64,000 bases of DNA from Polystyrenella longa (GCF_007750395.1 NZ_CP036281.1:1823001-1887000); one strand, 5' to 3'. Positions 1 through 64,000 are shown, numbered from the stretch's first letter. Notes: generated from the sequence alone by a model not told the origin. Numbers and translations are program-made.

Positions 1-607
1 ATTCTTCGTCTGTACTTTTTTTAGTGGTTCGTTTGGTCTCTGTCGGCGAATTGAATTTATTCATCGTGCCCACAAGATCCCCTTGCATCCAGTGTTCCGC
101 GGCGTCTGCCGCAACCTGAATTGCATGTTGGATGTCTTCCTGTTCCCTCTGACTGAACTTCTTCAGCACATAGTCGGTCACAGAAAGTTTTCCATCCGGG
201 CGGCCGATTCCGATCCGTAATCGAGCGAAGTCGCTGCGACCTCCCAGTTGGTCAATCGTGTTCTGTAGTCCCTTTTGACCACCGGATGAACCTTTGCCAC
301 GAAGTCGCAGGCGGCCCGTATCCAGATTTAGATCGTCACAAATGACGAGCAGATCACTAATATTCAGTTTATAAAAATCAACAATCTGTCGGATTGCCTT
401 ACCACTTAAGTTCATATAGGTAAGTGGTTTAGCGAGTAGAACCTTTTGGCTGTTGATTTGGCATTCAGTCAGTTCAGAGTCGAATTTCAACTGAACTCGG
501 TCAGCGTCACCTCGACGAGCAAGCTCGTTGATGACATCGAAGCCTATATTGTGACGAGTAGACTCATACTTCTTTCCGGGATTTCCCAGGCCGATGATCA
601 GGTTCAT
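1..607 (-). CDS. pth: Peptidyl-tRNA hydrolase (C-terminal end outside window)
   Basis: Cleaves the ester bond of peptidyl-tRNAs released from stalled ribosomes, recycling tRNA in the cytoplasm. Reading the minus strand from the ATG at 607-605 gives a protein beginning MNLIIGLGNPGKKYESTRHN, the Pth family N-terminus with the catalytic His in TRHNIG. It continues with LLAKPLTYMNLSG, then DDLNLDTGRLRLRGKGSSGG and RLRIGIGRP, all family hallmarks. About 202 codons are visible without a stop, against a usual length of 185-200, so the true stop probably lies just beyond base 1. It sits 185 bp downstream of the L25 gene on the same strand, a common ctc-pth pairing. No strong Shine-Dalgarno is visible before the chosen start, but the family N-terminus fits exactly. 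Confidence 0.95.
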   Translation of the reverse strand, partial: MNLIIGLGNPGKKYESTRHNIGFDVINELARRGDADRVQLKFDSELTECQINSQKVLLAKPLTYMNLSGKAIRQIVDFYKLNISDLLVICDDLNLDTGRLRLRGKGSSGGQKGLQNTIDQLGGRSDFARLRIGIGRPDGKLSVTDYVLKKFSQREQEDIQHAIQVAADAAEHWMQGDLVGTMNKFNSPTETKRTTKKSTDEE

Positions 608-676
608 GAGTCTGTTGTCTTCAGGTGTATCGTAATTTGTTCCAAACAGAAGGGGCAATGAGGGAGCTTGTTTAAG

Positions 677-714
677 CCAACTCTCCGGATCAGTCAGTAT
701 TTCAGGAGAGTTGG
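677..714 (-). other. Stem-loop between rplY and pth
   Basis: A perfect 10-bp inverted repeat (CCAACTCTCC at 677-686 and GGAGAGTTGG at 705-714) with an 18-nt loop lies in the 185-bp gap between the L25 gene and pth. It has no T-run on either strand, so it does not look like an intrinsic terminator. It could be an RNA-processing or attenuation element in a shared transcript; the function is inference only. Confidence 0.45.
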
Positions 715-792
715 TGAATTTGGCTCGTTCAAGGCTATTGTAAAGCCCCTGATGTCAGGAAAGTAAGCGAGGCCGATAACAACTGGCAAAGA

Positions 793-1425
793 TTACTCTT
801 CATCTTTGTCAGAACTTTTGCCCGCCAGTTCTGGCTCGGTGGGGGCGTCTTCGTCCTCTTCTTCAGTGAGATCCTCGACGGTCGGTTTGATCACGTGAGC
901 AACCATGATGGACGCGTCTTCCAGCAAGGTGACGTTTTCAGGCAATTTCAAGTCGCCGACAGTCAGCTCGTCTCCGATATTCATGTCTGAAATGCGGACA
1001 ACGAGTTCGTGCGGAATAGAGATCGCAGGGCACTCAATGGACAAACGACGATGCATCTGTTCCAGAGAACCACCCTCGGTCACCCCGTGAGCCAAGCCTT
1101 TGAGAACAATGTTGATTTCCACCTGAACACGTTCATTCGGGTCGACACGCTGGAAGTCGACATGGTTAATGTTGACTCCGAAGGTGTCCCAATGCAATTG
1201 GGTAATGACGGCTGTTTCCGTTTTCCCGTCCAGCTGCAAATCGACGACTTTATCGTGTGATTGCAGAATGGAGTCGATGTCTTCCCGCTTTACCGTAACA
1301 GGGACAGAATCCTGTTTATGACCGAAAACAATTCCGGGAACAAGATTTTGAGCCCGCAGTTTGCGGCTGGCACGGCTGCCGATTTCGGACCGTTTTTCAA
1401 CGTCGAGATTGATTGCACTGGTCAT
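793..1425 (-). CDS. rplY: 50S ribosomal protein L25/general stress protein Ctc
   Basis: Binds 5S rRNA in the large ribosomal subunit. The protein (210 aa) has the long Ctc layout: an N-terminal L25 barrel (residues about 5-90, with KLRAQNLVPGIVFGHKQ) and a C-terminal beta domain (about 95-190), ending in a highly acidic tail rich in D and E. The start is placed at ATG 1425 because it has GGAGA about 8 nt upstream and yields MTSAINLDVEKRSEIGSRAS. An upstream in-frame start at 1461 would add 12 non-conserved residues. It precedes pth on the same strand, the usual partner. The acidic extension is typical of long L25 proteins in many phyla. Confidence 0.93.
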   Translation of the reverse strand: MTSAINLDVEKRSEIGSRASRKLRAQNLVPGIVFGHKQDSVPVTVKREDIDSILQSHDKVVDLQLDGKTETAVITQLHWDTFGVNINHVDFQRVDPNERVQVEINIVLKGLAHGVTEGGSLEQMHRRLSIECPAISIPHELVVRISDMNIGDELTVGDLKLPENVTLLEDASIMVAHVIKPTVEDLTEEEDEDAPTEPELAGKSSDKDEE

Positions 1426-2018
1426 GACTGAATCTCCGATCAGTCTCCAGAGTGTGGGCAACTGATCGTAAAATGATGTAACGTGTTCGTGGGAAATATC
1501 TTATGGGAAATCTTCAGCCGAGCAAACTCGACTGGAATCAGCTATAAGAAGGGAGACTGTATCGTTCAGCGGACCTTGCAATACAGTGATCCGGTATCCG
1601 TACGGACGCTATACCATCCGCAAAGCCGGAAAACGACACAAGATAATAAGTGCCGTCCGACACTGCAAGTAACGGGTTATGCTTTTTTCTCCACCAACAG
1701 GGCATTATTGCTGCTGATTTCCCTGTTTTAGGCTCTCGCTGCTCGTTTTAACCCGAGAACCTTTGTTTTTGTCTTATTCGACTCAATTCTGTTCTTCTCT
1801 AGTCATTAACAGAGGGTAAAGTTGGATTGAGAATTGTGCGTGGAAAATCTGAGTGGGAAAAGCGGGAAATCTGACGGGATGACCGTTATAATAGGAACCA
1901 TGGCGCGCTCGCCACGTCTTAACAGAAACTGGGAAGGCGGAGCTGGCACGGTTGGGAAGTCATACAAGAATGAAACTACTGTCGCACCGACGGAGGTTTC
2001 CGGAGAGATGAATTGATT
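1426..2018. other. Intergenic region upstream of rplY and the giant propeller gene
   Basis: About 590 bp between divergent genes. It must hold promoters for both. A TATAAT at 1887-1892 is the best -10-like match towards the plus-strand gene, but no convincing -35 element lies at the right distance. Short reading frames here have no recognisable product. I see no RNA gene. Confidence 0.4.
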
Positions 2019-5000
2019 ATGGATAGAAATCGTAACCTGGATGAATTTCTGGCTCCGGATTCCCTTCTTCGATCGGTTTTTTCGTTATTGCTTTCCAGTG
2101 TTTTGGTACTGTGTGCAGGCGCGGAGTTATCTGCTCAGGACGGAAACGAACAGCCTGAACAAGCCCAGCCAGGCATTCAGAACCTTCTGAAAAAAGCCAG
2201 GCAGGGTCTCCAGAATCTACTCGGGCCGTTCGGTGATAACGAAGATTTAGAAGAAATCCCCGAAGATGCTGTAAGTGGTCAGTTCGATATCACTCGCGAC
2301 CCTCACGCTCCGGTGAAAAATGAAATCGCAAACTTGTGGCGCCGCACTGAAAAGAATATTGCGGCTGGCGAATTTCAGCAGGGGTATGAGCTCCTCCATC
2401 ATATTTTGACGCGAACTGACGAAGACCTGATGTACTCGCCCGATGGTAAGTTGATCTCACTCCGTTTACTGGCACAGGAAAAATTGAACGATCTCCCTGA
2501 GGAGTATCGTCAGACCTATATTAAGCAGTACGATCTGCTAAGTCAGAAAGAGTATCAACAGGCGTTGAAAGACAATGATTTTCATAAGATCTATGAGATC
2601 GCTTCGCGGTACCTGCTGACCGAAGGGGGGCAAAAAGGGGCAAACTGGCTGGGGGCATATCATCTGGATCATGGCCGATACGGATTGGCAGCCTATTGGT
2701 TCAATTTGCTACGCGAACAGGATGCAAGAATAACTCAAAGTTTTCACTGGCAATCTCGGCTGTTACTCGCGTTCTCGGCAGCGCAGAAAGAGCGAGAAGC
2801 AGAACAGTTGCTGTCTGAAATTACACAAGCTTACCCGAACGAGTCTGACGAACTCCGCAGTATGCTGGAAATGTGGGATCAGAAAATCGTCCTCAATACT
2901 GCGTCTCAGACTTCACTGGAAGAGTGGGCTGTTCCCTTCGGGAGCGCCGGTAGAAACGGAATCGCCGCAGGGGGCGACCCAATTTTGACACCTCGTTGGG
3001 AGGTGGAGCGGACCAACGATCAGTTGTTGCAGGAGCAGATCGAAGCTCTTGTCGAAACGCTGGTTGATGATCAGGAATCATTGGTGATCCCGAACTTTCC
3101 CGTTTTTATGGATGGTTTCGCTGCGTTCAAAACTCTCAGAGGGTTAGTTGTTATCGATGCGGAAACCGGGCATCTGGAATGGGAAACCCAGGAAGAGTAT
3201 TCCCCAGAAGAAATCGTCGGCATGGTGGGGGATAACGAACTTAAAGTGAATCCTCAGGCGATTCGAGTGAACGGCAGAGTTCAAATCCGAGTGAACGGCA
3301 TTAACGCCCGCGGCGTGCGACGAATGATGAATCAGTTCGATACGGGATTGCCGGCAACATACAATCCCCTGGTGCGATTGATTTTTAAAAACGCGACTTA
3401 CGGAATGGTCAGCTGTGATAAACAGCGGGTTTATACTCTGGAAGATGTTGCTTCCATAGGTGGCCCGGAAAATGACTGGGGAGGGATCCGGAATGGAAAC
3501 TTCATAGATCCTTTTCACCGCGATTGGAATACGAACAAGCTAGCCGCTTACGATCTTCGCTCGGGAAGAAAGCATTGGGCGATCGGCGGGGCAGATCACG
3601 ATGACGAATTCGATAATCAGATGGCGGGTTATTTCTTTCACTCTACCCCCGTTGTTTATCGGAACGAACTTCTGGTGATAGCGGAGAAGCAGAATGAAAT
3701 TCAGCTGCTCGCTCTGGCTCCGCAAACAGGGGCTTTGTTATGGAAGCAGTTGATTGCGTTTTCCGATACCGATATTTCAATCGATGTGATGCGGCGGTAT
3801 ATGGGAGGCCAGGTTGCGGTTGCCGACGGAGTGATTGTCTGTCCTACTGCTGCTGGTTGGCTGGTGGGCGTCGATGCTATGACGCATTCGGTCCTCTGGG
3901 CTAACCGTTATCATCGTGGCGATCTGGATGAAGAGTCAGCCCGAAGCTGGCGACGCAATTACGATGTCTCCGAGCAGCTCGGTGATTGGAAGGTAACGCC
4001 TCCCTTCATCAGTCAGAACAGTGTGGTCTACGCACCGCCCGAAGGGGAATCGCTGAACTGTTACGATTTGCAGACAGGAGAACAACTCTGGGGATCGCAG
4101 CACCAGGGCAGAGACCCTCGTCGTCAAGACGCGCTGTTTGTCGCAGGGGTCTGGGGTGAGTTGGTGCTCGTTGTCGAAAACACCCAAATGGCGGCGTACG
4201 ATTTGAAGCAGGGCCGACGCGTCTGGAAGCATGCTTATACCGAGTCGATGGGTAAGCCAGCTGGTTTCGGTGTCATGAATGAATCGAGCTATTACCTTCC
4301 GTTTGATTCTGGTCAGTTACTCAAATTACGTCTCGATGATGGCATGTTGGAGGAAACATTCAATCTGGCTAGTCATGGCCAGCAGGGAAAAGGCCCACTT
4401 GGAAACTTGTCGCTCTATCAAGGTAAGCTGCTGTCTTATAGCTGGAAGGGGTTACAGAATTTCGAACAACGTGAATTCGTTGCGCAACAAATCGAGAAAC
4501 GAAAATCCAAAAACGCTCAGGATCCATTTGCGCTCTTAAAGGAAGCCGAAATCTCCTTGATGGATCACGATTATCTGAAGGCATTGCAGAAACTCAGAGG
4601 AATCGATCTTTCGCAGATTGGTGCTGAACTGAAACCGGAATTCCAGGAAGTCCTTCGCCGGGTTTTCCGCAGTGAGAAGATCTCTCGAACGGAAGATTTA
4701 GAGTGGGGTCTTAATTTATTGGAAGAGCAGGCAACGGAAGCTCAAGATCATCTCCTTTCTCAGCAGTTGCGCATTGCAAATGATTTGCTCGCGGAAGACA
4801 CCTCCAAGGCGTTCTCCCGAGGCGTCGAGTTGATCAGCTTTGTTCGCAAGCATCCCGACATCTATCTTGAAGGAGATGGCCGATTCGGACGAAAAGCTCG
4901 CGTCGATGTCTGGTTGGCCTCCGAACTGCAGCAGATTTGGAATGCAGCTGCTAATTCTGGAGTGACGGCTGGGCTGGCGGAGCAGATCGAGCCATTACTG

Positions 5001-6923
5001 GCCGAAGCTGACCCTCAGGATGTGAAATTGCTCCAGTTGTACAGTCGTCTGTTCCATTTTTATGAGCCAATCGAAGCGATTCAAGAAAATCTGGCTCAGC
5101 AGCTTTCGTCGACTGATCAATGGCAAGTGGCCGAACGCATCTGGCGTAATAAGTTGACACGTCCACAACAGAAAGGGCAGGGAGTCGATCTCGAACAGAT
5201 AAATCAATATCGAACCAATCTGGTCCAGTTGATGAAGGATCGAGGGCTGGAAACGGATGCCATTTACTATGAACAACTGCCCGCTGGAACCGACAGATCT
5301 GAAGTTCTCGATGCGGACGTTCTAACTGAAGAGTTGAATCCGCTTACTTCTATTACAGGTCGGGGGGCTTTAAAAACATCTTGGGCAATGGGAGATACTG
5401 CCACCGATGGACATCGTTCATTGACTTTGCGTCGGCTTGGGGTGGGTCACAGTTCTTATGAAAACACCCTATTGGCAGGGCGACTGGAGGAGCAGGCTCA
5501 GCTTCCCTGGTTCCGTCTGTACCATCCTCGCGTGACTCAAAAGCAACGAGTCTCTTTCGTGCACACTACAACTGGAGAAACATATTGGTCAGTCCCCTTG
5601 CGGGGGGAAAGGTTGAGTGGCTACGGAGAAGATTGTGTCATGACCTCCGTGGAGCATCTTTTTGTAATCCAGCATGGGGAGATGATTTCTGTTATTTCGC
5701 CCGTCGACCAGAGTGTGTTGTGGACTCAACGACTTTCAATTAACAACAGCGATGACTTGTATCAACATATGCGCGAGTTCCGAGTCGATTCTCCACTGCA
5801 AGGTGGCAAGCATGCTCTGAGCGAGTATCTGCTGAGTGAACGTAAAAATGAATTCGGAATGATCGCCTTTGTGAATTCCGAAGTGATTGGCGTCTATGGG
5901 CGTCATCGGTTGGACGTGCTTGATGTGATGACCGGGAAACGCCTCTGGTCCCTGACAGATCTTCCACGAGAAACGAACGTCACTGGGAACCGGGATGTAG
6001 TATTCGTCCGAAGAACCGATCCGGATACAGGCCGGGTCCATTGTGATGCACTTTCGACACGGGATGGTCGGTTGCTCGAGATTGATAAAGAATTGATCGA
6101 GAATGCTCTGTACTGCAACGATCATTACTTTGTCACTGTCGACTACGAAACACGAACGGACCCACCTGCGAACGGGGAAGATCGAGGTCAGAGGATCCGG
6201 CTGCATGTGATTAAGGCGGTGGACCTGCAGACGAAAGAAGTCTTTTGGACTCAAGAGATCAATGCGGAGTCTAAGGTCAGCTTTCTTCCCTCAGGATTGC
6301 TCTTGGCGCTGGATGAAGAGGGCGTGCTGTCGGAGATCGATCTCAATCTCGCGACGGTCTTCCGCTATCAGTCCCTGACGAAGGAGCAGCTAGAGTCGGC
6401 TCGGAATTATTTTGTGTTGATTGATGAAGAACAGGTTTACCTAGTAGGAAGTCGGAATGGGGGGCGTTATGCCGATTATGCTCACATTCCAATCAGGGAA
6501 ATGTTGAAGGCATTGCCAGTTGATGGAGGTTTGTACTGTTTCGATCGTCAGTCGGGCAAGCTGAACTGGTCTAGCCAACTGAAAGAGCAGCAGTTGATCG
6601 TTGGTTCCGTCTACCGGTCGCCTTGGCTCGTTTTCGCTTCCGGCCAAGAGCTTGATGACGAATCCAATTTCCAGGATGTCGTTCTGGAAGTGCTTGATCG
6701 CCAGCAGGGAAAACAATTGTTGAAGACCGATCTTGCGATTGAAATTGGTAATAATCTGGTGAGTTTCCGTGTCTTTCCTGAAAAGCAGGTCGCAGAATTA
6801 ACCACAGACAGCCACCGCTATCAAATCGGTTTTGCCGACACAGACGCTGATGCTGGAAAAGGTGGAGCAGAAAAGCCTGATCCGGAAGAGGGCAAGCCGG
6901 CAACTGATCCTGCCAGCAACTGA
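2019..6923 (+). CDS. Giant secreted protein: PQQ-like propeller, helical middle, second propeller
   Basis: About 1634 aa, exact function unknown. An N-terminal hydrophobic stretch (SVFSLLLSSVLVLCAG, about residues 20-40) ends at AELSAQ, a likely signal peptide. Residues about 90-300 look helical and TPR-like. About 310-840 hold the strand pattern of PQQ-like/BamB beta-propellers, with repeated units such as GLVVIDAETGHLEWETQ, LAAYDLRSGRKHWAIGG and AYDLKQGRRVWKHAY. About 850-1130 is helical, and about 1150-1610 is a second propeller (LDVLDVMTGKRLWSLT, YCFDRQSGKLNWSSQ). The start is uncertain: ATG 2019 follows GGAGAG at 2001-2006, but a TTG at 2013 in the same frame is closer to it. Such proteins are common in Planctomycetes; a periplasmic scaffold or quinoprotein-like role is inference. 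Confidence 0.85.
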   Translation: MDRNRNLDEFLAPDSLLRSVFSLLLSSVLVLCAGAELSAQDGNEQPEQAQPGIQNLLKKARQGLQNLLGPFGDNEDLEEIPEDAVSGQFDITRDPHAPVKNEIANLWRRTEKNIAAGEFQQGYELLHHILTRTDEDLMYSPDGKLISLRLLAQEKLNDLPEEYRQTYIKQYDLLSQKEYQQALKDNDFHKIYEIASRYLLTEGGQKGANWLGAYHLDHGRYGLAAYWFNLLREQDARITQSFHWQSRLLLAFSAAQKEREAEQLLSEITQAYPNESDELRSMLEMWDQKIVLNTASQTSLEEWAVPFGSAGRNGIAAGGDPILTPRWEVERTNDQLLQEQIEALVETLVDDQESLVIPNFPVFMDGFAAFKTLRGLVVIDAETGHLEWETQEEYSPEEIVGMVGDNELKVNPQAIRVNGRVQIRVNGINARGVRRMMNQFDTGLPATYNPLVRLIFKNATYGMVSCDKQRVYTLEDVASIGGPENDWGGIRNGNFIDPFHRDWNTNKLAAYDLRSGRKHWAIGGADHDDEFDNQMAGYFFHSTPVVYRNELLVIAEKQNEIQLLALAPQTGALLWKQLIAFSDTDISIDVMRRYMGGQVAVADGVIVCPTAAGWLVGVDAMTHSVLWANRYHRGDLDEESARSWRRNYDVSEQLGDWKVTPPFISQNSVVYAPPEGESLNCYDLQTGEQLWGSQHQGRDPRRQDALFVAGVWGELVLVVENTQMAAYDLKQGRRVWKHAYTESMGKPAGFGVMNESSYYLPFDSGQLLKLRLDDGMLEETFNLASHGQQGKGPLGNLSLYQGKLLSYSWKGLQNFEQREFVAQQIEKRKSKNAQDPFALLKEAEISLMDHDYLKALQKLRGIDLSQIGAELKPEFQEVLRRVFRSEKISRTEDLEWGLNLLEEQATEAQDHLLSQQLRIANDLLAEDTSKAFSRGVELISFVRKHPDIYLEGDGRFGRKARVDVWLASELQQIWNAAANSGVTAGLAEQIEPLLAEADPQDVKLLQLYSRLFHFYEPIEAIQENLAQQLSSTDQWQVAERIWRNKLTRPQQKGQGVDLEQINQYRTNLVQLMKDRGLETDAIYYEQLPAGTDRSEVLDADVLTEELNPLTSITGRGALKTSWAMGDTATDGHRSLTLRRLGVGHSSYENTLLAGRLEEQAQLPWFRLYHPRVTQKQRVSFVHTTTGETYWSVPLRGERLSGYGEDCVMTSVEHLFVIQHGEMISVISPVDQSVLWTQRLSINNSDDLYQHMREFRVDSPLQGGKHALSEYLLSERKNEFGMIAFVNSEVIGVYGRHRLDVLDVMTGKRLWSLTDLPRETNVTGNRDVVFVRRTDPDTGRVHCDALSTRDGRLLEIDKELIENALYCNDHYFVTVDYETRTDPPANGEDRGQRIRLHVIKAVDLQTKEVFWTQEINAESKVSFLPSGLLLALDEEGVLSEIDLNLATVFRYQSLTKEQLESARNYFVLIDEEQVYLVGSRNGGRYADYAHIPIREMLKALPVDGGLYCFDRQSGKLNWSSQLKEQQLIVGSVYRSPWLVFASGQELDDESNFQDVVLEVLDRQQGKQLLKTDLAIEIGNNLVSFRVFPEKQVAELTTDSHRYQIGFADTDADAGKGGAEKPDPEEGKPATDPASN

Positions 6924-6932
6924 TCCTGCCAG
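6901..6932. repeat. Perfect 16-bp tandem duplication across a stop codon
   Basis: The 16-mer CAACTGATCCTGCCAG occurs twice head to tail (6901-6916 and 6917-6932). Because 16 is not a multiple of three, the second copy is read in another frame and supplies the TGA at 6921-6923 that ends the giant propeller gene. It looks like a recent slippage event that reset the C-terminus. Confidence 0.8.
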
Positions 6933-7395
6933 CATCCTAAATGTGATGTCATGATCAGCCTGTTCAGATAATCCACTCAGACTAGAGAAGAAAAGTTCGG
7001 TTCTGTCGAACTTTGCTAGAGCGACTCTTTACGCCAATATGCTACCGAGACGAATTTGGGTAAATTCTTTTTTGCAAGCTTGTATTGGAACCTCAAATCC
7101 CACTTCTCGAAGTAGCGTTCCCCCCGCCTGAGTCGCTACACTGAAGAGGATGTTTCCTTAATTTAATTCAGGGTGTATCACCGCGGTTGCGCTTAGAGGT
7201 GTTGCAAACGAACGGTTGTCGCTTGATGATTAATGGTTCTCGGAATTCCCGGTGGCTATCAGACACTTCAGTAGGCTTTATTTATAGAAGTGCGGTCTGC
7301 TTCAGTTTGCCGGCTGGTCGATGAATCATTAAAATCAACACGCTCTTTTCTCGATCATTTCATTTGTTATTAAACCCTTCCGGATATCGTCAGCA
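6924..7395. other. Intergenic region before the molybdenum hydroxylase operon
   Basis: About 470 bp without a gene. It holds a small hairpin at 6992-7014 (AAAGTTCG/CGAACTTT, 7-nt loop) without a T-run, which may mark the 3' end of the upstream transcript. The rest should contain the operon promoter, but I cannot point to convincing -35/-10 boxes or a known riboswitch fold. Confidence 0.35.
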
Positions 7396-8271
7396 ATGAG
7401 AAATTTTGAATACGAGGCTCCTGTGACTCTGGAGTCGGCGATTCAGCAGATCGCCGCAGGTAATGGTTCCGTCAGAGCTTTGGCGGGTGGTACCGACCTG
7501 ATCGACCACATACGGACTGGTCGCTTGAAACCTGATCTGGTAGTCGACCTGAAAAAGATTCCCGAGTTGAACGTACTGGAATTATCCGCCGACGGCTTGA
7601 GACTGGGCGCTTCCGTCAGCTGTGCCCGAATTTATGGTGACGAAGAAATCTGCCGGGACTACTCAGCCCTGACTGACAGCTGCAATATCATTGGTGGTAT
7701 TCAAGTACAGAACCGGGCATCCGTGGGTGGCAATTTATGCAACTCGGGTCCAGCGGCAGACAGCATTCCGGCCCTTATCGCGCTCAATGCCATCTGTGTG
7801 ATTTCCGGACCGAATGGTACTCGAAAAGTTGCTGTCGCCGATTTCTGTACCGCTCCGAGTAAGAATGTACTGGAATCGGGCGAAATCCTTACTGAACTGG
7901 TAATGCCTGCTCGACCGGCGAATAGCGGGTCTCATTACCTGCGATTCATTCCGCGAAACGAAATGGACATCGCAGTCGTGGGTGTCGGAGCTTCAGTCAC
8001 GTTGGATGAGTCAGGGGAGAAATTTCTCTCCGCTCGAATCGGTGTGGGAGCAGTGGCTCCTACTCCCTTGTTTGCTGAAAAAGCGGGCGAGCTTCTGGCA
8101 GGTTTGCCGGTGAACGAAGAATCGATCAACAAAGCTGCGGAAGCCGCGCAGGCTATTGCAACTCCCATTGATGACATGCGAGGCACCATCGAGTTCCGTA
8201 AACATGTGACCGGCGTGCTGACGAAACGTGCTTTGCAAGTTTCAATCGAACGCGCCCGTCAGCAGAAGTAG
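7396..8271 (+). CDS. FAD-binding subunit of a xanthine dehydrogenase family molybdenum hydroxylase
   Basis: Medium subunit (291 aa, normal for the CoxM/NdhF/XdhB type) that passes electrons from the 2Fe-2S subunit to FAD and an acceptor. The two FAD motifs are visible: ALAGGTDLIDHIRTG around residues 29-43 and the GGIQVQNRASVGGNLCNSGP segment around 97-116. The C-terminal third (about 175-285) matches the CO dehydrogenase flavoprotein C-terminal domain. It is the first gene of a cluster with the 2Fe-2S subunit (88-bp gap) and the Mo subunit. The substrate cannot be read from this subunit. Confidence 0.93.
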   Translation: MRNFEYEAPVTLESAIQQIAAGNGSVRALAGGTDLIDHIRTGRLKPDLVVDLKKIPELNVLELSADGLRLGASVSCARIYGDEEICRDYSALTDSCNIIGGIQVQNRASVGGNLCNSGPAADSIPALIALNAICVISGPNGTRKVAVADFCTAPSKNVLESGEILTELVMPARPANSGSHYLRFIPRNEMDIAVVGVGASVTLDESGEKFLSARIGVGAVAPTPLFAEKAGELLAGLPVNEESINKAAEAAQAIATPIDDMRGTIEFRKHVTGVLTKRALQVSIERARQQK

Positions 8272-8359
8272 AGTCGACGCTCGTTACCTTCAGATTTAAA
8301 TCCATATAAAACACATCACATTCGCATCTTCTCCTGTTCATAAAAAGGTTATTTCGGAT

Positions 8360-8848
8360 ATGGCCACGAAACGTGTTGTCTCCACCAGAATCAACGGACG
8401 TCCGGTTGAGTTTCTCTGCGAACCGCGACAGACGTTGCTGGAAGTATTGCGGGAGTCGCTCGATATGATCGGGACCAAGGAAGGTTGCTCAAACGGCAAC
8501 TGTGGTGCGTGTACCGTGCTCGTCGAAGGAAAAGCGGTCGATAGCTGCCTCGTTCTGGCTATGGAAGTCGAAGGAGTTGATGTCGAAACCATCGAGGGCG
8601 TGGCAACCCCCGAAGGACTGCATCCACTTCAGCAGGCATTCCTGCAGGAAGCCGCGCTCCAATGCGGGATTTGTACTCCCGGTTTGATCATGTCGGCCAA
8701 GGCACTGTTGATCCAAAATCCGGACCCGACCGAAGAGGAAATTCGCTTTGCACTTGCAGGGAACCTCTGTCGATGTACGGGTTACGACAAAATCGTACGG
8801 GCCGTACAGTCGGCTGCGAAAATGACTGGCGATGCAGCCACTAACTAA
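8360..8848 (+). CDS. 2Fe-2S subunit of the molybdenum hydroxylase
   Basis: Small subunit (162 aa) carrying two [2Fe-2S] clusters that relay electrons from the Mo site to FAD. The plant-ferredoxin-type N-terminal domain has the cysteines of GCSNGNCGACTVL plus a later Cys in VDSCLVLA. The helical C-terminal domain has CGICTPG and CRCTGY, which bind the second cluster. Length and order match CoxS/XdhC-type proteins. It lies between the FAD and Mo subunits, so the three form one enzyme. Confidence 0.95.
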   Translation: MATKRVVSTRINGRPVEFLCEPRQTLLEVLRESLDMIGTKEGCSNGNCGACTVLVEGKAVDSCLVLAMEVEGVDVETIEGVATPEGLHPLQQAFLQEAALQCGICTPGLIMSAKALLIQNPDPTEEEIRFALAGNLCRCTGYDKIVRAVQSAAKMTGDAATN

Positions 8849-8941
8849 GTCGCTCTAGAATCCGTTCGATACCACATTCAATTATTAGCGACGAACGTTT
8901 CCGTTCACCGTGACTTAATAAATAATCAGGAGACGCTGGAT

Positions 8942-11230
8942 ATGGCGACCGCAGAACACAAAAAAACGGGTGTGTCCTCCAACAGTAAATACAAAGTGAT
9001 CGGTACGCGGCCCATTCGACCGGACGGCGTCGACAAGGTGACCGGCCGCGCCAAATATGGAGCCGATATCCGGCTGAGTGGTATGATTCATGGAGCGGTT
9101 CTGCGAAGCCCGCACGCCCATGCACTGGTCAAATCGATTGATACCAGCCGCGCGGAACAACTGGAAGGTGTTTTCGCAGTCACCACTCATAAAGACTTCC
9201 CGGATGCGACCGATAAAATTGCGGACCTGGGCGAAGGTGCCATCAATCTCAAACACTTAAGCAGTAATGTACTGGCTGATGAAAAGGTGTTGTATAAAGG
9301 GCATGCTGTAGCGGCAGTCGCAGCAGAGTCGATTCATATCGCAGAAGAAGCACTCGCGTTGATCCAGGTCGAGTATGAAGTACTTCCGCACGTGATTGAT
9401 GTCCGTAAAGCAATGCAGGACGATGCTCCTATTCTGCTGGACAATCTTCGTCTGGAAGACATGAGCCCCGATTCGGTTCCTTCCGATAAACCTTCTAACA
9501 TCGCCAAGAAATTCTTCTTCGAAGAGGGCGATCCCGAAGCCGCTTTTGCCAAAGCGAAAGTGGTCGTCGAACGCGAATTCACCACTTCTACTGTTCACCA
9601 GGGATACGTCGAACCGCATGCTTCGACCGCTGTCTGGTCAGCAGATGGCAAAGTGACCCTCTACACCTGTACTCAGGGAACCTTCTCTGTTCGGCATCAA
9701 GTGGCTGAATTACTGGGAATGCCTGTTTCCTACGTGAAAGTCATACCAACCGAAATCGGTGGTGGCTTTGGTGGAAAAATTACGGTTTATCTCGACCCGA
9801 TCGCTGTCGTGCTGTCTCGCAAATCGGGACGACCAGTGCAAATGGTGATGGACCGTGCTTCTGTCTTTGAAGCAACCGGTCCCACTCCGGGCTCCTGGAT
9901 GCGAGTCAAAATGGGTGCGGATGAAAATGGTAAACTGATCGCTGCGGAAGCCGAAATCGCTTTCGAAGCGGGAGCCTACCCCGGTTCCCCCATCGCCGCA
10001 GGTTGTATGTGCGTCTTTTCCTGCTACGAAATTCCGGACGGACGCATCATCGGATACGACGTTTGTGTGAACAAACCTCGTTCAGCCGCCTACCGTGCCC
10101 CGGGTTCTACCCAGGTTGCATACGCGACAGAAACTGTTGTCGACGAAATCTGCGAAAAACTAGGAATGGACCCGGCGGAATTTCGTTTGAATAACGCCGC
10201 CGTCGAGGGAACACGCCGTATCGATGGTGTGCAATATCCGCGAATCGGTCTGGTGGAGACAATCGAAGCAATTCAGCAAACGGAACATTGGAAAACACCA
10301 CTGGAAGGCCCAAATCGAGGCCGAGGTATTGCTTCCGGTTATTGGATGAATGCCGGTTTGAAATCAGCAGTGACGGCGACCGTCAACGGTGATGGAAAAG
10401 TCGCTCTGGTGGAAGGTTCGACTGATATTGGCGGAAGCCGGGCATCTATTGCCATGCAGTTCGCCGAGACATTGGGCATCGCGATGGAAGATGTCATTCC
10501 CGCCGTCGTCGATACCGACAGCGTCGGTTACACCGATGTCACCGGGGGAAGCCGAGTCACTTACGCGACTGGCTGGGCCGCTTATGAAGCGGCGCTGGAT
10601 ATTCGTCGTCAATTCTGTACGCGCGCCGCCGAGTTCTGGGAAGTCGATCCTTCCGAGGTCACTTATGAGGATGGTGGCGTAAAAGGTCCTGGAGATAAAT
10701 GGTACGGCTTTGTTGAACTAGCCGAACAGATTTCGAAAGTCAGTGAACCGGTCGTTGGTCGCGGAGTGTCCAATCACAACGAACCTGGTGGTGCCTTCGG
10801 GACTCACGCGGTCGACGTCGAAGTCGATCCGGACACCGGAAAGGTGACAATCCTCAAATACACTGCCGCACAGGATGTCGGAACAGCTATTCACCCCGCT
10901 TATGTCGAAGGACAAGTGCAGGGTGGTGTTGTCCAGGGAATCGGTTGGGCTCTCAACGAAGAATATTTCTACGATGATGCTGGTGTCATGCGAAATGCCA
11001 GCTACCTAGATTACCGGGTTCCGACTTGCTACGACTTGCCCATGATTGATGCTTTGTTGGTAGAAGTGCCCAACCCCGGACATCCGTACGGTGTGCGAGG
11101 CGTTGGTGAAGTCCCCATCGCTCCACCACCCGCTGCAATTGCCAATGCGATAAATCAGGCTATTGGTATTCGCATGCAACATCTACCCATGTCGCCTCCA
11201 CACGTGCTTCATGAGATCCTGAAGAAATAA
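8942..11230 (+). CDS. Molybdopterin-binding large subunit of a xanthine dehydrogenase family enzyme
   Basis: Catalytic subunit (762 aa) that binds the Mo-pterin cytosine dinucleotide cofactor and hydroxylates a carbon centre, probably of an aromatic or heterocyclic compound. The hammerhead domain is at about residues 20-130. The Mo-cofactor motif GGGFGGKI lies near residue 275, AYRAPGSTQ near 383, and GVGEVPIAPPPA near the C-terminus carries the likely catalytic Glu of the family. The AYRAPG loop differs from the AYRCSFR of form I CO dehydrogenase, so CO oxidation is unlikely. Xanthine, nicotinate or hydroxybenzoyl-CoA type substrates remain possible. GGAGA lies a few bases before the start. 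Confidence 0.93.
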   Translation: MATAEHKKTGVSSNSKYKVIGTRPIRPDGVDKVTGRAKYGADIRLSGMIHGAVLRSPHAHALVKSIDTSRAEQLEGVFAVTTHKDFPDATDKIADLGEGAINLKHLSSNVLADEKVLYKGHAVAAVAAESIHIAEEALALIQVEYEVLPHVIDVRKAMQDDAPILLDNLRLEDMSPDSVPSDKPSNIAKKFFFEEGDPEAAFAKAKVVVEREFTTSTVHQGYVEPHASTAVWSADGKVTLYTCTQGTFSVRHQVAELLGMPVSYVKVIPTEIGGGFGGKITVYLDPIAVVLSRKSGRPVQMVMDRASVFEATGPTPGSWMRVKMGADENGKLIAAEAEIAFEAGAYPGSPIAAGCMCVFSCYEIPDGRIIGYDVCVNKPRSAAYRAPGSTQVAYATETVVDEICEKLGMDPAEFRLNNAAVEGTRRIDGVQYPRIGLVETIEAIQQTEHWKTPLEGPNRGRGIASGYWMNAGLKSAVTATVNGDGKVALVEGSTDIGGSRASIAMQFAETLGIAMEDVIPAVVDTDSVGYTDVTGGSRVTYATGWAAYEAALDIRRQFCTRAAEFWEVDPSEVTYEDGGVKGPGDKWYGFVELAEQISKVSEPVVGRGVSNHNEPGGAFGTHAVDVEVDPDTGKVTILKYTAAQDVGTAIHPAYVEGQVQGGVVQGIGWALNEEYFYDDAGVMRNASYLDYRVPTCYDLPMIDALLVEVPNPGHPYGVRGVGEVPIAPPPAAIANAINQAIGIRMQHLPMSPPHVLHEILKK

Positions 11231-11299
11231 TCCTGTCTGGAAAAGAATCAGGGGCCGCCCGGTCTCCTATAATGCCGGCGTCCTTTGCGGAGATGCTTT

Positions 11300-11563
11300 A
11301 TGCCTCGCGTGTTTATTCCGCCCCATGTTCGTCGGTTGGTGGACGGACAGAAGCAAATTGAGGTAGAGGGGAGCACCGTGGAGAAGTTGGTCAGCAATCT
11401 GGACGCCCAATATCCGGGCGTACGGGAGGTGCTCTGTCTGGACGGGGCTTTAAAGCCGGGACTGGCAGTTGCAGTAGATGGCAGTATGTCCAATCGAGGT
11501 CTGCACCAGTCGGTTAAGCAGGAAAGTGAAGTGCACTTTCTCCCGGCAGTGGGTGGAGGCTGA
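11300..11563 (+). CDS. MoaD/ThiS-like ubiquitin-fold sulfur carrier
   Basis: An 87-residue protein starting MPRVFIPPHVRRLVDG and ending FLPAVGGG. Its length, the pattern of a small beta-grasp protein (strand, GSTVEKLVSNLDAQYPGVRE helix, late SEVHFLPAV strand) and the C-terminal double glycine fit the MoaD/ThiS family, in which that glycine is adenylated and carries sulfur for molybdopterin or thiamine synthesis. The start at ATG 11300 is preferred because CGGAG lies 7 nt upstream; a TTG at 11285 is the alternative. It lies 69 bp downstream of the Mo subunit, which suggests a link to Mo-cofactor supply (inference). No partner MoaE or MoeB lies nearby. Confidence 0.8.
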   Translation: MPRVFIPPHVRRLVDGQKQIEVEGSTVEKLVSNLDAQYPGVREVLCLDGALKPGLAVAVDGSMSNRGLHQSVKQESEVHFLPAVGGG

Positions 11564-11665
11564 GTGTTCACCTGCCATTCCACCCAGAAAAGATGATCTG
11601 CGTGAGGCTGATCCAATAGCGACGGATAAAAATCTCTCGTCGAATCTCAGTTGAATGAACGCAGT

Positions 11666-12058
11666 CTAATGAGCAGCATGCTCTTTGCTCATCAGTTCGT
11701 CGATACGCGTCAGCAGCAGGTCGAAATCGTAAGGCTTCGTAATGAAGTCATCGATTCCGCGCGATTCCGCGAATTCCCGATATCGTTGTTCGCACGAGGC
11801 GGTCACGATAATAATCTTGGGACTGCGAAACTTGCTTTTGCGAATGCGGTCGAGAACCAGGAAACCGCTTCGCTTAGGCATGACGACGTCGAGTACGATC
11901 AAATCCGGGTCATCTCGCTCAGAAGAGATTAAAGCCTGCTCTCCATCCCGTGCGACCAAGACTTCGTAACCACGATTCGTCAACGCTATTTGCAACGGTT
12001 CCAGTACCTGCTCATCATCGTCGACGAGTAGAATTCGATTCCGGTGTATTTCATTCAT
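11666..12058 (-). CDS. Stand-alone response regulator receiver domain (CheY-like)
   Basis: A 130-residue single-domain receiver. Conserved positions are visible: the acidic pocket DDD at 13-15, phospho-acceptor Asp57 in IVLDVVMP, Thr86 in IIVTAS and Lys108 in ITKPYDF. There is no output domain, so it probably works by protein-protein contact in a phosphorelay. AGGTG lies about 6 nt before the ATG at 12058. No histidine kinase is adjacent, so its partner is unknown. It faces the Mo-hydroxylase cluster convergently and is unlikely to share its regulation. Confidence 0.93.
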   Translation of the reverse strand: MNEIHRNRILLVDDDEQVLEPLQIALTNRGYEVLVARDGEQALISSERDDPDLIVLDVVMPKRSGFLVLDRIRKSKFRSPKIIIVTASCEQRYREFAESRGIDDFITKPYDFDLLLTRIDELMSKEHAAH

Positions 12059-12662
12059 AATTGCACCTGTTTGCCCAGCCGTAACATGTCCCAGAGAACA
12101 TGTAATTGAAAGTACAATTCAGACTCAAAAGAGGTTGTCCTGATCACGATTAAGAAAAGAATAATCAGGTTAGACAACTGTTCTACATAAATCTTACGAC
12201 AATATTCAGCCAAAGTGACAGTTCGTTTACCCCAATACACTTCGGAATTTAAGAAATCTCTTCCTTGGCTGAACCTTAATCAAAGGGGTTTCCCTTATTA
12301 TTCGGCGATTGCACCTGATGGAGATTCTCTCATTGGTGGAAAGAGAAGGGTTTTCAACAAATACCTCTTTTTCCCCACCATGCTGCCCCAAATTACAAAA
12401 CAGAGTGTCGAATTCACGAAATCTTGATTTGCCGAGACCCCGGTTGCTTTCTATTCCGGGTACATGAGGATAACATCGTCTCACGGGTGTGCGTTTTCGT
12501 GCAGCCGTTTTTTTGTGTCTATGGCTTAGTTCAGGATTGTCCCAATTTATGCGGAATTTTCCTGGTTTTCGCTCTGCTTCCGATGCTTGAAAGTGGTTGA
12601 AGCGATGGCGTTCCTGGCCCCTATATGTTCGAAATTCATATCAGCTTTCGGAAGTGAGTGCG
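12059..12662. other. Intergenic region between the receiver gene and purA
   Basis: About 600 bp between divergent genes, noticeably A/T-rich around 12110-12200. It must contain both promoters. Apart from the small inverted repeat at 12084-12103 I see no defined element; the short reading frames here show no known domain. I found no purine riboswitch core. Confidence 0.35.
12084..12103. promoter_or_regulatory. Inverted repeat upstream of the receiver gene
   Basis: ACATGT occurs at 12084-12089 and 12098-12103, about 26 bp before the receiver gene start. Each half is itself palindromic. The spacing of about 14 bp centre to centre could suit a dimeric regulator, but the site is short and may be chance. 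Confidence 0.2.
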
Positions 12663-13946
12663 GTGTCTGCAACATCAATTATCGGTCTGCAATGGGGTGA
12701 CGAAGCCAAAGGCAAAATTGTCGATCTGCTGACAGATCAACACGACATCGTCGTGCGATATCTGGGCGGGAACAATGCTGGCCATACCGTCGTCTTCGAT
12801 GGCGAAACCTACAAACTTTCGATGCTTCCGGCTGGAATTCTGCATCCCGACAAAATGTCGGTGATCGCCACCGGCGTCGTGATTAATCCGGCCGATCTGC
12901 TTGTCGAAATGCAATCGATCATCGATCGCAAAGGACCGATTGATCCCGAAAAATTCCGCATCAGCGACCGAGCCCATATCATCTTCCCATACCACAAACT
13001 GGAAGAAGCCGCACTCGAACAAATGCGAAGTTCCGAGGCGATTGGAACCACGATGCGGGGAATCGGAACCTGCTATCGCGATAAAGCGGGCCGGACACAT
13101 GCCATTCGTCTGGGAGATATGATTCGCCCGGAAGTCTTTCGTAAACGGCTCGAAGAGATCGTCCCGCAGAAAAACCGTATCCTCAAAGCGATGGGATACG
13201 ACGGCCCTGATCTGAGCGTGGATGACATTTTCAATGAATACAATGTTTACGTCGAAAAACTGAAACCGTACGTTTGTGACACAACCGCACTTCTGCACAA
13301 AGCCATTAAGGCGGGTCAGAAACTACTGTTTGAAGGAGCCCAGGGAAGCCTGCTCGATATCGATCATGGTACGTTCCCGTATGTCACCTCTTCAAACAGC
13401 TCCGGATGTGGCGTTCATAATGGAAGTGGTGTTCCAGAACGCGTCATAAGCCGGATGATTGGGGTCGTGAAAGCGTACACGACCCGCGTCGGAGGAGGGC
13501 CGTTCCCGACAGAACTGCACGATGAAACCGGCGAACTTATTCGAAAAACGGGCAACGAGTACGGAACGGTCACAGGTCGTCCTCGTCGTTGTGGCTGGTT
13601 CGATGCCGTCGCAACCGGCTACGGAGCCCGTGTTAGCGGTGTTGATTGTCTCACCATTGCGTTGCTCGACGTTCTGGACGTAATGGACGAAGTGAAAATC
13701 TGCGAAGCCTACGATATCAATGGAGTTCGCACGACTGATTTCCCCAGCCAGATCGAAGACCTCGCCGCCGCGAAACCGATCTACCGCACTATGCCTGGTT
13801 GGAAAACAGACATCACCGGCATCCGAAATTACGACGATCTCCCCGAAGCGACTCGGAATTACATCGACGCGGTCGAAGCGATTATGGAAGTGCCAGTTGA
13901 AATCGTCTCCGTCGGCCCCGACCGCGAACAAACCATCATCCGATAA
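12663..13946 (+). CDS. purA: Adenylosuccinate synthetase
   Basis: Joins IMP and aspartate using GTP to give adenylosuccinate, the first committed step to AMP. The protein (about 427 aa, normal length) starts [20 protein letters not shown], with catalytic Asp13 and the phosphate loop, followed by NNAGHTVV (His41 region), later [37 protein letters not shown] and [11 protein letters not shown]. The phosphate loop reads GDEAKGK, where most bacteria have GDEGKGK. The start chosen is GTG 12663, with GGAAG at 12650-12654; a GTG at 12654 and a TTG at 12597 would add residues not seen in the family. A strong terminator follows 13 bp after the stop. Confidence 0.95.
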
Positions 13947-13959
13947 AGAATTCAAATCC

Positions 13960-14006
13960 TCCGCGCGCGAATGATTAACCACTTGATGGTTCGCGCGCGG
14001 ATTTTT
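13960..14006 (+). terminator. Rho-independent terminator of purA
   Basis: Perfect 12-bp arms, TCCGCGCGCGAA (13960-13971) and TTCGCGCGCGGA (13990-14001), are followed directly by TTTTT (14002-14006). The 18-nt loop can itself pair (AACCA/TGGTT). It begins 13 bp after the purA stop codon. Confidence 0.9.
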
Positions 14007-14150
14007 AATGCGCTAATGGTAATCACATTGATCATTGGCGCGCTCATGATTAAGAGCCTGATCTTTCGCGCACTGATAATGAACGGAATGATGGCTGGCG
14101 CGCTATTAGTTAGTAAATTGATCTTTCGCGTACTGGTCATCAATGGATAG
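13966..14150. repeat. Degenerate tandem repeat, 28-30 bp period
   Basis: About six imperfect units each begin with GCGCG or a close variant and carry ATGATTA-like and TGATnnTTC-like blocks. Unit starts fall near 13966, 13992, 14013, 14038, 14068, 14098 and 14128. Three central units are exactly 30 bp, and the first two of the tract are about 28 bp. The first unit overlaps the purA terminator arm, so the tract may have grown from that hairpin. On the minus strand the tract reads as a 63-codon open frame with a loose ten-residue period, which I regard as a by-product. Confidence 0.7.
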
Positions 14151-14185
14151 AGAAGTTAAGCCGGTAGCACGCCATTGATTAGCCG

Positions 14186-14617
14186 CTATTCGACGACCAC
14201 GCCTTTTTTAATGATGATGTTTGCGTAGAGTGCTGTCTCGCTCGTGGCGATGACGGCGTAGGCCGCTTTCGCACGATCGTAGAAGGCGAAGCGTTCGATC
14301 AGTTCCAGTTCTTTCTTTTCGCCTTCGTTGGTCTCGATGACCCGGCGGAAGTCTTTCCAGATCGTAGGTTCGGGCGTATTTTCGTCGACAGGTTGCATCA
14401 CGCCGGCCGGTTGAGCGACGAAGGTATCGAGAGGCAGAAACTTCAGAACGGCATCCAGCACCGCTGGAACTCCATGACCGTCCGCCCGGACGATCCGCTG
14501 AGCGTGAGAGTCCGCAGGGAAGTTTCCATCGGCAATGACCAGTTCGTCCCCATGTCCCATTTTCATCAGGACATCCATCAATTCAGGGGTAATCAGATTC
14601 GGGACGCCTTTAAGCAT
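14186..14617 (-). CDS. fucU: RbsD/FucU family sugar mutarotase (L-fucose mutarotase-like)
   Basis: Interconverts alpha and beta anomers of a sugar, typically L-fucose. The 143-residue protein begins MLKGVPNLITPELMDVL and has MGHGDELVIADGNFPA (catalytic His in GHGDE), VRADGHGVPAVLDAVLKFLPLD and a C-terminal YANIIIKKGVVVE, the FucU pattern, with normal length. AAAGG lies about 9 nt before the ATG. No fucose kinase, isomerase or transporter is nearby, so it is an orphan. FucU rather than RbsD is favoured by length and by the LKGVPNLI start. Confidence 0.88.
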   Translation of the reverse strand: MLKGVPNLITPELMDVLMKMGHGDELVIADGNFPADSHAQRIVRADGHGVPAVLDAVLKFLPLDTFVAQPAGVMQPVDENTPEPTIWKDFRRVIETNEGEKKELELIERFAFYDRAKAAYAVIATSETALYANIIIKKGVVVE

Positions 14618-15058
14618 GAGATTTGCCTTTCATCTATTGTGGTTTGGAATACGTGTTTGGAAATCTGAGTCGAACGCTGTTTCGATTCCAGATATCGTTC
14701 TGTATTCATCTTGATCGCGGAGTGTGGTCGCGGTGAGGAAGTCAGGAAAATCTACTCTACCGGCCCAGGTTGCCAGCTCGCAACGGCAGCGTGAAAATCG
14801 TCCCGGAGACAGAATGGTTCAACTTGGGCCCTGATCGTTTTCACCTGAGTGGAAGCCCGTACCGATAAACTTGGATCCCCGTCGAATTGACCGCTTGCCT
14901 TTGCTGGATTCGATCAATTGATCCAGCTATGATGTCGACCGAGCCGGCAGGTAGGTAGCCCTGTGGCCGTACGGTCATTCTGATAACCAGTCCGCAATCA
15001 TGCTGTGAAAATGGCTGAGTGTGGGTTGTCTGGCAAGCAGACCAGGACAGGAAAATCG
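14618..15058. other. Intergenic region upstream of sucC and fucU
   Basis: About 440 bp between divergent genes. It includes a perfect 12-bp palindrome, GATCAATTGATC (14912-14923), and a TATGAT at 14928-14933 without a matching -35 box. Either could belong to sucCD control, but the evidence is weak. No RNA gene is seen. Confidence 0.3.
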
Positions 15059-16246
15059 ATGAAAATTCACGAATATCAGGCGAAGGAACTACTGGCGAAG
15101 GCGGGTGTCGCCGTTCCTCGCGGGATTGTCGCCAAAACTCCCGAAGAGGCCGCCGAAGCCTTCACGAAGCTGGGAGGAAGCCTGGCGGTCGTCAAGTCGC
15201 AAATCCATGCCGGCGGACGGGGTAAAGGTCGCTTCAAAGAAGAACCGGAACAAGCCGGGGTTGTCCTGGTGAAATCGGCGGAAGAAGCCAAAGAAAACGC
15301 CGCACGCATGCTGGGCAACACTCTGGTGACCATTCAGACGGGTGAAGAAGGCAAAACGGTGAGCACGCTCTTCGTTGAAGAAGGCCTGAATATCGCTCGC
15401 GAACTGTACCTGGGCGTCGTCGTCGACCGCGAAATGGGCGGAGCCGCATTAATGCTTTCTACAGAAGGGGGAATGGAGATCGAAGAGGTCGCCGAACATT
15501 CTCCCGAGAAAATCCTGAAAGCCCCCATCGATGCCGGTTACGGGCTGCATACTTTCCAGGCGACCAAACTCGCCTTTGAACTGGGGCTCGAAGGTCCTGC
15601 CATTCGCAGTGCTCAAAAGTTTTTGCCCAAGCTCTGCCGTTTCTTCCTCGACAACGACTGCAGCATGGCGGAAATCAACCCCCTGGTCGTAACAGGTGAT
15701 GGAGAGCTGGTCGCACTCGACGCCAAAGTGACGTTTGATGACAATGCTCTGTTTCGTCACAAAAACTTCGAAGAACTGCGTGACCTCTCCGAAGAGGAAC
15801 CGGCTGAAATCGAAGCGGATGAAGCGGGTCTGAGTTATGTCAAACTCGATGGGAACATTGGTTGTCTCGTCAACGGGGCTGGACTCGCGATGAGTACCAT
15901 GGACCTGATTCAGTTCCACGGCGGCGAGCCAGCCAACTTCCTGGATGTAGGGGGCGGAGCAAACGTTGATCAAGTGACCGAGGCTTTCCGAATCATCCTT
16001 GCGGATGCCAATGTGAAAGCCGTGCTCGTCAATATCTTTGGCGGCATTATGAAGTGCGATACTATCGTGGAAGCACTTCTCTCGGCGTATGACAATATCG
16101 GTTTTTCCGTCCCACTTGTGGTGCGACTGGAAGGAACCAATGTGGAAAAAGCTCGCGAAATGCTCGAAAGCAGCGGGAAAAACATTATTACTGCCGTCGA
16201 CCTGACTGATGCGGCAGAAAAAGTGGTAGGAACTCTTTCTGCCTGA
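15059..16246 (+). CDS. sucC: Succinyl-CoA synthetase beta subunit
   Basis: With SucD converts succinyl-CoA to succinate with nucleotide triphosphate formation in the TCA cycle. The 395-residue protein begins [22 protein letters not shown], followed by an ATP-grasp domain ([14 protein letters not shown] near residue 45, then [22 protein letters not shown] near 200-220) and a C-terminal flavodoxin-like domain ([30 protein letters not shown]). The ATG at 15059 has AGGA about 7 nt upstream and gives the family start; a longer frame from 15005 adds non-conserved residues. sucD follows 113 bp later. Confidence 0.97.
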
Positions 16247-16359
16247 ATCACCCCTTCACTTCGAGCCTGTTTCAGCGTCTCTACCGGAATTGGATTTGAA
16301 AGAAACCCATTCCGGCGACGTGGGACGATAACTCACAACACAGCGGATAAATCGAAGCA

Positions 16360-17250
16360 ATGAGCATTCTTGTCGATAAAGATACTCGCGTGGTCGTTCA
16401 GGGTATCACCGGTAAAGCCGGACTTTTTCACGCACAGCAATGTCGTGATTATGGAACGCCGATTGTTGGTGGTGTCACGCCGGGCAAGGGTGGAACGGAA
16501 GTCGATGGTTTCCCCGTTTTCAATACGGTCAGCGAATCCGTAGAAAAAGCGGGAGCGAACACGGCTCTGATCTTTGTTCCCCCTCCTTTCTGTGCCGACG
16601 CCATCATGGAAGCGGCCGATGCCGGGATTAAACTCATCATCGCCATCACAGAAGGGGTTCCCGTTCTGGACATGGTGAAAGCGAGTAACTACCTGGAGAA
16701 AAAAGATTGCCGGCTGATCGGCCCGAACTGTCCGGGTGTGATTACACCGGGAATTGCCAAAATCGGTATTATGCCCGGCTATATTCACAAACCGGGTACT
16801 GTCGGCGTGATCAGCAAATCAGGTACGCTTACTTACGAAGCAGCTTGGCAACTGGGTAACGTCGGCCTTGGTCAATCTACCGCCATCGGTATTGGTGGAG
16901 ACCCGATCATCGGAACAACCTTCATCGACCTGCTGGAACTGTTTGAAAATGATCCCGGCACCGAAGCGATCATGATGATTGGTGAAATCGGTGGTAACCT
17001 GGAAATTCAGGCTGCCGAATACATCAAAAAGCATGTGACGAAACCAGTCGCCGGGTTCATCGCCGGTCAGACCGCTCCTCCGGGCAAACGAATGGGCCAT
17101 GCTGGCGCAATCATCTCCGGTGGAAGTGGAACTGCCGCCGAAAAAATGGCCGCTCTGGAAGACGCCGGTGTCGTCGTCGCTGCTACGACCGCCGACATGG
17201 GAACTTCCATGCTCAAAGCGATCGAAAAAGCGAAGAAGTCGAAGAAGTAA
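16360..17250 (+). CDS. sucD: Succinyl-CoA synthetase alpha subunit
   Basis: Carries the CoA site and the phosphohistidine of the enzyme. The 296-residue protein starts [21 protein letters not shown], has the CoA-binding GGVTPGKGG segment, the [10 protein letters not shown] motif and the active-site histidine in [15 protein letters not shown], all typical. The length is normal for the family. It ends just before a strong terminator, so sucCD forms a two-gene operon. Confidence 0.97.
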
Positions 17251-17267
17251 TCAACGAAGTCAACGAA

Positions 17268-17307
17268 GAAGACACTGCTGGGATTCCTGGTAGTGTCTTC
17301 TTTTTTT
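17268..17307 (+). terminator. Rho-independent terminator of sucCD
   Basis: GAAGACACT (17268-17276) pairs perfectly with AGTGTCTTC (17292-17300) around a 15-nt loop and is followed by a run of seven T (17301-17307). It starts 17 bp after the sucD stop. Confidence 0.88.
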
Positions 17308-17367
17308 GTCTGGAATTTATCGCCGTCACACCCTTCAATTTTATCTCGTTTCAGGTCTGCCTAAATC

Positions 17368-18474
17368 ATGACTGCATCCTCGTTACCTGAAACCGTTCGG
17401 ATTATTGAAGAGACGACAGAGCAGGGGCTGCAGCGGGGATTCCAACTGTATGTTTCTCAATATGGAGAGATCGTTGCGGATGCAGGTTTTGGAGAAGCTC
17501 GCCCCGGAATCCCGATGACTTCGGATAGCATCACGCTCTGGCTGTCTGCCGGGAAACCGGTCACGGCCGTGGCCATACTCCAACTCTGGGAATCGGGGAG
17601 ACTTGGCCTCGATGATCCCGTCCAGCAGCACATCCCCGAGTTCGCTGGCGAAGAGCGTGCTGAGATCACCATCCGGCACCTGCTGACGCACACTGTGGGA
17701 ATTAAACAGATCGCTCATGGTTGGCCCCAGGTCAACTGGGAAACCATTATTGAGCGGATTTGTGACGCGCCTTTACTAGAAGAATGGCCACCCGGGAAAC
17801 GAGCCGCTTATCAACCGTCACTGACCTGGTTTCTGCTCGGAGAGATTATCCAGCGCATCACGGGAAGAAACTTCAGCGACTACATCGGACAGCAGGTATT
17901 CCTACCCTGTGGGATGGAAGACAGCTGGAATGGCATGCCACAAGAAGTGTTCGACGGTTACGGTGACCGGATCAGCATGATGTACCAACGTGAGCGGAAC
18001 GAATTAAAAACGCTCGACTGGCACGAGGGCGGACGTTGTACCGCTCCCAGCCCCGGTAGCAACTGTCGAGGCCCCGCTCGCGAGTTGGGGCGGTTTTACG
18101 AAATGTTACTCCATGGGGGCAAAGGGCCCGACGACATCAACGTCCTGAAGTCTACTACGGTGGAACTGATGACTCGTCGAGTGAGGGAGAACCTATTCGA
18201 CGAGACACTGCAATTCCTCGTCGATTTTGGCCTGGGGGTGATTATCAATTCGAACCGATATGGGGCAGACAAGGTTCCTTACGGATTCGGTCCGTATGCC
18301 GGTGACCACGCTTTTGGGCATGGTGGTTCCCAATCGTCCATCGGATTCGCCGATCCGGACAACGGCCTGGTAATCGTTGCTATCGCCAATGGGATGGCGG
18401 GCGAACCGAAGCACCAGCGCCGCGCGCGGGCGATCAACGCTGCGATCTATGAAGATCTTGGTTTGCACGGATAA
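17368..18474 (+). CDS. Serine hydrolase of the class C beta-lactamase/PBP-like family
   Basis: A 368-residue beta-lactamase-fold protein, probably an esterase, peptidase or unknown hydrolase. The SxxK motif is SAGK (around residues 60-63, in LWLSAGKPVTAVAIL), the family segment IRHLLTHTVGIKQ is near 105, and a C-terminal FGHGGSQSS near 310 provides the HGG that replaces KTG. No signal peptide is visible, which argues for a cytoplasmic enzyme rather than a resistance beta-lactamase. It stands alone after the sucCD terminator. Confidence 0.88.
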   Translation: MTASSLPETVRIIEETTEQGLQRGFQLYVSQYGEIVADAGFGEARPGIPMTSDSITLWLSAGKPVTAVAILQLWESGRLGLDDPVQQHIPEFAGEERAEITIRHLLTHTVGIKQIAHGWPQVNWETIIERICDAPLLEEWPPGKRAAYQPSLTWFLLGEIIQRITGRNFSDYIGQQVFLPCGMEDSWNGMPQEVFDGYGDRISMMYQRERNELKTLDWHEGGRCTAPSPGSNCRGPARELGRFYEMLLHGGKGPDDINVLKSTTVELMTRRVRENLFDETLQFLVDFGLGVIINSNRYGADKVPYGFGPYAGDHAFGHGGSQSSIGFADPDNGLVIVAIANGMAGEPKHQRRARAINAAIYEDLGLHG

Positions 18475-19040
18475 CTGTTACCTGCGGCACTATTTTCTGA
18501 CCGCTGACAAACCATGGTGCAGGCTGGACGACCGCAGAGAGCAGCCGTCGTCGCATGTCGTTTTGTAATCGCCTCGCTGCAGATGCTGTGCTGGCATCAA
18601 TTTCGGACAAATTTCCGAATACCGCTTTTCTGGCCTCTCTTTTGCATGATTAAAACTCCCAACGGAAATAGCTACTGAACTCTTCGAAATGGACGACATG
18701 ACATTCTGAACGGGGAATGATCGGAGTAATTATCCAAGTTTAGATGAGGGTATCGCAGTCTGCCCGGACGGATGTTGGCGGACAGTTGTGACAGAGTCAG
18801 TGGCGTAGAGGAAGGGGTAGCCCAATCGCCGGACGGAAAGCGGTTGTGTTGCTTCCATGTTCTCTTGAAGAGGCAGAAGCCGATTTCAAATGCAGTTACG
18901 AAACGTTGCCAGCCCATTGCATTGCGTTTCGGGAATCGCCTTTGAAGCAATCGGTGGCGAATGCAGCTTCTTTGCCCGAAGTCGTCCGTGCTTGAAAAGG
19001 CACGGGCGGCTTCATTTTTTGAGCTGATAAATCTTATCAG
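18475..19040. other. Gap holding an orphan terminator and a possible small reading frame
   Basis: About 565 bp without a confident gene. The plus frame is open from 18792 to the TGA at 18993-18995 and its last part (about 45 codons, from GTG codons near 18846) reads like a protein (for example LPCSLEEAEADFKCSYETLP), but it has no ATG and no known match. It ends inside the hairpin at 18978-19013. It could be a gene remnant or a small peptide gene. Confidence 0.3.
18978..19020 (+). terminator. Strong intrinsic terminator on the plus strand
   Basis: GAAGTCGTCCGTGC (18978-18991) pairs with GCACGGGCGGCTTC (19000-19013) using two G-T wobbles, followed by A and six T (19015-19020). It points along the plus strand. 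The nearest confident plus-strand gene ends about 500 bp upstream, so either that transcript has a long 3' region or an unrecognised transcript ends here. Confidence 0.82.
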
Positions 19041-20129
19041 TTAACCTCGAGAGTACGGTCCATTGGCGGCAACGGGAAGATTTGTCAGATCTTCTTTCAT
19101 CGCGACGGCCACCTGTCGAGCCGCTTCGCGGGCGTCGTCAGCACTGATTCCAATGTAAAAGCAGGCCCGGAGGCGATGGGAACCCATGGCTCCCACGCCG
19201 ATTCCCAGTTCACTTAACCGGGCGCCTAATTGCGACGCATATCCCAACTTGGGATCGATATCAAAGAAGACCAGGTTCGTTTCGACCTGATCGACATCGA
19301 CGGTGATTCCGGGAACAGTCGCAACTTCCTCCGCGAAGATGCGAGCGTGGTCATGATCTTCCTGTAATCGGTCAATCTGATGATCTAACGCATACTGAGC
19401 CGCGGCGGCGAACATACCGGCTTGTCGCAGGGCGCCGCCGAAAATCTTACGGGCTCTTCGCGCTTTCTGAATGTCTGACTGTGATCCAACCAGAATCGAT
19501 CCGATCGGGCAACCGAGTCCTTTGGAGAAGCAGAGCGAAATCGTGTCGATGTGCTGGCAAGCGTCGGCAGGAGAATATCCCTGCGAGACAACGGCGTTGA
19601 AAAATCGGGCTCCGTCCATGTGAACTTTCAAACCCTGTTCGTGAGCCCACTGGCCGAGGCGATTCAGATGTTCCTGTGAATAACTGATGCCTCCGCCCGC
19701 GTTGGTGGTATTTTCGATGCAGAGGAGACGCGAGGGTGTCAGGTGCTGGTCGTCGGCTCGTAGCATTCCGGCCAGGTCTTCGACATCAATTCGTCCCTGG
19801 TCGCCCGCGATAAACCGGGTAGAGACCCCGCTTAGAATTGCTGGTGCTCCTGCTTCCCAGCTCCCAATGTGGGCTTTCTCTTCCAAAATAATTTCGTCGC
19901 CACGTTGCGTGTGTGCCCAGACGCCCATCTGATTGGACTGAGTTCCCGAACAGGCGATCACAGCTGCTTCTTTACCGAACATCTGGGCGACATGCGCCTC
20001 CAATTTGTTAACGGTGGGGTCTTCGCCCGTCATGTCATCACCCAGTTCAGCCTCGATCATTGCCTGTTTCATGGCGGAGGTTGGGAGTGATTTCGTGTCA
20101 CTGCGGAGATCAACAGCGTAAGAGGCCAT
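19041..20129 (-). CDS. ltaE: Low-specificity L-threonine aldolase
   Basis: PLP enzyme cleaving threonine/allo-threonine to glycine and acetaldehyde. The 362-residue protein begins with VDLRSDTKSLPT, the family start, then GDDMTGEDPTVNKLE, SGTQSNQMG, the PLP-binding Asp in HMDGARFFNA (about 172) and the Schiff-base lysine in CFSKGLGCPIGS (about Lys203). The length is usual. It is transcribed away from hisD. Its product glycine ties loosely to glyA elsewhere in the window, though the two genes are not linked. Confidence 0.93.
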   Translation of the reverse strand: MASYAVDLRSDTKSLPTSAMKQAMIEAELGDDMTGEDPTVNKLEAHVAQMFGKEAAVIACSGTQSNQMGVWAHTQRGDEIILEEKAHIGSWEAGAPAILSGVSTRFIAGDQGRIDVEDLAGMLRADDQHLTPSRLLCIENTTNAGGGISYSQEHLNRLGQWAHEQGLKVHMDGARFFNAVVSQGYSPADACQHIDTISLCFSKGLGCPIGSILVGSQSDIQKARRARKIFGGALRQAGMFAAAAQYALDHQIDRLQEDHDHARIFAEEVATVPGITVDVDQVETNLVFFDIDPKLGYASQLGARLSELGIGVGAMGSHRLRACFYIGISADDAREAARQVAVAMKEDLTNLPVAANGPYSRG

Positions 20130-20357
20130 CGGGCGTATTCTTTCTGAGAGACTTTAAGCGGGCAGGGAAGCGAGCGGAGAAGTCCAGATTTCGGACTTGG
20201 GGAGCGGCTTTACGCACAATCTAACGCATCGAGTCCCCGGCTGTAAACGTACACCCCGTACTGGCTAACACTCCAGCGATTGTTTACACTCTCAAACGAG
20301 GAATTGTAGCCCTGATTGCCATCTGATTTCCAATACCTGATTGAAAACCGAGTGACG

Positions 20358-21722
20358 ATGTCCGACCTGAACCTGACGACCATTAATTGCCGCGAAGACG
20401 ATGCCCGCCAACTGTTTACTGAGCTCCGTGAGAAGCTGAGCCCCCGTGGGGATATCGTTTCTGAGGCAGGTCGCCAACGGACAATTGAACTCTTCGGTGA
20501 GCCTCTCACCCCGCAGCAGGTCGTCGAGCGGATCTGTGCCGACATTCGTTCCGAGGGATTGCCCGCCCTGTTATCGTATTCCCAAAAACTGGATCCGAAA
20601 GAGGTGACGGCGGAGACGATGGTCGTGACGCCGGAGGAAATGGAAGCGGCCCACGCTAAAGCCGCCCCCGAGTATCTGGAAACGATTCGTCGCATTCGTA
20701 AGAACATTGTCGAATTTCAGGAAGCGATTCTGACCAGCGACGTCAAATTACTCAAAGAAGAAGGGGAAGCCCGCATCGATTTGCGACAGCGCTATCTCCC
20801 GCTCCGACGCATCGGGATTTGTGTGCCGGGTGGTGCGGCTGCGTATCCTTCCACACTGCTCATGACGGCCGTTCCCGCACAGGTCGCTGGTGTTAAAGAG
20901 ATTGTCGTCGTCGTTCCTCCCACTGATTTCGGTGGATACAATGTCGACCTGCTTGCTGCCTGCCATGAACTGGGAATTAAAGAAGTCTACCGAGTCGGTG
21001 GAGCTCAGGCTGTGGCGGCCCTGGCCTATGGCGTCGAAGGGATTGAACGGGTTGATAAAATTGTCGGACCGGGCAACTTGTTCGTCGCCCTGGCCAAACG
21101 GCATGTCTTCGGTGAAGTCGACATCGACAGCATCGCCGGACCCAGTGAAGTGATTGTTCTGGCTGATGAAACGGCCAACCCCGCGTACATCGCCAGCGAC
21201 TTGATCTCCCAGGCGGAACACTCACCCGGTTCCGGGGTCCTCATCACCTGGCACGAGCCACTCATTGAACAAACTCGTACGGAGCTGATTAAACAGCTCG
21301 CCGATTTGCCGCGTGGTGATCTGGCTCGCCAGAGTATGGAAGAACTGGGGGCACTGATTCTGGCCAAGGATGAAGAGGAAGCCGCCGAGCTCACGGATCT
21401 TCTTGCCCCCGAACACCTGCACATTTCGATGTCGGAACCGGAAGGGATGCTGGCCAAAATTCAGAACGCCGGTGCGATCTTCATGGGACACTACACGCCA
21501 GTTGCCTTGGGTGACTATGTCGCTGGCCCCTCGCATGTGTTGCCTACGGGGGGGACTGCCCGCTTTGCCAACGGTCTCTGCTCGAACGACTTTCTTAAAC
21601 GATCATCCGTGATCTATTACAACGAACCTGCCCTCAAACTTCACGCCAACGACGTCCGCGACATGGCGGCCAAAGAAGGCCTGACCGCGCACAGTGCGAG
21701 TGTCGATATTCGGTTGAAGTAG
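20358..21722 (+). CDS. hisD: Histidinol dehydrogenase
   Basis: Catalyses the last two steps of histidine synthesis, histidinol to histidine with two NAD+ and a zinc ion. The protein (454 aa from the ATG at 20358) has GICVPGGAAAYPSTLLM, KIVGPGNLFVALAKR, DSIAGPSEVIVLAD, SQAEHSPGSGV (zinc ligands) and APEHLHI, all conserved family blocks. A TTG at 20316 in frame would add 14 residues; the ATG giving MSDLNLTTINCRE is preferred. No other his genes are adjacent, as in genomes with dispersed his genes. Confidence 0.96.
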   Translation: MSDLNLTTINCREDDARQLFTELREKLSPRGDIVSEAGRQRTIELFGEPLTPQQVVERICADIRSEGLPALLSYSQKLDPKEVTAETMVVTPEEMEAAHAKAAPEYLETIRRIRKNIVEFQEAILTSDVKLLKEEGEARIDLRQRYLPLRRIGICVPGGAAAYPSTLLMTAVPAQVAGVKEIVVVVPPTDFGGYNVDLLAACHELGIKEVYRVGGAQAVAALAYGVEGIERVDKIVGPGNLFVALAKRHVFGEVDIDSIAGPSEVIVLADETANPAYIASDLISQAEHSPGSGVLITWHEPLIEQTRTELIKQLADLPRGDLARQSMEELGALILAKDEEEAAELTDLLAPEHLHISMSEPEGMLAKIQNAGAIFMGHYTPVALGDYVAGPSHVLPTGGTARFANGLCSNDFLKRSSVIYYNEPALKLHANDVRDMAAKEGLTAHSASVDIRLK

Positions 21723-21928
21723 ACATAGTACGTCGGGACGCTAAGCACATTTCAACGTGTAGCTTGTTACTCCGCCTTCAGGAATCCTCTTACATCATAT
21801 CCTCTTGCATTATTTCGATATGGGTAAGTGAATTGTCGAGGATGAACGTTACTGGGCCGATGATCATCAGACAGACGGCGGCGACTGCAGAAATTGTGAA
21901 CGGTTTCCAGGCTTAGTTCCAGTAACGG

Positions 21929-22189
21929 TTAACTTCCCAGTATGCCGACGATGTACAAAAAAATTCCACCACTCCAACAGATAGTGGGATTTTGCGAAAT
22001 GTCCTACCGCTGAATTGCATAGACGAGAACGAAGAAGGGGATAAAGAGACAGAATAGTCCCCGTATAAGAGTCTCTTAGAAGGCGATGTTGACGCCCCAA
22101 ATCTAGCCAGAAAGAATCAACAGAAAGAAGATGAACATTAAGAAACTAAAAATGCCGGCATGACACTGTTTCAGAATTGCTTTTTCCGA
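21929..22189 (-). pseudogene. Decayed small membrane protein, paralogue of its neighbour
   Basis: One minus-strand frame reads as a membrane protein but is interrupted in frame by stops at 22103-22105 (TAG), 22076-22078 (TAA), 22004-22006 (TAG) and 21929-21931 (TAA). Between stops it codes GIFSFLMFIFFLLILSG, IWGVNIAF, then LFCLFIPFFVLVYAIQR, a stop, and DISQNPTI. The last part aligns with GSMTGFIMYQWDKAKYPVF of the intact upstream gene, with the conserved Trp (TGG) changed to TAG. The frame starts right where the neighbour ends, as expected for a tandem duplicate that has decayed. Confidence 0.7.
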
Positions 22190-22191
22190 AA

Positions 22192-22518
22192 CTAAATCAC
22201 TTGCATGAAAGGGCTTTCTATCGAAACATTAACGTTTCGTTTTTTGGCCTCAGGACGGTCAACGGGCCCATGAATAATTGTGGCTGTAATACAGAAGAAG
22301 AAAAAGAAAAAGACTGATGACAGAATCAGAAAAACAGGGTATTTCGCTTTATCCCATTGATACATTATAAATCCGGTCATGCTGCCAGGTGTGAGAATGT
22401 ACTGCCAAGGTTCTTTAATGTTCTGGTAGTAGGCCACGATGAGCCACACAATTCCACCGATCCCAACGGGAATACAGCCGATACCCATATAGAGAATGAG
22501 GTCCGCGATTAATTTCAT
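22192..22518 (-). CDS. Small membrane protein of unknown function
   Basis: A 108-residue protein from ATG 22518 with GAGAAG shortly upstream; a TTG at 22560 would add 14 residues. It shows a short N-terminal membrane segment (YMGIGCIPVGIGGIVWLIVAY), a middle with WQYILTPGSMTGFIMYQWDKAK, and a very hydrophobic second segment (ILSSVFFFFFFCITATII), then a polar tail. The W...P...F...WDKAK..P pattern resembles small two-helix planctomycete membrane proteins I cannot name. A decayed paralogue follows it directly. Confidence 0.6.
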   Translation of the reverse strand: MKLIADLILYMGIGCIPVGIGGIVWLIVAYYQNIKEPWQYILTPGSMTGFIMYQWDKAKYPVFLILSSVFFFFFFCITATIIHGPVDRPEAKKRNVNVSIESPFMQVI

Positions 22519-22621
22519 TGAAAACTTCTCGATAAAATCAATGATAGGAATGAGATACAAAGTGTTTGTTTGATGTCACTTTCAAAAACGACCTATTCCC
22601 AATCTACCTGCTAGCTTCTTA

Positions 22622-23773
22622 TCAATACAGCCCCATTGTTGCTCCGCCTAGCAGATTCTTCATCGTATATTCTTCGATCAAGGTCCAGTCGGGTGTGACG
22701 CCCATACCGGGTTTGTCAGTGATCGAGATGGTGGGGAAGTCGATCACGAGTGGGTCCTCGACCAAGCGGACTTGGTGGTAAGCGGGGCCCATGATGTCGC
22801 CCGGATATTTTTCGACGTTCATGTTGGCGGCACCGACGACCAGATGACACATCGGAGCCGAGGCGATATCCCACTCCAGGTTGGAACCGATGCTGCAGGC
22901 GACGCCATGTTCTTCGGCCAGTTTGACGATTTCTAAGGATTTCCGCAGGCCGCCGTTTTTGCCAGGGTACACGCTGATAACGTCGCATGCTTCGTGACGT
23001 AGACACTCACGCGCGTCGGCCAGATCGAAGCAGATGTCGTCTGCCATCACCTCCGGTTTGATTGCTTTGCGAACATCGGCAAGTGCTTTGAAATCTCCTC
23101 GAGTGGTTGGCTGCTCAAAGAGAGCGACATTGCAGTCGTCGACCGCCTCCGCCATTTTGATAGCCGTGGGACCATCGAATCCACAGTTGGCGTCCATCAC
23201 CATTTCGAGGTCAGGGCCAATTGCTTCCCGGACTGTCTTGATGCGTTCGATATCTTTTTCAAGATTCGTACCGACTTTGACTTTGATCGTGGTGAATCCT
23301 AGTGCAACGAGTTCCTTGGCTCGATTGAATGCCCGCTCCGGATCGTAAGCACCCATAGAGAACCGACAGGGAATCTTGAGTGACCGGGCGGCACCGCCGA
23401 TTAATTCGTAAACAGGCTTTCCCTGATCTTTGCCTTGAATATCCCAGCAGGCATTTTCAATCGCACACTTGGCGAACCAGTTACCATAGGCGATCTGGTC
23501 CATGATTTTGTCGAGCCCTTCGATGTCGTAGGGATCGTGTCCGATCAATGCTGGAGCGAACATGTTCTCGATAATAGCCGCGGTTCCCCAGACCGTTTCT
23601 CCACTCCAGCAGGCGGTGATACTCGCTTCGCCCACGCCATCGATATCGGCATCGGTTTCAACTCGGACGATGACGTATTCAGAGACTTCGTATTGACCGA
23701 GCGCCGAGATCATTTTGAATTCCGGTTTCAAAGGAACACGGACAGGGTAGGTCGTAATACGAGTAATTTTCAT
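22622..23773 (-). CDS. Mandelate racemase/muconate lactonizing enzyme family protein
   Basis: Enolase-superfamily enzyme (383 aa) abstracting a proton next to a carboxylate, with Mg2+. Seen are the KxK base motif in TIKVKVG (about 165), metal ligands in VMDANCGFDG (Asp near 195), FEQPTT (Glu near 220) and MADDICFD (Asp near 245), and a Lys in YPGKNGGLRK (near 270). This set is that of the muconate-lactonizing/dipeptide epimerase subgroup. The substrate is unknown. It lies downstream of the nagB fusion on the same strand, but the terminator between them suggests separate transcription. Confidence 0.88.
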   Translation of the reverse strand: MKITRITTYPVRVPLKPEFKMISALGQYEVSEYVIVRVETDADIDGVGEASITACWSGETVWGTAAIIENMFAPALIGHDPYDIEGLDKIMDQIAYGNWFAKCAIENACWDIQGKDQGKPVYELIGGAARSLKIPCRFSMGAYDPERAFNRAKELVALGFTTIKVKVGTNLEKDIERIKTVREAIGPDLEMVMDANCGFDGPTAIKMAEAVDDCNVALFEQPTTRGDFKALADVRKAIKPEVMADDICFDLADARECLRHEACDVISVYPGKNGGLRKSLEIVKLAEEHGVACSIGSNLEWDIASAPMCHLVVGAANMNVEKYPGDIMGPAYHQVRLVEDPLVIDFPTISITDKPGMGVTPDWTLIEEYTMKNLLGGATMGLY

Positions 23774-23808
23774 AGAGGTGATTCCAGCGAAGGGAAAATG
23801 AAGTGCGC

Positions 23809-23842
23809 AAAAAAAAGGTTCAGCAAATTTGCTGAACCTTTT
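23809..23842 (-). terminator. Perfect 30-bp palindrome acting as terminator of the nagB fusion
   Basis: Positions 23813-23842 are a perfect palindrome (arms AAAAGGTTCAGCAAA and TTTGCTGAACCTTTT). On the minus strand it is followed by eight T (A-run at 23809-23816), so it ends the gene at 23913-25823. It lies 36 bp upstream of the enolase-superfamily gene start, between its promoter and its start or just behind its promoter. Confidence 0.85.
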
Positions 23843-23912
23843 ATATCAAAGACGGTTTATCGAAGCGACCTTAGCGGGCCACACTTGTGTTTTTCCGTTA
23901 GCAGTTACTCTT

Positions 23913-25823
23913 TTACAACTGTCCGCGGTATTGGACGAAGCCTTCCAGGGCGTAGAACTCGGGGAGGCCAAGTTCGTCATACACGCGTGCCGTGGATGTG
24001 GTGCGGTCTTCGGCGCGGACCCAGAACTCGCGTGCGTCGCTACCTGGGAAGAGAGCCTGATCTTTCTGTGATTCGTGAGCGAAGATTGCCGTTCGTTTGC
24101 GATGAACGACGGCTGGTGAAAGTGGAACAGCCCGTTCGATTTCGTGCGGTTCGTATTCTTCCCAGGCACCTCGGTACAACCAGACTTCGGTTTCGATGCC
24201 TTCCGCTTTAACGACATCGAGGGCTTTGATAATCGCCTGAGCACAGACACGGTGAGTTCCGTGTGGGTCGGACAGATCGCCAGCGACGTAAATCTGATCC
24301 GGTTTCAGTTCACGGAGCAGGTTCGCGACGATCTCGACATCGGCTTCTCCAATAGGATTCTTTTTCACATCCCCCGTCTGATAGAAAGGCATGTCGAGGA
24401 AGTGCAGTTTTGATTCCGGAACTCCTGCCTGAATTGCTCCGGCAGCCGCTTCGGTTTTACGAATCAACCCTTTTATAGATTGAATCTCGGGAGAGTCAGG
24501 TTCGCCAGCAATTTTCTCTTCGAGGTCACTCATCAGCTTTTTGTAGAGTTGAGCAGTTTCGCCTGAATCGAGTTTGAACAGTTCCAGGAATTGATTCACA
24601 AACTTGGTGTGTCGGCTGGCATCTTCGTCGAAGACGGCGATATTTCCGCTGGTCATGTAAGCGATGTGCATGTCATGACCTTGATCGGCCAGAGTGATCA
24701 ACGTACCACCCATGGAGATGACGTCATCGTCCGGGTGCGGGCTGAAGCAGATCGCCGTGATCGGTTTGTCGCCACCCGGTTTATTGCAGATGCCGCTTTG
24801 CATGTCGAGGAAGACTTCATGGACGATCTCTTCACACGATTTGTTGCATGCTCGCAGCAGGTTAATCAGGTGATTCTCCATGAAGTCCGCTTCTTCCAGT
24901 TTCAGCAATGGTTTTTTAACCCGTTGCGACAACCAGATGACGGCTTTCTTAACCAGCAGCGGTGTCCATTCGACAAGTCCGGCCATCCACGGAATGCGGA
25001 CAGCGGTCAGCTGGCTGGCTGCGGCGGAGTCGATGACAAACATCGAATTCGGATGTTTCTGCAGGAAGGTCGAAGGAACCTGGTCAGTGACTTCGTCTTC
25101 AACGGCAATCCGAGTAATCTTGGATTTGTGTTCTCCGAGAGCCAGCATAATGATCTGCCGGGCGTTCATGATGGTGTTAACACCCATCGTGACAGCCTGC
25201 ATCGGCACATTTTCCTCACCGTAGAATTCGCCGGCGGCATCTTTACGGGTTTTAGGATCGAGGGCTACCAGGCGAGTTGTTGAGTTCCGAGAGCTACCTG
25301 GTTCATTGAAACCGATGTGCCCGGTTCGACCGATCCCGAGCAGTTGGATATCGAGCCCACCCGCTTCCTGAATTTTGCGTTCGTAATCGTCACACCAGGC
25401 TTCGACCTTTGCCAGGGGAACCGTTCCATCGGGAATGTGAACGTTCTCTTTGGGGATGTTGATGTGATGGAACAGGTTTTCCCACATGAAGCGGTTATAG
25501 CTGTGGATCGAATCTGGTTCCATTGGCCAGTATTCATCGAGGTTGAAAGTCAGTACGTTGGTAAAGTCGAGACCTTCTTCTTCGTGCAGACGAATAAGCT
25601 CGCGGTAGACACCAATCGGGGTCGAACCGGTCGCGAGACCCAGAACGGCGTTTTGACCGGCCCCCTTTTTTTCGCGGATCAAGGTGGCAATCTGACCAGC
25701 CACATAACGATCCACTTCTTCCGATAGTTCAAACGCCAAGGTGGGCATCTTGGTGTGATGAATCCGCCGCGGTTGCGGAGCTGTTTGAGAAGAATCCGAG
25801 GTCGGGATCGTCGATTGAGACAT
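23913..25823 (-). CDS. nagB: Glucosamine-6-phosphate deaminase fused to a PIG-L family deacetylase domain
   Basis: A 636-residue two-domain protein. Residues about 27-290 are NagB, which turns glucosamine-6-phosphate into fructose-6-phosphate and ammonia: LGLATGSTPIGVYRELI, FNLDEYW (Asp97, the ring-opening base region), and GRTGHIGFNEPGS (His169, Glu174). From about 370 the PIG-L/LmbE domain begins with CFSPHPDDDVISMGG, the zinc-binding motif, then AGDLSDPHGTHRVCAQ with further ligands. The start at ATG 25823 has AGGA about 11 nt upstream. The same fusion is known from Bacteroidetes and Planctomycetes. It may couple removal of an N-acetyl group with deamination, which is inference. Confidence 0.93.
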   Translation of the reverse strand: MSQSTIPTSDSSQTAPQPRRIHHTKMPTLAFELSEEVDRYVAGQIATLIREKKGAGQNAVLGLATGSTPIGVYRELIRLHEEEGLDFTNVLTFNLDEYWPMEPDSIHSYNRFMWENLFHHINIPKENVHIPDGTVPLAKVEAWCDDYERKIQEAGGLDIQLLGIGRTGHIGFNEPGSSRNSTTRLVALDPKTRKDAAGEFYGEENVPMQAVTMGVNTIMNARQIIMLALGEHKSKITRIAVEDEVTDQVPSTFLQKHPNSMFVIDSAAASQLTAVRIPWMAGLVEWTPLLVKKAVIWLSQRVKKPLLKLEEADFMENHLINLLRACNKSCEEIVHEVFLDMQSGICNKPGGDKPITAICFSPHPDDDVISMGGTLITLADQGHDMHIAYMTSGNIAVFDEDASRHTKFVNQFLELFKLDSGETAQLYKKLMSDLEEKIAGEPDSPEIQSIKGLIRKTEAAAGAIQAGVPESKLHFLDMPFYQTGDVKKNPIGEADVEIVANLLRELKPDQIYVAGDLSDPHGTHRVCAQAIIKALDVVKAEGIETEVWLYRGAWEEYEPHEIERAVPLSPAVVHRKRTAIFAHESQKDQALFPGSDAREFWVRAEDRTTSTARVYDELGLPEFYALEGFVQYRGQL

Positions 25824-26298
25824 CTGTTTTCTGTTCCTGATTGAATTTCTGGTTTCTGTGACGAGCACAGAGAGCAACTTACTACTGGCTTGTTAAGATT
25901 CTTTGACCACACGGTATGATTCGGTGGACGGTTGTCAGTTCGCCGGTCGACTTCCGAATAATCGTTGATGGCAGTCGGCCATTGCTAATTCTTGCCGTGA
26001 CCGCTTCGTGTCACGTTGGGGCAGGGAAGAGGTTGGAAAGACATTCTGAGAGGAGACTGTTTCTTTTTGCGGGAATGTCATTTATCTTAGCGACTTACCG
26101 CCTTCCCCGTACCATGTCATTCCCTCAGTTTGGTTCGGCGTCTTCCGGTGGGCAGATGCCTTCTTCGGGACGGGTAGAACCGGTCTGAACTCAGTTTTCG
26201 GATAGTGTTTAAATGTTCCCTGCTTTTTGCCGGAACGACCCACTGATTTCCTGTTTCCGCTGACTCTTCTATCAAAACTGGAAAGAGAACATATTTCA
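25824..26298. other. Divergent intergenic region between two PIG-L genes
   Basis: About 475 bp between the nagB fusion (minus) and the separate PIG-L gene (plus). It should hold both promoters. I see no convincing -35/-10 pair, riboswitch or RNA gene. Confidence 0.3.
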
Positions 26299-27078
26299 AT
26301 GTCTCACAGCTCAAAAACACCTCGAATTCTGGCTATTCATGCTCATCCTGACGATATTGAGATTTTGTGCGCTGGAACTTTGATCCGACTTCAGGAAGCG
26401 GGCTGCGAGATCCACCTGAGAACCATGACTGCGGGAGATTGCGGTAGTGCGGAAATGTCGGCCGAACACATCGCCCGCAAACGCCTGCAGGAGGCCCAGG
26501 CGGCCGCCGATTTGATGGGAGCCAGTTACGATTGTCTTCATTTTCTGGACCTGCAAATTGTTCACGATAATGAAAGTCGCCGCCGCGTGACGGAAGAACT
26601 GCGACAAGTTCAACCTGACATTGTCATCACCGCTCCGCCAGTCGACTACATGAGCGACCACGAAATGACCAGTCGTCTGGTCCGCGACGCCTGCTTCAAC
26701 GCGGCCGTCCCAAATTACGACACCCAGGCGGAAAGTCCGGCTCTTCCGATGAGTCAAATCCCGTATCTTTATTTTGTCGATCCAGTGGGAGGTGTCGACT
26801 ACTACGACAATCCGATCGACCCCGAGTTTATCATCGATGTCAGCCGTCAATTTGAACTCAAACAGAAAATGCTCGCCTGCCACGAAAGCCAGCGGGCCTG
26901 GCTTCGCAAACAGCATGGCATGGACGAGTACCTGGAAAGCAGCCTCCGCTGGAGCGAAACCCGAGGTTCCCAGATCAAAGCCCAATACGGCGAAGGCTTT
27001 CGCCAGTACAAAGGACACCCCTATCCCCACGATAATCTGATTCAGGAAATCCTAGGGCAGGGACCGTTGGTGGTGTGA
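26299..27078 (+). CDS. PIG-L/LmbE family deacetylase (BshB-like)
   Basis: A 259-residue zinc-dependent N-deacetylase of the family that acts on N-acetylglucosaminyl conjugates, including BshB of bacillithiol synthesis. The zinc motif is AIHAHPDDIEILCAG (residues about 11-25), followed by MTAGDCGS and, near 117-126, PPVDYMSDHEMTS with the third ligand. The start at ATG 26299 gives MSHSSKTPRILAIHAHPDD; an upstream frame from 26227 is not conserved. It is transcribed away from the nagB/PIG-L fusion. No bshA or bshC is visible, so the substrate is open. Confidence 0.88.
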   Translation: MSHSSKTPRILAIHAHPDDIEILCAGTLIRLQEAGCEIHLRTMTAGDCGSAEMSAEHIARKRLQEAQAAADLMGASYDCLHFLDLQIVHDNESRRRVTEELRQVQPDIVITAPPVDYMSDHEMTSRLVRDACFNAAVPNYDTQAESPALPMSQIPYLYFVDPVGGVDYYDNPIDPEFIIDVSRQFELKQKMLACHESQRAWLRKQHGMDEYLESSLRWSETRGSQIKAQYGEGFRQYKGHPYPHDNLIQEILGQGPLVV

Positions 27079-27094
27079 GAATAATGTAAGGCCA

Positions 27095-27778
27095 TTATAA
27101 CGCTGGCATTACACCCTTACAGGACGGGTAATTATCGCATCCCCAGAATTTTTGACCCTTCTTCTCACCACGAGATGCCGTCCTCAATTTCATATGGGAC
27201 TGGCATTTGGGACAGAGAGGTGTTGCAGTCCTTTCGGTAGTTTGTGGAGTCGAATTTTCTACAATCGAGTGTGATTGGCCATTAATGTGAACTAAAATGA
27301 TATTGCGAAGCTCAGAAATAGAGTAGCTCTTTGCTGCTCGCACTCGTAAGAGAGCAATTCCAGTCGACTCGCATATCTCTTTCAAAAAATCATCGCGTTC
27401 GATCGTCTTCTTGTTGGTTCGATGTGAGGAATCATCAAGTTCAATAATAAGTTGTGGCTTCATAGTTTGGGGAGAGCACAATAAAAAATCGACATGCTTA
27501 CGATCTATTTTATTCCTTTTAGTGATGTACTCTTCGTCGTTGGTGGGCTGAAAAATGTCAATCCAACGTACTTTCGTTGCCAGAAAATAGTCATCTCCAA
27601 TTGCGGAAACGAGGCAATGGTGAAATGAGAGTTCCGCCGGAGTATGTAAACTGTCTTTCAGCGAATACGTAAGCTTCTTTCCTGCTGTTTCTTCATTACT
27701 ATCAGATCGATTAAGTCTGAATCCGACGAAATCAAGTAAAGCGACGAGGCATCCCTGAGGCTGAGAAATCTGGTTCAT
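27095..27778 (-). CDS. DUF2726-like nuclease-fold protein with C4 zinc ribbon
   Basis: A 227-residue protein of unknown role. The middle (about 35-165) resembles DUF2726, a PD-(D/E)xK-like fold: HVDFLLCSPQTMKPQLIIELDDSSH has the spaced Asp and Glu-x-Asp expected of that fold. The C-terminus (about 188-222) is a topoisomerase-type C4 zinc ribbon, CPKCQSH ... FWGCDNYPSCKG. A DNA-binding or DNA-cleaving role is inference from these two parts. It is more A/T-rich than its neighbours, a mild hint of transfer. It ends 17 bp from the convergent PIG-L gene. Confidence 0.75.
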   Translation of the reverse strand: MNQISQPQGCLVALLDFVGFRLNRSDSNEETAGKKLTYSLKDSLHTPAELSFHHCLVSAIGDDYFLATKVRWIDIFQPTNDEEYITKRNKIDRKHVDFLLCSPQTMKPQLIIELDDSSHRTNKKTIERDDFLKEICESTGIALLRVRAAKSYSISELRNIILVHINGQSHSIVENSTPQTTERTATPLCPKCQSHMKLRTASRGEKKGQKFWGCDNYPSCKGVMPAL

Positions 27779-27885
27779 CGGCGAACTTTTCGCTTGGAAA
27801 TGTATCGTAAATGAGTTAGCTGGATTGGCAGCACAAGTAGACGTGTGGTGATATTAATTAAGAGATGGTGTTGAATTCAACAATG

Positions 27886-28746
27886 TCAGAGCTCATCATA
27901 ATCCAATTCGAATGTGTCACCTGCTTTGATATCGCCCGACTTTAAGCCTTTGAGAAACCAGCGGGTTCTTTGTTCGGAGGTGCCGTGCGTGAAGGACTCG
28001 GGGACTACGTACCCGCGACCTTGCATTTGCAGCCGGTCGTCGCCGATGGCGGAAGCAGCTGTGAGCGCTTCTTCAATATCCCCCTCTTCGAGAATCTGCC
28101 AGTTCTGCTGAGCATGATGGGCCCAGACTCCGGCGAGAAAATCGGCCTGTAATTCCAATCGGACGGAAAGTTCGTTCGCCTGTTCTTCGCCAGCCTGCTG
28201 TTGCAGTCGGTGGACTCGATTGCTGATGCCCAGCAGATTCTGGACATGATGCCCCACTTCATGGGCGATGACGTAAGCTTGTGCAAAGTCACCGGGGGCG
28301 TTTAAACGGCGTTCCATCTCTTCATAAAAGCTGAGATCGATATAAACTTGCTGGTCTGCGGGGCAGTAGAAGGGGCCTGTGGCTGCCTGCTGAAATCCAC
28401 AAGCGGACTGCACGCGTTCACGGAAAAGGACGAGTTTGGGGTCGCGGTAATTACTGCCCATCTGAGAGAACAGATCGGCCCAGACTTCTTCGGTATCGGC
28501 TAAAACGACGGAGACGAATTGAGCCAGTCGATCTTCTTCTGGATCGATCTGATTAGCACCCGCTCCAGGAGCCTGCGGATTGTTGGCCTGCTGTTGCATC
28601 AATTGTTGTGGATCGCCACCCATCAAAAGATAGATGATGATGATTGCAATTCCCAACACGCCCCCTCCGGCAAAGACGGGGCCTCGAGTCCGTTGACCTC
28701 GACGGTCTTCCACATTACTGCTGCCGCGTCGTCCCTTCCAGCGCAT
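27886..28746 (-). CDS. Neutral zinc metallopeptidase, YpfJ family
   Basis: A 286-residue membrane-anchored protein of the YpfJ/KPN_02809 family. It starts [18 protein letters not shown], the family N-terminus, with one membrane helix ([18 protein letters not shown], about 27-44). The zinc motif [12 protein letters not shown] is near 162-173, and [16 protein letters not shown] supplies a further ligand region. AGGGAAG lies 6 nt before the start. The physiological substrate of the family is unknown; the active domain should face the periplasm. Confidence 0.9.
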
Positions 28747-28984
28747 AGTAACTTCCCTTTATCAAATCTTATCCAGGGTAATCGTGGTGGTATTGCGAGT
28801 CCGAGGATTCATTCTGCTTTAAACTGGAGTGAAACTCGGAGCCGCCAGCGTGAACTGTCTTGCGCTCTAGAGAGCGAGAGCCTGCTGACATGTGCCTTTA
28901 TGATAACTGGGCCCACCGATAAATCCATCTATGAATGAATCTTCAATCCAAATTTAGGAACGTCTTCAATAGCAGAGAATTCGA

Positions 28985-30268
28985 TCATTCTCCTTTGATC
29001 TGTTCTTCCCATTGTTGCAACGACTGTCGGGCATTTTCGGCCCAGGGGCCCCGGCTGTCGAGATGGAGATACGTCTGCCAGTGCGATGCTGCTTCCGAAT
29101 GACGCCCGAGTTGTTGCAGAACTTCGGCCAGATGATAGATGGCATCGGGGTAATCGGGATGCAGCGCCAAGGCGGCTTGGAAATAACGCGTCGCTTCGGG
29201 ATGCCTGTTTTGTTCCGCGTATAAACAGCCCAACTGGGTCCACGCTTCCAGATAATAAGGGTCATGCTCCACGGTGGTGTGATATCGTTCGATCGCACCG
29301 GCTAAATTGTTCTGGCGATACAACGTCTCTGCCAGATGAAAATGGAATTCCGCCTTCGTTGGAACAAGCTGAATCGCCTGTCGAAATCCCCAGAGTGCTT
29401 GGTCAAGTTGGTTTGAATCCAATGCCCGACAAGATTCCTGAAAGAGAACATCGGGATTATCGGAGGAGAACTTGTCCTGATCCGATTCTGTGGGAAAGGT
29501 GATGGTCGATTCGTCGTCTTCGGTAGCCGAATCCTCGTCTGAGGGGTTGAATTCAAAGAATCGTTGCCCGCTGGCAGGTTCGAGTAGTCCAATGCCATCT
29601 CGTAACAGCAGGTGATGATCGTGAACGAGCAGTTCCAGCTGGGCGAGGGGCCGATCCACATTCGGGAAAATGCTTTCGAGCTTCCGCAGACCCGATTCGA
29701 TCTGTGTAGGTGAAATACCGGAGTTGAGAAGTAACAACAAACGTCGGACACCGGCGACCTGCTGGAAATCAAAATAAGGAAGCCGATAGACTTTCTTAAC
29801 CGCCTTGATGAGACCGCGGCGTTCCCAAGCCCGGATTTGATTAACAGAGACATCTAATGCTTTGTGCAGCATGGCGGGCGTATAAAGTTTGTGCGATTCC
29901 TGATCTGGTTCCTGTAGCTCGATCAGTTGCAACCATTCCGATTCCTGCAGAATTCGCAGGGGATGTCCGATGTGAAGTAGATCTGCTGCCTCTTGTATCT
30001 TGACCGAGGGTTGTCCATCTTCTTCGAGTGGCCAGCCCTCTTCTCCAACAACTAACATCGTGTTCTGGCGTCCCAGGTGTTGGGTCGCCGTTCCTCCCTG
30101 TTGCTCCGTCATCTCGAACGCCTGCTGGTGAGTCATCGACGCCAGTGTTCCCGTGAAGGCGATGCGTTCCCCCTGCAGCGGTGGCGACGATTCCGGCAGG
30201 GGAATTTCCGCGTCACTAAAATGCTCAGGAGTGAGCGGCTCTGGGCTGGGATGCTCTGGTTCGGACAT
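28985..30268 (-). CDS. BRCT/MerR-type HTH/TPR fusion protein
   Basis: About 427 residues with three recognisable parts. A BRCT domain (about 32-115) has GERIAFTGTLASMTHQQAFEM and NTMLVVGEEGWPL, as in the C-terminal BRCT of NAD-dependent DNA ligase. A MerR-like winged helix (about 127-200) has YTPAMLHKALDVSVNQIRAW and ERRGLIKAV, and lacks the usual effector domain. Four or so TPRs (about 275-415) have units such as AEFHFHLAETLYRQNNLAGA. The start is uncertain: ATG 30268 gives MSEPEHPSPEP, and a TTG at 30313 would add 15 residues. A regulator that recruits partners through TPR and BRCT is inference. Confidence 0.82.
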   Translation of the reverse strand: MSEPEHPSPEPLTPEHFSDAEIPLPESSPPLQGERIAFTGTLASMTHQQAFEMTEQQGGTATQHLGRQNTMLVVGEEGWPLEEDGQPSVKIQEAADLLHIGHPLRILQESEWLQLIELQEPDQESHKLYTPAMLHKALDVSVNQIRAWERRGLIKAVKKVYRLPYFDFQQVAGVRRLLLLLNSGISPTQIESGLRKLESIFPNVDRPLAQLELLVHDHHLLLRDGIGLLEPASGQRFFEFNPSDEDSATEDDESTITFPTESDQDKFSSDNPDVLFQESCRALDSNQLDQALWGFRQAIQLVPTKAEFHFHLAETLYRQNNLAGAIERYHTTVEHDPYYLEAWTQLGCLYAEQNRHPEATRYFQAALALHPDYPDAIYHLAEVLQQLGRHSEAASHWQTYLHLDSRGPWAENARQSLQQWEEQIKGE

Positions 30269-30682
30269 GGATTCATCGTTTGAGAGAGTAGACGCGGCCG
30301 GCAATTCGGTCAAAATCGCAGAGGTCCCGCACGTCAGGTAGTTTCCAGATAACGTAGTTTACCATTTTTACGCTCAGAAAGGAATTTTCCGAACACTCCT
30401 CGTAGGAAAAGAGACGTGTAGTGTGGAGGAATCTGTGGTTAAGTGTCCAATCTGGGAAGAGGGGGCCTGCTGGCGTAGCTGGCAATTCTCAAAACCCGGA
30501 ATTGAGAGCATGCCCCGCTACAATTCTGACTCAAAAATCGCTAGGATCAGGCAGGTAGAGGCCGCTTCGAGAAATGATTAGAGAGATGATTTGCTCAGCC
30601 TCGTCTCTGCCGGCTTAACCGACGCAAACCAGAAACAGGTTTCCTTTTTTTCTGACCACGTAATTGCAGGAGAAGTTGGCGC
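30269..30682. other. Intergenic region upstream of glyA
   Basis: About 410 bp between divergent genes. I looked for a glycine riboswitch before glyA and found no convincing core. A Shine-Dalgarno GGAGAAG lies at about 30669-30675. No other element is evident. Confidence 0.35.
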
Positions 30683-31948
30683 ATGTCGTCTGCTCAGGAT
30701 ACGACCCAATCGGTATTACAGTCACAAGACCCCGCTATCTGGGCGGCCATCAGTCATGAGGCCACCAGACAGAAAGAGGGTCTGGAATTGATCGCTTCCG
30801 AAAACTATACAAGTGCCGCAGTGATGCAAGCGGCCGGAACGATTCTGACGAACAAGTACGCTGAAGGATATCCAGGTCGCCGTTATTACGGAGGTTGCGA
30901 GTTCGTTGACGATGTCGAAACGTTGGCGCGCGATCGGGCCTGCAAATTGTTCGGAGCCGAACATGCCAACGTGCAACCTCACGCCGGTTCTCAGGCGAAC
31001 ATGGCCGTCTTTATGACATTACTGAAACCGGGCGACACCTTTCTGGCGATGGATCTCTCTCATGGAGGCCATTTGACGCACGGTATGGGGCTGAACTTTT
31101 CCGGTAAGCTCTACAACGCTGTTCATTATGGTGTGCGCGAATCAGATCATCGGATCGACTTTGATCAGGTTGCCAAGCTGGCTAGAGAGCATCAACCGAA
31201 GCTGATCATTGCGGGGGCATCTGCTTATCCTCGCGAGATCGACCATCCTAAATTCGCCGAGATCGCCAAAGAGGTCGGTGCCAAACTAATGGTCGACATG
31301 GCGCATTATGCCGGATTGGTTGCAGCAGGGCTGCACAATAACCCGGTTGAAGTCGCCGACATTGTTACTTCGACTTCGCATAAAACCTTGCGAGGTCCGC
31401 GAAGTGGTTTTGTGCTTACCAATGCAGAACTGGGCAAGGCTATCGACAAAACTGTCTTCCCCGGTTTGCAAGGTGGTCCATTAATGCACATGATCGCCGG
31501 CAAAGCGATCTGTTTTGAAGAAGCGATGCAGCCTTCCTTCAAACAATACGGACAGCAGATCATCAACAACGCCAAAGTACTCGCCGAGACATTAGTTGCT
31601 GGTGGCATCGAGCTCGCGAGCGGTGGAACAGACAACCACCTGATGCTGGCAGATGTTACGACCATAGGCTTGACTGGTAAAATCGCCGAAGAAGCTCTCG
31701 ATAAAGCGAGTATCACCGTTAACAAAAACATGATTCCTTACGACAAGCGAAAACCGCTTGATCCAAGTGGAATTCGTATTGGTACTGCCGCTTTGACAAC
31801 CCGTGGCATGAAAGAAGACGAAATGCGGAAAGTCGGAGCCTGGATTCTGCAGGTTCTGGATGCCGCTGACGATGAAAAGAATATCAATCAGGTTCGTACA
31901 GAAATTCAGGAGTTCACTGCGGACTTCCCCGTACCAGGCATCGCCTAA
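30683..31948 (+). CDS. glyA: Serine hydroxymethyltransferase
   Basis: PLP enzyme interconverting serine and glycine with tetrahydrofolate, the main source of one-carbon units. The 421-residue protein shows [17 protein letters not shown], the [15 protein letters not shown] block, [22 protein letters not shown] (Asp205, His208) and the Schiff-base lysine in [12 protein letters not shown] (Lys234). Length and motifs are standard. GGAGAAG precedes the ATG by about 7 nt. A strong terminator follows the stop, so it is transcribed alone. Confidence 0.97.
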
Positions 31949-31980
31949 ACCGGATCTGTCATTATTGGAAGATCAATCAA

Positions 31981-32020
31981 AAAGCCTCTCGGAAACAGGA
32001 GTTTCCGAGAGGCTTTTTTT
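31981..32020 (+). terminator. Rho-independent terminator of glyA
   Basis: AAAGCCTCTCGGAAAC (31981-31996) pairs perfectly with GTTTCCGAGAGGCTTT (32001-32016) around a 4-nt loop, followed by more T to 32020. It lies 33 bp after the glyA stop. Confidence 0.92.
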
Positions 32021-32075
32021 GTTTTGGAATGATCAGCAAAGCATTTAATCAGCAAAGCGTATAATCCGAAAAGAC

Positions 32076-32939
32076 TTAATTCGCATTGCCGGCCGCAATC
32101 TGTAACTGCTCTAAGGGAACGATCGCATTCATGCTGCCAGATCGAAAACCTTCGAGATCGATCGTAATGTATTCAAAACCCAGCTCATGAAATTTCCGAC
32201 TGATTTGCTCGCGTGTCGTCGGTTCAAGGAGTCTGGTCATTGCTTCCAACGGGACTTCAATCCGGGCAAGTTGGTTTGCTTCGTGACGAACCCGTAGTTC
32301 ACGCAGGTTCAATTCTGTTTTGAGAAATTGCTCGGCGGCATCTACTCTTTGGACTCGTTCCGGGGTGACCGAGACACCGTAGGCAATTCGGCTGGAAAGG
32401 CAGGGGGTGGCTGGTTTGTCCCAGACAGGAAGTTCCCAGTAATGGGCCAGTTCGCGGACTTCCTGCTTATTGATTCCGATTTCCAGCAGCGGACTACGAA
32501 TTTCATGTTCCTTTGCTGCCTGCATACCGGGGCGATGATCCCCCTGGTCGTCAAGATTTGCACCGTTCACGATGACATCAACCTTCAGTTCCTGTTGACG
32601 CCCTACCAGCTGAGTGTACAGCTCTGTTTTACAGAAATAGCAGCGATTCGATTGGTTCTTCAAGTAATCAGGATTTTCAAATTCGTCCGTCGTAATGACT
32701 TGATGTCGTATACCAATCAACTCGGCCAACCGTTTGGCTTCTTCGAGTTCTCCACTGGCCAGCGACAACGAGGACGAAGTTACGCCGACCGCTTGATCTC
32801 CACAGGCGAGCTGAGCTGCTTTGGCGACGACGGTGCTGTCGACCCCCGCCGAAAACGCAACTGCCACGCGACCGTAATTACGCAGGAGGTCGAGCAATTG
32901 TTCCAGTTTATACGCGAGTTCAGTAGAAAGAGCAGGCAT
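32076..32939 (-). CDS. larE: LarE-like ATP-dependent sacrificial sulfur transferase
   Basis: LarE adenylates and sulfurates the pyridinium precursor of the nickel-pincer cofactor of lactate racemase. The 287-residue protein has the PP-loop AFSAGVDSTVVAK (residues about 28-40), a Cys pair in NRCYFCKTE (100, 103) and ATPCLSSRIAYG with Cys180, the position of the sulfur-donating cysteine in Lactobacillus LarE. The C-terminal domain has GFEYITIDLEGFRSGSMN. The length is normal. larA, larB and larC are not in the window, so the substrate here is unproven. Confidence 0.9.
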   Translation of the reverse strand: MPALSTELAYKLEQLLDLLRNYGRVAVAFSAGVDSTVVAKAAQLACGDQAVGVTSSSLSLASGELEEAKRLAELIGIRHQVITTDEFENPDYLKNQSNRCYFCKTELYTQLVGRQQELKVDVIVNGANLDDQGDHRPGMQAAKEHEIRSPLLEIGINKQEVRELAHYWELPVWDKPATPCLSSRIAYGVSVTPERVQRVDAAEQFLKTELNLRELRVRHEANQLARIEVPLEAMTRLLEPTTREQISRKFHELGFEYITIDLEGFRSGSMNAIVPLEQLQIAAGNAN

Positions 32940-33240
32940 ATCAGGGCCAGATCGTGTTAACGTGGAGAGGCATTCTCCACGGAGGTCAGAAGATATTAAG
33001 TTGGAAGGTTGTATGAAGTGTAGAAAGACGAGGGGTGGGGAATCATCGCCGGGTTTTCATTCCTTCCTGCTATAGTATAATTGGGACACCCCTTTCGGGG
33101 AGACCTCAATGCCCGAAATTAGTGCCGGAAACTCAGAGTTCTCTCTCTGAATCGAACAAATCCACATTGCTGACTCACAATGTGGACCCTCAATGCTGAA
33201 AAGCGAAATCACTTCGAAAACATCTCGACTAGGAACTTTT
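32940..33240. other. Intergenic region upstream of the haem protein gene
   Basis: About 300 bp. A TATAAT lies at 33076-33081, followed by a short hairpin CCCC-TTTC-GGGG at about 33089-33100; there is no clear -35 box. A possible promoter start for the downstream gene, 160 bp away. Confidence 0.3.
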
Positions 33241-35154
33241 ATGAACGGGACGCACGTTTTTCGACCTCGATTGATGATTCTGCTGGTGATGTTAGCGGTC
33301 AGTCTTTATTCCGGCATTGGAATCTCATCCAGCCTGTTCGCAGGTGAGAAAGAAACTGCGCTCAGACCCATCCGTCAGGCGTTATTGAAATCGTCCCGCT
33401 TTGCGAAGCGTAAAGACATCGCCCAGGCGACTCAACTATTGGATGAGGCAACGCAACAGCTCGAAGCGTGGAAAACGAAATATAAGGTCGCCCCTGAGGA
33501 TCGAACCTATAAGGCACTATTGGAGTTGATGGAAGAACGTCGGGCGGATCTCACGGACAGCAATGAGCCCAAAGGACAAATGCCGGAACGTAAAAACCGC
33601 AATTCCAAGGTTTCTTTCTCGCGTCACATTATTCCCATTTTGCAGGAAAACTGCTTTTCCTGCCACGATGACCAAGCGGCTGGCGGACTTCAGCTGGATA
33701 CCCTCGCTGGCATGCGGAAGGGGGGCAAGGGTGGCCGGATTCTCGAACCGAAGAACCCGAAGAATAGTCTGATTATGCAGCGATTGATCGCCACGGGCGA
33801 ACGGCGAATGCCCAAAGATGCTGATCCTCTGGATCGGGAGCAACTAGTCGTTCTTAACGACTGGATTCTGCAAGGCGCCGAAATCGATCAATTTAAAGTC
33901 GAGGAAGAGAAGACTGAAAGCTCGATGGAAAAACTGCAAGTTGCCCGTCCGACGGGTAACGAGACGGTCTCTTTCAAAAAAGATATCGCGCCATTCTTCG
34001 CTCGTCTTTGTATGAACTGTCACAACGATCAACAGTCACGCGGTGGTTTGTCGATGTCCACGTTTGAAAAACTACTGAAAGGGGGCGAGAGTGGTGAAGT
34101 TCTCGTTCCCGGAGACTTGGATAGCTCGCGTCTCTTTCGTTTGACGGGTGGTTTGGAACTCCCACGGATGCCGAATAACGAGGCGAGACTGACGCGTAAG
34201 AATTACGAAGATCTGAAGAAATGGATTGAAGAAGGAATTAAGTATGACGGCGATGAACCGTCAGAACCTCTGACATCCCTGCTTCCTGATGAAGCCGAAC
34301 TGGCGCGGCAGCGATTTGAGAAAATGCCTGAAGAAGAATTTCGCAAGCATCGCCTTGATGAGTCTTTGCAAATCTGGAAACGGATCGGTTCAGGTAATGA
34401 ACCGACAGTAGTGGAAACGGATCACTTCCTGATCCTTGGCAACGTTCCAGAAGAAAGATTGCAACAAGCTGGAAAATGGGCGGAACAATCATACTCATCT
34501 CTGCAAACCCGGTTTAATGATTCAGAAAAACCAGCATGGAAGGGGCGACTGGCGGTCTTCATAACAGCCGATCGGTTTTTGCATGGTGAGTTCTTCACTT
34601 ATATGAAAAAAGGTGAACTAGAAAACTATCCGGCTGGGATCGTTCAGGTGACACCAGCGAATGCAACGGCTTTTGTGGAATTGATGGACTCAGGTGATCA
34701 GCCGACTGGCGGAACTCCGGGAATGCAATTTCAATTACAACATCTCGTGACGGAGGCATTTCTCAGTCGAGGAGGAGTTAAATTCCCCGACTGGTTCCGA
34801 AGTGGAATGTCGCAAAGAATTGTTCTCGAAGACAACACAATTGATCAAAAAAATGTCTGGGCTCGGAGTCTGAACTCGCGTTTAGTCGGATCAATCAAGA
34901 AAATCGCGGAACGTCGTTCGAAAAATGGAGAACTTTTTACCGACGGATTCTTCACTCCGGCGGAACTTGATCTGTATGGATTTGCCCTTGTAGAGAAATT
35001 GAGTCGATATATGGAACCGAAAAAACTTGACGCCGTCGTTGCGGCGGTTCGCGCGGGTGTCGATATTAACGCTGCGTTTACTCAAGTGGGTGTTCCGAAC
35101 ATGGATGCAATTGAGCGAAATCTGGTGATTGAACTCCAAGATCGAGCCCGCTGA
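33241..35154 (+). CDS. Secreted c-type haem protein with degenerate peptidase-like C-terminus
   Basis: About 637 aa. A signal peptide (RLMILLVMLAVSLYSGIGIS) lies in residues about 10-33. Two planctomycete-type cytochrome c segments follow: HIIPILQENCFSCHDD (CxxCH at 138-142) and DIAPFFARLCMNCHND (257-261), each with a distal Met-containing RRMPKD or PRMPNN loop. The C-terminal part (about 350-630) has the layout of gluzincin-like peptidases (LQHLVTEAFLSRGG, then FPDWFRSGMSQRIV) but no HExxH. The start at 33241 has AGGA 7 nt upstream; an ATG at 33193 is less well placed. The role is unknown; electron transfer or binding in the periplasm is inferred. Confidence 0.8.
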   Translation: MNGTHVFRPRLMILLVMLAVSLYSGIGISSSLFAGEKETALRPIRQALLKSSRFAKRKDIAQATQLLDEATQQLEAWKTKYKVAPEDRTYKALLELMEERRADLTDSNEPKGQMPERKNRNSKVSFSRHIIPILQENCFSCHDDQAAGGLQLDTLAGMRKGGKGGRILEPKNPKNSLIMQRLIATGERRMPKDADPLDREQLVVLNDWILQGAEIDQFKVEEEKTESSMEKLQVARPTGNETVSFKKDIAPFFARLCMNCHNDQQSRGGLSMSTFEKLLKGGESGEVLVPGDLDSSRLFRLTGGLELPRMPNNEARLTRKNYEDLKKWIEEGIKYDGDEPSEPLTSLLPDEAELARQRFEKMPEEEFRKHRLDESLQIWKRIGSGNEPTVVETDHFLILGNVPEERLQQAGKWAEQSYSSLQTRFNDSEKPAWKGRLAVFITADRFLHGEFFTYMKKGELENYPAGIVQVTPANATAFVELMDSGDQPTGGTPGMQFQLQHLVTEAFLSRGGVKFPDWFRSGMSQRIVLEDNTIDQKNVWARSLNSRLVGSIKKIAERRSKNGELFTDGFFTPAELDLYGFALVEKLSRYMEPKKLDAVVAAVRAGVDINAAFTQVGVPNMDAIERNLVIELQDRAR

Positions 35155-35321
35155 GTTGTGCTTTTAAGGATGCTCCGAACTCTCTCAAATCTGGTAAAAT
35201 CCATCGGCCTCATTCACGCTTCCATCCATATTCCCTAGAATGAATTCTGCAACCGAGTACGAAGGAAATCGTTGTTTCTTCGATCGGCAGTCGTTCTTCG
35301 AACTTTGATTTCAGGTGTGGC

Positions 35322-36413
35322 ATGAGTGATGTGATTGTCGTGGGGGGCGGAGTGATCGGATTGTCGATCGCCTGGAAACTCGCCGAGCAGGGCGCCCGCG
35401 TACAATTAATCGAACAGACCCAGGTGGGCCGCGAAGCGTCCTGGGCGGGGGCGGGAATGCTTCCCCCAGCGTCTCTCGATATTGCAACCGACCCACTGGC
35501 ACGCTTGCGGGCCCTCAGTCACCCACTCTGGCCCGATTGGTCAGCCCAAATCCGCTCCGAAACAGGTATTGATAACGGTTTTAGACCGTGCGGAGCACTG
35601 GAACTCGCTTATTCTGAAACAGAACTTCAGCAGACCGAATTACAACTGCAGAAGGAAGGTGCCGAATATCACCTCCTGACAGCCTCCGAACGCAAAGCCC
35701 AATTCCCTGCCGTTTCACCAGAAATTCCCTATACGCTCTTTCTTCCCGAGATGAGCCAGGTACGAAATCCCCGACATTTGCGAGGCCTGGTGGCGCTTTG
35801 TCACCGGCACGGGGTGGAAATCATCGAGGGGGAACCAGTGGTGGGGTTTGAAACGGTAGGAGGCAAAGTTACGGGGGTTCGAACATCGAGATCCGAATAT
35901 CAGGCGGAACGCATCTGCCTCACCACGGGAGCCTGGTCGAAACAGATCGGGAGTCTCTTGGGGCTGAATGTTCCTGTTCGTCCAGTACGAGGTCAAATCG
36001 TTCTGCTGCGTCATCAACCTTTGCCGTTCACCAGCATATTACAACATCGGGAGCAGTATCTCGTTCCGCGACCGGATGGTCGAATTTTAATTGGGGCGAC
36101 GATGGAAGAGGTTGGATTCCTGAAAGCGAACACCGTATCGGGAATCTCTAACTTGTTAGAGTTCGCCGCACAGACAGTCCCCGCGCTCTCGGGTGCGGAT
36201 GTCGAACGAACCTGGGCGGGGTTGAGGCCGGGGTCTCCTGATAATATTCCGTTTCTAGGTCAAACAAGCGAGTGGGACAATGTCTATTATGCCTTCGGCC
36301 ATTTTCGTGATGGTTTGCAGCTCTCTATGGGAACTGCCCTCGTGATGTCCCAACTTTTACTCGATCAGGAAACGAGTCTTGATCTCGCTCCTTATGCTCT
36401 TGAGCGTCCGTGA
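35322..36413 (+). CDS. thiO: Glycine oxidase ThiO (FAD-dependent)
   Basis: Oxidises glycine to iminoacetate for the thiazole ring of thiamine in aerobes. The 363-residue protein begins MSDVIVVGGGVIGLSIAWKLAEQG, the FAD dinucleotide fold, then GREASWAGAGMLPPAS, the ThiO signature, and ends with TWAGLRPGSPDNIPFLG and YYAFGHFRDGLQLS. No thiG or thiS is adjacent, although a ThiS/MoaD-like gene is at 11300. A related D-amino-acid oxidase role is the main alternative. dtd follows 65 bp later on the same strand. Confidence 0.88.
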   Translation: MSDVIVVGGGVIGLSIAWKLAEQGARVQLIEQTQVGREASWAGAGMLPPASLDIATDPLARLRALSHPLWPDWSAQIRSETGIDNGFRPCGALELAYSETELQQTELQLQKEGAEYHLLTASERKAQFPAVSPEIPYTLFLPEMSQVRNPRHLRGLVALCHRHGVEIIEGEPVVGFETVGGKVTGVRTSRSEYQAERICLTTGAWSKQIGSLLGLNVPVRPVRGQIVLLRHQPLPFTSILQHREQYLVPRPDGRILIGATMEEVGFLKANTVSGISNLLEFAAQTVPALSGADVERTWAGLRPGSPDNIPFLGQTSEWDNVYYAFGHFRDGLQLSMGTALVMSQLLLDQETSLDLAPYALERP

Positions 36414-36478
36414 GCCGCTTTTCTTTAAATAGCTTCTATCCTAATGTATCCCTACCTCTTTAACGAAAGAGTTCCACC

Positions 36479-36928
36479 GTGCGTGCAGTCGTTCAGCGGG
36501 TTAGCCGTGCTTCCGTTACGGTCGAGGGGCAGGTTACTGGCCAGATTAATCGTGGGTTTCTTGTTCTCATGGGCGTTGAGGCCGAAGACAGCGAGTCCGA
36601 TATCGATTATCTACTTCGCAAGATTCTCGGACTCCGTGTGTTTGAAGATGCCGATGGCAAAATGAACCTCGATATTCAGGAAGTCGGGGGCGCCTTATTA
36701 GTCGTGAGCCAGTTCACGCTCCTCGGTGATTGCCGGAAGGGGCGTCGTCCGTCGTTCATTACAGCGGCAGGGCCGGATAAAGGGCGATCATTTTATGAAC
36801 AATTTGTGACGCAGGCACGGCAGACTGGAATTGATGTGGAAACGGGCCAATTTCAGGCGCATATGGATGTCGAACTCGTGAATGACGGCCCCGTCACCAT
36901 TCTTCTGGACAGTCACAAACTGTTCTGA
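36479..36928 (+). CDS. dtd: D-aminoacyl-tRNA deacylase
   Basis: Removes D-amino acids or glycine mischarged onto tRNA. The 149-residue protein starts (GTG) [17 protein letters not shown] and holds the two signature motifs: [21 protein letters not shown] (SQFTL) and the C-terminal [11 protein letters not shown] (GPVT), which form the active site across the dimer. Length and content are textbook. It lies 65 bp after thiO and may share its transcript. Confidence 0.96.
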
Positions 36929-37272
36929 AACCGTTTTTCAGTGATGTGATCGAGATTCTGAGTCGTTTTGCAGAAAATGGTCTTTTGCCCAAATAGCCAA
37001 TTGTTCTATACTTCACGACTCAAAATCAGGGGAGCGTTCCGTATCGAGGGCCAGATCGGACAACCCAGTAGATAAAAACAGCGCTGCAAATCCAGGAACG
37101 GTTCACCCGTCTCCGGAAAAAATGGAGTCGCTGTTAATAACTTGATTCAAGCGTTTAGAACCATCCTGAAATCCGGTTGTGGCTGTTTTGAGGCTGCAAT
37201 TCAAAGGCTGTTTGCCTCATCAGAGGGTTTCAGGTCCGATAATAGTGTTCCACTCAGACAGGGAAGTCCGCC
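36929..37272. other. Intergenic region before the CvpA-like gene
   Basis: About 340 bp. It holds a probable promoter (see 36985-37012) and a weak stem CTGAAA/TTTCAG just after the dtd stop. Nothing else is evident. Confidence 0.35.
36985..37012 (+). promoter_or_regulatory. Probable sigma-70 type promoter
   Basis: TTGCCC (36985-36990) and TATACT (37007-37012) are separated by 16 bp. It faces the CvpA-like gene, whose start is 260 bp downstream, implying a long leader. Confidence 0.35.
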
Positions 37273-38460
37273 ATGTGGTACGATCTGTTGATTTTCGCCA
37301 TTCTTATTTACGCCATCATTCGCGGAGCGATGAAAGGGCTCGTCTGGCAGCTCGCCGCGATAGCAGCGATCGTGCTTTGCTTCTTCTTCGCTGAATCGGC
37401 ATCCCTGTTGCTGGCTCCCTACATTGGATTGAATCCTCCGCTCGACCGTTGGGTTGCCATGCTCTTTCTGTACTTCATTTTCTCCTTTGCCTCCTTCGCG
37501 CTGGCCCGAGGTTTGAAAGAAGGATTGGAAAAAGCCAAGTTCGACGACTTCGATCGCCATTTGGGTGCCTTATTCGGTCTTGTTAAAGGGGTTGTGTTTT
37601 CGATCGTACTCACGTTTTTCGTGGTTACCATTTACGACGAAAGCCGTACCTTCATCATGGGAACGCACTCCGGTTATTATGCGGCCATCATTATGGATCG
37701 CATGCACCCAGTGATGCCGGAAGGTTTGTCCGAAATGTTGGAACCCTACATTCACAAGCTCGACAGCGACAACATCGACTTACAGCATGCTCACGACGGA
37801 CATGAGCACACCGGGGAGTCTGGCGGGTTTAAAGGAATTGATTTTGGATCAATTTTCAGTGGAGGAAGTTCTGGCTCCGATTCGGGGTCTGGCGACGCAT
37901 TTGATTCCCCTTTTCAATCGCCCAGCACCAATATCAATAACAATCAAGCGGATCCCCTTCTGATATTCGTGCGCAATCTGCCTGCGAATCTAGTGTCGGA
38001 TCAGCTCAAATCGCAAATGATTACTGCCGTCGAACATACCGCTCCTGAGGACCGAACCGAGTTACTTTCTCATCTGAGTAGTGGCGTGCCCAGCCTGATG
38101 GAAAAAGTGGCCCGAGAATGGTCGAACGGGAAACCGCAGGATCAGACGATCAATTCTTCGCGTCTGGAACAGATGCTGAACGGTATCGCCAGTATGTACG
38201 GCGAGACAGAGCTTTCTCAGCGTGCAGTTCGAGATGAAATCGACACCGCATTATACGGTTTGCCGGAGCCAGTCGCGCAAGCAGCTGTTCAGGATTGGCA
38301 TGCAGACTTGATGGGCTTCCAAGGTGATCCCGATCCTCAAACCACGATTAACACACCGCTGAATGAACGAATTCTCCGCCAGCTGCAGCGGGCGGGAATC
38401 GGCCTGAATCAGTTGTCGAGCAAACTGCAAAATCAGTTGCGAGCCACTGCGAATCGCTAG
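37273..38460 (+). CDS. CvpA-like membrane protein with long C-terminal extension
   Basis: A 395-residue protein. Residues about 1-115 have four membrane segments with the CvpA family pattern: YDLLIFAILIYAIIRGAMKG, WQLAAIAAIVLCFFFAES, VAMLFLYFIFSFASFAL and LGALFGLVKGVVFSIVL. After about 165 comes a Ser/Gly/Asp-rich linker (GSSGSDSGSGD) and a mostly helical polar region to the end, absent from short CvpA proteins. GGGAAG precedes the start by 8 nt. The family is linked to colicin V production and envelope processes in E. coli; the job here is unknown. Confidence 0.78.
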   Translation: MWYDLLIFAILIYAIIRGAMKGLVWQLAAIAAIVLCFFFAESASLLLAPYIGLNPPLDRWVAMLFLYFIFSFASFALARGLKEGLEKAKFDDFDRHLGALFGLVKGVVFSIVLTFFVVTIYDESRTFIMGTHSGYYAAIIMDRMHPVMPEGLSEMLEPYIHKLDSDNIDLQHAHDGHEHTGESGGFKGIDFGSIFSGGSSGSDSGSGDAFDSPFQSPSTNINNNQADPLLIFVRNLPANLVSDQLKSQMITAVEHTAPEDRTELLSHLSSGVPSLMEKVAREWSNGKPQDQTINSSRLEQMLNGIASMYGETELSQRAVRDEIDTALYGLPEPVAQAAVQDWHADLMGFQGDPDPQTTINTPLNERILRQLQRAGIGLNQLSSKLQNQLRATANR

Positions 38461-38587
38461 AGCGCATTCCAGATAACCGTAGCGTGTTCTGGCGGCGTCG
38501 CCTGCTGTTTGTAAGGGCTTTTCGGGACCGATAGCCGCCACACTTATCCTGGACAGCATCTAACGGGTTGAATTCGGTTGTTTGCTC

Positions 38588-39700
38588 TTATTCGGCGTCG
38601 AGATCGGAGTCGATATTTATCCAGCGTCCTTCTTCGGACGAGACGAGTACGGCATCGGCGACAGCTTGTGCCAGCGCTCCGTGGTCGAATCCGGGGATTG
38701 CATCGCGCTCTTCCACGATGGCCGCCACAAACTCGCTGATCAAGTCATACCGGAAGACGGTACTGGGTTTCCCTACCTTCGGGTCGCGTGGTGAACCGGG
38801 ATAAACGAGGAAGTCATCCGGTACCGGTATTTGCTCCAGATTTCCACCCGGTCGTCCGATCCAGTAGTGATTGGGGTCCGTCAGTTTATACACTGCGGAG
38901 GCTTCACTTCCGTTGACCTCGGCCCATTCGTAACCGACACCGTCGTTATGGTAACCCTTCATCAGGGTGCTTCCTTCCCACACCCCGACAGCTCCCGAAG
39001 CAAAGCGACCAATCAGCGAAGACCAGTCATCCACTTCGGAGGGATCACACGGAGTGCCATCGGCCTGTTTGTCTCGATTGACGAACTGTTGAACCGCTCC
39101 GCAAATTGACTGTATTGGGCCGAGCATATCCTGTGCAAAATCGATGCGGTGGATCGTCATGTCGAACAGGTCGCCCGCTCCCGCCAACTCTTTAACTTGT
39201 CGCCAGCCCCAGCTTGTCTCTGGCCATTCGAGAAAACGTTGACTGCGGAAATGTCGAGGTTCCCCCAGATCTCCTGTTGATAATAGATGTTTGACATATC
39301 GCATTGAAGGTGCAAAGCGGTATGTAAACGCCGTCATATGGCGCACCTTCTTATCGCGTGCCGCTCGGTACATCTTTGCGGATTCTGCAAAGTTCAGCCC
39401 CAGCGGTTTTTCACACATCACATGTTTTCCCTCTTCGATGCATTTGAGGGCGATGGGCAAGTGCGTGAAATTCGGAGTCGCGATGATGACCGCATCGACA
39501 TCTTGATCGGCGGCTAACTCGGCGTAGTCCGAATACGATTTGTGAACTGGCCACTCAGATTGCCGCTGCTGAAGCAGAGCCTCGTTGGGGTCACAAACAG
39601 CGACCAGCCGCGCACGAGGATCGATTTCGATTCCGGGAACATGATGAAAATCAGAAACGGCCCCGGCACCAATAATACCAATATTAACTTGCGCGGTCAT
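38588..39700 (-). CDS. Gfo/Idh/MocA family oxidoreductase
   Basis: A 370-residue NAD(P)-dependent sugar or polyol dehydrogenase-like protein. The N-terminal Rossmann fold has VNIGIIGAGAVSDFHHVPG (residues about 4-22), then VIIATPNFTHLPIALKCIEEGKHVMCEKPLG with the EKP motif (about Lys97) that binds the cofactor and contributes to catalysis. The C-terminal domain has AGDLFDMTIHRIDFAQ, containing the usual D-x3-H. The substrate cannot be told. It stands alone, convergent with the CvpA-like gene. Confidence 0.92.
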   Translation of the reverse strand: MTAQVNIGIIGAGAVSDFHHVPGIEIDPRARLVAVCDPNEALLQQRQSEWPVHKSYSDYAELAADQDVDAVIIATPNFTHLPIALKCIEEGKHVMCEKPLGLNFAESAKMYRAARDKKVRHMTAFTYRFAPSMRYVKHLLSTGDLGEPRHFRSQRFLEWPETSWGWRQVKELAGAGDLFDMTIHRIDFAQDMLGPIQSICGAVQQFVNRDKQADGTPCDPSEVDDWSSLIGRFASGAVGVWEGSTLMKGYHNDGVGYEWAEVNGSEASAVYKLTDPNHYWIGRPGGNLEQIPVPDDFLVYPGSPRDPKVGKPSTVFRYDLISEFVAAIVEERDAIPGFDHGALAQAVADAVLVSSEEGRWINIDSDLDAE

Positions 39701-39758
39701 GAAAGAAGCTTTGCGAGAGAGTGGACGAAAGTAAGTTTTGCGACTCGTTCATAACCGG

Positions 39759-41063
39759 TCACCGTTGCTCTTTCAAGCGCTCCAGCAGTTCGAGTCCTTC
39801 TTCCCGCGAGGAGATCTCCAGATTTAGCTGGGCATCGCGTATCTGATCGAGAAGTAATTTCATCTGCGGCCCCCCCGGCACTCCCGCTGCCAGTAAATCA
39901 TGGCCTCCTAACAGGGGTGGAGGATTTAATACGTCTGCTGGAGTCTGCGACAGAAAGTCCTGTAAAAAATCAACGTCGTCCAACGGTTCATTGCCGGCGA
40001 TTGCTGCAGCCTGTTCCCATTGCAGTAGGTCATTCGCGTAGGGGGAAACCAAAAGCCGTTTCAACTCAGCCAGTGGACGCGATTGAGGTTTCTGTAAACA
40101 TCGAAAATGTAGGACGAGCCAGGTGGCGTGATCAATCTCCTGATTTGAGAGACGAAGTTCTCGCCCCAACGTTTCCAATCGATGCTTGTTAGCCTCGCGC
40201 GATTCTGAAGAAGAGTAGAGGAGTGCGTGTTCAATCACGGCTAGAACCAGGGGAAAGTCAGGAGAGGTGAATTGTTCGATAGTTTGAATCGCCAGTTGCC
40301 ATTCGTCTACGTGCGAGTTTATCTCTCCCCCCATCATTCCGAAGCTGGAGGCATCCATGAGTCCTGAGTCGGAAAGCAATTTCAGGGCCTGGACGCGATG
40401 AGGATCGACCAGCATTCGCCGAAGTTCGTGCGAAATCCGTTCCGCCGAAACCACACCAAGCTTGTCAGCGTTTTTACAGATAGCGTCCCAGGTGGCCGCT
40501 TCAATTTTGAAATCAAGATGAGCGGCAAATCGAATCGTGCGTAGCAGCCGCAGTTTATCTTCTTCAAACCGATCTGCCGGGCGTCCAATTGCTCGTACGA
40601 TTCCGCTTTCTAAATCCTTCTGTCCGCCCACAAAATCATGGATCTGAGAAGAACTTGGATCATAGAACAGTCCATTAAAGGTCAAGTCGCGTCGTTGTGC
40701 ATCTTCTTCCGGAGTACTGAAGACGACGTCGGTTGGCCGCCTGCCGTCGATGTAATCGAGATCAGTTCTGAAAGTGGCGACTTCAACATCGGCAATCTTC
40801 CGTTTTCCGGAACGAACAATCACCACCCCGAAAGCAGCACCGACGGCCAGAGTTTTCTTGTAACCAAACAGCTTGCGAACGTCGTCTGGTCGAGCCGAAG
40901 TGGCGACATCGTAATCTTTAGGAATCTTACTAAGCATAAAATCACGCACGCAGCCACCTGCCCAGTAAGCGATGAACCCCGCTTCCTGTAATTGCTGAAC
41001 GACTTGCAGAGCAAATGCGTAGTCCGCATTATCGTGTAAACGGAATTCAATCCGATCTGCCAT
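39759..41063 (-). CDS. CCA-adding enzyme/poly(A) polymerase family nucleotidyltransferase
   Basis: Class II tRNA nucleotidyltransferase family (434 aa), adding CCA or poly(A) to RNA 3' ends. The catalytic head shows AYWAGGCVRDFMLSKIPKDYDVATSA (GG at 36-37, metal-binding Asp50 and Asp52), then RRDLTFNGLFYD and the ATP/CTP-recognition region EEDKLRLLRTIRFAAHLDF. No HD domain is apparent in the C-terminal part. CCA-adding and poly(A) activities cannot be separated by eye; I lean to a tRNA role. It is 58 bp from the Gfo/Idh gene on the same strand. Confidence 0.92.
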   Translation of the reverse strand: MADRIEFRLHDNADYAFALQVVQQLQEAGFIAYWAGGCVRDFMLSKIPKDYDVATSARPDDVRKLFGYKKTLAVGAAFGVVIVRSGKRKIADVEVATFRTDLDYIDGRRPTDVVFSTPEEDAQRRDLTFNGLFYDPSSSQIHDFVGGQKDLESGIVRAIGRPADRFEEDKLRLLRTIRFAAHLDFKIEAATWDAICKNADKLGVVSAERISHELRRMLVDPHRVQALKLLSDSGLMDASSFGMMGGEINSHVDEWQLAIQTIEQFTSPDFPLVLAVIEHALLYSSSESREANKHRLETLGRELRLSNQEIDHATWLVLHFRCLQKPQSRPLAELKRLLVSPYANDLLQWEQAAAIAGNEPLDDVDFLQDFLSQTPADVLNPPPLLGGHDLLAAGVPGGPQMKLLLDQIRDAQLNLEISSREEGLELLERLKEQR

Positions 41064-41347
41064 GTTCGCCTCGTATGGCCGTATCGATTAACAAATCGAC
41101 TGTGTGCCCCTTCTTATGTTGCCGTTGATGCGTTCAGTTTAGCTTGCGACTTTCTAATTACCAACCCAGCACTAGAATCGCGGCCAGAAGAAAACATTCT
41201 TCGATTGTGAAAGCAGGGGCGCTCCGGCTAAGATTCTTCTAAGGCCAGATTGGTTTCGATCAAATAGGGTCCCGGTAGGAGTTGAACGCATGGAATCGCG
41301 ATCCACCTGCCAGATCCCTCATAAGAGTACCCTTCAGGAGAACAAGC

Positions 41348-43150
41348 ATGGAGATCCCTCCTTCATCTGAGCAGCAGGAATCGCTATCGGATTCTTCCCC
41401 CCAGAAACAGCTTCGCCCGTTGCGTGTCTGGCCAGCGATTATTGCTATCGTGTTAATTCTAATGTTGCGTTTTGCTCCGCGCGATCTGGAAATTATGCCG
41501 CTCTGGTGGTTGTACTTTTCTTTCATGGGACCCGCCGTCTGTGGGCTTGGAATGCTTGTCTGGTGGGGCATCTTCAGTCGGGCGACTCGTCTGGAAGCGC
41601 TGGTCGGCCTGATTGCGATTCTATCCATCCTTGTGATGAGCTGGTTCTTAGCTCATGAATCGATGGATATGGCAGGGTTTATGTTAGTAACGATTCCAAT
41701 CGGCTTTGTCCTCTTTGGAATATCGTCTTTGATTGCTCGTTCCTGGACACCTCCGGCACGAAGTGGGTTCATCCTGTTGATTACTCTTGTGGGGTTTGCA
41801 AGTTCGTTGCTGGTTCGCAACAACGGCATTTGGGGTGACTATAACTTTGAATTGGCTTGGCGTTGGACGCCAACGAATGAAGAATTGGCGATTGCTGAAC
41901 AGCAGGCAAGAACCAGCGCGGGCGATGCCATTGTGTCCGAAGAAAGTTTTAATGAATGGCTGGCCGAACCTGCCTGGCCCGGATTTCGTGGTCCAGAGCG
42001 GTACAGCCAGCAATCTGGAGCTGAGTTGGCAGATCGTTGGGACAATGTTCAACCTGAATTAGTTTGGAAACGAACCATTGGTCCCGCCTGGTCTTCCTTT
42101 GTCGTCGCCGGGAATTTGCTATTCACTCAGGAACAGCGGGGCGAACATGAAACGACCGCCTGTTATACCGCCAACGAAGGGAAGCTTGTATGGGAAACGG
42201 AAATTGAATCTCGGTTCGCTGAACCCATGGGAGGCGCCGGTCCCAGAGCGACACCGACATTGGCTGAGGGACAACTGTTTGCAATGGGGGCCAGCGGAAG
42301 TTTACTCGCCTTGGAACCACGAACGGGCGACATCCTCTGGGAACGGGAATTGAAAACACTGGCGGATCGAGGTGTTCCAGTATGGGGATTCAGTTCTTCG
42401 CCTTTGGTCGTGGAAAAGAATGTGATCGTGCATGCCGGTGGCGTTGGAGAGATGGGCGTCCTTGCTTTCGAAATCGAGAAAGGCGAACTTGCCTGGTCTG
42501 CGGTATCAGGAAATCACACCTATTCGTCGCCGCAGCTTTGCCAGCTGTTCGGTAAGGATTACGTGGCGATATACGACAACCAGGGGCTACGACTGTTAGA
42601 TCCTTCGACGGGGGAAGTTCGCTTAGAGGACCAGTGGGGCGATGGCGAATTTCGAGTGACGCAACCTCAGGTTGTCGGTGAAGACAAAATCGTGCTCGCG
42701 GGGGGAATGCAGGATGGAACTCGCCTGATTCAATTCCATGTCGAAAACGAAAAGTTAACTGCGAAAGAAGTCTGGCACAGCCTTGATCTGAAGTCAGACT
42801 ACAACGACTTCGTGGTATCCGGCGATTACCTGTATGGATTCGATGGTTCTATTTTTACCTGCGTTGACCTTTCGACCGGAAAACGCAAATGGAAACGGGG
42901 CCGCTACGGCAAGGGGCAAGTTCTATTACTCACCGAGATCAATCGGTTACTCGTCATCTCCGAAAAGGGGGAAGTTGTCTTATTGGAGGTGAATCCAGAG
43001 AAGCATGTTGAAACTGGGACCTTCGAAGCAATCGAGGGAAAAACCTGGAATCATCCCGTCGTCGTCGGAGATCGTCTCTACGTTCGGAACGCTCAGGAAG
43101 CTGCCTGCTATCGACTTCCGACAGCAAGCTCCGAACTCGCAGCGAAGTAA
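41348..43150 (+). CDS. Membrane-tethered PQQ-like beta-propeller protein
   Basis: A 600-residue protein. Residues about 25-165 contain about five membrane helices (VWPAIIAIVLILMLRF, WWLYFSFMGPAVCGLGMLVWW, LVGLIAILSILVMSWF, ...). From about 205 a propeller begins with WPGFRGPERYSQQ, the typical start of planctomycete PQQ-like proteins, with blades such as LLALEPRTGDILWERELKT and CVDLSTGKRKWKRG. The start at ATG 41348 has AGGAG 7 nt upstream; an earlier in-frame start at 41282 is not supported. The propeller should lie in the periplasm. Whether it binds PQQ is unknown; it shares only the fold with the giant gene at 2019. Confidence 0.85.
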   Translation: MEIPPSSEQQESLSDSSPQKQLRPLRVWPAIIAIVLILMLRFAPRDLEIMPLWWLYFSFMGPAVCGLGMLVWWGIFSRATRLEALVGLIAILSILVMSWFLAHESMDMAGFMLVTIPIGFVLFGISSLIARSWTPPARSGFILLITLVGFASSLLVRNNGIWGDYNFELAWRWTPTNEELAIAEQQARTSAGDAIVSEESFNEWLAEPAWPGFRGPERYSQQSGAELADRWDNVQPELVWKRTIGPAWSSFVVAGNLLFTQEQRGEHETTACYTANEGKLVWETEIESRFAEPMGGAGPRATPTLAEGQLFAMGASGSLLALEPRTGDILWERELKTLADRGVPVWGFSSSPLVVEKNVIVHAGGVGEMGVLAFEIEKGELAWSAVSGNHTYSSPQLCQLFGKDYVAIYDNQGLRLLDPSTGEVRLEDQWGDGEFRVTQPQVVGEDKIVLAGGMQDGTRLIQFHVENEKLTAKEVWHSLDLKSDYNDFVVSGDYLYGFDGSIFTCVDLSTGKRKWKRGRYGKGQVLLLTEINRLLVISEKGEVVLLEVNPEKHVETGTFEAIEGKTWNHPVVVGDRLYVRNAQEAACYRLPTASSELAAK

Positions 43151-43420
43151 ATCATGTTGCCGTGAGGCTCTTGAAAGCTCTCCGGATACCGGGCTGCGTA
43201 AGTGTTTTGCGACCCAGATAGAGGATGGCTTCGTGGCGAGAAGGCTTGTTTATCGCATAAATTTATCGACACAAAGCAGAATGTTCACCCTACCATCCAG
43301 TCAATGACCGTCCTACACTCTTTTCAAGGGCAGGCTTAGTTCAGCAATAGATGGTCCCCTTGGTTGTTATTTGATTCACCCGTTTCGTACCCTCCACAAT
43401 GTTTTGGCCAGTTGTTGTTC

Positions 43421-44713
43421 ATGGATAATATTGACACTGAAGGCGAAACAATACCGACGCTGGAAGAGACGACGAAGCTGGTTGAAGAAGCGGAATTCAA
43501 GAACTTTGGTGCGTTGATCGCGCATCAGGTCTCGGTGCGGGTTGCCTGGGTCTTTAAGACCGAAAGCGTGATGATTCCCGCTTTCCTGGATCACATTTCT
43601 GGAGCAGGGTGGGTACGAGGTTGTTTACCGATCCTGAATCGGATTGGGCAAAGTTTTGCCCCACTCTGGTTGGCTGACCGAATCCAGACCTCTCCCCGTA
43701 AGAAGTGGCTCCTGCTAATTACGACCTGGATGATGGGTTTTCCGTGGGTGGTTCTTGCCATTCTCTTGTGGAATCTGCAAGGGGCCAGCTTCGTCGGGTT
43801 TCCCGCTTTTTTCCTGTTACTATACACTCTGTTTTTTGCTGCGACCGGCTTGAATCGAGTCATCTTCGGTACGTTACAGGGCAAATTGATCCCGGCGGCC
43901 CATCGAGGTCGTTTACTGGGCTTCTCTGGAATACTCGGATCAATCTTCTCGGTGGGCGCATTGCTGTATATGCAGAACTACATGTCTATTGAAGGTTACC
44001 GACTCTTCTTTGTTTCGTTCTTGATTTCGGGCATTGGGATGTTGCTGGCGGGGCTGACTTGTTTCGGAATTGTGGAACCTCCCGACCATTACGAACCCTC
44101 ACGAAACAGTTTCTGGGAGCAGCTGGGCGAAGCACGGAAGATCCTCCGCGAGAACCAACCCTTTCGCCGACTGGTGATCGTATCAATGCTGACGATCACG
44201 ATTCTGTTGGTCTTTCCTCACTACCAGACATTTGCCACCGAACGATTACATACGGGACATATTCGATTAATTACATGGGTGATTGCTCAGAATATCGGAG
44301 CGGGTGTCTTCAGCCTGATTCTGGGATTCATCGCCGATCGTTACGGGAATAAGTTGGCGATACAAGTGGCGCTGGTTGTCATCAGTTGCGGCCCCATAAG
44401 CGGGTTGCTCTTCACCAGTTCCTCATTGGAGATTCTGCATCCCTGGTTCTGGGTGACTTACTTTATTCTGGGAATGACTCCCGTCACAGACAAAGCGATT
44501 ACCAATTACACGCTCGAAATTGTACCAGCAAGCGATCACGCGCAGGCATTAAGCACATTGAAACTTTGCATGATGGTGCCGCTTCTCTTTTCCGTTTTCG
44601 TGGGAATACTTATCGACTCGATTGGATTTTCACCCGTCTTCATTGCTTCCAGCTTGATCATCGTGATTGCTCTCTGGCAAACAGGCAAAATGATTGAACC
44701 CCGCCATCATTAA
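43421..44713 (+). CDS. Major facilitator superfamily transporter
   Basis: A 430-residue integral membrane protein with about 12 hydrophobic segments, for example WLLLITTWMMGFPWVVLAIL, GFPAFFLLLYTLFFAATGL and VFSLILGFIADRYGNKLAIQ. The last shows the loop DRYGNK that marks MFS cytoplasmic loops. The first helix region is weak, and a segment near 155-175 reads GKLIPAAHRGRLLGFSGILGS, common in planctomycete MFS proteins. The substrate is unknown. No clear Shine-Dalgarno precedes the ATG at 43421; an in-frame start at 43364 is possible. It converges with the next gene, three bases apart. Confidence 0.85.
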   Translation: MDNIDTEGETIPTLEETTKLVEEAEFKNFGALIAHQVSVRVAWVFKTESVMIPAFLDHISGAGWVRGCLPILNRIGQSFAPLWLADRIQTSPRKKWLLLITTWMMGFPWVVLAILLWNLQGASFVGFPAFFLLLYTLFFAATGLNRVIFGTLQGKLIPAAHRGRLLGFSGILGSIFSVGALLYMQNYMSIEGYRLFFVSFLISGIGMLLAGLTCFGIVEPPDHYEPSRNSFWEQLGEARKILRENQPFRRLVIVSMLTITILLVFPHYQTFATERLHTGHIRLITWVIAQNIGAGVFSLILGFIADRYGNKLAIQVALVVISCGPISGLLFTSSSLEILHPWFWVTYFILGMTPVTDKAITNYTLEIVPASDHAQALSTLKLCMMVPLLFSVFVGILIDSIGFSPVFIASSLIIVIALWQTGKMIEPRHH

Positions 44714-44716
44714 TGA

Positions 44717-47700
44717 TTAAAAATCAATCCAAGTACCAATGAAGTTGACCGTGTAATCCAATGGGTCATCGAATTGTGAATAAATATCGTCGTTTTCACT
44801 TTCTTCCGAGTATAGATTGACTGTCGTCGTACTACTGGCGTCTAGGTAGGCACGGTAGCCTGCAATTGAATTGTAGTAAAACTCAACCCGATCATCTCTT
44901 AGTTCGACAATGCAGGAAAGTCCGCCATCATAAATATTGAGGACATCGTCGCCAGTGTCGCTACTGAAATTTGTTAGATCGATATTCTTCGTATTCCAGG
45001 CGTAGGCAGTGCGTCCCCCGGCGGAGATGGAGGCGTAGGTCGGAGTAATATTGATCGTCTCGTCAGAGAAATCGTCCTGAGAAAGATATACAGAGGCGTC
45101 GCCCACTACATAAGCGTCCACTCGCTCGAATCGACGCACACGCGACCAGAAATCATTATCCAGGTTTCGGTAGGTCGTACTGAAGTCCCCCATGCTAAAG
45201 TCGTCCTCCGAGTTCAGCCCATATAAATACGCGCGGTCATAGCCTCCGTTGATACTGTTTACGTAAACATCTTTAAAGTTATTCAAAACAGTCGTTACGC
45301 CGTTCCCAGTCATGGTTGTCGTCGTCTGACGGAGTTCGAGAACGTCATCTGCCGAACTGTCGTCGAGATCTGCATCGTCTTCACCTCCCGCTGCTGAGTT
45401 GACGATGTAAATGTCAAAACTATAAGCATAGTTATTAAAGCCAGTTCCACTGAAATTCCCCTGGGACTGGTCTCCCTCATATGTATCGTCGCCGCTCGAA
45501 TCATAGAACCGGGCCCGATCAATGCCTCCATTGTTGGAATGGGCATTAACGCGATCAAATCCGTATGCATAGGTGTCGAAGGTGGGACCGAGCAGGGCAG
45601 CGTAGTCTGGTCGCAGGTACATATTGTCGTTACCAGGGGTATCGTAAATCGTCGCCACGTCATTTCCTCCTGACCCAGAGAGGGCATCGACGCGATCAAA
45701 TCCATGAGCGGCGGTATCAAATCCCGCTCCAGTAAGTCTGCTCGTAGAGGAAGTTGAATTATAGACGTCATCCCCCGAGGTGCCGTTCAGGTAAGCACGA
45801 TCCCCCGTTCCTCCATTAGTAGCGAAACCGTCGACGTCATTAAAACCAAATGCATAAATACTGTAATTGCTATTCCGCATGATGGCCTTATTCGAGTAGG
45901 CGGTGAACGTATCGTCGTCCTCAGAATCATATAAGTTGGCCTGGTCTGTCCCGCCCCCCGAGGCCCAGGCGTTGTAGTTGGTGAATCCTTCGGCGTAGTT
46001 GGCGAATCCAGTACCGATCATGCTGGCTTCTTCAGGAGAGGCAGTATAAGTTTCATCTCCTGAGGAGTCGTAAAAGTAAGCAGTATCAGTTCCACCATTC
46101 TCCGAGATGAAATCGACTCGTTCAAAATCGCGAACCACATTTGTGCTTTCGCTGTTTCTTATGAAGGCCAGATTAGAATACGCTCGGGCTTCATCGTTTA
46201 ATGCAGAGTCGGTGAAAGTAGCATCATCTGTGCCTCCCAGGTTGGCATACGCATCGACACGTTTAAATCCGGAAGCGATATTCTTATACCCTGTCCCAGT
46301 CATCGTAACCCCGTCCGAGTCTATCGTCAGCGAGTCATCACCGTTGGAATCAACCATCCAGACGCGATCATTTTCTTCAAGGAGGGTTTCCGCCGTTACC
46401 TGATCGAATCCGTATACATAACTCTGATGGCTGCCATCGTGCAGATAGCTGGACTCAGGAGAGAATCGGATATAGTCGATTCTCCCTTGCGAATCATGGA
46501 GCCATGCCTGATCGGTACCGCCACTACCTCGCATATCAGCGACAACCATTTCAAATCCGTCTGTATCAACCAGACGTGTAGTGGGTAGCGATGTCGAAGA
46601 AAGAGACGCCTCGGTTCGGCCAGTGTTCACGTTTTCGTCTGCATCTGTCCCGGAAAAATCGGCTCGGTCGATACCGCCGTTACCTGTGCTTACATTGACC
46701 GTGTCGAAACCATCGACGAGATTGTAAAACCCTGTGCCTGTCAAAATTACCTGGTTAATGTTCGCATAAAGACGATCGTTACCTGCGGAGTCATCCAGCG
46801 TAGCGGTATCACTTCCGCTGTTACTTCCGTATACATCCACGCGGTCAAAACTGTTTGCTGTATTGTCGAAAGTCGTGCCGGTCATCTGAGTTGTAGAATC
46901 CGTCATCGTCAACGTGTCGTCACCAGCGGAATCGTAGAACCAGGCCCGGTCACTGCCTCCTGCTGTCGAGTTGGCGACAACTTCATCAAAGCCGGAGACA
47001 GTATTACGATATGTCGCATCGTTCATCCGGGAGTATGTTGGCCTCGCCAAAAATGTTTCATCGGCGCTGGTGTCGGTAAACGTCGCGGAATCAGTACCGG
47101 AATTACTGGAAGCGATGGTTACGTAATTTACGTTATTTACTGTGTTGCTGTAGCCAGTTCCCGAAAGGACGACCTCCCCTTTGACTAACGTTGCCGTGTC
47201 ATCGCCAACCGAATCGTACAGTCGGGCTTCGTCGTTCGTGTCTCCATTCAGGATGATTGTTGCCAGCGAGTCACAGTCAAAAAAGACTTGGTCATTCACT
47301 GTGGCCTGCAGTCGGCCAGCCCACAATTTGAAAGAATCGACGCTGATCTCCGATGTATAGGAAAGGGAGTCAGTTCCCCCATTGCCCGAAAGACTGATCG
47401 AGTCAATCTCGCTGAGAGAAATCGGTGTCGTTGTACTTCCGCCATCATCCGAAATCGTCACCGTCGTTCCATCAATGGTAATTTGGAATTGATCATCCGC
47501 TGATGTTCCGGATAGCTGTAAATGCCTGTCGGAAACGCTGTGAAAGCTGTCCGTTTGAGTAGTAGGAGACGTGTCCAAGCTGCCCGAAACCGTTCCCGAA
47601 AGGAGCAATCGAGGTTCGCAGGTTTCGATGAGTGCGATTGATGGAAGTGGACGATGCTGGGCAGTGCGTGATCGACGCGAAAGTACTTTGAGTTGATCAC

Positions 47701-47755
47701 GATAAAATGTGCGGATTGGACGGAATAGTTTGGTCAATCGGAGAGGCATCTTCAT
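44717..47755 (-). CDS. Large repeat protein with LEPR-XLL-like N-terminus
   Basis: 1012 residues, function unknown. A basic N-terminus is followed by CEPRLLLSG (46-54), like the LEPR-XLL domain of planctomycete surface proteins; there is no classical hydrophobic signal peptide. From about residue 150 to the end run 17 degenerate repeats of about 47 residues. A typical unit begins AxxYDSxGDDTxT, then has a G-T-G-[FY]-x-N block, a G-F-D-x-V block and ends near GGTD. Each unit matches the same-numbered unit of the protease encoded upstream. The Asp-rich starts suggest Ca2+ binding and a beta-rich extended fold (inference). It carries no recognised enzyme domain. Confidence 0.85.
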   Translation of the reverse strand: MKMPLRLTKLFRPIRTFYRDQLKVLSRRSRTAQHRPLPSIALIETCEPRLLLSGTVSGSLDTSPTTQTDSFHSVSDRHLQLSGTSADDQFQITIDGTTVTISDDGGSTTTPISLSEIDSISLSGNGGTDSLSYTSEISVDSFKLWAGRLQATVNDQVFFDCDSLATIILNGDTNDEARLYDSVGDDTATLVKGEVVLSGTGYSNTVNNVNYVTIASSNSGTDSATFTDTSADETFLARPTYSRMNDATYRNTVSGFDEVVANSTAGGSDRAWFYDSAGDDTLTMTDSTTQMTGTTFDNTANSFDRVDVYGSNSGSDTATLDDSAGNDRLYANINQVILTGTGFYNLVDGFDTVNVSTGNGGIDRADFSGTDADENVNTGRTEASLSSTSLPTTRLVDTDGFEMVVADMRGSGGTDQAWLHDSQGRIDYIRFSPESSYLHDGSHQSYVYGFDQVTAETLLEENDRVWMVDSNGDDSLTIDSDGVTMTGTGYKNIASGFKRVDAYANLGGTDDATFTDSALNDEARAYSNLAFIRNSESTNVVRDFERVDFISENGGTDTAYFYDSSGDETYTASPEEASMIGTGFANYAEGFTNYNAWASGGGTDQANLYDSEDDDTFTAYSNKAIMRNSNYSIYAFGFNDVDGFATNGGTGDRAYLNGTSGDDVYNSTSSTSRLTGAGFDTAAHGFDRVDALSGSGGNDVATIYDTPGNDNMYLRPDYAALLGPTFDTYAYGFDRVNAHSNNGGIDRARFYDSSGDDTYEGDQSQGNFSGTGFNNYAYSFDIYIVNSAAGGEDDADLDDSSADDVLELRQTTTTMTGNGVTTVLNNFKDVYVNSINGGYDRAYLYGLNSEDDFSMGDFSTTYRNLDNDFWSRVRRFERVDAYVVGDASVYLSQDDFSDETINITPTYASISAGGRTAYAWNTKNIDLTNFSSDTGDDVLNIYDGGLSCIVELRDDRVEFYYNSIAGYRAYLDASSTTTVNLYSEESENDDIYSQFDDPLDYTVNFIGTWIDF

Positions 47756-48104
47756 CTCTTCTATGCGTATTGGTTAAGGTACCTGCTTAAACGCAACGGG
47801 AGCGGGGGGAACAGCGAGGCACTCTAACTATGCCCGATGACGTATTTGTCTGTCGGGAAAGTAAGTAGCAGTCAGGTCGAAATCTCGGAAAGCTGAAGTA
47901 CAAACCGTGTGACTGGATCGAGTCCTAAAGTTTCACTCCTCATGCCAAGAGGAGCAAAGAATTAACTAGGAGCGATGCACTCTTCAGTACTTATTGATCC
48001 TGTCATAAAAAAAGAGATTAAGACGGAGAGTCTTAACCTCTTGAGTAATCACGTATTGTCAGGCTTAAATAAACGCCCCTCTTGCGGCAATGGCAAATAA
48101 AGGA
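47756..48104. other. Gap between the two repeat-protein genes
   Basis: About 350 bp. It contains the terminator of the protease gene (48007-48042) and then about 250 bp that should hold the promoter of the downstream repeat gene. I see no clear -35/-10 pair. Confidence 0.4.
48007..48042 (-). terminator. Rho-independent terminator of the protease gene
   Basis: Read on the minus strand, AAGAGGTTAAGAC pairs with GTCTTAATCTCTT (one G-T wobble) around a 5-nt loop and is followed by a T-run (A-run at 48007-48013). It lies about 60 bp after the stop of the protease gene, so the two repeat genes appear to be separate transcripts. Confidence 0.88.
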
Positions 48105-51100
48105 CTAAGTGAAGTCGTCATACTCGACCCAACCGCCGAAATAATTGACGGTATAGCTGAGAGTAGGAGTATTCTGATTCGCTGTATCAACTCCGGAATT
48201 ACTGGCATACAGGTTGACTGTATCTATATTTGAGCCAGTAATTCGTTTCCATTTCGGCTGGGAATTTTCGTAGACCATGTAAACAATAGTGTTATCGAGT
48301 TCAGCACGGTCTTGTAAATTCGTGTCGTAAATGTTGAAGACGTCATTTCCGCCATTGGTCACGTTGATGGTGACATTCGTGGAACTCCAGATTGTTAATA
48401 TGTTCGTCCCATTGTCTTTAATGACCCGGTCTGAATAGAGAGTGAAGGTCTCCGTTGCGGAGGTGTCGTTCAAGCTAAAGCCGGCCAGACCGATGTCCAG
48501 AGCATCAATCGTTTCGAAGCCAGAAGCAGTCGCAGCGAATGTGGATGTCGAGAAGTTGATGTTCGAGTCACCCCAACTGACGCTGTCATCAGCCGTATCT
48601 GAACCTGTAATCGTAGCCGAGTCCGTTCCCCCATTCGTGGCAGTGACATTAACGGTTTCGAAATTGTTCACCTGGGTGGTGATGCCATTCCCGGAGAAAG
48701 TGGTTTGAGAGATTCCCACTGTGACCGTGTCATCGCCGGTGCTGTCATCAAGGTTCGCTGTGTCGTCACCGCCAGAATCGCCGTTCACGATGTAAATGTC
48801 GAAACCATAGGAATAGTTTGCAAACCCGGTTCCGATCATATTAGCTTCGGTCTGGTCGCTCGTGTAGGTGTCGTCTCCGGCCGAATCATAGTAGCGAGCC
48901 CGGTCGGTTCCACCATTGTCCGCGTAGGCGTTCACACGATCAAATCCATACGCATACGAAGAGAAACCGGTCGCCAGCAGGGCAGAGTAATCATCCCGCA
49001 GGTACATGTTGTCATTGCCGTCGGTGTCGTAAATATTCGCCGTGTCTGTACCGCCTGATTCGGCGATGCCATCCACTCGATCGAACCCATGAGCCGCCAT
49101 GTCAAAGCCGGTTCCCGTCAAACTGGTGGTCGCTAATGTAGAAGTGTAAGTATCGTCTCCACTTGAATCATAGAGATAAGCCCGGTCTCCAGTTCCACCG
49201 GCGGTGGCATACCCGTCGGTGTTTTCAAATCCGAAAGTATAAATCTTGTAGCCCGTTCCCGTCATGATGGTTTTGTCAGTATACGCCGAGTAGGTGTCGT
49301 TACCTGCGGAGTCGTAGTGATTGGCTTGGTCTGTCCCTCCGTAAACAGCGTAGCCAATGTACCAGTCAAAACCTGTTCCGGAGTTGTTGTAGCCAGTTCC
49401 CAGCATGCTGGCAGCAGTTGGAGACGCAGTGAACGTATCCGCTTCGGTGGAGTCATAGAAGTAAGCTTTATCGAACCCGCCGTTACTCGACTGGAATATA
49501 ACCTCTTCATAGTCGCGAATGTAATTAACGTACCCACTACCGATCATGTAGGCACGAGTAGGATAGGCACGAGCTTGGTCATCTCCCGAGGAGTCGTTGA
49601 ACGTTGCCGTATCTGTTCCTCCTTGATTCGAATATGTATCGATTCGATAGAAACCGGTCGCCGAGTTGCTGAATCCGGTACCCGTCATCGTCGCACTGTT
49701 GGGGGAGAGAGTTAAGGTGTCATCACCGGAGGAATCGATCATGTAGACCTGGTCGTTTCCACCATTGGAGGAGTTTCCGGAGACTGAATCAAATCCGTAG
49801 GCGTAATTCTCATAACCACTTCCATACATAAAACTCACATCGGAGTAGGTCTTGAAGTAGTCTTTGGTCGCGATGTCATTAAAAGTGGCGTCGTCCGTTC
49901 CACTTCCGTAGGTCATGTTTGCGGCGACTAGATCAAAACCATTTAAGTTGATGGTCACTCCATTACCCGTCAATGTGGCGGCCTGCCCGGTGGCGGTAAA
50001 GCTTTCGTCCGCATCGGTGCCGTAGAAGTCAGCTCGGTCAGTTCCACCCGTTGTGGCATTGACGGTGACCGTGTCAAAGTTGTTGACCCGGTTGTAGTAA
50101 CCTGTTCCAGACATGTACGAATAGGTGATGTCCCCATAGTAGCGGTCATTTCCGGACGTATCGGTGAAGGTCGCCGTGTCCGTTCCACCATTATCACCAT
50201 AAGCGTCGACGCGGTAGAAGTTATTGGCCGTATTATTGAAGTTGGTACCGGTCATGTTCACGGTGGAGCCGGCCATCGTCAGCGTGTCATTTCCTGTCGA
50301 GTCATAGAACCAGGCTCGGTCGCTTCCCCCATTAGATGAAGTTGCGATGCCACTTTCAAAGTTGACCGCTGTATTGCGATAATCGCCCGTCGTCATGTAG
50401 GCCTGGTTGTACTTGCTGACGAAATAATCACCTGCCACAGTGTCAGTGAAGGTCACGCTGTCGGTACCACCATTATTCGAGTAAGCAGTGACCGTATTAA
50501 TTCCGTTAATCGTATTGGAGTATCCCGTTCCGGTCATCTGCACCGCGTTGGCCGTCATCGCTAACGTGTCATTTCCAACAGTATCGTACATCAACGCTGT
50601 GTCAGCACCGCCGCCCCCATTGAGGATGATTGATTCCAGAGTGTCGCTATCGAAAACAAGATCGGTCAACGTGTGCTGTAACCGGTTTTGCCACATTTTG
50701 AATGAATCGACGACAGAACGACCGGTGTAAGTCAAGCTGTCCGTGCCGGCATCTCCCGACAGATTGATTTCTGTTACTGCGGTTGTGTCGATTGTTGTGG
50801 AGACATCGTTCCGAGTGACATTCATATCAGTTCCTGAAAAGGAAATGACGAAGGTGTCGTCTCCTGCAGTGCCTGTGATTTCTGCGATGCCGTCAGTGAT
50901 AGTCAGGAAATCGACCGGGGCCGCCTGAGGTGTGATCAATTCCTGGATCGCCGCATACAAATCGAGCCGTTTGAAATTGAGATTGGTGTTGGTCACGTTG
51001 TCGTCTTCATCGTCACCATCATTAATATCGACGCCCGTATCCTGCATCAACTGCAGCAGGCTTGTCTGGTTAGCAAGATTAGACTTACCATTGTCCTGAG

Positions 51101-52256
51101 CCGCTTCATGGAGCAGGGCGGCTGCACCAGCGATAACGGGAGTCGCCATCGATGTTCCTCCCATTGAAACGAATCCTCCTCCCAGACCTGCTGCTGTAAT
51201 CAACGCTCCTGGAGCAAGAATGTCCATGCTACTGTTTCGCTGAGTGAAACTGGTGATTCGGTCCGCCCCCGTTGTAATGTCGCGAGCTCCACTACCCCAG
51301 GTAATCCCTCCGTAGCTTCCATCCCAAACGGCTCCCACAGAAACGGTCTGATCGCTGATCGCTGGATATCCCAAACCTTGCGCACTGCTGAGACTATAGA
51401 AATCGTTTCCAGTGGCAGCCGCAATAAATACGCCCTGACCAATGAGGGTGCTCAACTCGTCTTCCATAAATGTGTAGGGGTTTGTTGAGTAGTTCCCGGC
51501 CCCCAGAGACATGTTGACGGCAACAATGTTATACGTTTCCTGATTGTCAGCGACCCATTGCAGGGCTTCCTCAACATCTCCAAATGATCCGGAGCCATTG
51601 GCGTCGAGCACTTTGAGGGCAATGATATTGACGTCGTTGGCGATTCCACCATTTGTTTCGTCATAGCCACCAATGATGCCGGCAACATGAGTGCCGTGCC
51701 CCTGATCATCCATGGGGTCGCTGTCATTGTTGACGAAGTCATAGCCCGCGATAACTCGGTTACCCCATCCACCGCCGAGGGCGGCATGGGTGTAATCTAC
51801 TCCGGTATCCAGAACGGCCACGGAATATCCCGTACCACGATAAGAAGTGTTCGCGTAAACATCATCCAGATTGATCAGGTTGTGCATCGCTTCGTCTTGA
51901 ATTGAGATGTCACTCCCCGATTCAAACGTGATTTCGTCCAAGGCATAGCTGTCGATGGTGAACTTTTCGTTCTTCCAGGATTCATAAGCCGCATCGACCT
52001 GCATTGTTGCCAAAGGCATTTCTGAGGACATGTTGACCCGCAAGTCGAGTGGAGTCGCTGGAGCATCATCATTCAACCAGGCAGCTCCACCGGTCGGCGA
52101 GGCGGAGAGCATCACTCTGGGTTCGGCGACTTCAATGTGCTGATACGCGCCCGTGCCGGCGGATGAGTGCAAGTGGCTGCGACAGGAACGGCCGGTTCTC
52201 CCGTTCAATGAGGAGTTCAACAATTGGCGAAAAAAAGTTCGACATCGCTGGAACAT
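48105..52256 (-). CDS. Subtilisin-like (S8) protease with a 17-unit repeat array
   Basis: About 1383 residues. Near the N-terminus EVAEPRVMLSASP (43-54) resembles the LEPR-XLL motif, without a classical signal peptide. The S8 domain (about 125-450) has the full triad: Asp150 in VAVLDTGVDYTH, His187 in GHGTHVAGI, Ser369 in GGTSMATPVIAG, and the oxyanion Asn284 in AATGND. After a linker with a dockerin-like Asp-rich stretch (DINDGDDEDDNVTN, about 440), residues about 490-1383 hold 17 repeats of about 47 residues like those of the next gene. The start at ATG 52256 has AGGTG 8 nt upstream. It is probably exported and surface-bound; the target is unknown. Confidence 0.92.
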   Translation of the reverse strand: MFQRCRTFFRQLLNSSLNGRTGRSCRSHLHSSAGTGAYQHIEVAEPRVMLSASPTGGAAWLNDDAPATPLDLRVNMSSEMPLATMQVDAAYESWKNEKFTIDSYALDEITFESGSDISIQDEAMHNLINLDDVYANTSYRGTGYSVAVLDTGVDYTHAALGGGWGNRVIAGYDFVNNDSDPMDDQGHGTHVAGIIGGYDETNGGIANDVNIIALKVLDANGSGSFGDVEEALQWVADNQETYNIVAVNMSLGAGNYSTNPYTFMEDELSTLIGQGVFIAAATGNDFYSLSSAQGLGYPAISDQTVSVGAVWDGSYGGITWGSGARDITTGADRITSFTQRNSSMDILAPGALITAAGLGGGFVSMGGTSMATPVIAGAAALLHEAAQDNGKSNLANQTSLLQLMQDTGVDINDGDDEDDNVTNTNLNFKRLDLYAAIQELITPQAAPVDFLTITDGIAEITGTAGDDTFVISFSGTDMNVTRNDVSTTIDTTAVTEINLSGDAGTDSLTYTGRSVVDSFKMWQNRLQHTLTDLVFDSDTLESIILNGGGGADTALMYDTVGNDTLAMTANAVQMTGTGYSNTINGINTVTAYSNNGGTDSVTFTDTVAGDYFVSKYNQAYMTTGDYRNTAVNFESGIATSSNGGSDRAWFYDSTGNDTLTMAGSTVNMTGTNFNNTANNFYRVDAYGDNGGTDTATFTDTSGNDRYYGDITYSYMSGTGYYNRVNNFDTVTVNATTGGTDRADFYGTDADESFTATGQAATLTGNGVTINLNGFDLVAANMTYGSGTDDATFNDIATKDYFKTYSDVSFMYGSGYENYAYGFDSVSGNSSNGGNDQVYMIDSSGDDTLTLSPNSATMTGTGFSNSATGFYRIDTYSNQGGTDTATFNDSSGDDQARAYPTRAYMIGSGYVNYIRDYEEVIFQSSNGGFDKAYFYDSTEADTFTASPTAASMLGTGYNNSGTGFDWYIGYAVYGGTDQANHYDSAGNDTYSAYTDKTIMTGTGYKIYTFGFENTDGYATAGGTGDRAYLYDSSGDDTYTSTLATTSLTGTGFDMAAHGFDRVDGIAESGGTDTANIYDTDGNDNMYLRDDYSALLATGFSSYAYGFDRVNAYADNGGTDRARYYDSAGDDTYTSDQTEANMIGTGFANYSYGFDIYIVNGDSGGDDTANLDDSTGDDTVTVGISQTTFSGNGITTQVNNFETVNVTATNGGTDSATITGSDTADDSVSWGDSNINFSTSTFAATASGFETIDALDIGLAGFSLNDTSATETFTLYSDRVIKDNGTNILTIWSSTNVTINVTNGGNDVFNIYDTNLQDRAELDNTIVYMVYENSQPKWKRITGSNIDTVNLYASNSGVDTANQNTPTLSYTVNYFGGWVEYDDFT

Positions 52257-52666
52257 AAGGCTGCACCTTTCGGAAGTCTGGCGACCAGTGCTAAGCGGTG
52301 AGGCTTTCCTCAGCACGACGGTCCATGACTTTGCGTCCCTGGCTTTCACCAGGTTTGCTATTTCGAGGTAGTTGTGAAAGTTGTGAAATAGGCGACCTCC
52401 TTATTGTCATCCGCGCAATGGTTCTTCTCCTGGAACCCACGGTCAGGGGCGAGATTGTGCCACGATTCGAAAAAAAACATGAGTATCAAAAGGTACGTCG
52501 CCGCTTATTCAGAGCAAATGGTTTCACGGTGATGTTTCATTCGTGCAGAAAGATAGAGATGCTATAACCGCTAGAACGTGACTTTTGACCGACCGCCGAC
52601 TAGGGTAATAGTCAGTCGCAATTTGTGTTTCTCTCTACACGCCACTGACTTAGTCGGAATCTATTC
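52257..52666. other. Divergent intergenic region upstream of the protease gene
   Basis: About 410 bp between the protease gene (minus) and the amidohydrolase gene (plus). It has a doubled GTTGTGAAA near 52373-52390 but no convincing promoter, RNA or repeat element. Confidence 0.3.
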
Positions 52667-53653
52667 ATGACCATCAACCAGCCATTGATACGGGACGTCG
52701 ATTACGAGTTTTATGATCGGGAACTTTCTACTTTTATTCCGGATCAGATCTATGATGCACATACTCACCTTTTTGACGCCGCGCACTTCAAACCCGAAGG
52801 CGCAGACTTTCCCGCTTCTGTTGGCTTGGATGAATATCGAGAGCTGATCGATGTACTTCACCCGGGGAGGGATGTTTCGGCGTTGTTCATTCCGATACCG
52901 GGACCGCGTGAAATGGCGGACGCCGCCAATCAATGGATTGCCGAACAACAGGCGCGCGACGATCGAAGCCGGGGGTTGTTTTACTTCCATGCGAAGGACG
53001 ATCCCGAATGGATTCGCGAGGAAGTGAAGCGATTAAACCTTCACGGACTGAAGTGCTATCACGTGACGTCTTCCAGGCGACCAACCTGGGAGTCAGCGAT
53101 TCCCGAGTACCTTCCGGAAGAAGTCGTCCGTATCGCGAACGAGGAAGGGTGGGTGATTACGTTGCATATGGTCAAAAGCCGGGCCGTCGCTGATGCCGAA
53201 AACTACGAGTTAATACGCGACTGGTGTCAACGATATCCGAACATGAAACTGATCCTGGCTCACTCGGCCCGTGGTTTTCAACCCGCCCACAACTGGGAGG
53301 GTCTACATCATCTGAAAGGCTTGCCCAACCTCTATTTTGACAGCAGCGCCAACTGTGAAGCACTAGCTCATATTGCCGTGCTGAAGATTCTCGGTCATGA
53401 AAACTTCATGTATGGTTCCGATTTCCACGTGAGCCATCTACGCGGGCGCAGCCTGGCAGTGGCGGATACTTTCCTGTGGTTGTACGAACAGACCCCCGTA
53501 TGGGAAGAAAGGCATCAGTCGATCGAACCCGTACTGGTTGGACTGGAGCATTTGCGATCACTGAAATGGACAGCCTTGTCGCTCGGACTTTCGGACTCAC
53601 AAGTCGAAGATATCTTCTTCCGCAACGCACAGCGGCTTCTGGGAGTCGAATAA
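52667..53653 (+). CDS. Amidohydrolase family (TIM-barrel metal-dependent hydrolase)
   Basis: A 328-residue protein of the amidohydrolase-2 group, which includes decarboxylases and hydrolases. Metal-ligand motifs are YDAHTHLFDAAHF (about 28-40, HxH), LHGLKCYHVT, ITLHMVKSRA, LILAHSARGF (His near 205) and MYGSDFHVSHL (catalytic Asp near 250). The length is typical. No partner gene suggests the substrate. Confidence 0.88.
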   Translation: MTINQPLIRDVDYEFYDRELSTFIPDQIYDAHTHLFDAAHFKPEGADFPASVGLDEYRELIDVLHPGRDVSALFIPIPGPREMADAANQWIAEQQARDDRSRGLFYFHAKDDPEWIREEVKRLNLHGLKCYHVTSSRRPTWESAIPEYLPEEVVRIANEEGWVITLHMVKSRAVADAENYELIRDWCQRYPNMKLILAHSARGFQPAHNWEGLHHLKGLPNLYFDSSANCEALAHIAVLKILGHENFMYGSDFHVSHLRGRSLAVADTFLWLYEQTPVWEERHQSIEPVLVGLEHLRSLKWTALSLGLSDSQVEDIFFRNAQRLLGVE

Positions 53654-53700
53654 GAATACCGGCGGCACTGAGTTGACGTGGCCAAGACGAAGCAAAGTGA

Positions 53701-55740
53701 TTACTTCTGGAACTTCATTACGACGACGGTCATATCGTCGTAAGGCACCGGTTGGTCGGAATATTCCAGTGCGGTTGAGATGATCAGTTCTACCAGTTCT
53801 TCGCTGGTTTTATCCTGATGTTCATTCAGGATACTGAAGACATGATCGTTTCCAAACATCACGCCTTCCTCGTTCTTAACTTCCAGAATTCCATCCGTCA
53901 GTTCCACGAGAATGGAGCCCGGTTTGAAAGGGATCTGTTCAACCGCACATTCCAGTCCATCTTCCATTACTCCCAGAGGCGGTCCAGTCGGCCCGATGAT
54001 TGTCGTCGTTTTATCCGAATTCAGAACGAGCGACTGGTGGCCGGCAGCGCAATAGTCCAGCGTTTGCGATTCCAGGTTGAAACGGGCCAGGAACATCGTC
54101 ACAAACCGATGCGTGTGAGAATCGTTCGTCAGGTATTCGTTCAGTTCCCGCATCGCATCGCTGAGGTCATCATGAATCGTGGAGAGCGCTCTTAAGTAAG
54201 CTCGAGTTTGCGCCATAAATAACGATGCCCCAAAGTCATGTCCGCTAACATCGCCAATGACAATTCCCAGTCGATTCTTACCAAGTTGAAGGTAATCGAA
54301 ATAGTCACCGCCGACCGTGTCCGAAGACTGGGACCGACCAGCCAGATCGATTCCTTTCATTTTCGGTGCGGATTGAGGCAGTAGGTTCTGTTGAACAGAA
54401 CGAGCAATGAGCAGTTTCTGCTGCGTCTCCTGATAGGTTGCTTCCTGTTCATGAACGCGATTGTAGTCCAGTATCAGTCCGATAAATGGAACCAGATATG
54501 CCAGGAGGCGCAGAGAGTGCGCCGCGAAGAAATCAGGATCAAAAACCTGTGACGACCAGAAAACAGCATGTATCTGTGTCGCAAGATGGGGAACTACGCT
54601 CAAAAAGATACCGTAGGAAAAAAGAGACGGATACTTGCGATAAAACCGTGGGAAGACGACTGTGCCTGCGAGGAGTAGCAATGCCAGCGGAAGGATGTCC
54701 CAGGGGCGTTTGGCTAGACGTCCATCCAGATAGATGGCCTGTGGCAGCTCGGGCAAGACGGAGCAGATGTGGACGATGGCATAGGCAATCATAGCGAAAA
54801 TGAACGCGACTACGGCGAGGAACCGGATTTCACTCCGATGGGAACTTTGTTTGAGTTTATTTCGCTTCAATAAAATCAGACTGGTGCCGAGGATCAGGAT
54901 CGAGACATTGAATGTCCTCGAAATGGCCCACGTGATTGGAATGAAACGAACCGTATCTTCGACCGAGTTAATCAGATGATCGGCCGAAAGAAGATTAAAT
55001 GCATCGATCAATCCGGAGAAGAATAGGGCAGTTCCCACGATTGGCGTAGAGACATCCCCCACTGTGTAGTAGTGGATGATTGACAGGAACCCGGTGATGA
55101 GAGCGATACAGACGGCGGTCCATTCAATGATCGTGTACCAGAACTGCTTTCGAACGACAGATTCCATATGGAAATCGATATCGTGGTAAAACCGGATGGA
55201 GGCGGGAATGTCTGGTTTTACTTGCTGCAGCAGAATCGGTTCTCCACCTTCCAGATTCCAGGCGGAAACTGACCCAGTATTAGAAACCGCCAGCAACGTT
55301 TTCGTTTCCGTATGAACGGCAACGGAAACAATCGGATGAAAGATGGAATTAATCTCAACAGCGAGCTTTTCATTATCCAGGTTCCAGACCTGAATCGTCC
55401 CGTTGGCTTTACCGCAGATCAGAAATTCTTTGTCCGGGAGAATGAGCAGCGAAGTGATAACTGAGTGCGCGTTATCTTCATGAATATGAGTGTTCAGCAG
55501 AGCAACCGGAGTGTTATCGCTCAGGTCTCTGATTTCGATTTGGTCTACTTCCCAGGGCGTGGCTTGCAGATCGCCACGGGTCGCTTGAACCAGGGCTGGT
55601 TCAGGCTGAGTTGCCGATATCCATTGAATTATCAGGAAGGGAACAAAACATAGGACAATGATTGCTCCACTGATAAGTTTGGGAAGTTCAGCAGGTTCGT
55701 TGTTCATGAAGGCAACAAATAGAAGGAGCAAAGCAGGCAT
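53701..55740 (-). CDS. Membrane SpoIIE/PP2C-type phosphatase with WD40-like and 7TM-like sensor parts
   Basis: A 679-residue signalling protein. After a membrane helix (about 22-40) comes a short WD40-like stretch (about 85-180: FLICGKANGTIQVWNLDNEKL, LLAVSNTGSVSAWNLEGG). Residues about 205-430 have seven or so membrane segments; FFSGLIDAFNLL and the following region resemble MASE3-type sensor domains (moderate confidence). A coiled linker EATYQETQQKLLIARSVQQNLLPQ leads to the phosphatase domain with SSDTVGGDYFDYL, GDVSGHDFGASLFM, LTDGILE and PYDDMTVVVMK, the metal-binding Asp residues of the PP2C fold. It lies downstream of a Ser/Thr kinase gene on the same strand, 168 bp away. Confidence 0.88.
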   Translation of the reverse strand: MPALLLLFVAFMNNEPAELPKLISGAIIVLCFVPFLIIQWISATQPEPALVQATRGDLQATPWEVDQIEIRDLSDNTPVALLNTHIHEDNAHSVITSLLILPDKEFLICGKANGTIQVWNLDNEKLAVEINSIFHPIVSVAVHTETKTLLAVSNTGSVSAWNLEGGEPILLQQVKPDIPASIRFYHDIDFHMESVVRKQFWYTIIEWTAVCIALITGFLSIIHYYTVGDVSTPIVGTALFFSGLIDAFNLLSADHLINSVEDTVRFIPITWAISRTFNVSILILGTSLILLKRNKLKQSSHRSEIRFLAVVAFIFAMIAYAIVHICSVLPELPQAIYLDGRLAKRPWDILPLALLLLAGTVVFPRFYRKYPSLFSYGIFLSVVPHLATQIHAVFWSSQVFDPDFFAAHSLRLLAYLVPFIGLILDYNRVHEQEATYQETQQKLLIARSVQQNLLPQSAPKMKGIDLAGRSQSSDTVGGDYFDYLQLGKNRLGIVIGDVSGHDFGASLFMAQTRAYLRALSTIHDDLSDAMRELNEYLTNDSHTHRFVTMFLARFNLESQTLDYCAAGHQSLVLNSDKTTTIIGPTGPPLGVMEDGLECAVEQIPFKPGSILVELTDGILEVKNEEGVMFGNDHVFSILNEHQDKTSEELVELIISTALEYSDQPVPYDDMTVVVMKFQK

Positions 55741-55908
55741 CCTGTCGACAGAAATATCGTCAGGGAATAACTATCCTACCGAGACAACAGAGTAGCAGAA
55801 AGGGGAGGGTCTCTATTTTCTGAGTAAATAAAACAGCAGTGAGCAGAAGTGCGGTTGATCAAGCTTCTCTCGTCTGATTCAGTCACTGCAAAATCAGTAC
55901 TTCCGGCG

Positions 55909-57654
55909 TTAATTGTTTCCCGGATTCTCCTCAGCAGAGTTCTCTTCTGCCTCTTTTTTCAGGTTATCCAAGGGTGAATAGTCCCAGGGAGCAATTTCTG
56001 CCCCCTCTTTTCGTTTCATAATGTAGTTCATCTGGGCGGCGTACTCTTTATTCTCTGAATACAGCTCCAGCAGGCTGTTCCATTTTTGTTTTGCCTTGAA
56101 TGTTTCCCCACGAGCAAGAAGTTGGTCCGCCTCACGCATGTTTTGCAGAATCAAAATCTGAGGATCCGAGATGAACGTCCCATCGGCAATCTGCTGTTGA
56201 ATCTCGTCGATCTTTAGTCGAGTTAACTTCAGATAAATCTGATAAGACCGGCTGTTGAATTTTTCTTCCTTCACATCCTGATTGATTTCGAACAAATTGC
56301 GCAGGCTCTGGTATTTTTCAAGTGCGGTTGCCCGGTCTCCATATAGCTCAAAACGGAGTGCTTCCACAAAACGGGTCCTTGCTTCGTTTCCAGCCAACTG
56401 AACCGGCAATCCGGTCCGTGCTGCTTTGGTTGACTCCTGAAGGGCTTTGTCCATGTCGAGTTGGTCAACTTTTTTCTGTGCAATCTCAGCCAGATTATGA
56501 TCCGGATAACTTTCGATCAATTTTTGCAGTTGTTCGCGACCATAGAACAACCCCCCTTCGTCCTCTTGCGCAAGGTAAGCATTTGCTTTCTCGTACATCG
56601 TTTCAGCGCTGTCCGGAAGCAATAACCAGATCGTAACTCCGATCACCATCACCAGGCAGAGCACCAGGAACCAGGTCTGCTCATGGAAGGGTTGATCCTT
56701 TTTGCGTTTTCGTTGTTTCTTCTTTTTTTGCAGTATCTTTTTAAGTTCCGGATCGACTGAATCCATGGAGACAGTCGTTCCGCCTGTTCCGGCTCCCCTC
56801 GCAGCTTGCGTCGACACACTCATCTGGGTCGCTTCTTTATTGCGAACTTCTTCCAGAGCCAGACGTGTTGCCTGAGCATCGAAGGGGCGGTCCCCTGGGT
56901 CTTTGGCAAGTAATCGTTGTATCAGGTTTTCCAGCCAGATCGGGCACTGCATATTCTTGCCACGCACCTTCGGCGGATCCTCATCCAGGTGCATCATCAA
57001 CATCGCTGCAGCGGTGTCCGCCTGAAAAGGAGTGTGGCCCGTCAGCATCTCGAACAGCACGCACCCCAGAGAATAGAGGTCCGTCTTGCGCGAGACAGGG
57101 GGTTTACCAATAATCTGTTCCGGTGCCATATAGGCATAGGTTCCTACCGTGCGGCCTGCTGCGGTTAAGGCCGTTGCGGTGGTGTCGCGCGCAATTCCGA
57201 AGTCTCCCAACTTCAGTTCGCCCGTCTTTGTACTGAGAAACAGGTTGGCTGGTTTCAGGTCACGATGGATGATCCCCATCGCATGCGCTTTTTCGAGACC
57301 GCTACAGATTTGAATTCCACAATCGACGACGAATTCCCAGTCGAGCGGCGCGCGTTCTTTGATGACCTCTTCAAGCGTCCCCCCATCAACTAGCTCCATC
57401 GCATAGAAATGCTGACCACGTTGTTTACCTCCACCGAAGTATTGGACGACGTGCGGATCCTTGAGCTTTTTGAGGATGTCCATCTCTCGCTCGAAGCGTT
57501 TCAGGACCTGCGGTTGGTCCGACATGGCGGGAGAAAGCACTTTAACGGCGACTTTACGACCAGTTTTCTCGTAAGTGGCGAGATAGACGATGCCCATTCC
57601 CCCGACGCCCAGCTTGCGTTCGAGGATGAAGGGGCCTATTTTGCGTTTCGCCAT
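55909..57654 (-). CDS. Serine/threonine protein kinase with membrane anchor and helical periplasmic part
   Basis: A 581-residue Hanks-type kinase. Seen are the G-loop [13 protein letters not shown] (14-26), Lys38 in [14 protein letters not shown] (130-137), DFGIA (151-155) and APEQ (177-180), so the kinase looks active. A basic juxtamembrane run [10 protein letters not shown] precedes one membrane helix ([18 protein letters not shown], about 330-348). The C-terminal 220 residues are helical and TPR-like, lying outside the cytoplasm, and could sense or bind a partner. The phosphatase encoded just downstream may counteract it (inference). Confidence 0.95.
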
Positions 57655-58358
57655 ACTTGGCTCCCGGCACGTATCGTCTATCAGGGACGTAACTGATAGG
57701 GAGTCTCCCCATCGAATTCTGCGAACTGACCCAGCCCGGGCCTCTACGGAGAATAATCAGTCGGTAATCTTTTCCAGATGTGTCCGCGAGAAATGAGTGA
57801 ATTTGGAATGATCGGACTCGCCCTAAAGAAAGGGGCGAGATTCGCTGGAAATGAACATTTCATCCTATTGTGAAGGAATTCAGAGCCATGATCAATCCAA
57901 AAGCGAGTAGGGACGCTTACACTTTCTGCAAACACTTGAAAATAAAGGGGTTATCGGCAAGGTCATGTGATAGAAATCTGGTCTCGTCCACTTATATGAG
58001 CTCAATCGATCTCCGTTTATTGTGGAAATGGGATAGAAAAGTCCACTCGCACCGACCGGGCCTCAACTTTATCGGCTTCCTGCTGGAACTCGGGACTTGA
58101 TCCACTGGTCAACGCTGTAATCATCGTGTTAGACTCTTCCTTCTAATTTTGAACAGGCGAAAGCGCTCTCCACGAGCTGATCCTGCATCCTCCTGTTCTC
58201 GAACTTACTTTTTCTTTTTCGGAGCCATTTCTGCTCTGGAACTAGAACCCTTCCCCGAACCCAAATGTGGCTGTTTCTGCATCATAGATTATGGTGCAAC
58301 CTCAACTACTAAAAGGTTTTAGGACATCTTCTAAAAGAGAAACTCCTCCGGTTTAACT
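57655..58358. other. Intergenic region between the kinase and DAHP synthase genes
   Basis: About 700 bp between divergent genes, the longest gap of the window. It should hold both promoters. A small stem TTTTAG/CTAAAA sits at about 58315-58340 just before the DAHP synthase start. No leader peptide rich in aromatic residues, riboswitch or RNA gene is evident, and the reading frames here have no recognisable product. Confidence 0.35.
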
Positions 58359-59435
58359 ATGTCACCATTCCATCCGACCCAAGACATCAACGTACTCGAG
58401 ACCATTGCCCTGAGTTCTCCCAACGAGCTGAAAGCCGAATTGCCCCTGACAGCAGAGGGCAGCGAACAAATCGCCGAATATCGAGAGCAATTGCACGACA
58501 TTCTCCGGGGCGAAGACAAGCGATTGGCAATCACGATCGGACCTTGTTCAATTCACAATAAAGAGGCCGGAATTGAGTACGCTCGAAAGCTGAAAACATT
58601 GGCGGACAAAGTGTCCGATCAAATTCTGCTTGTCATGCGGGTTTATTTTGAAAAACCGCGCACCACTGTGGGTTGGAAAGGATTGATTAACGATCCTCAT
58701 TTGAATGACACCTTCGACATTCAGACTGGTATGAGGGTGGCTCGCACGATTCTGCTCGAAATTGCGGAAATCGGCTTACCAGCAGCCACCGAATTACTGG
58801 AACCAATCACTCCACAATACATCGCCGATTTACTTACTCTGACTGCAATCGGAGCACGCACGACGGAATCTCCCACACATCGCCAGATGGCGAGTGGCCT
58901 GTCGATGCCTGTCGGATACAAAAACGGTACCGATGGCGGCCTGCAAGTTGCGATTGATGCCATGGTCGCGGCTCGTTCACAGCACGCATTTTTGGGCATC
59001 GACGCTGAGGGACGCACTTGTGTAGTTCATACCAAAGGGAACGAGTGGGGCCACCTCATTCTGCGCGGAGGCCGTACTGGTTCGAACTATGATGCTGAAA
59101 ACCTGAAGGCAGCCACAGAGAAACTGAGCAAAGCCGGCGTCTCTCCCCGGTTCGTGGTCGATTGCAGCCATGCCAATTCAAACAAAGACTTCAAGAAACA
59201 GTCTTTGGTCCTCAAAGACGTTGTCGATCAACGAATTGCTGGCAACGATACGATTATCGGCCTGATGATCGAGAGCAACCTGCACGAGGGCAATCAGAAA
59301 TTGACCAGCGATCTGAGCCTGCTCAAGCATGGTATTTCTATTACAGATGGTTGCATTGGTTGGGAAGAAACCGAAGAATTGATTCTCAACACTCATGCCA
59401 AACTGAAAGCGGCTCAGGTTGTGACACAGTCTTAA
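58359..59435 (+). CDS. 3-deoxy-7-phosphoheptulonate synthase (DAHP synthase, class I alpha)
   Basis: First enzyme of the shikimate pathway, joining phosphoenolpyruvate and erythrose-4-phosphate. The 358-residue protein has the class I alpha features of the E. coli AroF/G/H type: AITIGPCSIHN (metal-binding Cys), MRVYFEKPRTTVGWKG, LNDTFDIQTGM, ESPTHRQMASGLSMPVGYKNGTDG, VDCSHANSNKD and MIESNLHEGNQ. Which aromatic amino acid inhibits it cannot be told by eye. No other aro genes are adjacent. Confidence 0.95.
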   Translation: MSPFHPTQDINVLETIALSSPNELKAELPLTAEGSEQIAEYREQLHDILRGEDKRLAITIGPCSIHNKEAGIEYARKLKTLADKVSDQILLVMRVYFEKPRTTVGWKGLINDPHLNDTFDIQTGMRVARTILLEIAEIGLPAATELLEPITPQYIADLLTLTAIGARTTESPTHRQMASGLSMPVGYKNGTDGGLQVAIDAMVAARSQHAFLGIDAEGRTCVVHTKGNEWGHLILRGGRTGSNYDAENLKAATEKLSKAGVSPRFVVDCSHANSNKDFKKQSLVLKDVVDQRIAGNDTIIGLMIESNLHEGNQKLTSDLSLLKHGISITDGCIGWEETEELILNTHAKLKAAQVVTQS

Positions 59436-59519
59436 AGCTGTTTCATACCAGGTACGCTCCGGGCCTGTGCCTGTTTTCGATCATCTCGTTCTCTCTGACT
59501 GTTCAGCGGAGTCTCCTCT

Positions 59520-60488
59520 ATGCGCGTACTAGTCACCGGAGGTGCTGGGTTTATTGGTGGGCACATTGTCGACGCCCTGCTGGAGGCCGGCCATACACCG
59601 CTGGTGGTCGACAACTTTTCTGCTGGCGATACGGACAATCTCCCCTCGCATGTCGAAGTCTTCGACGTCGATATTCGCAACCGTGAAGAACTAACTCGAG
59701 TATTCGTCGACTGCCAACCCGACGCCGTTTCGCATCATGCGGCACAACTTTCGGTCTCGCGTTCTGTTCGAGAACCCGCATTTGACGCTGAGGTGAATAT
59801 CCTCGGGTGGTTAAACGTCCTCGAAGCTGCCGCTAAACAGGATGTGAATCGTATTCTCTTCGCCTCGTCGGGGGGGACTTATTACGGCAACATCCATCAG
59901 CCAGCCACCGAAGATTTACCACCCAGGCCAGAATCTCCTTATGGTTTTACCAAACTGACGGGGGAACACTACCTGGAGTTCTTCACACGTCAACACCCCG
60001 GTTTGACAGGGGTTAGTTTGCGGTACTCCAATGTGTACGGCCCCCGTCAATCATCTGTTGGTGAGGCTGGCGTAATTGCGATTTTCGCCTCGCGACTGTT
60101 GCAGGCGGAATCCGTGGTCATCAATGGCGATGGTTCCGCGCTGCGGGATTTCGTTTACGTCACCGACGTCGCCCGAGCCAATCTGCTCGCGTTGGAAGGA
60201 AAGCTGGATCATCGATACCGGGCCTATAATATCGGAACCGGGCAAGGGACGACCATTAGCCAGTTGGCCGATACGTTGAGCACATTCGCCACAGAAGAAC
60301 GCGCCAACCGGCAATTGACAGAACCTATTCCCCTTCCTCAGTATGGTCCTCCCCGAGCGGGAGATATCCATGCCAATCTGATCGACTCTTCCCGGATCAG
60401 GCAGGAACTCGGTTGGACTCCCGAGGTCGATGTAAAGACAGGCCTGCAGCAAACGACACGCTGGTTCGCTGAACGTGTTTTCGCCTGA
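59520..60488 (+). CDS. NAD-dependent epimerase/dehydratase (UDP-glucose 4-epimerase-like)
   Basis: A 322-residue extended short-chain dehydrogenase acting on nucleotide sugars. The NAD motif GGAGFIGGHIVDALL (about 7-21) is followed by SHHAAQLSVSRSV, the SSGGTYYGN block and the catalytic YGFTK (Tyr and Lys around 141-145). The C-terminal part has SLRYSNVYGPRQ and RDFVYVTDVARA, typical of GalE-like proteins of bacteria that make cell-envelope sugars. GGAG lies shortly before the ATG. The exact epimerisation is unknown. Confidence 0.9.
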   Translation: MRVLVTGGAGFIGGHIVDALLEAGHTPLVVDNFSAGDTDNLPSHVEVFDVDIRNREELTRVFVDCQPDAVSHHAAQLSVSRSVREPAFDAEVNILGWLNVLEAAAKQDVNRILFASSGGTYYGNIHQPATEDLPPRPESPYGFTKLTGEHYLEFFTRQHPGLTGVSLRYSNVYGPRQSSVGEAGVIAIFASRLLQAESVVINGDGSALRDFVYVTDVARANLLALEGKLDHRYRAYNIGTGQGTTISQLADTLSTFATEERANRQLTEPIPLPQYGPPRAGDIHANLIDSSRIRQELGWTPEVDVKTGLQQTTRWFAERVFA

Positions 60489-60580
60489 TAAGATTGCCTC
60501 TTTAGCGATGAGTGTGGTTTAATGAACCCTGCTGATTCGTAATTTGCAGCTCGCTCTTCTACATGCACTCAGGGGAAGTT

Positions 60581-61867
60581 ATGCTTATTCGCTCTCTCTT
60601 ATTGCTTGGTCTGTTTTGCTGGACCTCCTCGGCCAATGCGGCGCAACCGAATGTCATTCTTATTATGGCCGATGATATCGGTTATGAATGTTACGGTTGC
60701 TATGGCAGTCAACAATATCAAACTCCGAATATCGATCGTCTGGCTGAAGAAGGGACTCGGTTCAAGCACTGCTACTCCCAGCCACTCTGCACTCCCAGTC
60801 GCGTCAAAATCATGACCGGGTTATCAAACGCCCGCAACTATTCGGCGTTTTCCATTCTCAATCGCGATCAACGCACCTTCGGTCATATCATGAAGGAGGC
60901 GGGGTACCGCACCTTCGTCGGTGGGAAATGGCAGCTATACGGAGCGGAGCATTATATCTCTCCTCAAGGGCACAACGCGAAAGGAATGCTTCCTGAGGAT
61001 GCCGGATTCGATCAACACTGCCTCTGGCAAATCGAAAAGCTCGGTGATCGTTACTGGAATCCACTACTGAGCATCAACGGTGATCTGAAACAGTTCGAAC
61101 CGGAAGACTACGGTCCTGGAGTCGTCACCGATCACATTCTTGATTTTATGGACGAAGAAAGTGACAAACCGTTCTTTGTATATTACCCCATGATACTGGT
61201 GCACAATCCGTTCCCCACAACTCCGGATAGTGAAGACTCAAGAAGCGAGGACGCGCAACAGAACTTCGAAGACATGGTTCAGTACATGGATAAACTGATC
61301 GGGAGAATCGTTCAGAAAACTGAAGCTAAGGGCATAGCCGAAGAGACGTTGATCATCGTAACCGGTGACAATGGAACCAATCCTAAAATTAAGTCGCAGC
61401 TCAACGGTCAGACCATTAAGGGAGGCAAAGGGAGAACCACCGATGCTGGGACTCGCGTCGCTTTGGTCGCGTGGCAGCCCGGAACCGTGCAAGCGGGGAA
61501 AGTCTGCGAGGACCTGGTCGACTTCTCTGATTTTGTCCCCACACTTCAGGAGGTTGCCGGAATCCCTGTTAATAAAAACCTGGACGGAATCAGCTTCGCA
61601 CCGGCCCTGTCAGGAACGAATCGAAATGCGCGCGAATGGATGTACTGCTATTACCACCCTCGACCCGAGCGAGAAAAGTGGAAACCCCAACGATTCACTC
61701 GCGATCAACGGTACAAGTTGTATGGCAATGGTCGTTTTTATGACATCGCCAACGATCCACTTGAAAGGTCTCCTCTCAAAGAGAAGAACGAAGCCTACGA
61801 GAAACTGGCCGCCGCACTGGAATCAATGCCCGCTGAAAGCCCGGCCTTGCTTCAGTTTCCGGAATAA
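60581..61867 (+). CDS. Secreted sulfatase
   Basis: A 428-residue arylsulfatase-family protein. A signal peptide (MLIRSLLLLGLFCWTSSANA) precedes NVILIMADDIGYE (metal-binding Asp31, Asp32). The formylglycine cysteine is Cys70 in LCTPSRVKIMTG, the C-x-P-S-R consensus, followed by FVGGKWQLYG (Lys) and VTGDNGTN (metal Asp-Asn). GGGGA precedes the ATG at 60581. It removes sulfate from polysaccharides or other esters. Maturation needs a formylglycine-generating enzyme, not seen here. Confidence 0.93.
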   Translation: MLIRSLLLLGLFCWTSSANAAQPNVILIMADDIGYECYGCYGSQQYQTPNIDRLAEEGTRFKHCYSQPLCTPSRVKIMTGLSNARNYSAFSILNRDQRTFGHIMKEAGYRTFVGGKWQLYGAEHYISPQGHNAKGMLPEDAGFDQHCLWQIEKLGDRYWNPLLSINGDLKQFEPEDYGPGVVTDHILDFMDEESDKPFFVYYPMILVHNPFPTTPDSEDSRSEDAQQNFEDMVQYMDKLIGRIVQKTEAKGIAEETLIIVTGDNGTNPKIKSQLNGQTIKGGKGRTTDAGTRVALVAWQPGTVQAGKVCEDLVDFSDFVPTLQEVAGIPVNKNLDGISFAPALSGTNRNAREWMYCYYHPRPEREKWKPQRFTRDQRYKLYGNGRFYDIANDPLERSPLKEKNEAYEKLAAALESMPAESPALLQFPE

Positions 61868-61925
61868 AAGTGTCCCGCAAGTTGAGATATCGGTTACCTC
61901 TGTCACTCTCGAAGGGAATTGCAGG

Positions 61926-63371
61926 TTACATTCGAACAAAGATCTTCTGACGATCAAGGCTGCGGATCATTCCGAGAGTTAGAACCATGTAAGCAATGAA
62001 TGTGACGGTGATTAACCAAGGTGCGGCTGTTTTCGTATCAAAAGTCTGGGACCAGAATGAGATCCAGAAGACTTTGTGCAGAAAATAGGCAGCCAGTGGG
62101 TTCATGCCCAGCATTTCGAAGACACGAACTTTCCTGCCCCAGATATCTGAGAAGATAATAAAGAAGGAAAGCGTGACCATGGCGATCCCGGTGGTGATCA
62201 TCGCGTAGGGAAGTGTGATAGTTCGTTTGGCGGTGATCCAGTAGTTTTTCAGGTAATACGGCAGTCCAGAGTCATCCAGAGTTTCTGGAATATCGCCAAA
62301 CACTGGAAATGGGGCCAGATAGGTGTCGATGTTTGCGTAGTTACTGAAATCCGGAAGGACAGGGTGGGCGGCGTGATCGTATACAAACCGATTCTTGATA
62401 AGCTCCCCATCTTTTCCGATACGGGAGAGATAAATTTCGTCCGATGCGTGCTTGGCGACATCATACTGGTAGAGGCAGGAAAGGCAGGATAATAGGTATC
62501 CCACTACGAATAAACCGATTCCGGTGATAGCGATCTTTTTCCAGGCAATTTGTGGCGGGTACTTGGCCTGCAAATCGTAACAAAGTGAACCGGCCAGCAT
62601 GACGGAAGCAAAACCAAACAACCCGAACAGGCCACCGTCCCAGCTTCGCCCACCAGTTTCAAAGAGATCTCCCATCCAGTTGTGGAGTCCGATTTCCGGA
62701 TTGATCCAAATTCCGTCCTGCTGCCAACCATACATAAATTGCCAATTGAACCACCAAGTAATGAATACGTGGGTCAGGCTGAAACCAACCATCGTCAGTA
62801 CTCGCCCCCAGAACGAGAGTCGGATTACAGGCATAATCAATAATTGAGTCCCCCCTATTATAGCCAGGGTCTCCCACAAAGCAGACTTGAAGAATTGGGC
62901 CAGAAGTACCAGGCAATGTTGTCCGAAGTAGGGAGGGATATCGAAAAAGGCCGATTGTCCCGCGTTATAGATGGCGAGTTGATCTGTAGCCACTTCTCCA
63001 GTGTACGGGTTCTCGAAGAAAGAATCGTAAGGTCCAAATTCCACTCCGGCCCCATAGATCACAATAGAAACAAGGCAAAGGGCCAGGCTTCGCTTGATGT
63101 AGGTCAGGTACGTTTTGGTCGCACCAAACTTGGGTATTCGTCGCAGAATTGTCAGTCGAAAAGAAAAGCCGACAGCGAATATAAATGCCGGCATAATGGT
63201 GTCTGGAAAGTTCAGCCAGTAGTCATCGTGCTTCAAGGGTTCCCAGGTGTTGGTGAACTTGCCCAGGTAGTTCACGATCAACATTGCGAACACGGTGTAC
63301 CCTCGGAACTGATCCATCGAAACTATGCGACCACTCGTTGGAGTCAGGGATTCGGGGGGTTGCAGAGACAT
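61926..63371 (-). CDS. Multi-pass membrane acyltransferase-like protein (COG4299/DUF5009 type)
   Basis: About 481 residues with some ten membrane segments. Near the N-terminus MDQFRGYTVFAMLIVNYLGKF (about 20-40) and NFPDTIMPAFIFAVGFSFRL match the heparan-alpha-glucosaminide N-acetyltransferase-like family, which moves acyl groups across membranes. Late segments include MLGMNPLAAYFLHKVFW. The ATG at 63371 gives MSLQPPESLTP; a TTG at 63395 would add eight residues. It faces a sulfatase gene convergently, which fits glycan processing but proves no link. Confidence 0.82.
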   Translation of the reverse strand: MSLQPPESLTPTSGRIVSMDQFRGYTVFAMLIVNYLGKFTNTWEPLKHDDYWLNFPDTIMPAFIFAVGFSFRLTILRRIPKFGATKTYLTYIKRSLALCLVSIVIYGAGVEFGPYDSFFENPYTGEVATDQLAIYNAGQSAFFDIPPYFGQHCLVLLAQFFKSALWETLAIIGGTQLLIMPVIRLSFWGRVLTMVGFSLTHVFITWWFNWQFMYGWQQDGIWINPEIGLHNWMGDLFETGGRSWDGGLFGLFGFASVMLAGSLCYDLQAKYPPQIAWKKIAITGIGLFVVGYLLSCLSCLYQYDVAKHASDEIYLSRIGKDGELIKNRFVYDHAAHPVLPDFSNYANIDTYLAPFPVFGDIPETLDDSGLPYYLKNYWITAKRTITLPYAMITTGIAMVTLSFFIIFSDIWGRKVRVFEMLGMNPLAAYFLHKVFWISFWSQTFDTKTAAPWLITVTFIAYMVLTLGMIRSLDRQKIFVRM

Positions 63372-63750
63372 ACAGGGGCCTTTATTAAAAAACAAAACGA
63401 GTGATTTGCGTAAAGCTTATCAGACTTGAGTGTAAAAATCGTGACGTTCGCTTCCAATACGCTTCGCTAAGATTCCTCATCATTCAGTAAAACTCAGATA
63501 AACGCATGACAAGTAATGGGATAGGTATTTCTTGGTCTAAAGAGACGTTCGATGGTGGTCGGAAATTGTCATAATCCGCATTTCCTGCCATTGCTAAATA
63601 CTGTTTCAACAAGAATTCGATACCGAAAACCCATCTGTTCATGTTAAAAAAGTATCTTATTCTCTGTCAGACACCATCTTAAATTGGCAGGGCGATCTTG
63701 GCTCTTATCACTCAATTCATCTTTGTCACTCGACATCTCCGGAGTTCAAC
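63372..63750. other. Divergent intergenic region
   Basis: About 380 A/T-rich bases between the acyltransferase-like gene and the last, secreted-protein gene. They should hold promoters for both. I see no RNA gene or repeat. Confidence 0.3.
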
Positions 63751-64000
63751 ATGCGGCAGCGCCTGACCACTCAATGTCTTTATTTCATGTTGCTCGCCTT
63801 CTTCGTAATCGGAAACTCCCCCAGTTTCGCTCAAGAAGAGGAGCGAATTAAACTGAGTGAAGTCACCGTGAATGCCCTCAGCTATTTCGAAGGGCCAGAT
63901 GGCCGAGCTTACGGGAATTGCTTTCCCCTGCAGGTGACAGTGGGTGGCAAAGAGGCGGGACGGGTTCGGATCGGTTTTTATGAATCCGAAGTCGGTGGTT
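63751..64000 (+). CDS. Secreted protein of unknown function, 5' part only
   Basis: Starts at ATG 63751 with GGAG about 7 nt upstream and runs open to the window end (83 codons). The N-terminus MRQRLTTQCLYFMLLAFFVIGN with a likely cut after PSFA is a signal peptide. The visible mature part (EEERIKLSEVTVNAL ..., FEGPDGRAYGNCFPLQVTVGG) has no domain I recognise. Confidence 0.75.
   Translation, partial: MRQRLTTQCLYFMLLAFFVIGNSPSFAQEEERIKLSEVTVNALSYFEGPDGRAYGNCFPLQVTVGGKEAGRVRIGFYESEVGG

Follow-up and report, generated by a model that had tools for sequence, protein, structure and literature searches.

Two adjacent genes on the reverse strand of Polystyrenella longa encode large proteins, P1 and P2, that share a long array of the same degenerate repeat, and a peptidase domain is present in P2 and missing from P1. 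Does this locus encode a protease together with a non-catalytic partner, as a first-pass annotation had suggested, or does the array have a history and use of its own? The features mapped in the window, i.e., the whole 64,000-nucleotide stretch of DNA that was analysed, are listed in Table 1 together with a distant third copy, P3. The contrast between the two proteins noted in that annotation was confirmed: P2 matches Peptidase_S8 (PF00082) with an E value of 7e-38 (131 bits against a cut-off of 21.8), and a Pfam profile search found no domain in P1. The catalytic residues of P2 (Asp181, His218, and Ser400) and its Asn315 all fall inside canonical S8 motifs, and the PDB entries nearest to the domain are AK.1 protease and other subtilisins. 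The start of P2 was set at an ATG, residue 32 of a longer GTG-started open reading frame, chosen to match the start of the congener orthologue. Both proteins carry an EPRxxLS motif near the N-terminus and are probably secreted. Elsewhere in the window (53701-57654, reverse strand), a gene for a WD40-like and SpoIIE phosphatase protein adjoins a Ser/Thr protein kinase gene.

Table 1. Coordinates of the P1 and P2 features (positions in the window) and of the remote copy P3
Feature	Position	Strand	Description
P1 gene	44717..47755	-	1012 aa, secreted-type, without catalytic domain; EPRLLLS signal motif, 19-unit array, C-terminal tail
P1 C-terminal tail	44720..44764	-	DYTVNFIGTW, a variant of the array-protein tail motif
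P1 array	44765..47533	-	Residues 75-997; 19 full units of ~47 aa plus stub
EPRLLLS motif, P1 N-terminus	47594..47626	-	LEPR-XLL-like; NCBIfam NF012209 12.9 bits, below the 17-bit cut-off
Terminator-like hairpin	48012..48042	-	13-bp stem then T-run; just past P2, ahead of P1; consensus match only
P2 gene	48105..52256	-	S8 protease with array; 1383 aa from ATG; ORF open from 52349
P2 C-terminal tail	48108..48176	-	SYTVNYFGGW motif
P2 array	48177..50897	-	Residues 485-1391; 19 full units plus stub; predicted flipped two-sheet beta-roll
Peptidase_S8 domain, P2	51072..51836	-	Residues 172-426; catalytic Asp181, His218, Ser400 and oxyanion Asn315
EPRVMLS motif, P2 N-terminus	52101..52133	-	LEPR-XLL-like; NF012209 14.5 bits, below the 17-bit cut-off
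P3	L004:10299-13226		975 aa; third array-only copy, same register, 3.5 Mb from P1/P2

Every protein was cut into units separately with a wrap-around profile, P1 and P2 never being aligned to each other. By this procedure P1, P2, P3, and the congener protein Q2 each yielded 19 full units of 47 residues together with a stub and a C-terminal tail. The first-pass annotation had counted 17 units of about 47 residues; the length holds, and the lower count arose because units 1 and 2 are divergent N-terminal pieces. Its 17 units are thus units 3-19, its units 12 and 14 are units 14 and 16, and what it read as the end of unit 17 is the C-terminal tail past unit 19. Its central observation, that unit n of P1 resembles unit n of P2, was borne out. 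Unit identity was 0.475 on-register versus 0.276 off-register, and the diagonal score of 2166 far exceeded the 973 +/- 101 obtained with permuted units (maximum 1500 in 20,000 permutations), no cyclic shift of one array against the other scoring above 1073. Best hits fell on the diagonal for 15 of the 19 units and reciprocal best hits for 13 of them; in the tree of P1 and P2 units, 13 cherries joined units of the same number and one joined units of different number, so that units paired by number and did not cluster by protein. Same-numbered units also have 32% of their non-consensus residues in common, against 9% for other units. Since common descent without unit turnover already explains this sharing, the earlier proposal that each unit has its own job is weak; the difference among units that the data do establish is the placement of odd and even ones on opposite faces (see below).

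The array had also been said to have been copied as a finished whole, and the array-only P3, overlooked at the time, extends this claim. For P1/P2, P1/P3, and P2/P3 alike, the match between same-numbered units is far above that of permuted ones, and therefore a single complete array was duplicated on at least two occasions, giving rise to P1 and P3. The duplicated-array observation is thus right and more extensive than first stated; it also shows that a matching register in two neighboring proteins can come from plain duplication of a frozen array. The P3 gene (L004:10299-15273 region) is immediately followed by TadE- and TadG-like genes, with two sulfatase genes nearby on the other strand. 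P1 is open over 1012 codons with no stop or frameshift at 48% identity, P3 likewise keeps a full open frame, and dN is 0.50 between P1 and P2 with saturated synonymous sites and third positions, P1 and P3 both showing dN of about 0.5 with saturated dS. The conserved frames and saturated third positions show that the array is held under protein-level constraint. In the best tree, P1 joins outside the P2/Q2/R2 group, and the duplication probably took place before the congeners diverged; an AU test did not, however, reject a position for P1 next to P2 alone (p 0.125).

The array was earlier taken for a structured solenoid, and such a fold is what AF2 predicts. Mean pLDDT was 83.5 for the whole P2 array, and six units modeled with 39 array slices reached a pLDDT of 96.8 and a pTM of 0.92, with five strands per unit at columns 5-9, 16-19, 23-28, 31-36, and 40-44 (b1-b5). 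The nearest PDB folds are RTX beta-rolls (CyaA 6sus, Z 7.5, rmsd 5.2 over 191 residues; 7rah, Z 7.4), with RsaA and serralysins also among the best structural matches, all at TM <0.35 and Z <8; at these scores the predicted array resembles an RTX roll and may or may not be one. A shallow covariation set of 616 two-unit windows from 80 proteins pointed to parallel b1-b5 pairing within the unit (5-40, 7-42, and 9-44; offset 35), to a b3-b4 hairpin, and, across units, to contacts of b5 with b4 (39) and of b2 with b1 (36) of the next unit. This pattern indicates a roll with an extra hairpin. Columns 5, 7, 9, and 40 are occupied by large residues (Arg, Tyr, and Trp) in the odd units of the window genus and columns 18, 20, 23, 25, 34, and 36 by small ones, and even units show the reverse at the same columns (parity p 0.0003-0.035). 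Covariation and this odd/even swap jointly assign b1 and b5 of a given unit to the sheet that holds b2-b4 of the adjoining units. The roll is accordingly predicted as two sheets with a true repeat of 94 residues, each unit sending b1 and b5 to one sheet and b2, b3, and b4 to the other, and its three crossings would make consecutive units swap faces.

If units flip in this manner, the bulk of outward side chains is expected to correlate within one sheet. In the window genus, the correlations had the predicted signs at lags 0-3, with an alternation of -0.78. In other planctomycetes, the alternation was -0.39 versus -0.11 for shuffled arrays (0/5000), with a same-sheet excess of z = 7.0. The partition of b1,b5 from b2,b3,b4 ranked first of 16 (0.139; next 0.061) in 44 proteins from outside the genus, whose sequences were also used in the covariation, the partition itself having been derived from the window genus. 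Non-flipping roll models found no support in these 44 proteins. On this statistical evidence, odd and even units lie on opposite faces.

The two faces also differ chemically. In P2, P3, and Q2, aromatic residues make up about one third of face A (Tyr ~30%) and Arg/Lys about 20%, and face B is 68-81% Ser/Thr/Asn/Gly/Ala; the faces of P1 are similar and weaker (52%), and the Tyr/Arg-rich face is present in all four genus proteins. A Tyr/Arg ladder would thus run along one side of the roll and a Thr/Ser/Asn surface along the other. Conservation does not clearly favor the Tyr/Arg face over the opposite one, the difference between A and B being significant for P1-Q2 only. Since just 12 of the 58 arrays tested singly showed significant asymmetry, 4 of the 12 coming from the window genus, the idea of a binding face may be genus-specific. 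The arrays are Asp-rich, with a net charge of about -90 to -106 and almost no Cys, and the Asp turns of the unit (GxD at columns 2-4 and 13-15) suggest the use of calcium or another cation.

Giant extracellular proteins without annotation abound in planctomycete genomes, and profile searches for the array were run over three genome samples. The array was present in 8 of 170 genomes of the family, in 7 of 392 phylum-wide genomes (at a strict threshold), and in 69 of 396 class-wide genomes, the latter representing 45 of 185 genera. The window genome has three copies and four others (G538, G570, G644, and G745) have one each. Genome G045 has about eight, a clear expansion (G045:C1; L070, L071, L076, L077, and L202), among them an open frame of 6789 aa and a C25 peptidase. 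Among 76 array proteins examined outside the genus, picked by array score irrespective of protease content and including some near-duplicates and one congener protein (L072, from G001), S8 motifs occurred in 52 and HExxH in 5, and spot Pfam checks returned S8, M12/reprolysin, M10/matrixin, M8, and C25 peptidases. The congener protein (L072:4609-6900, forward strand) is an array-only protein of 764 aa with 11 units and strong face asymmetry; it is the orthologue of neither P1 nor P3, and array-only proteins are hence not confined to these two.

Outside the genus, arrays contain 5-15 units (median 9), the 19 units found here being the longest seen. Between lineages, positional correspondence holds for the N-terminal units only (best offset 0 in most cases, with weak p values), and conservation of unit numbers across families was rejected beyond them. 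Four species of genus g47 have a common register of their own, inner unit identity being kept within and not between lineages; arrays thus change in length from one lineage to another and stay fixed inside each. At their very C-terminus, array proteins frequently carry hDYhFxxhGxW regardless of catalytic domain (P1, P2, and, e.g., L123, L065, and L118), several shorter S8-array proteins having a looser LFxxhG tail instead. This motif is possibly a C-cap or a sorting signal. In the four genomes scanned with a strict DY...GxW pattern at most 5 residues from the stop, it was found in array proteins only, so it looks like part of the module, and its use as a general sorting tag was rejected.

No Pfam or NCBIfam family covers the 47-residue repeat, no solved protein matched it by sequence, and we did not find it described in the open-access literature. 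The earlier statement that no such system is described is therefore fair for the repeat; it does not extend to the fusion of subtilase and array, which is common in planctomycetes. As far as these genomes indicate, the array is a lineage-wide, unnamed extracellular module of planctomycetes that usually forms the C-terminal half of proteases. It is an even call whether the repeat constitutes a new solenoid class, i.e., a two-sheet beta-roll whose odd number of crossings alternates the units and yields two chemically different ladder-like surfaces, used as a widespread targeting tail of secreted proteases and, in the window genus, also in stand-alone surface proteins.

The explanation that we favor, with somewhat more confidence than doubt, is that P2 is a secreted subtilase with a binding beta-roll tail and that P1 and P3 are its tail-only paralogues. 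P2 would be a subtilisin-type protease whose C-terminal two thirds form one long roll of 47-residue units, probably cation-stabilized at GGxD and DSxGDD turns. The roll would offer an extended binding surface, its Tyr/Arg face tethering the protease to the cell surface or to an extracellular polymer. P1 and P3, in which the same finished array directly follows the secretion motif and the protease domain is absent, would bind the same kind of target without cutting it, as dispensable surface or matrix proteins and not as obligate subunits.

The alternative raised by the first-pass annotation makes P1 a dedicated non-catalytic partner that would attach to P2 by way of the matching arrays and act on it as a regulator, guide, or inhibitor; the adjacency of the two genes on the same strand, their common register, and the constraint on P1 would all agree with such a role. 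This reading is not borne out at the loci of relatives, of which a contig scan gave two congeners only, both metagenome-assembled genomes (G001, JAGQQC, 78% complete; G002, PABD01, 65% complete). In G002, the genes flanking P1/P2 (amidohydrolase, MFS transporter, and others) are kept, yet only 17 bp separate the end of the subtilase-array gene, which encodes Q2 (73% identical to P2), from the MFS gene, and P1 is absent from the syntenic place between them. The G001 locus is split over two contigs, and an array tail fragment adjoins the same MFS gene; orthology of this fragment to P1 was rejected (AU p 0.003), as it groups with P2/Q2. Compared with P2, the G001 copy is 71% identical in its N-terminal part and 45% in the tail fragment, a greater tail divergence that may reflect a second subtilase-type copy at the locus. 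In neither congener, therefore, were the two genes found together. Moreover, a terminator-like hairpin separates P2 from P1, P3 is not linked to any protease, and single array genes are the rule at other planctomycete loci, where no P1-like neighboring partner was seen. Two array ORFs were present at L178 and L177, those of L177 being cut by the ends of the stretch; at L178 (genome G602), two giant array proteins without S8 motifs stand side by side, another tandem arrangement. Because of the congener loci and the hairpin, the P1-P2 pair is neither conserved nor clearly co-transcribed, and a partner system, which we now consider improbable, is not supported.

Loss in the congener also bears on two other accounts. 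P1 could be a recent non-functional duplicate on its way out, given its absence from the syntenic place in G002 and the decay there of the related P3, of which a remnant alone persists beside the TadE/TadG genes (L075:8550-8760, reverse strand), comprising part of one unit (57% identity) and, in a different frame, the final 18 residues. An intact P1 frame at 48% identity with saturated third positions, and a duplication that probably predates the congener split (with the reservation on placement given above), make this highly improbable. Rather less remote, although still unlikely, is that the array is a folding, stability, or secretion module that folds outside the cell on calcium like an RTX beta-roll and has no specific ligand, P1 and P3 being left-overs minus the enzyme. 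Its nearest structural matches, acidic Cys-poor composition, GxD turns, and the P3 remnant in G002 are all in keeping with this possibility. However, P1 and P3 keep full open frames at dN of about 0.5 and saturated dS, all four genus proteins have a face that is specifically rich in Tyr/Arg, and the N-terminal signal motifs do not indicate type I secretion. We thus retain a subtilase with a binding tail, accompanied by tail-only paralogues, as the best account of the locus, tethering through the Tyr/Arg face being an inferred part of it.

The main interest of the locus lies in an unnamed, widespread, protease-associated repeat with an unusual predicted architecture. A planctomycete extracellular repeat module now has a defined unit, end pieces, a distribution, a testable fold, and a tie to secreted proteases, and an odd number of crossings per unit would offer a repeat a simple route to a two-faced surface. 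Among known systems, the Thr-rich flat beta face recalls that of ice-binding solenoids, a kinship to which we give a very slim chance. The P2 domain is that of a canonical subtilase with all catalytic residues, and its long C-terminal array was found in no named S8 subfamily, the NCBIfam equivalogs mycosin and PatA scoring far below their cut-offs. The E-P-R-x-x-L-S motif found near the N-terminus of large planctomycete repeat proteins (LEPR-XLL/Planc_extracel; NF012209, PF07595) also occurs in P1 and P2, below the NF012209 cut-off that the homologue L121 passes at 19.1 bits; the window repeat differs in belonging to no listed family. RTX proteins are defined by tandem nonapeptides XUXGGXGXD (PMC6891781); no such tandem was found here, GGxGxD occurring zero times in P1, once in P2, and twice in P3, and neither P1 nor P2 had a Pfam RTX match at E values up to 1. 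The predicted array is like the RTX beta-roll (CyaA 6sus/7rah, RsaA, and serralysin) in its Gly/Asp-rich turns and its spacing of about 19 residues per two strands, and in serralysins as in P2 the roll is the C-terminal part of an extracellular protease. It departs from the RTX roll in its 47-residue unit, the predicted five strands and hairpin of that unit, the predicted flip between successive units, and the N-terminal signal motif of the proteins that carry it.
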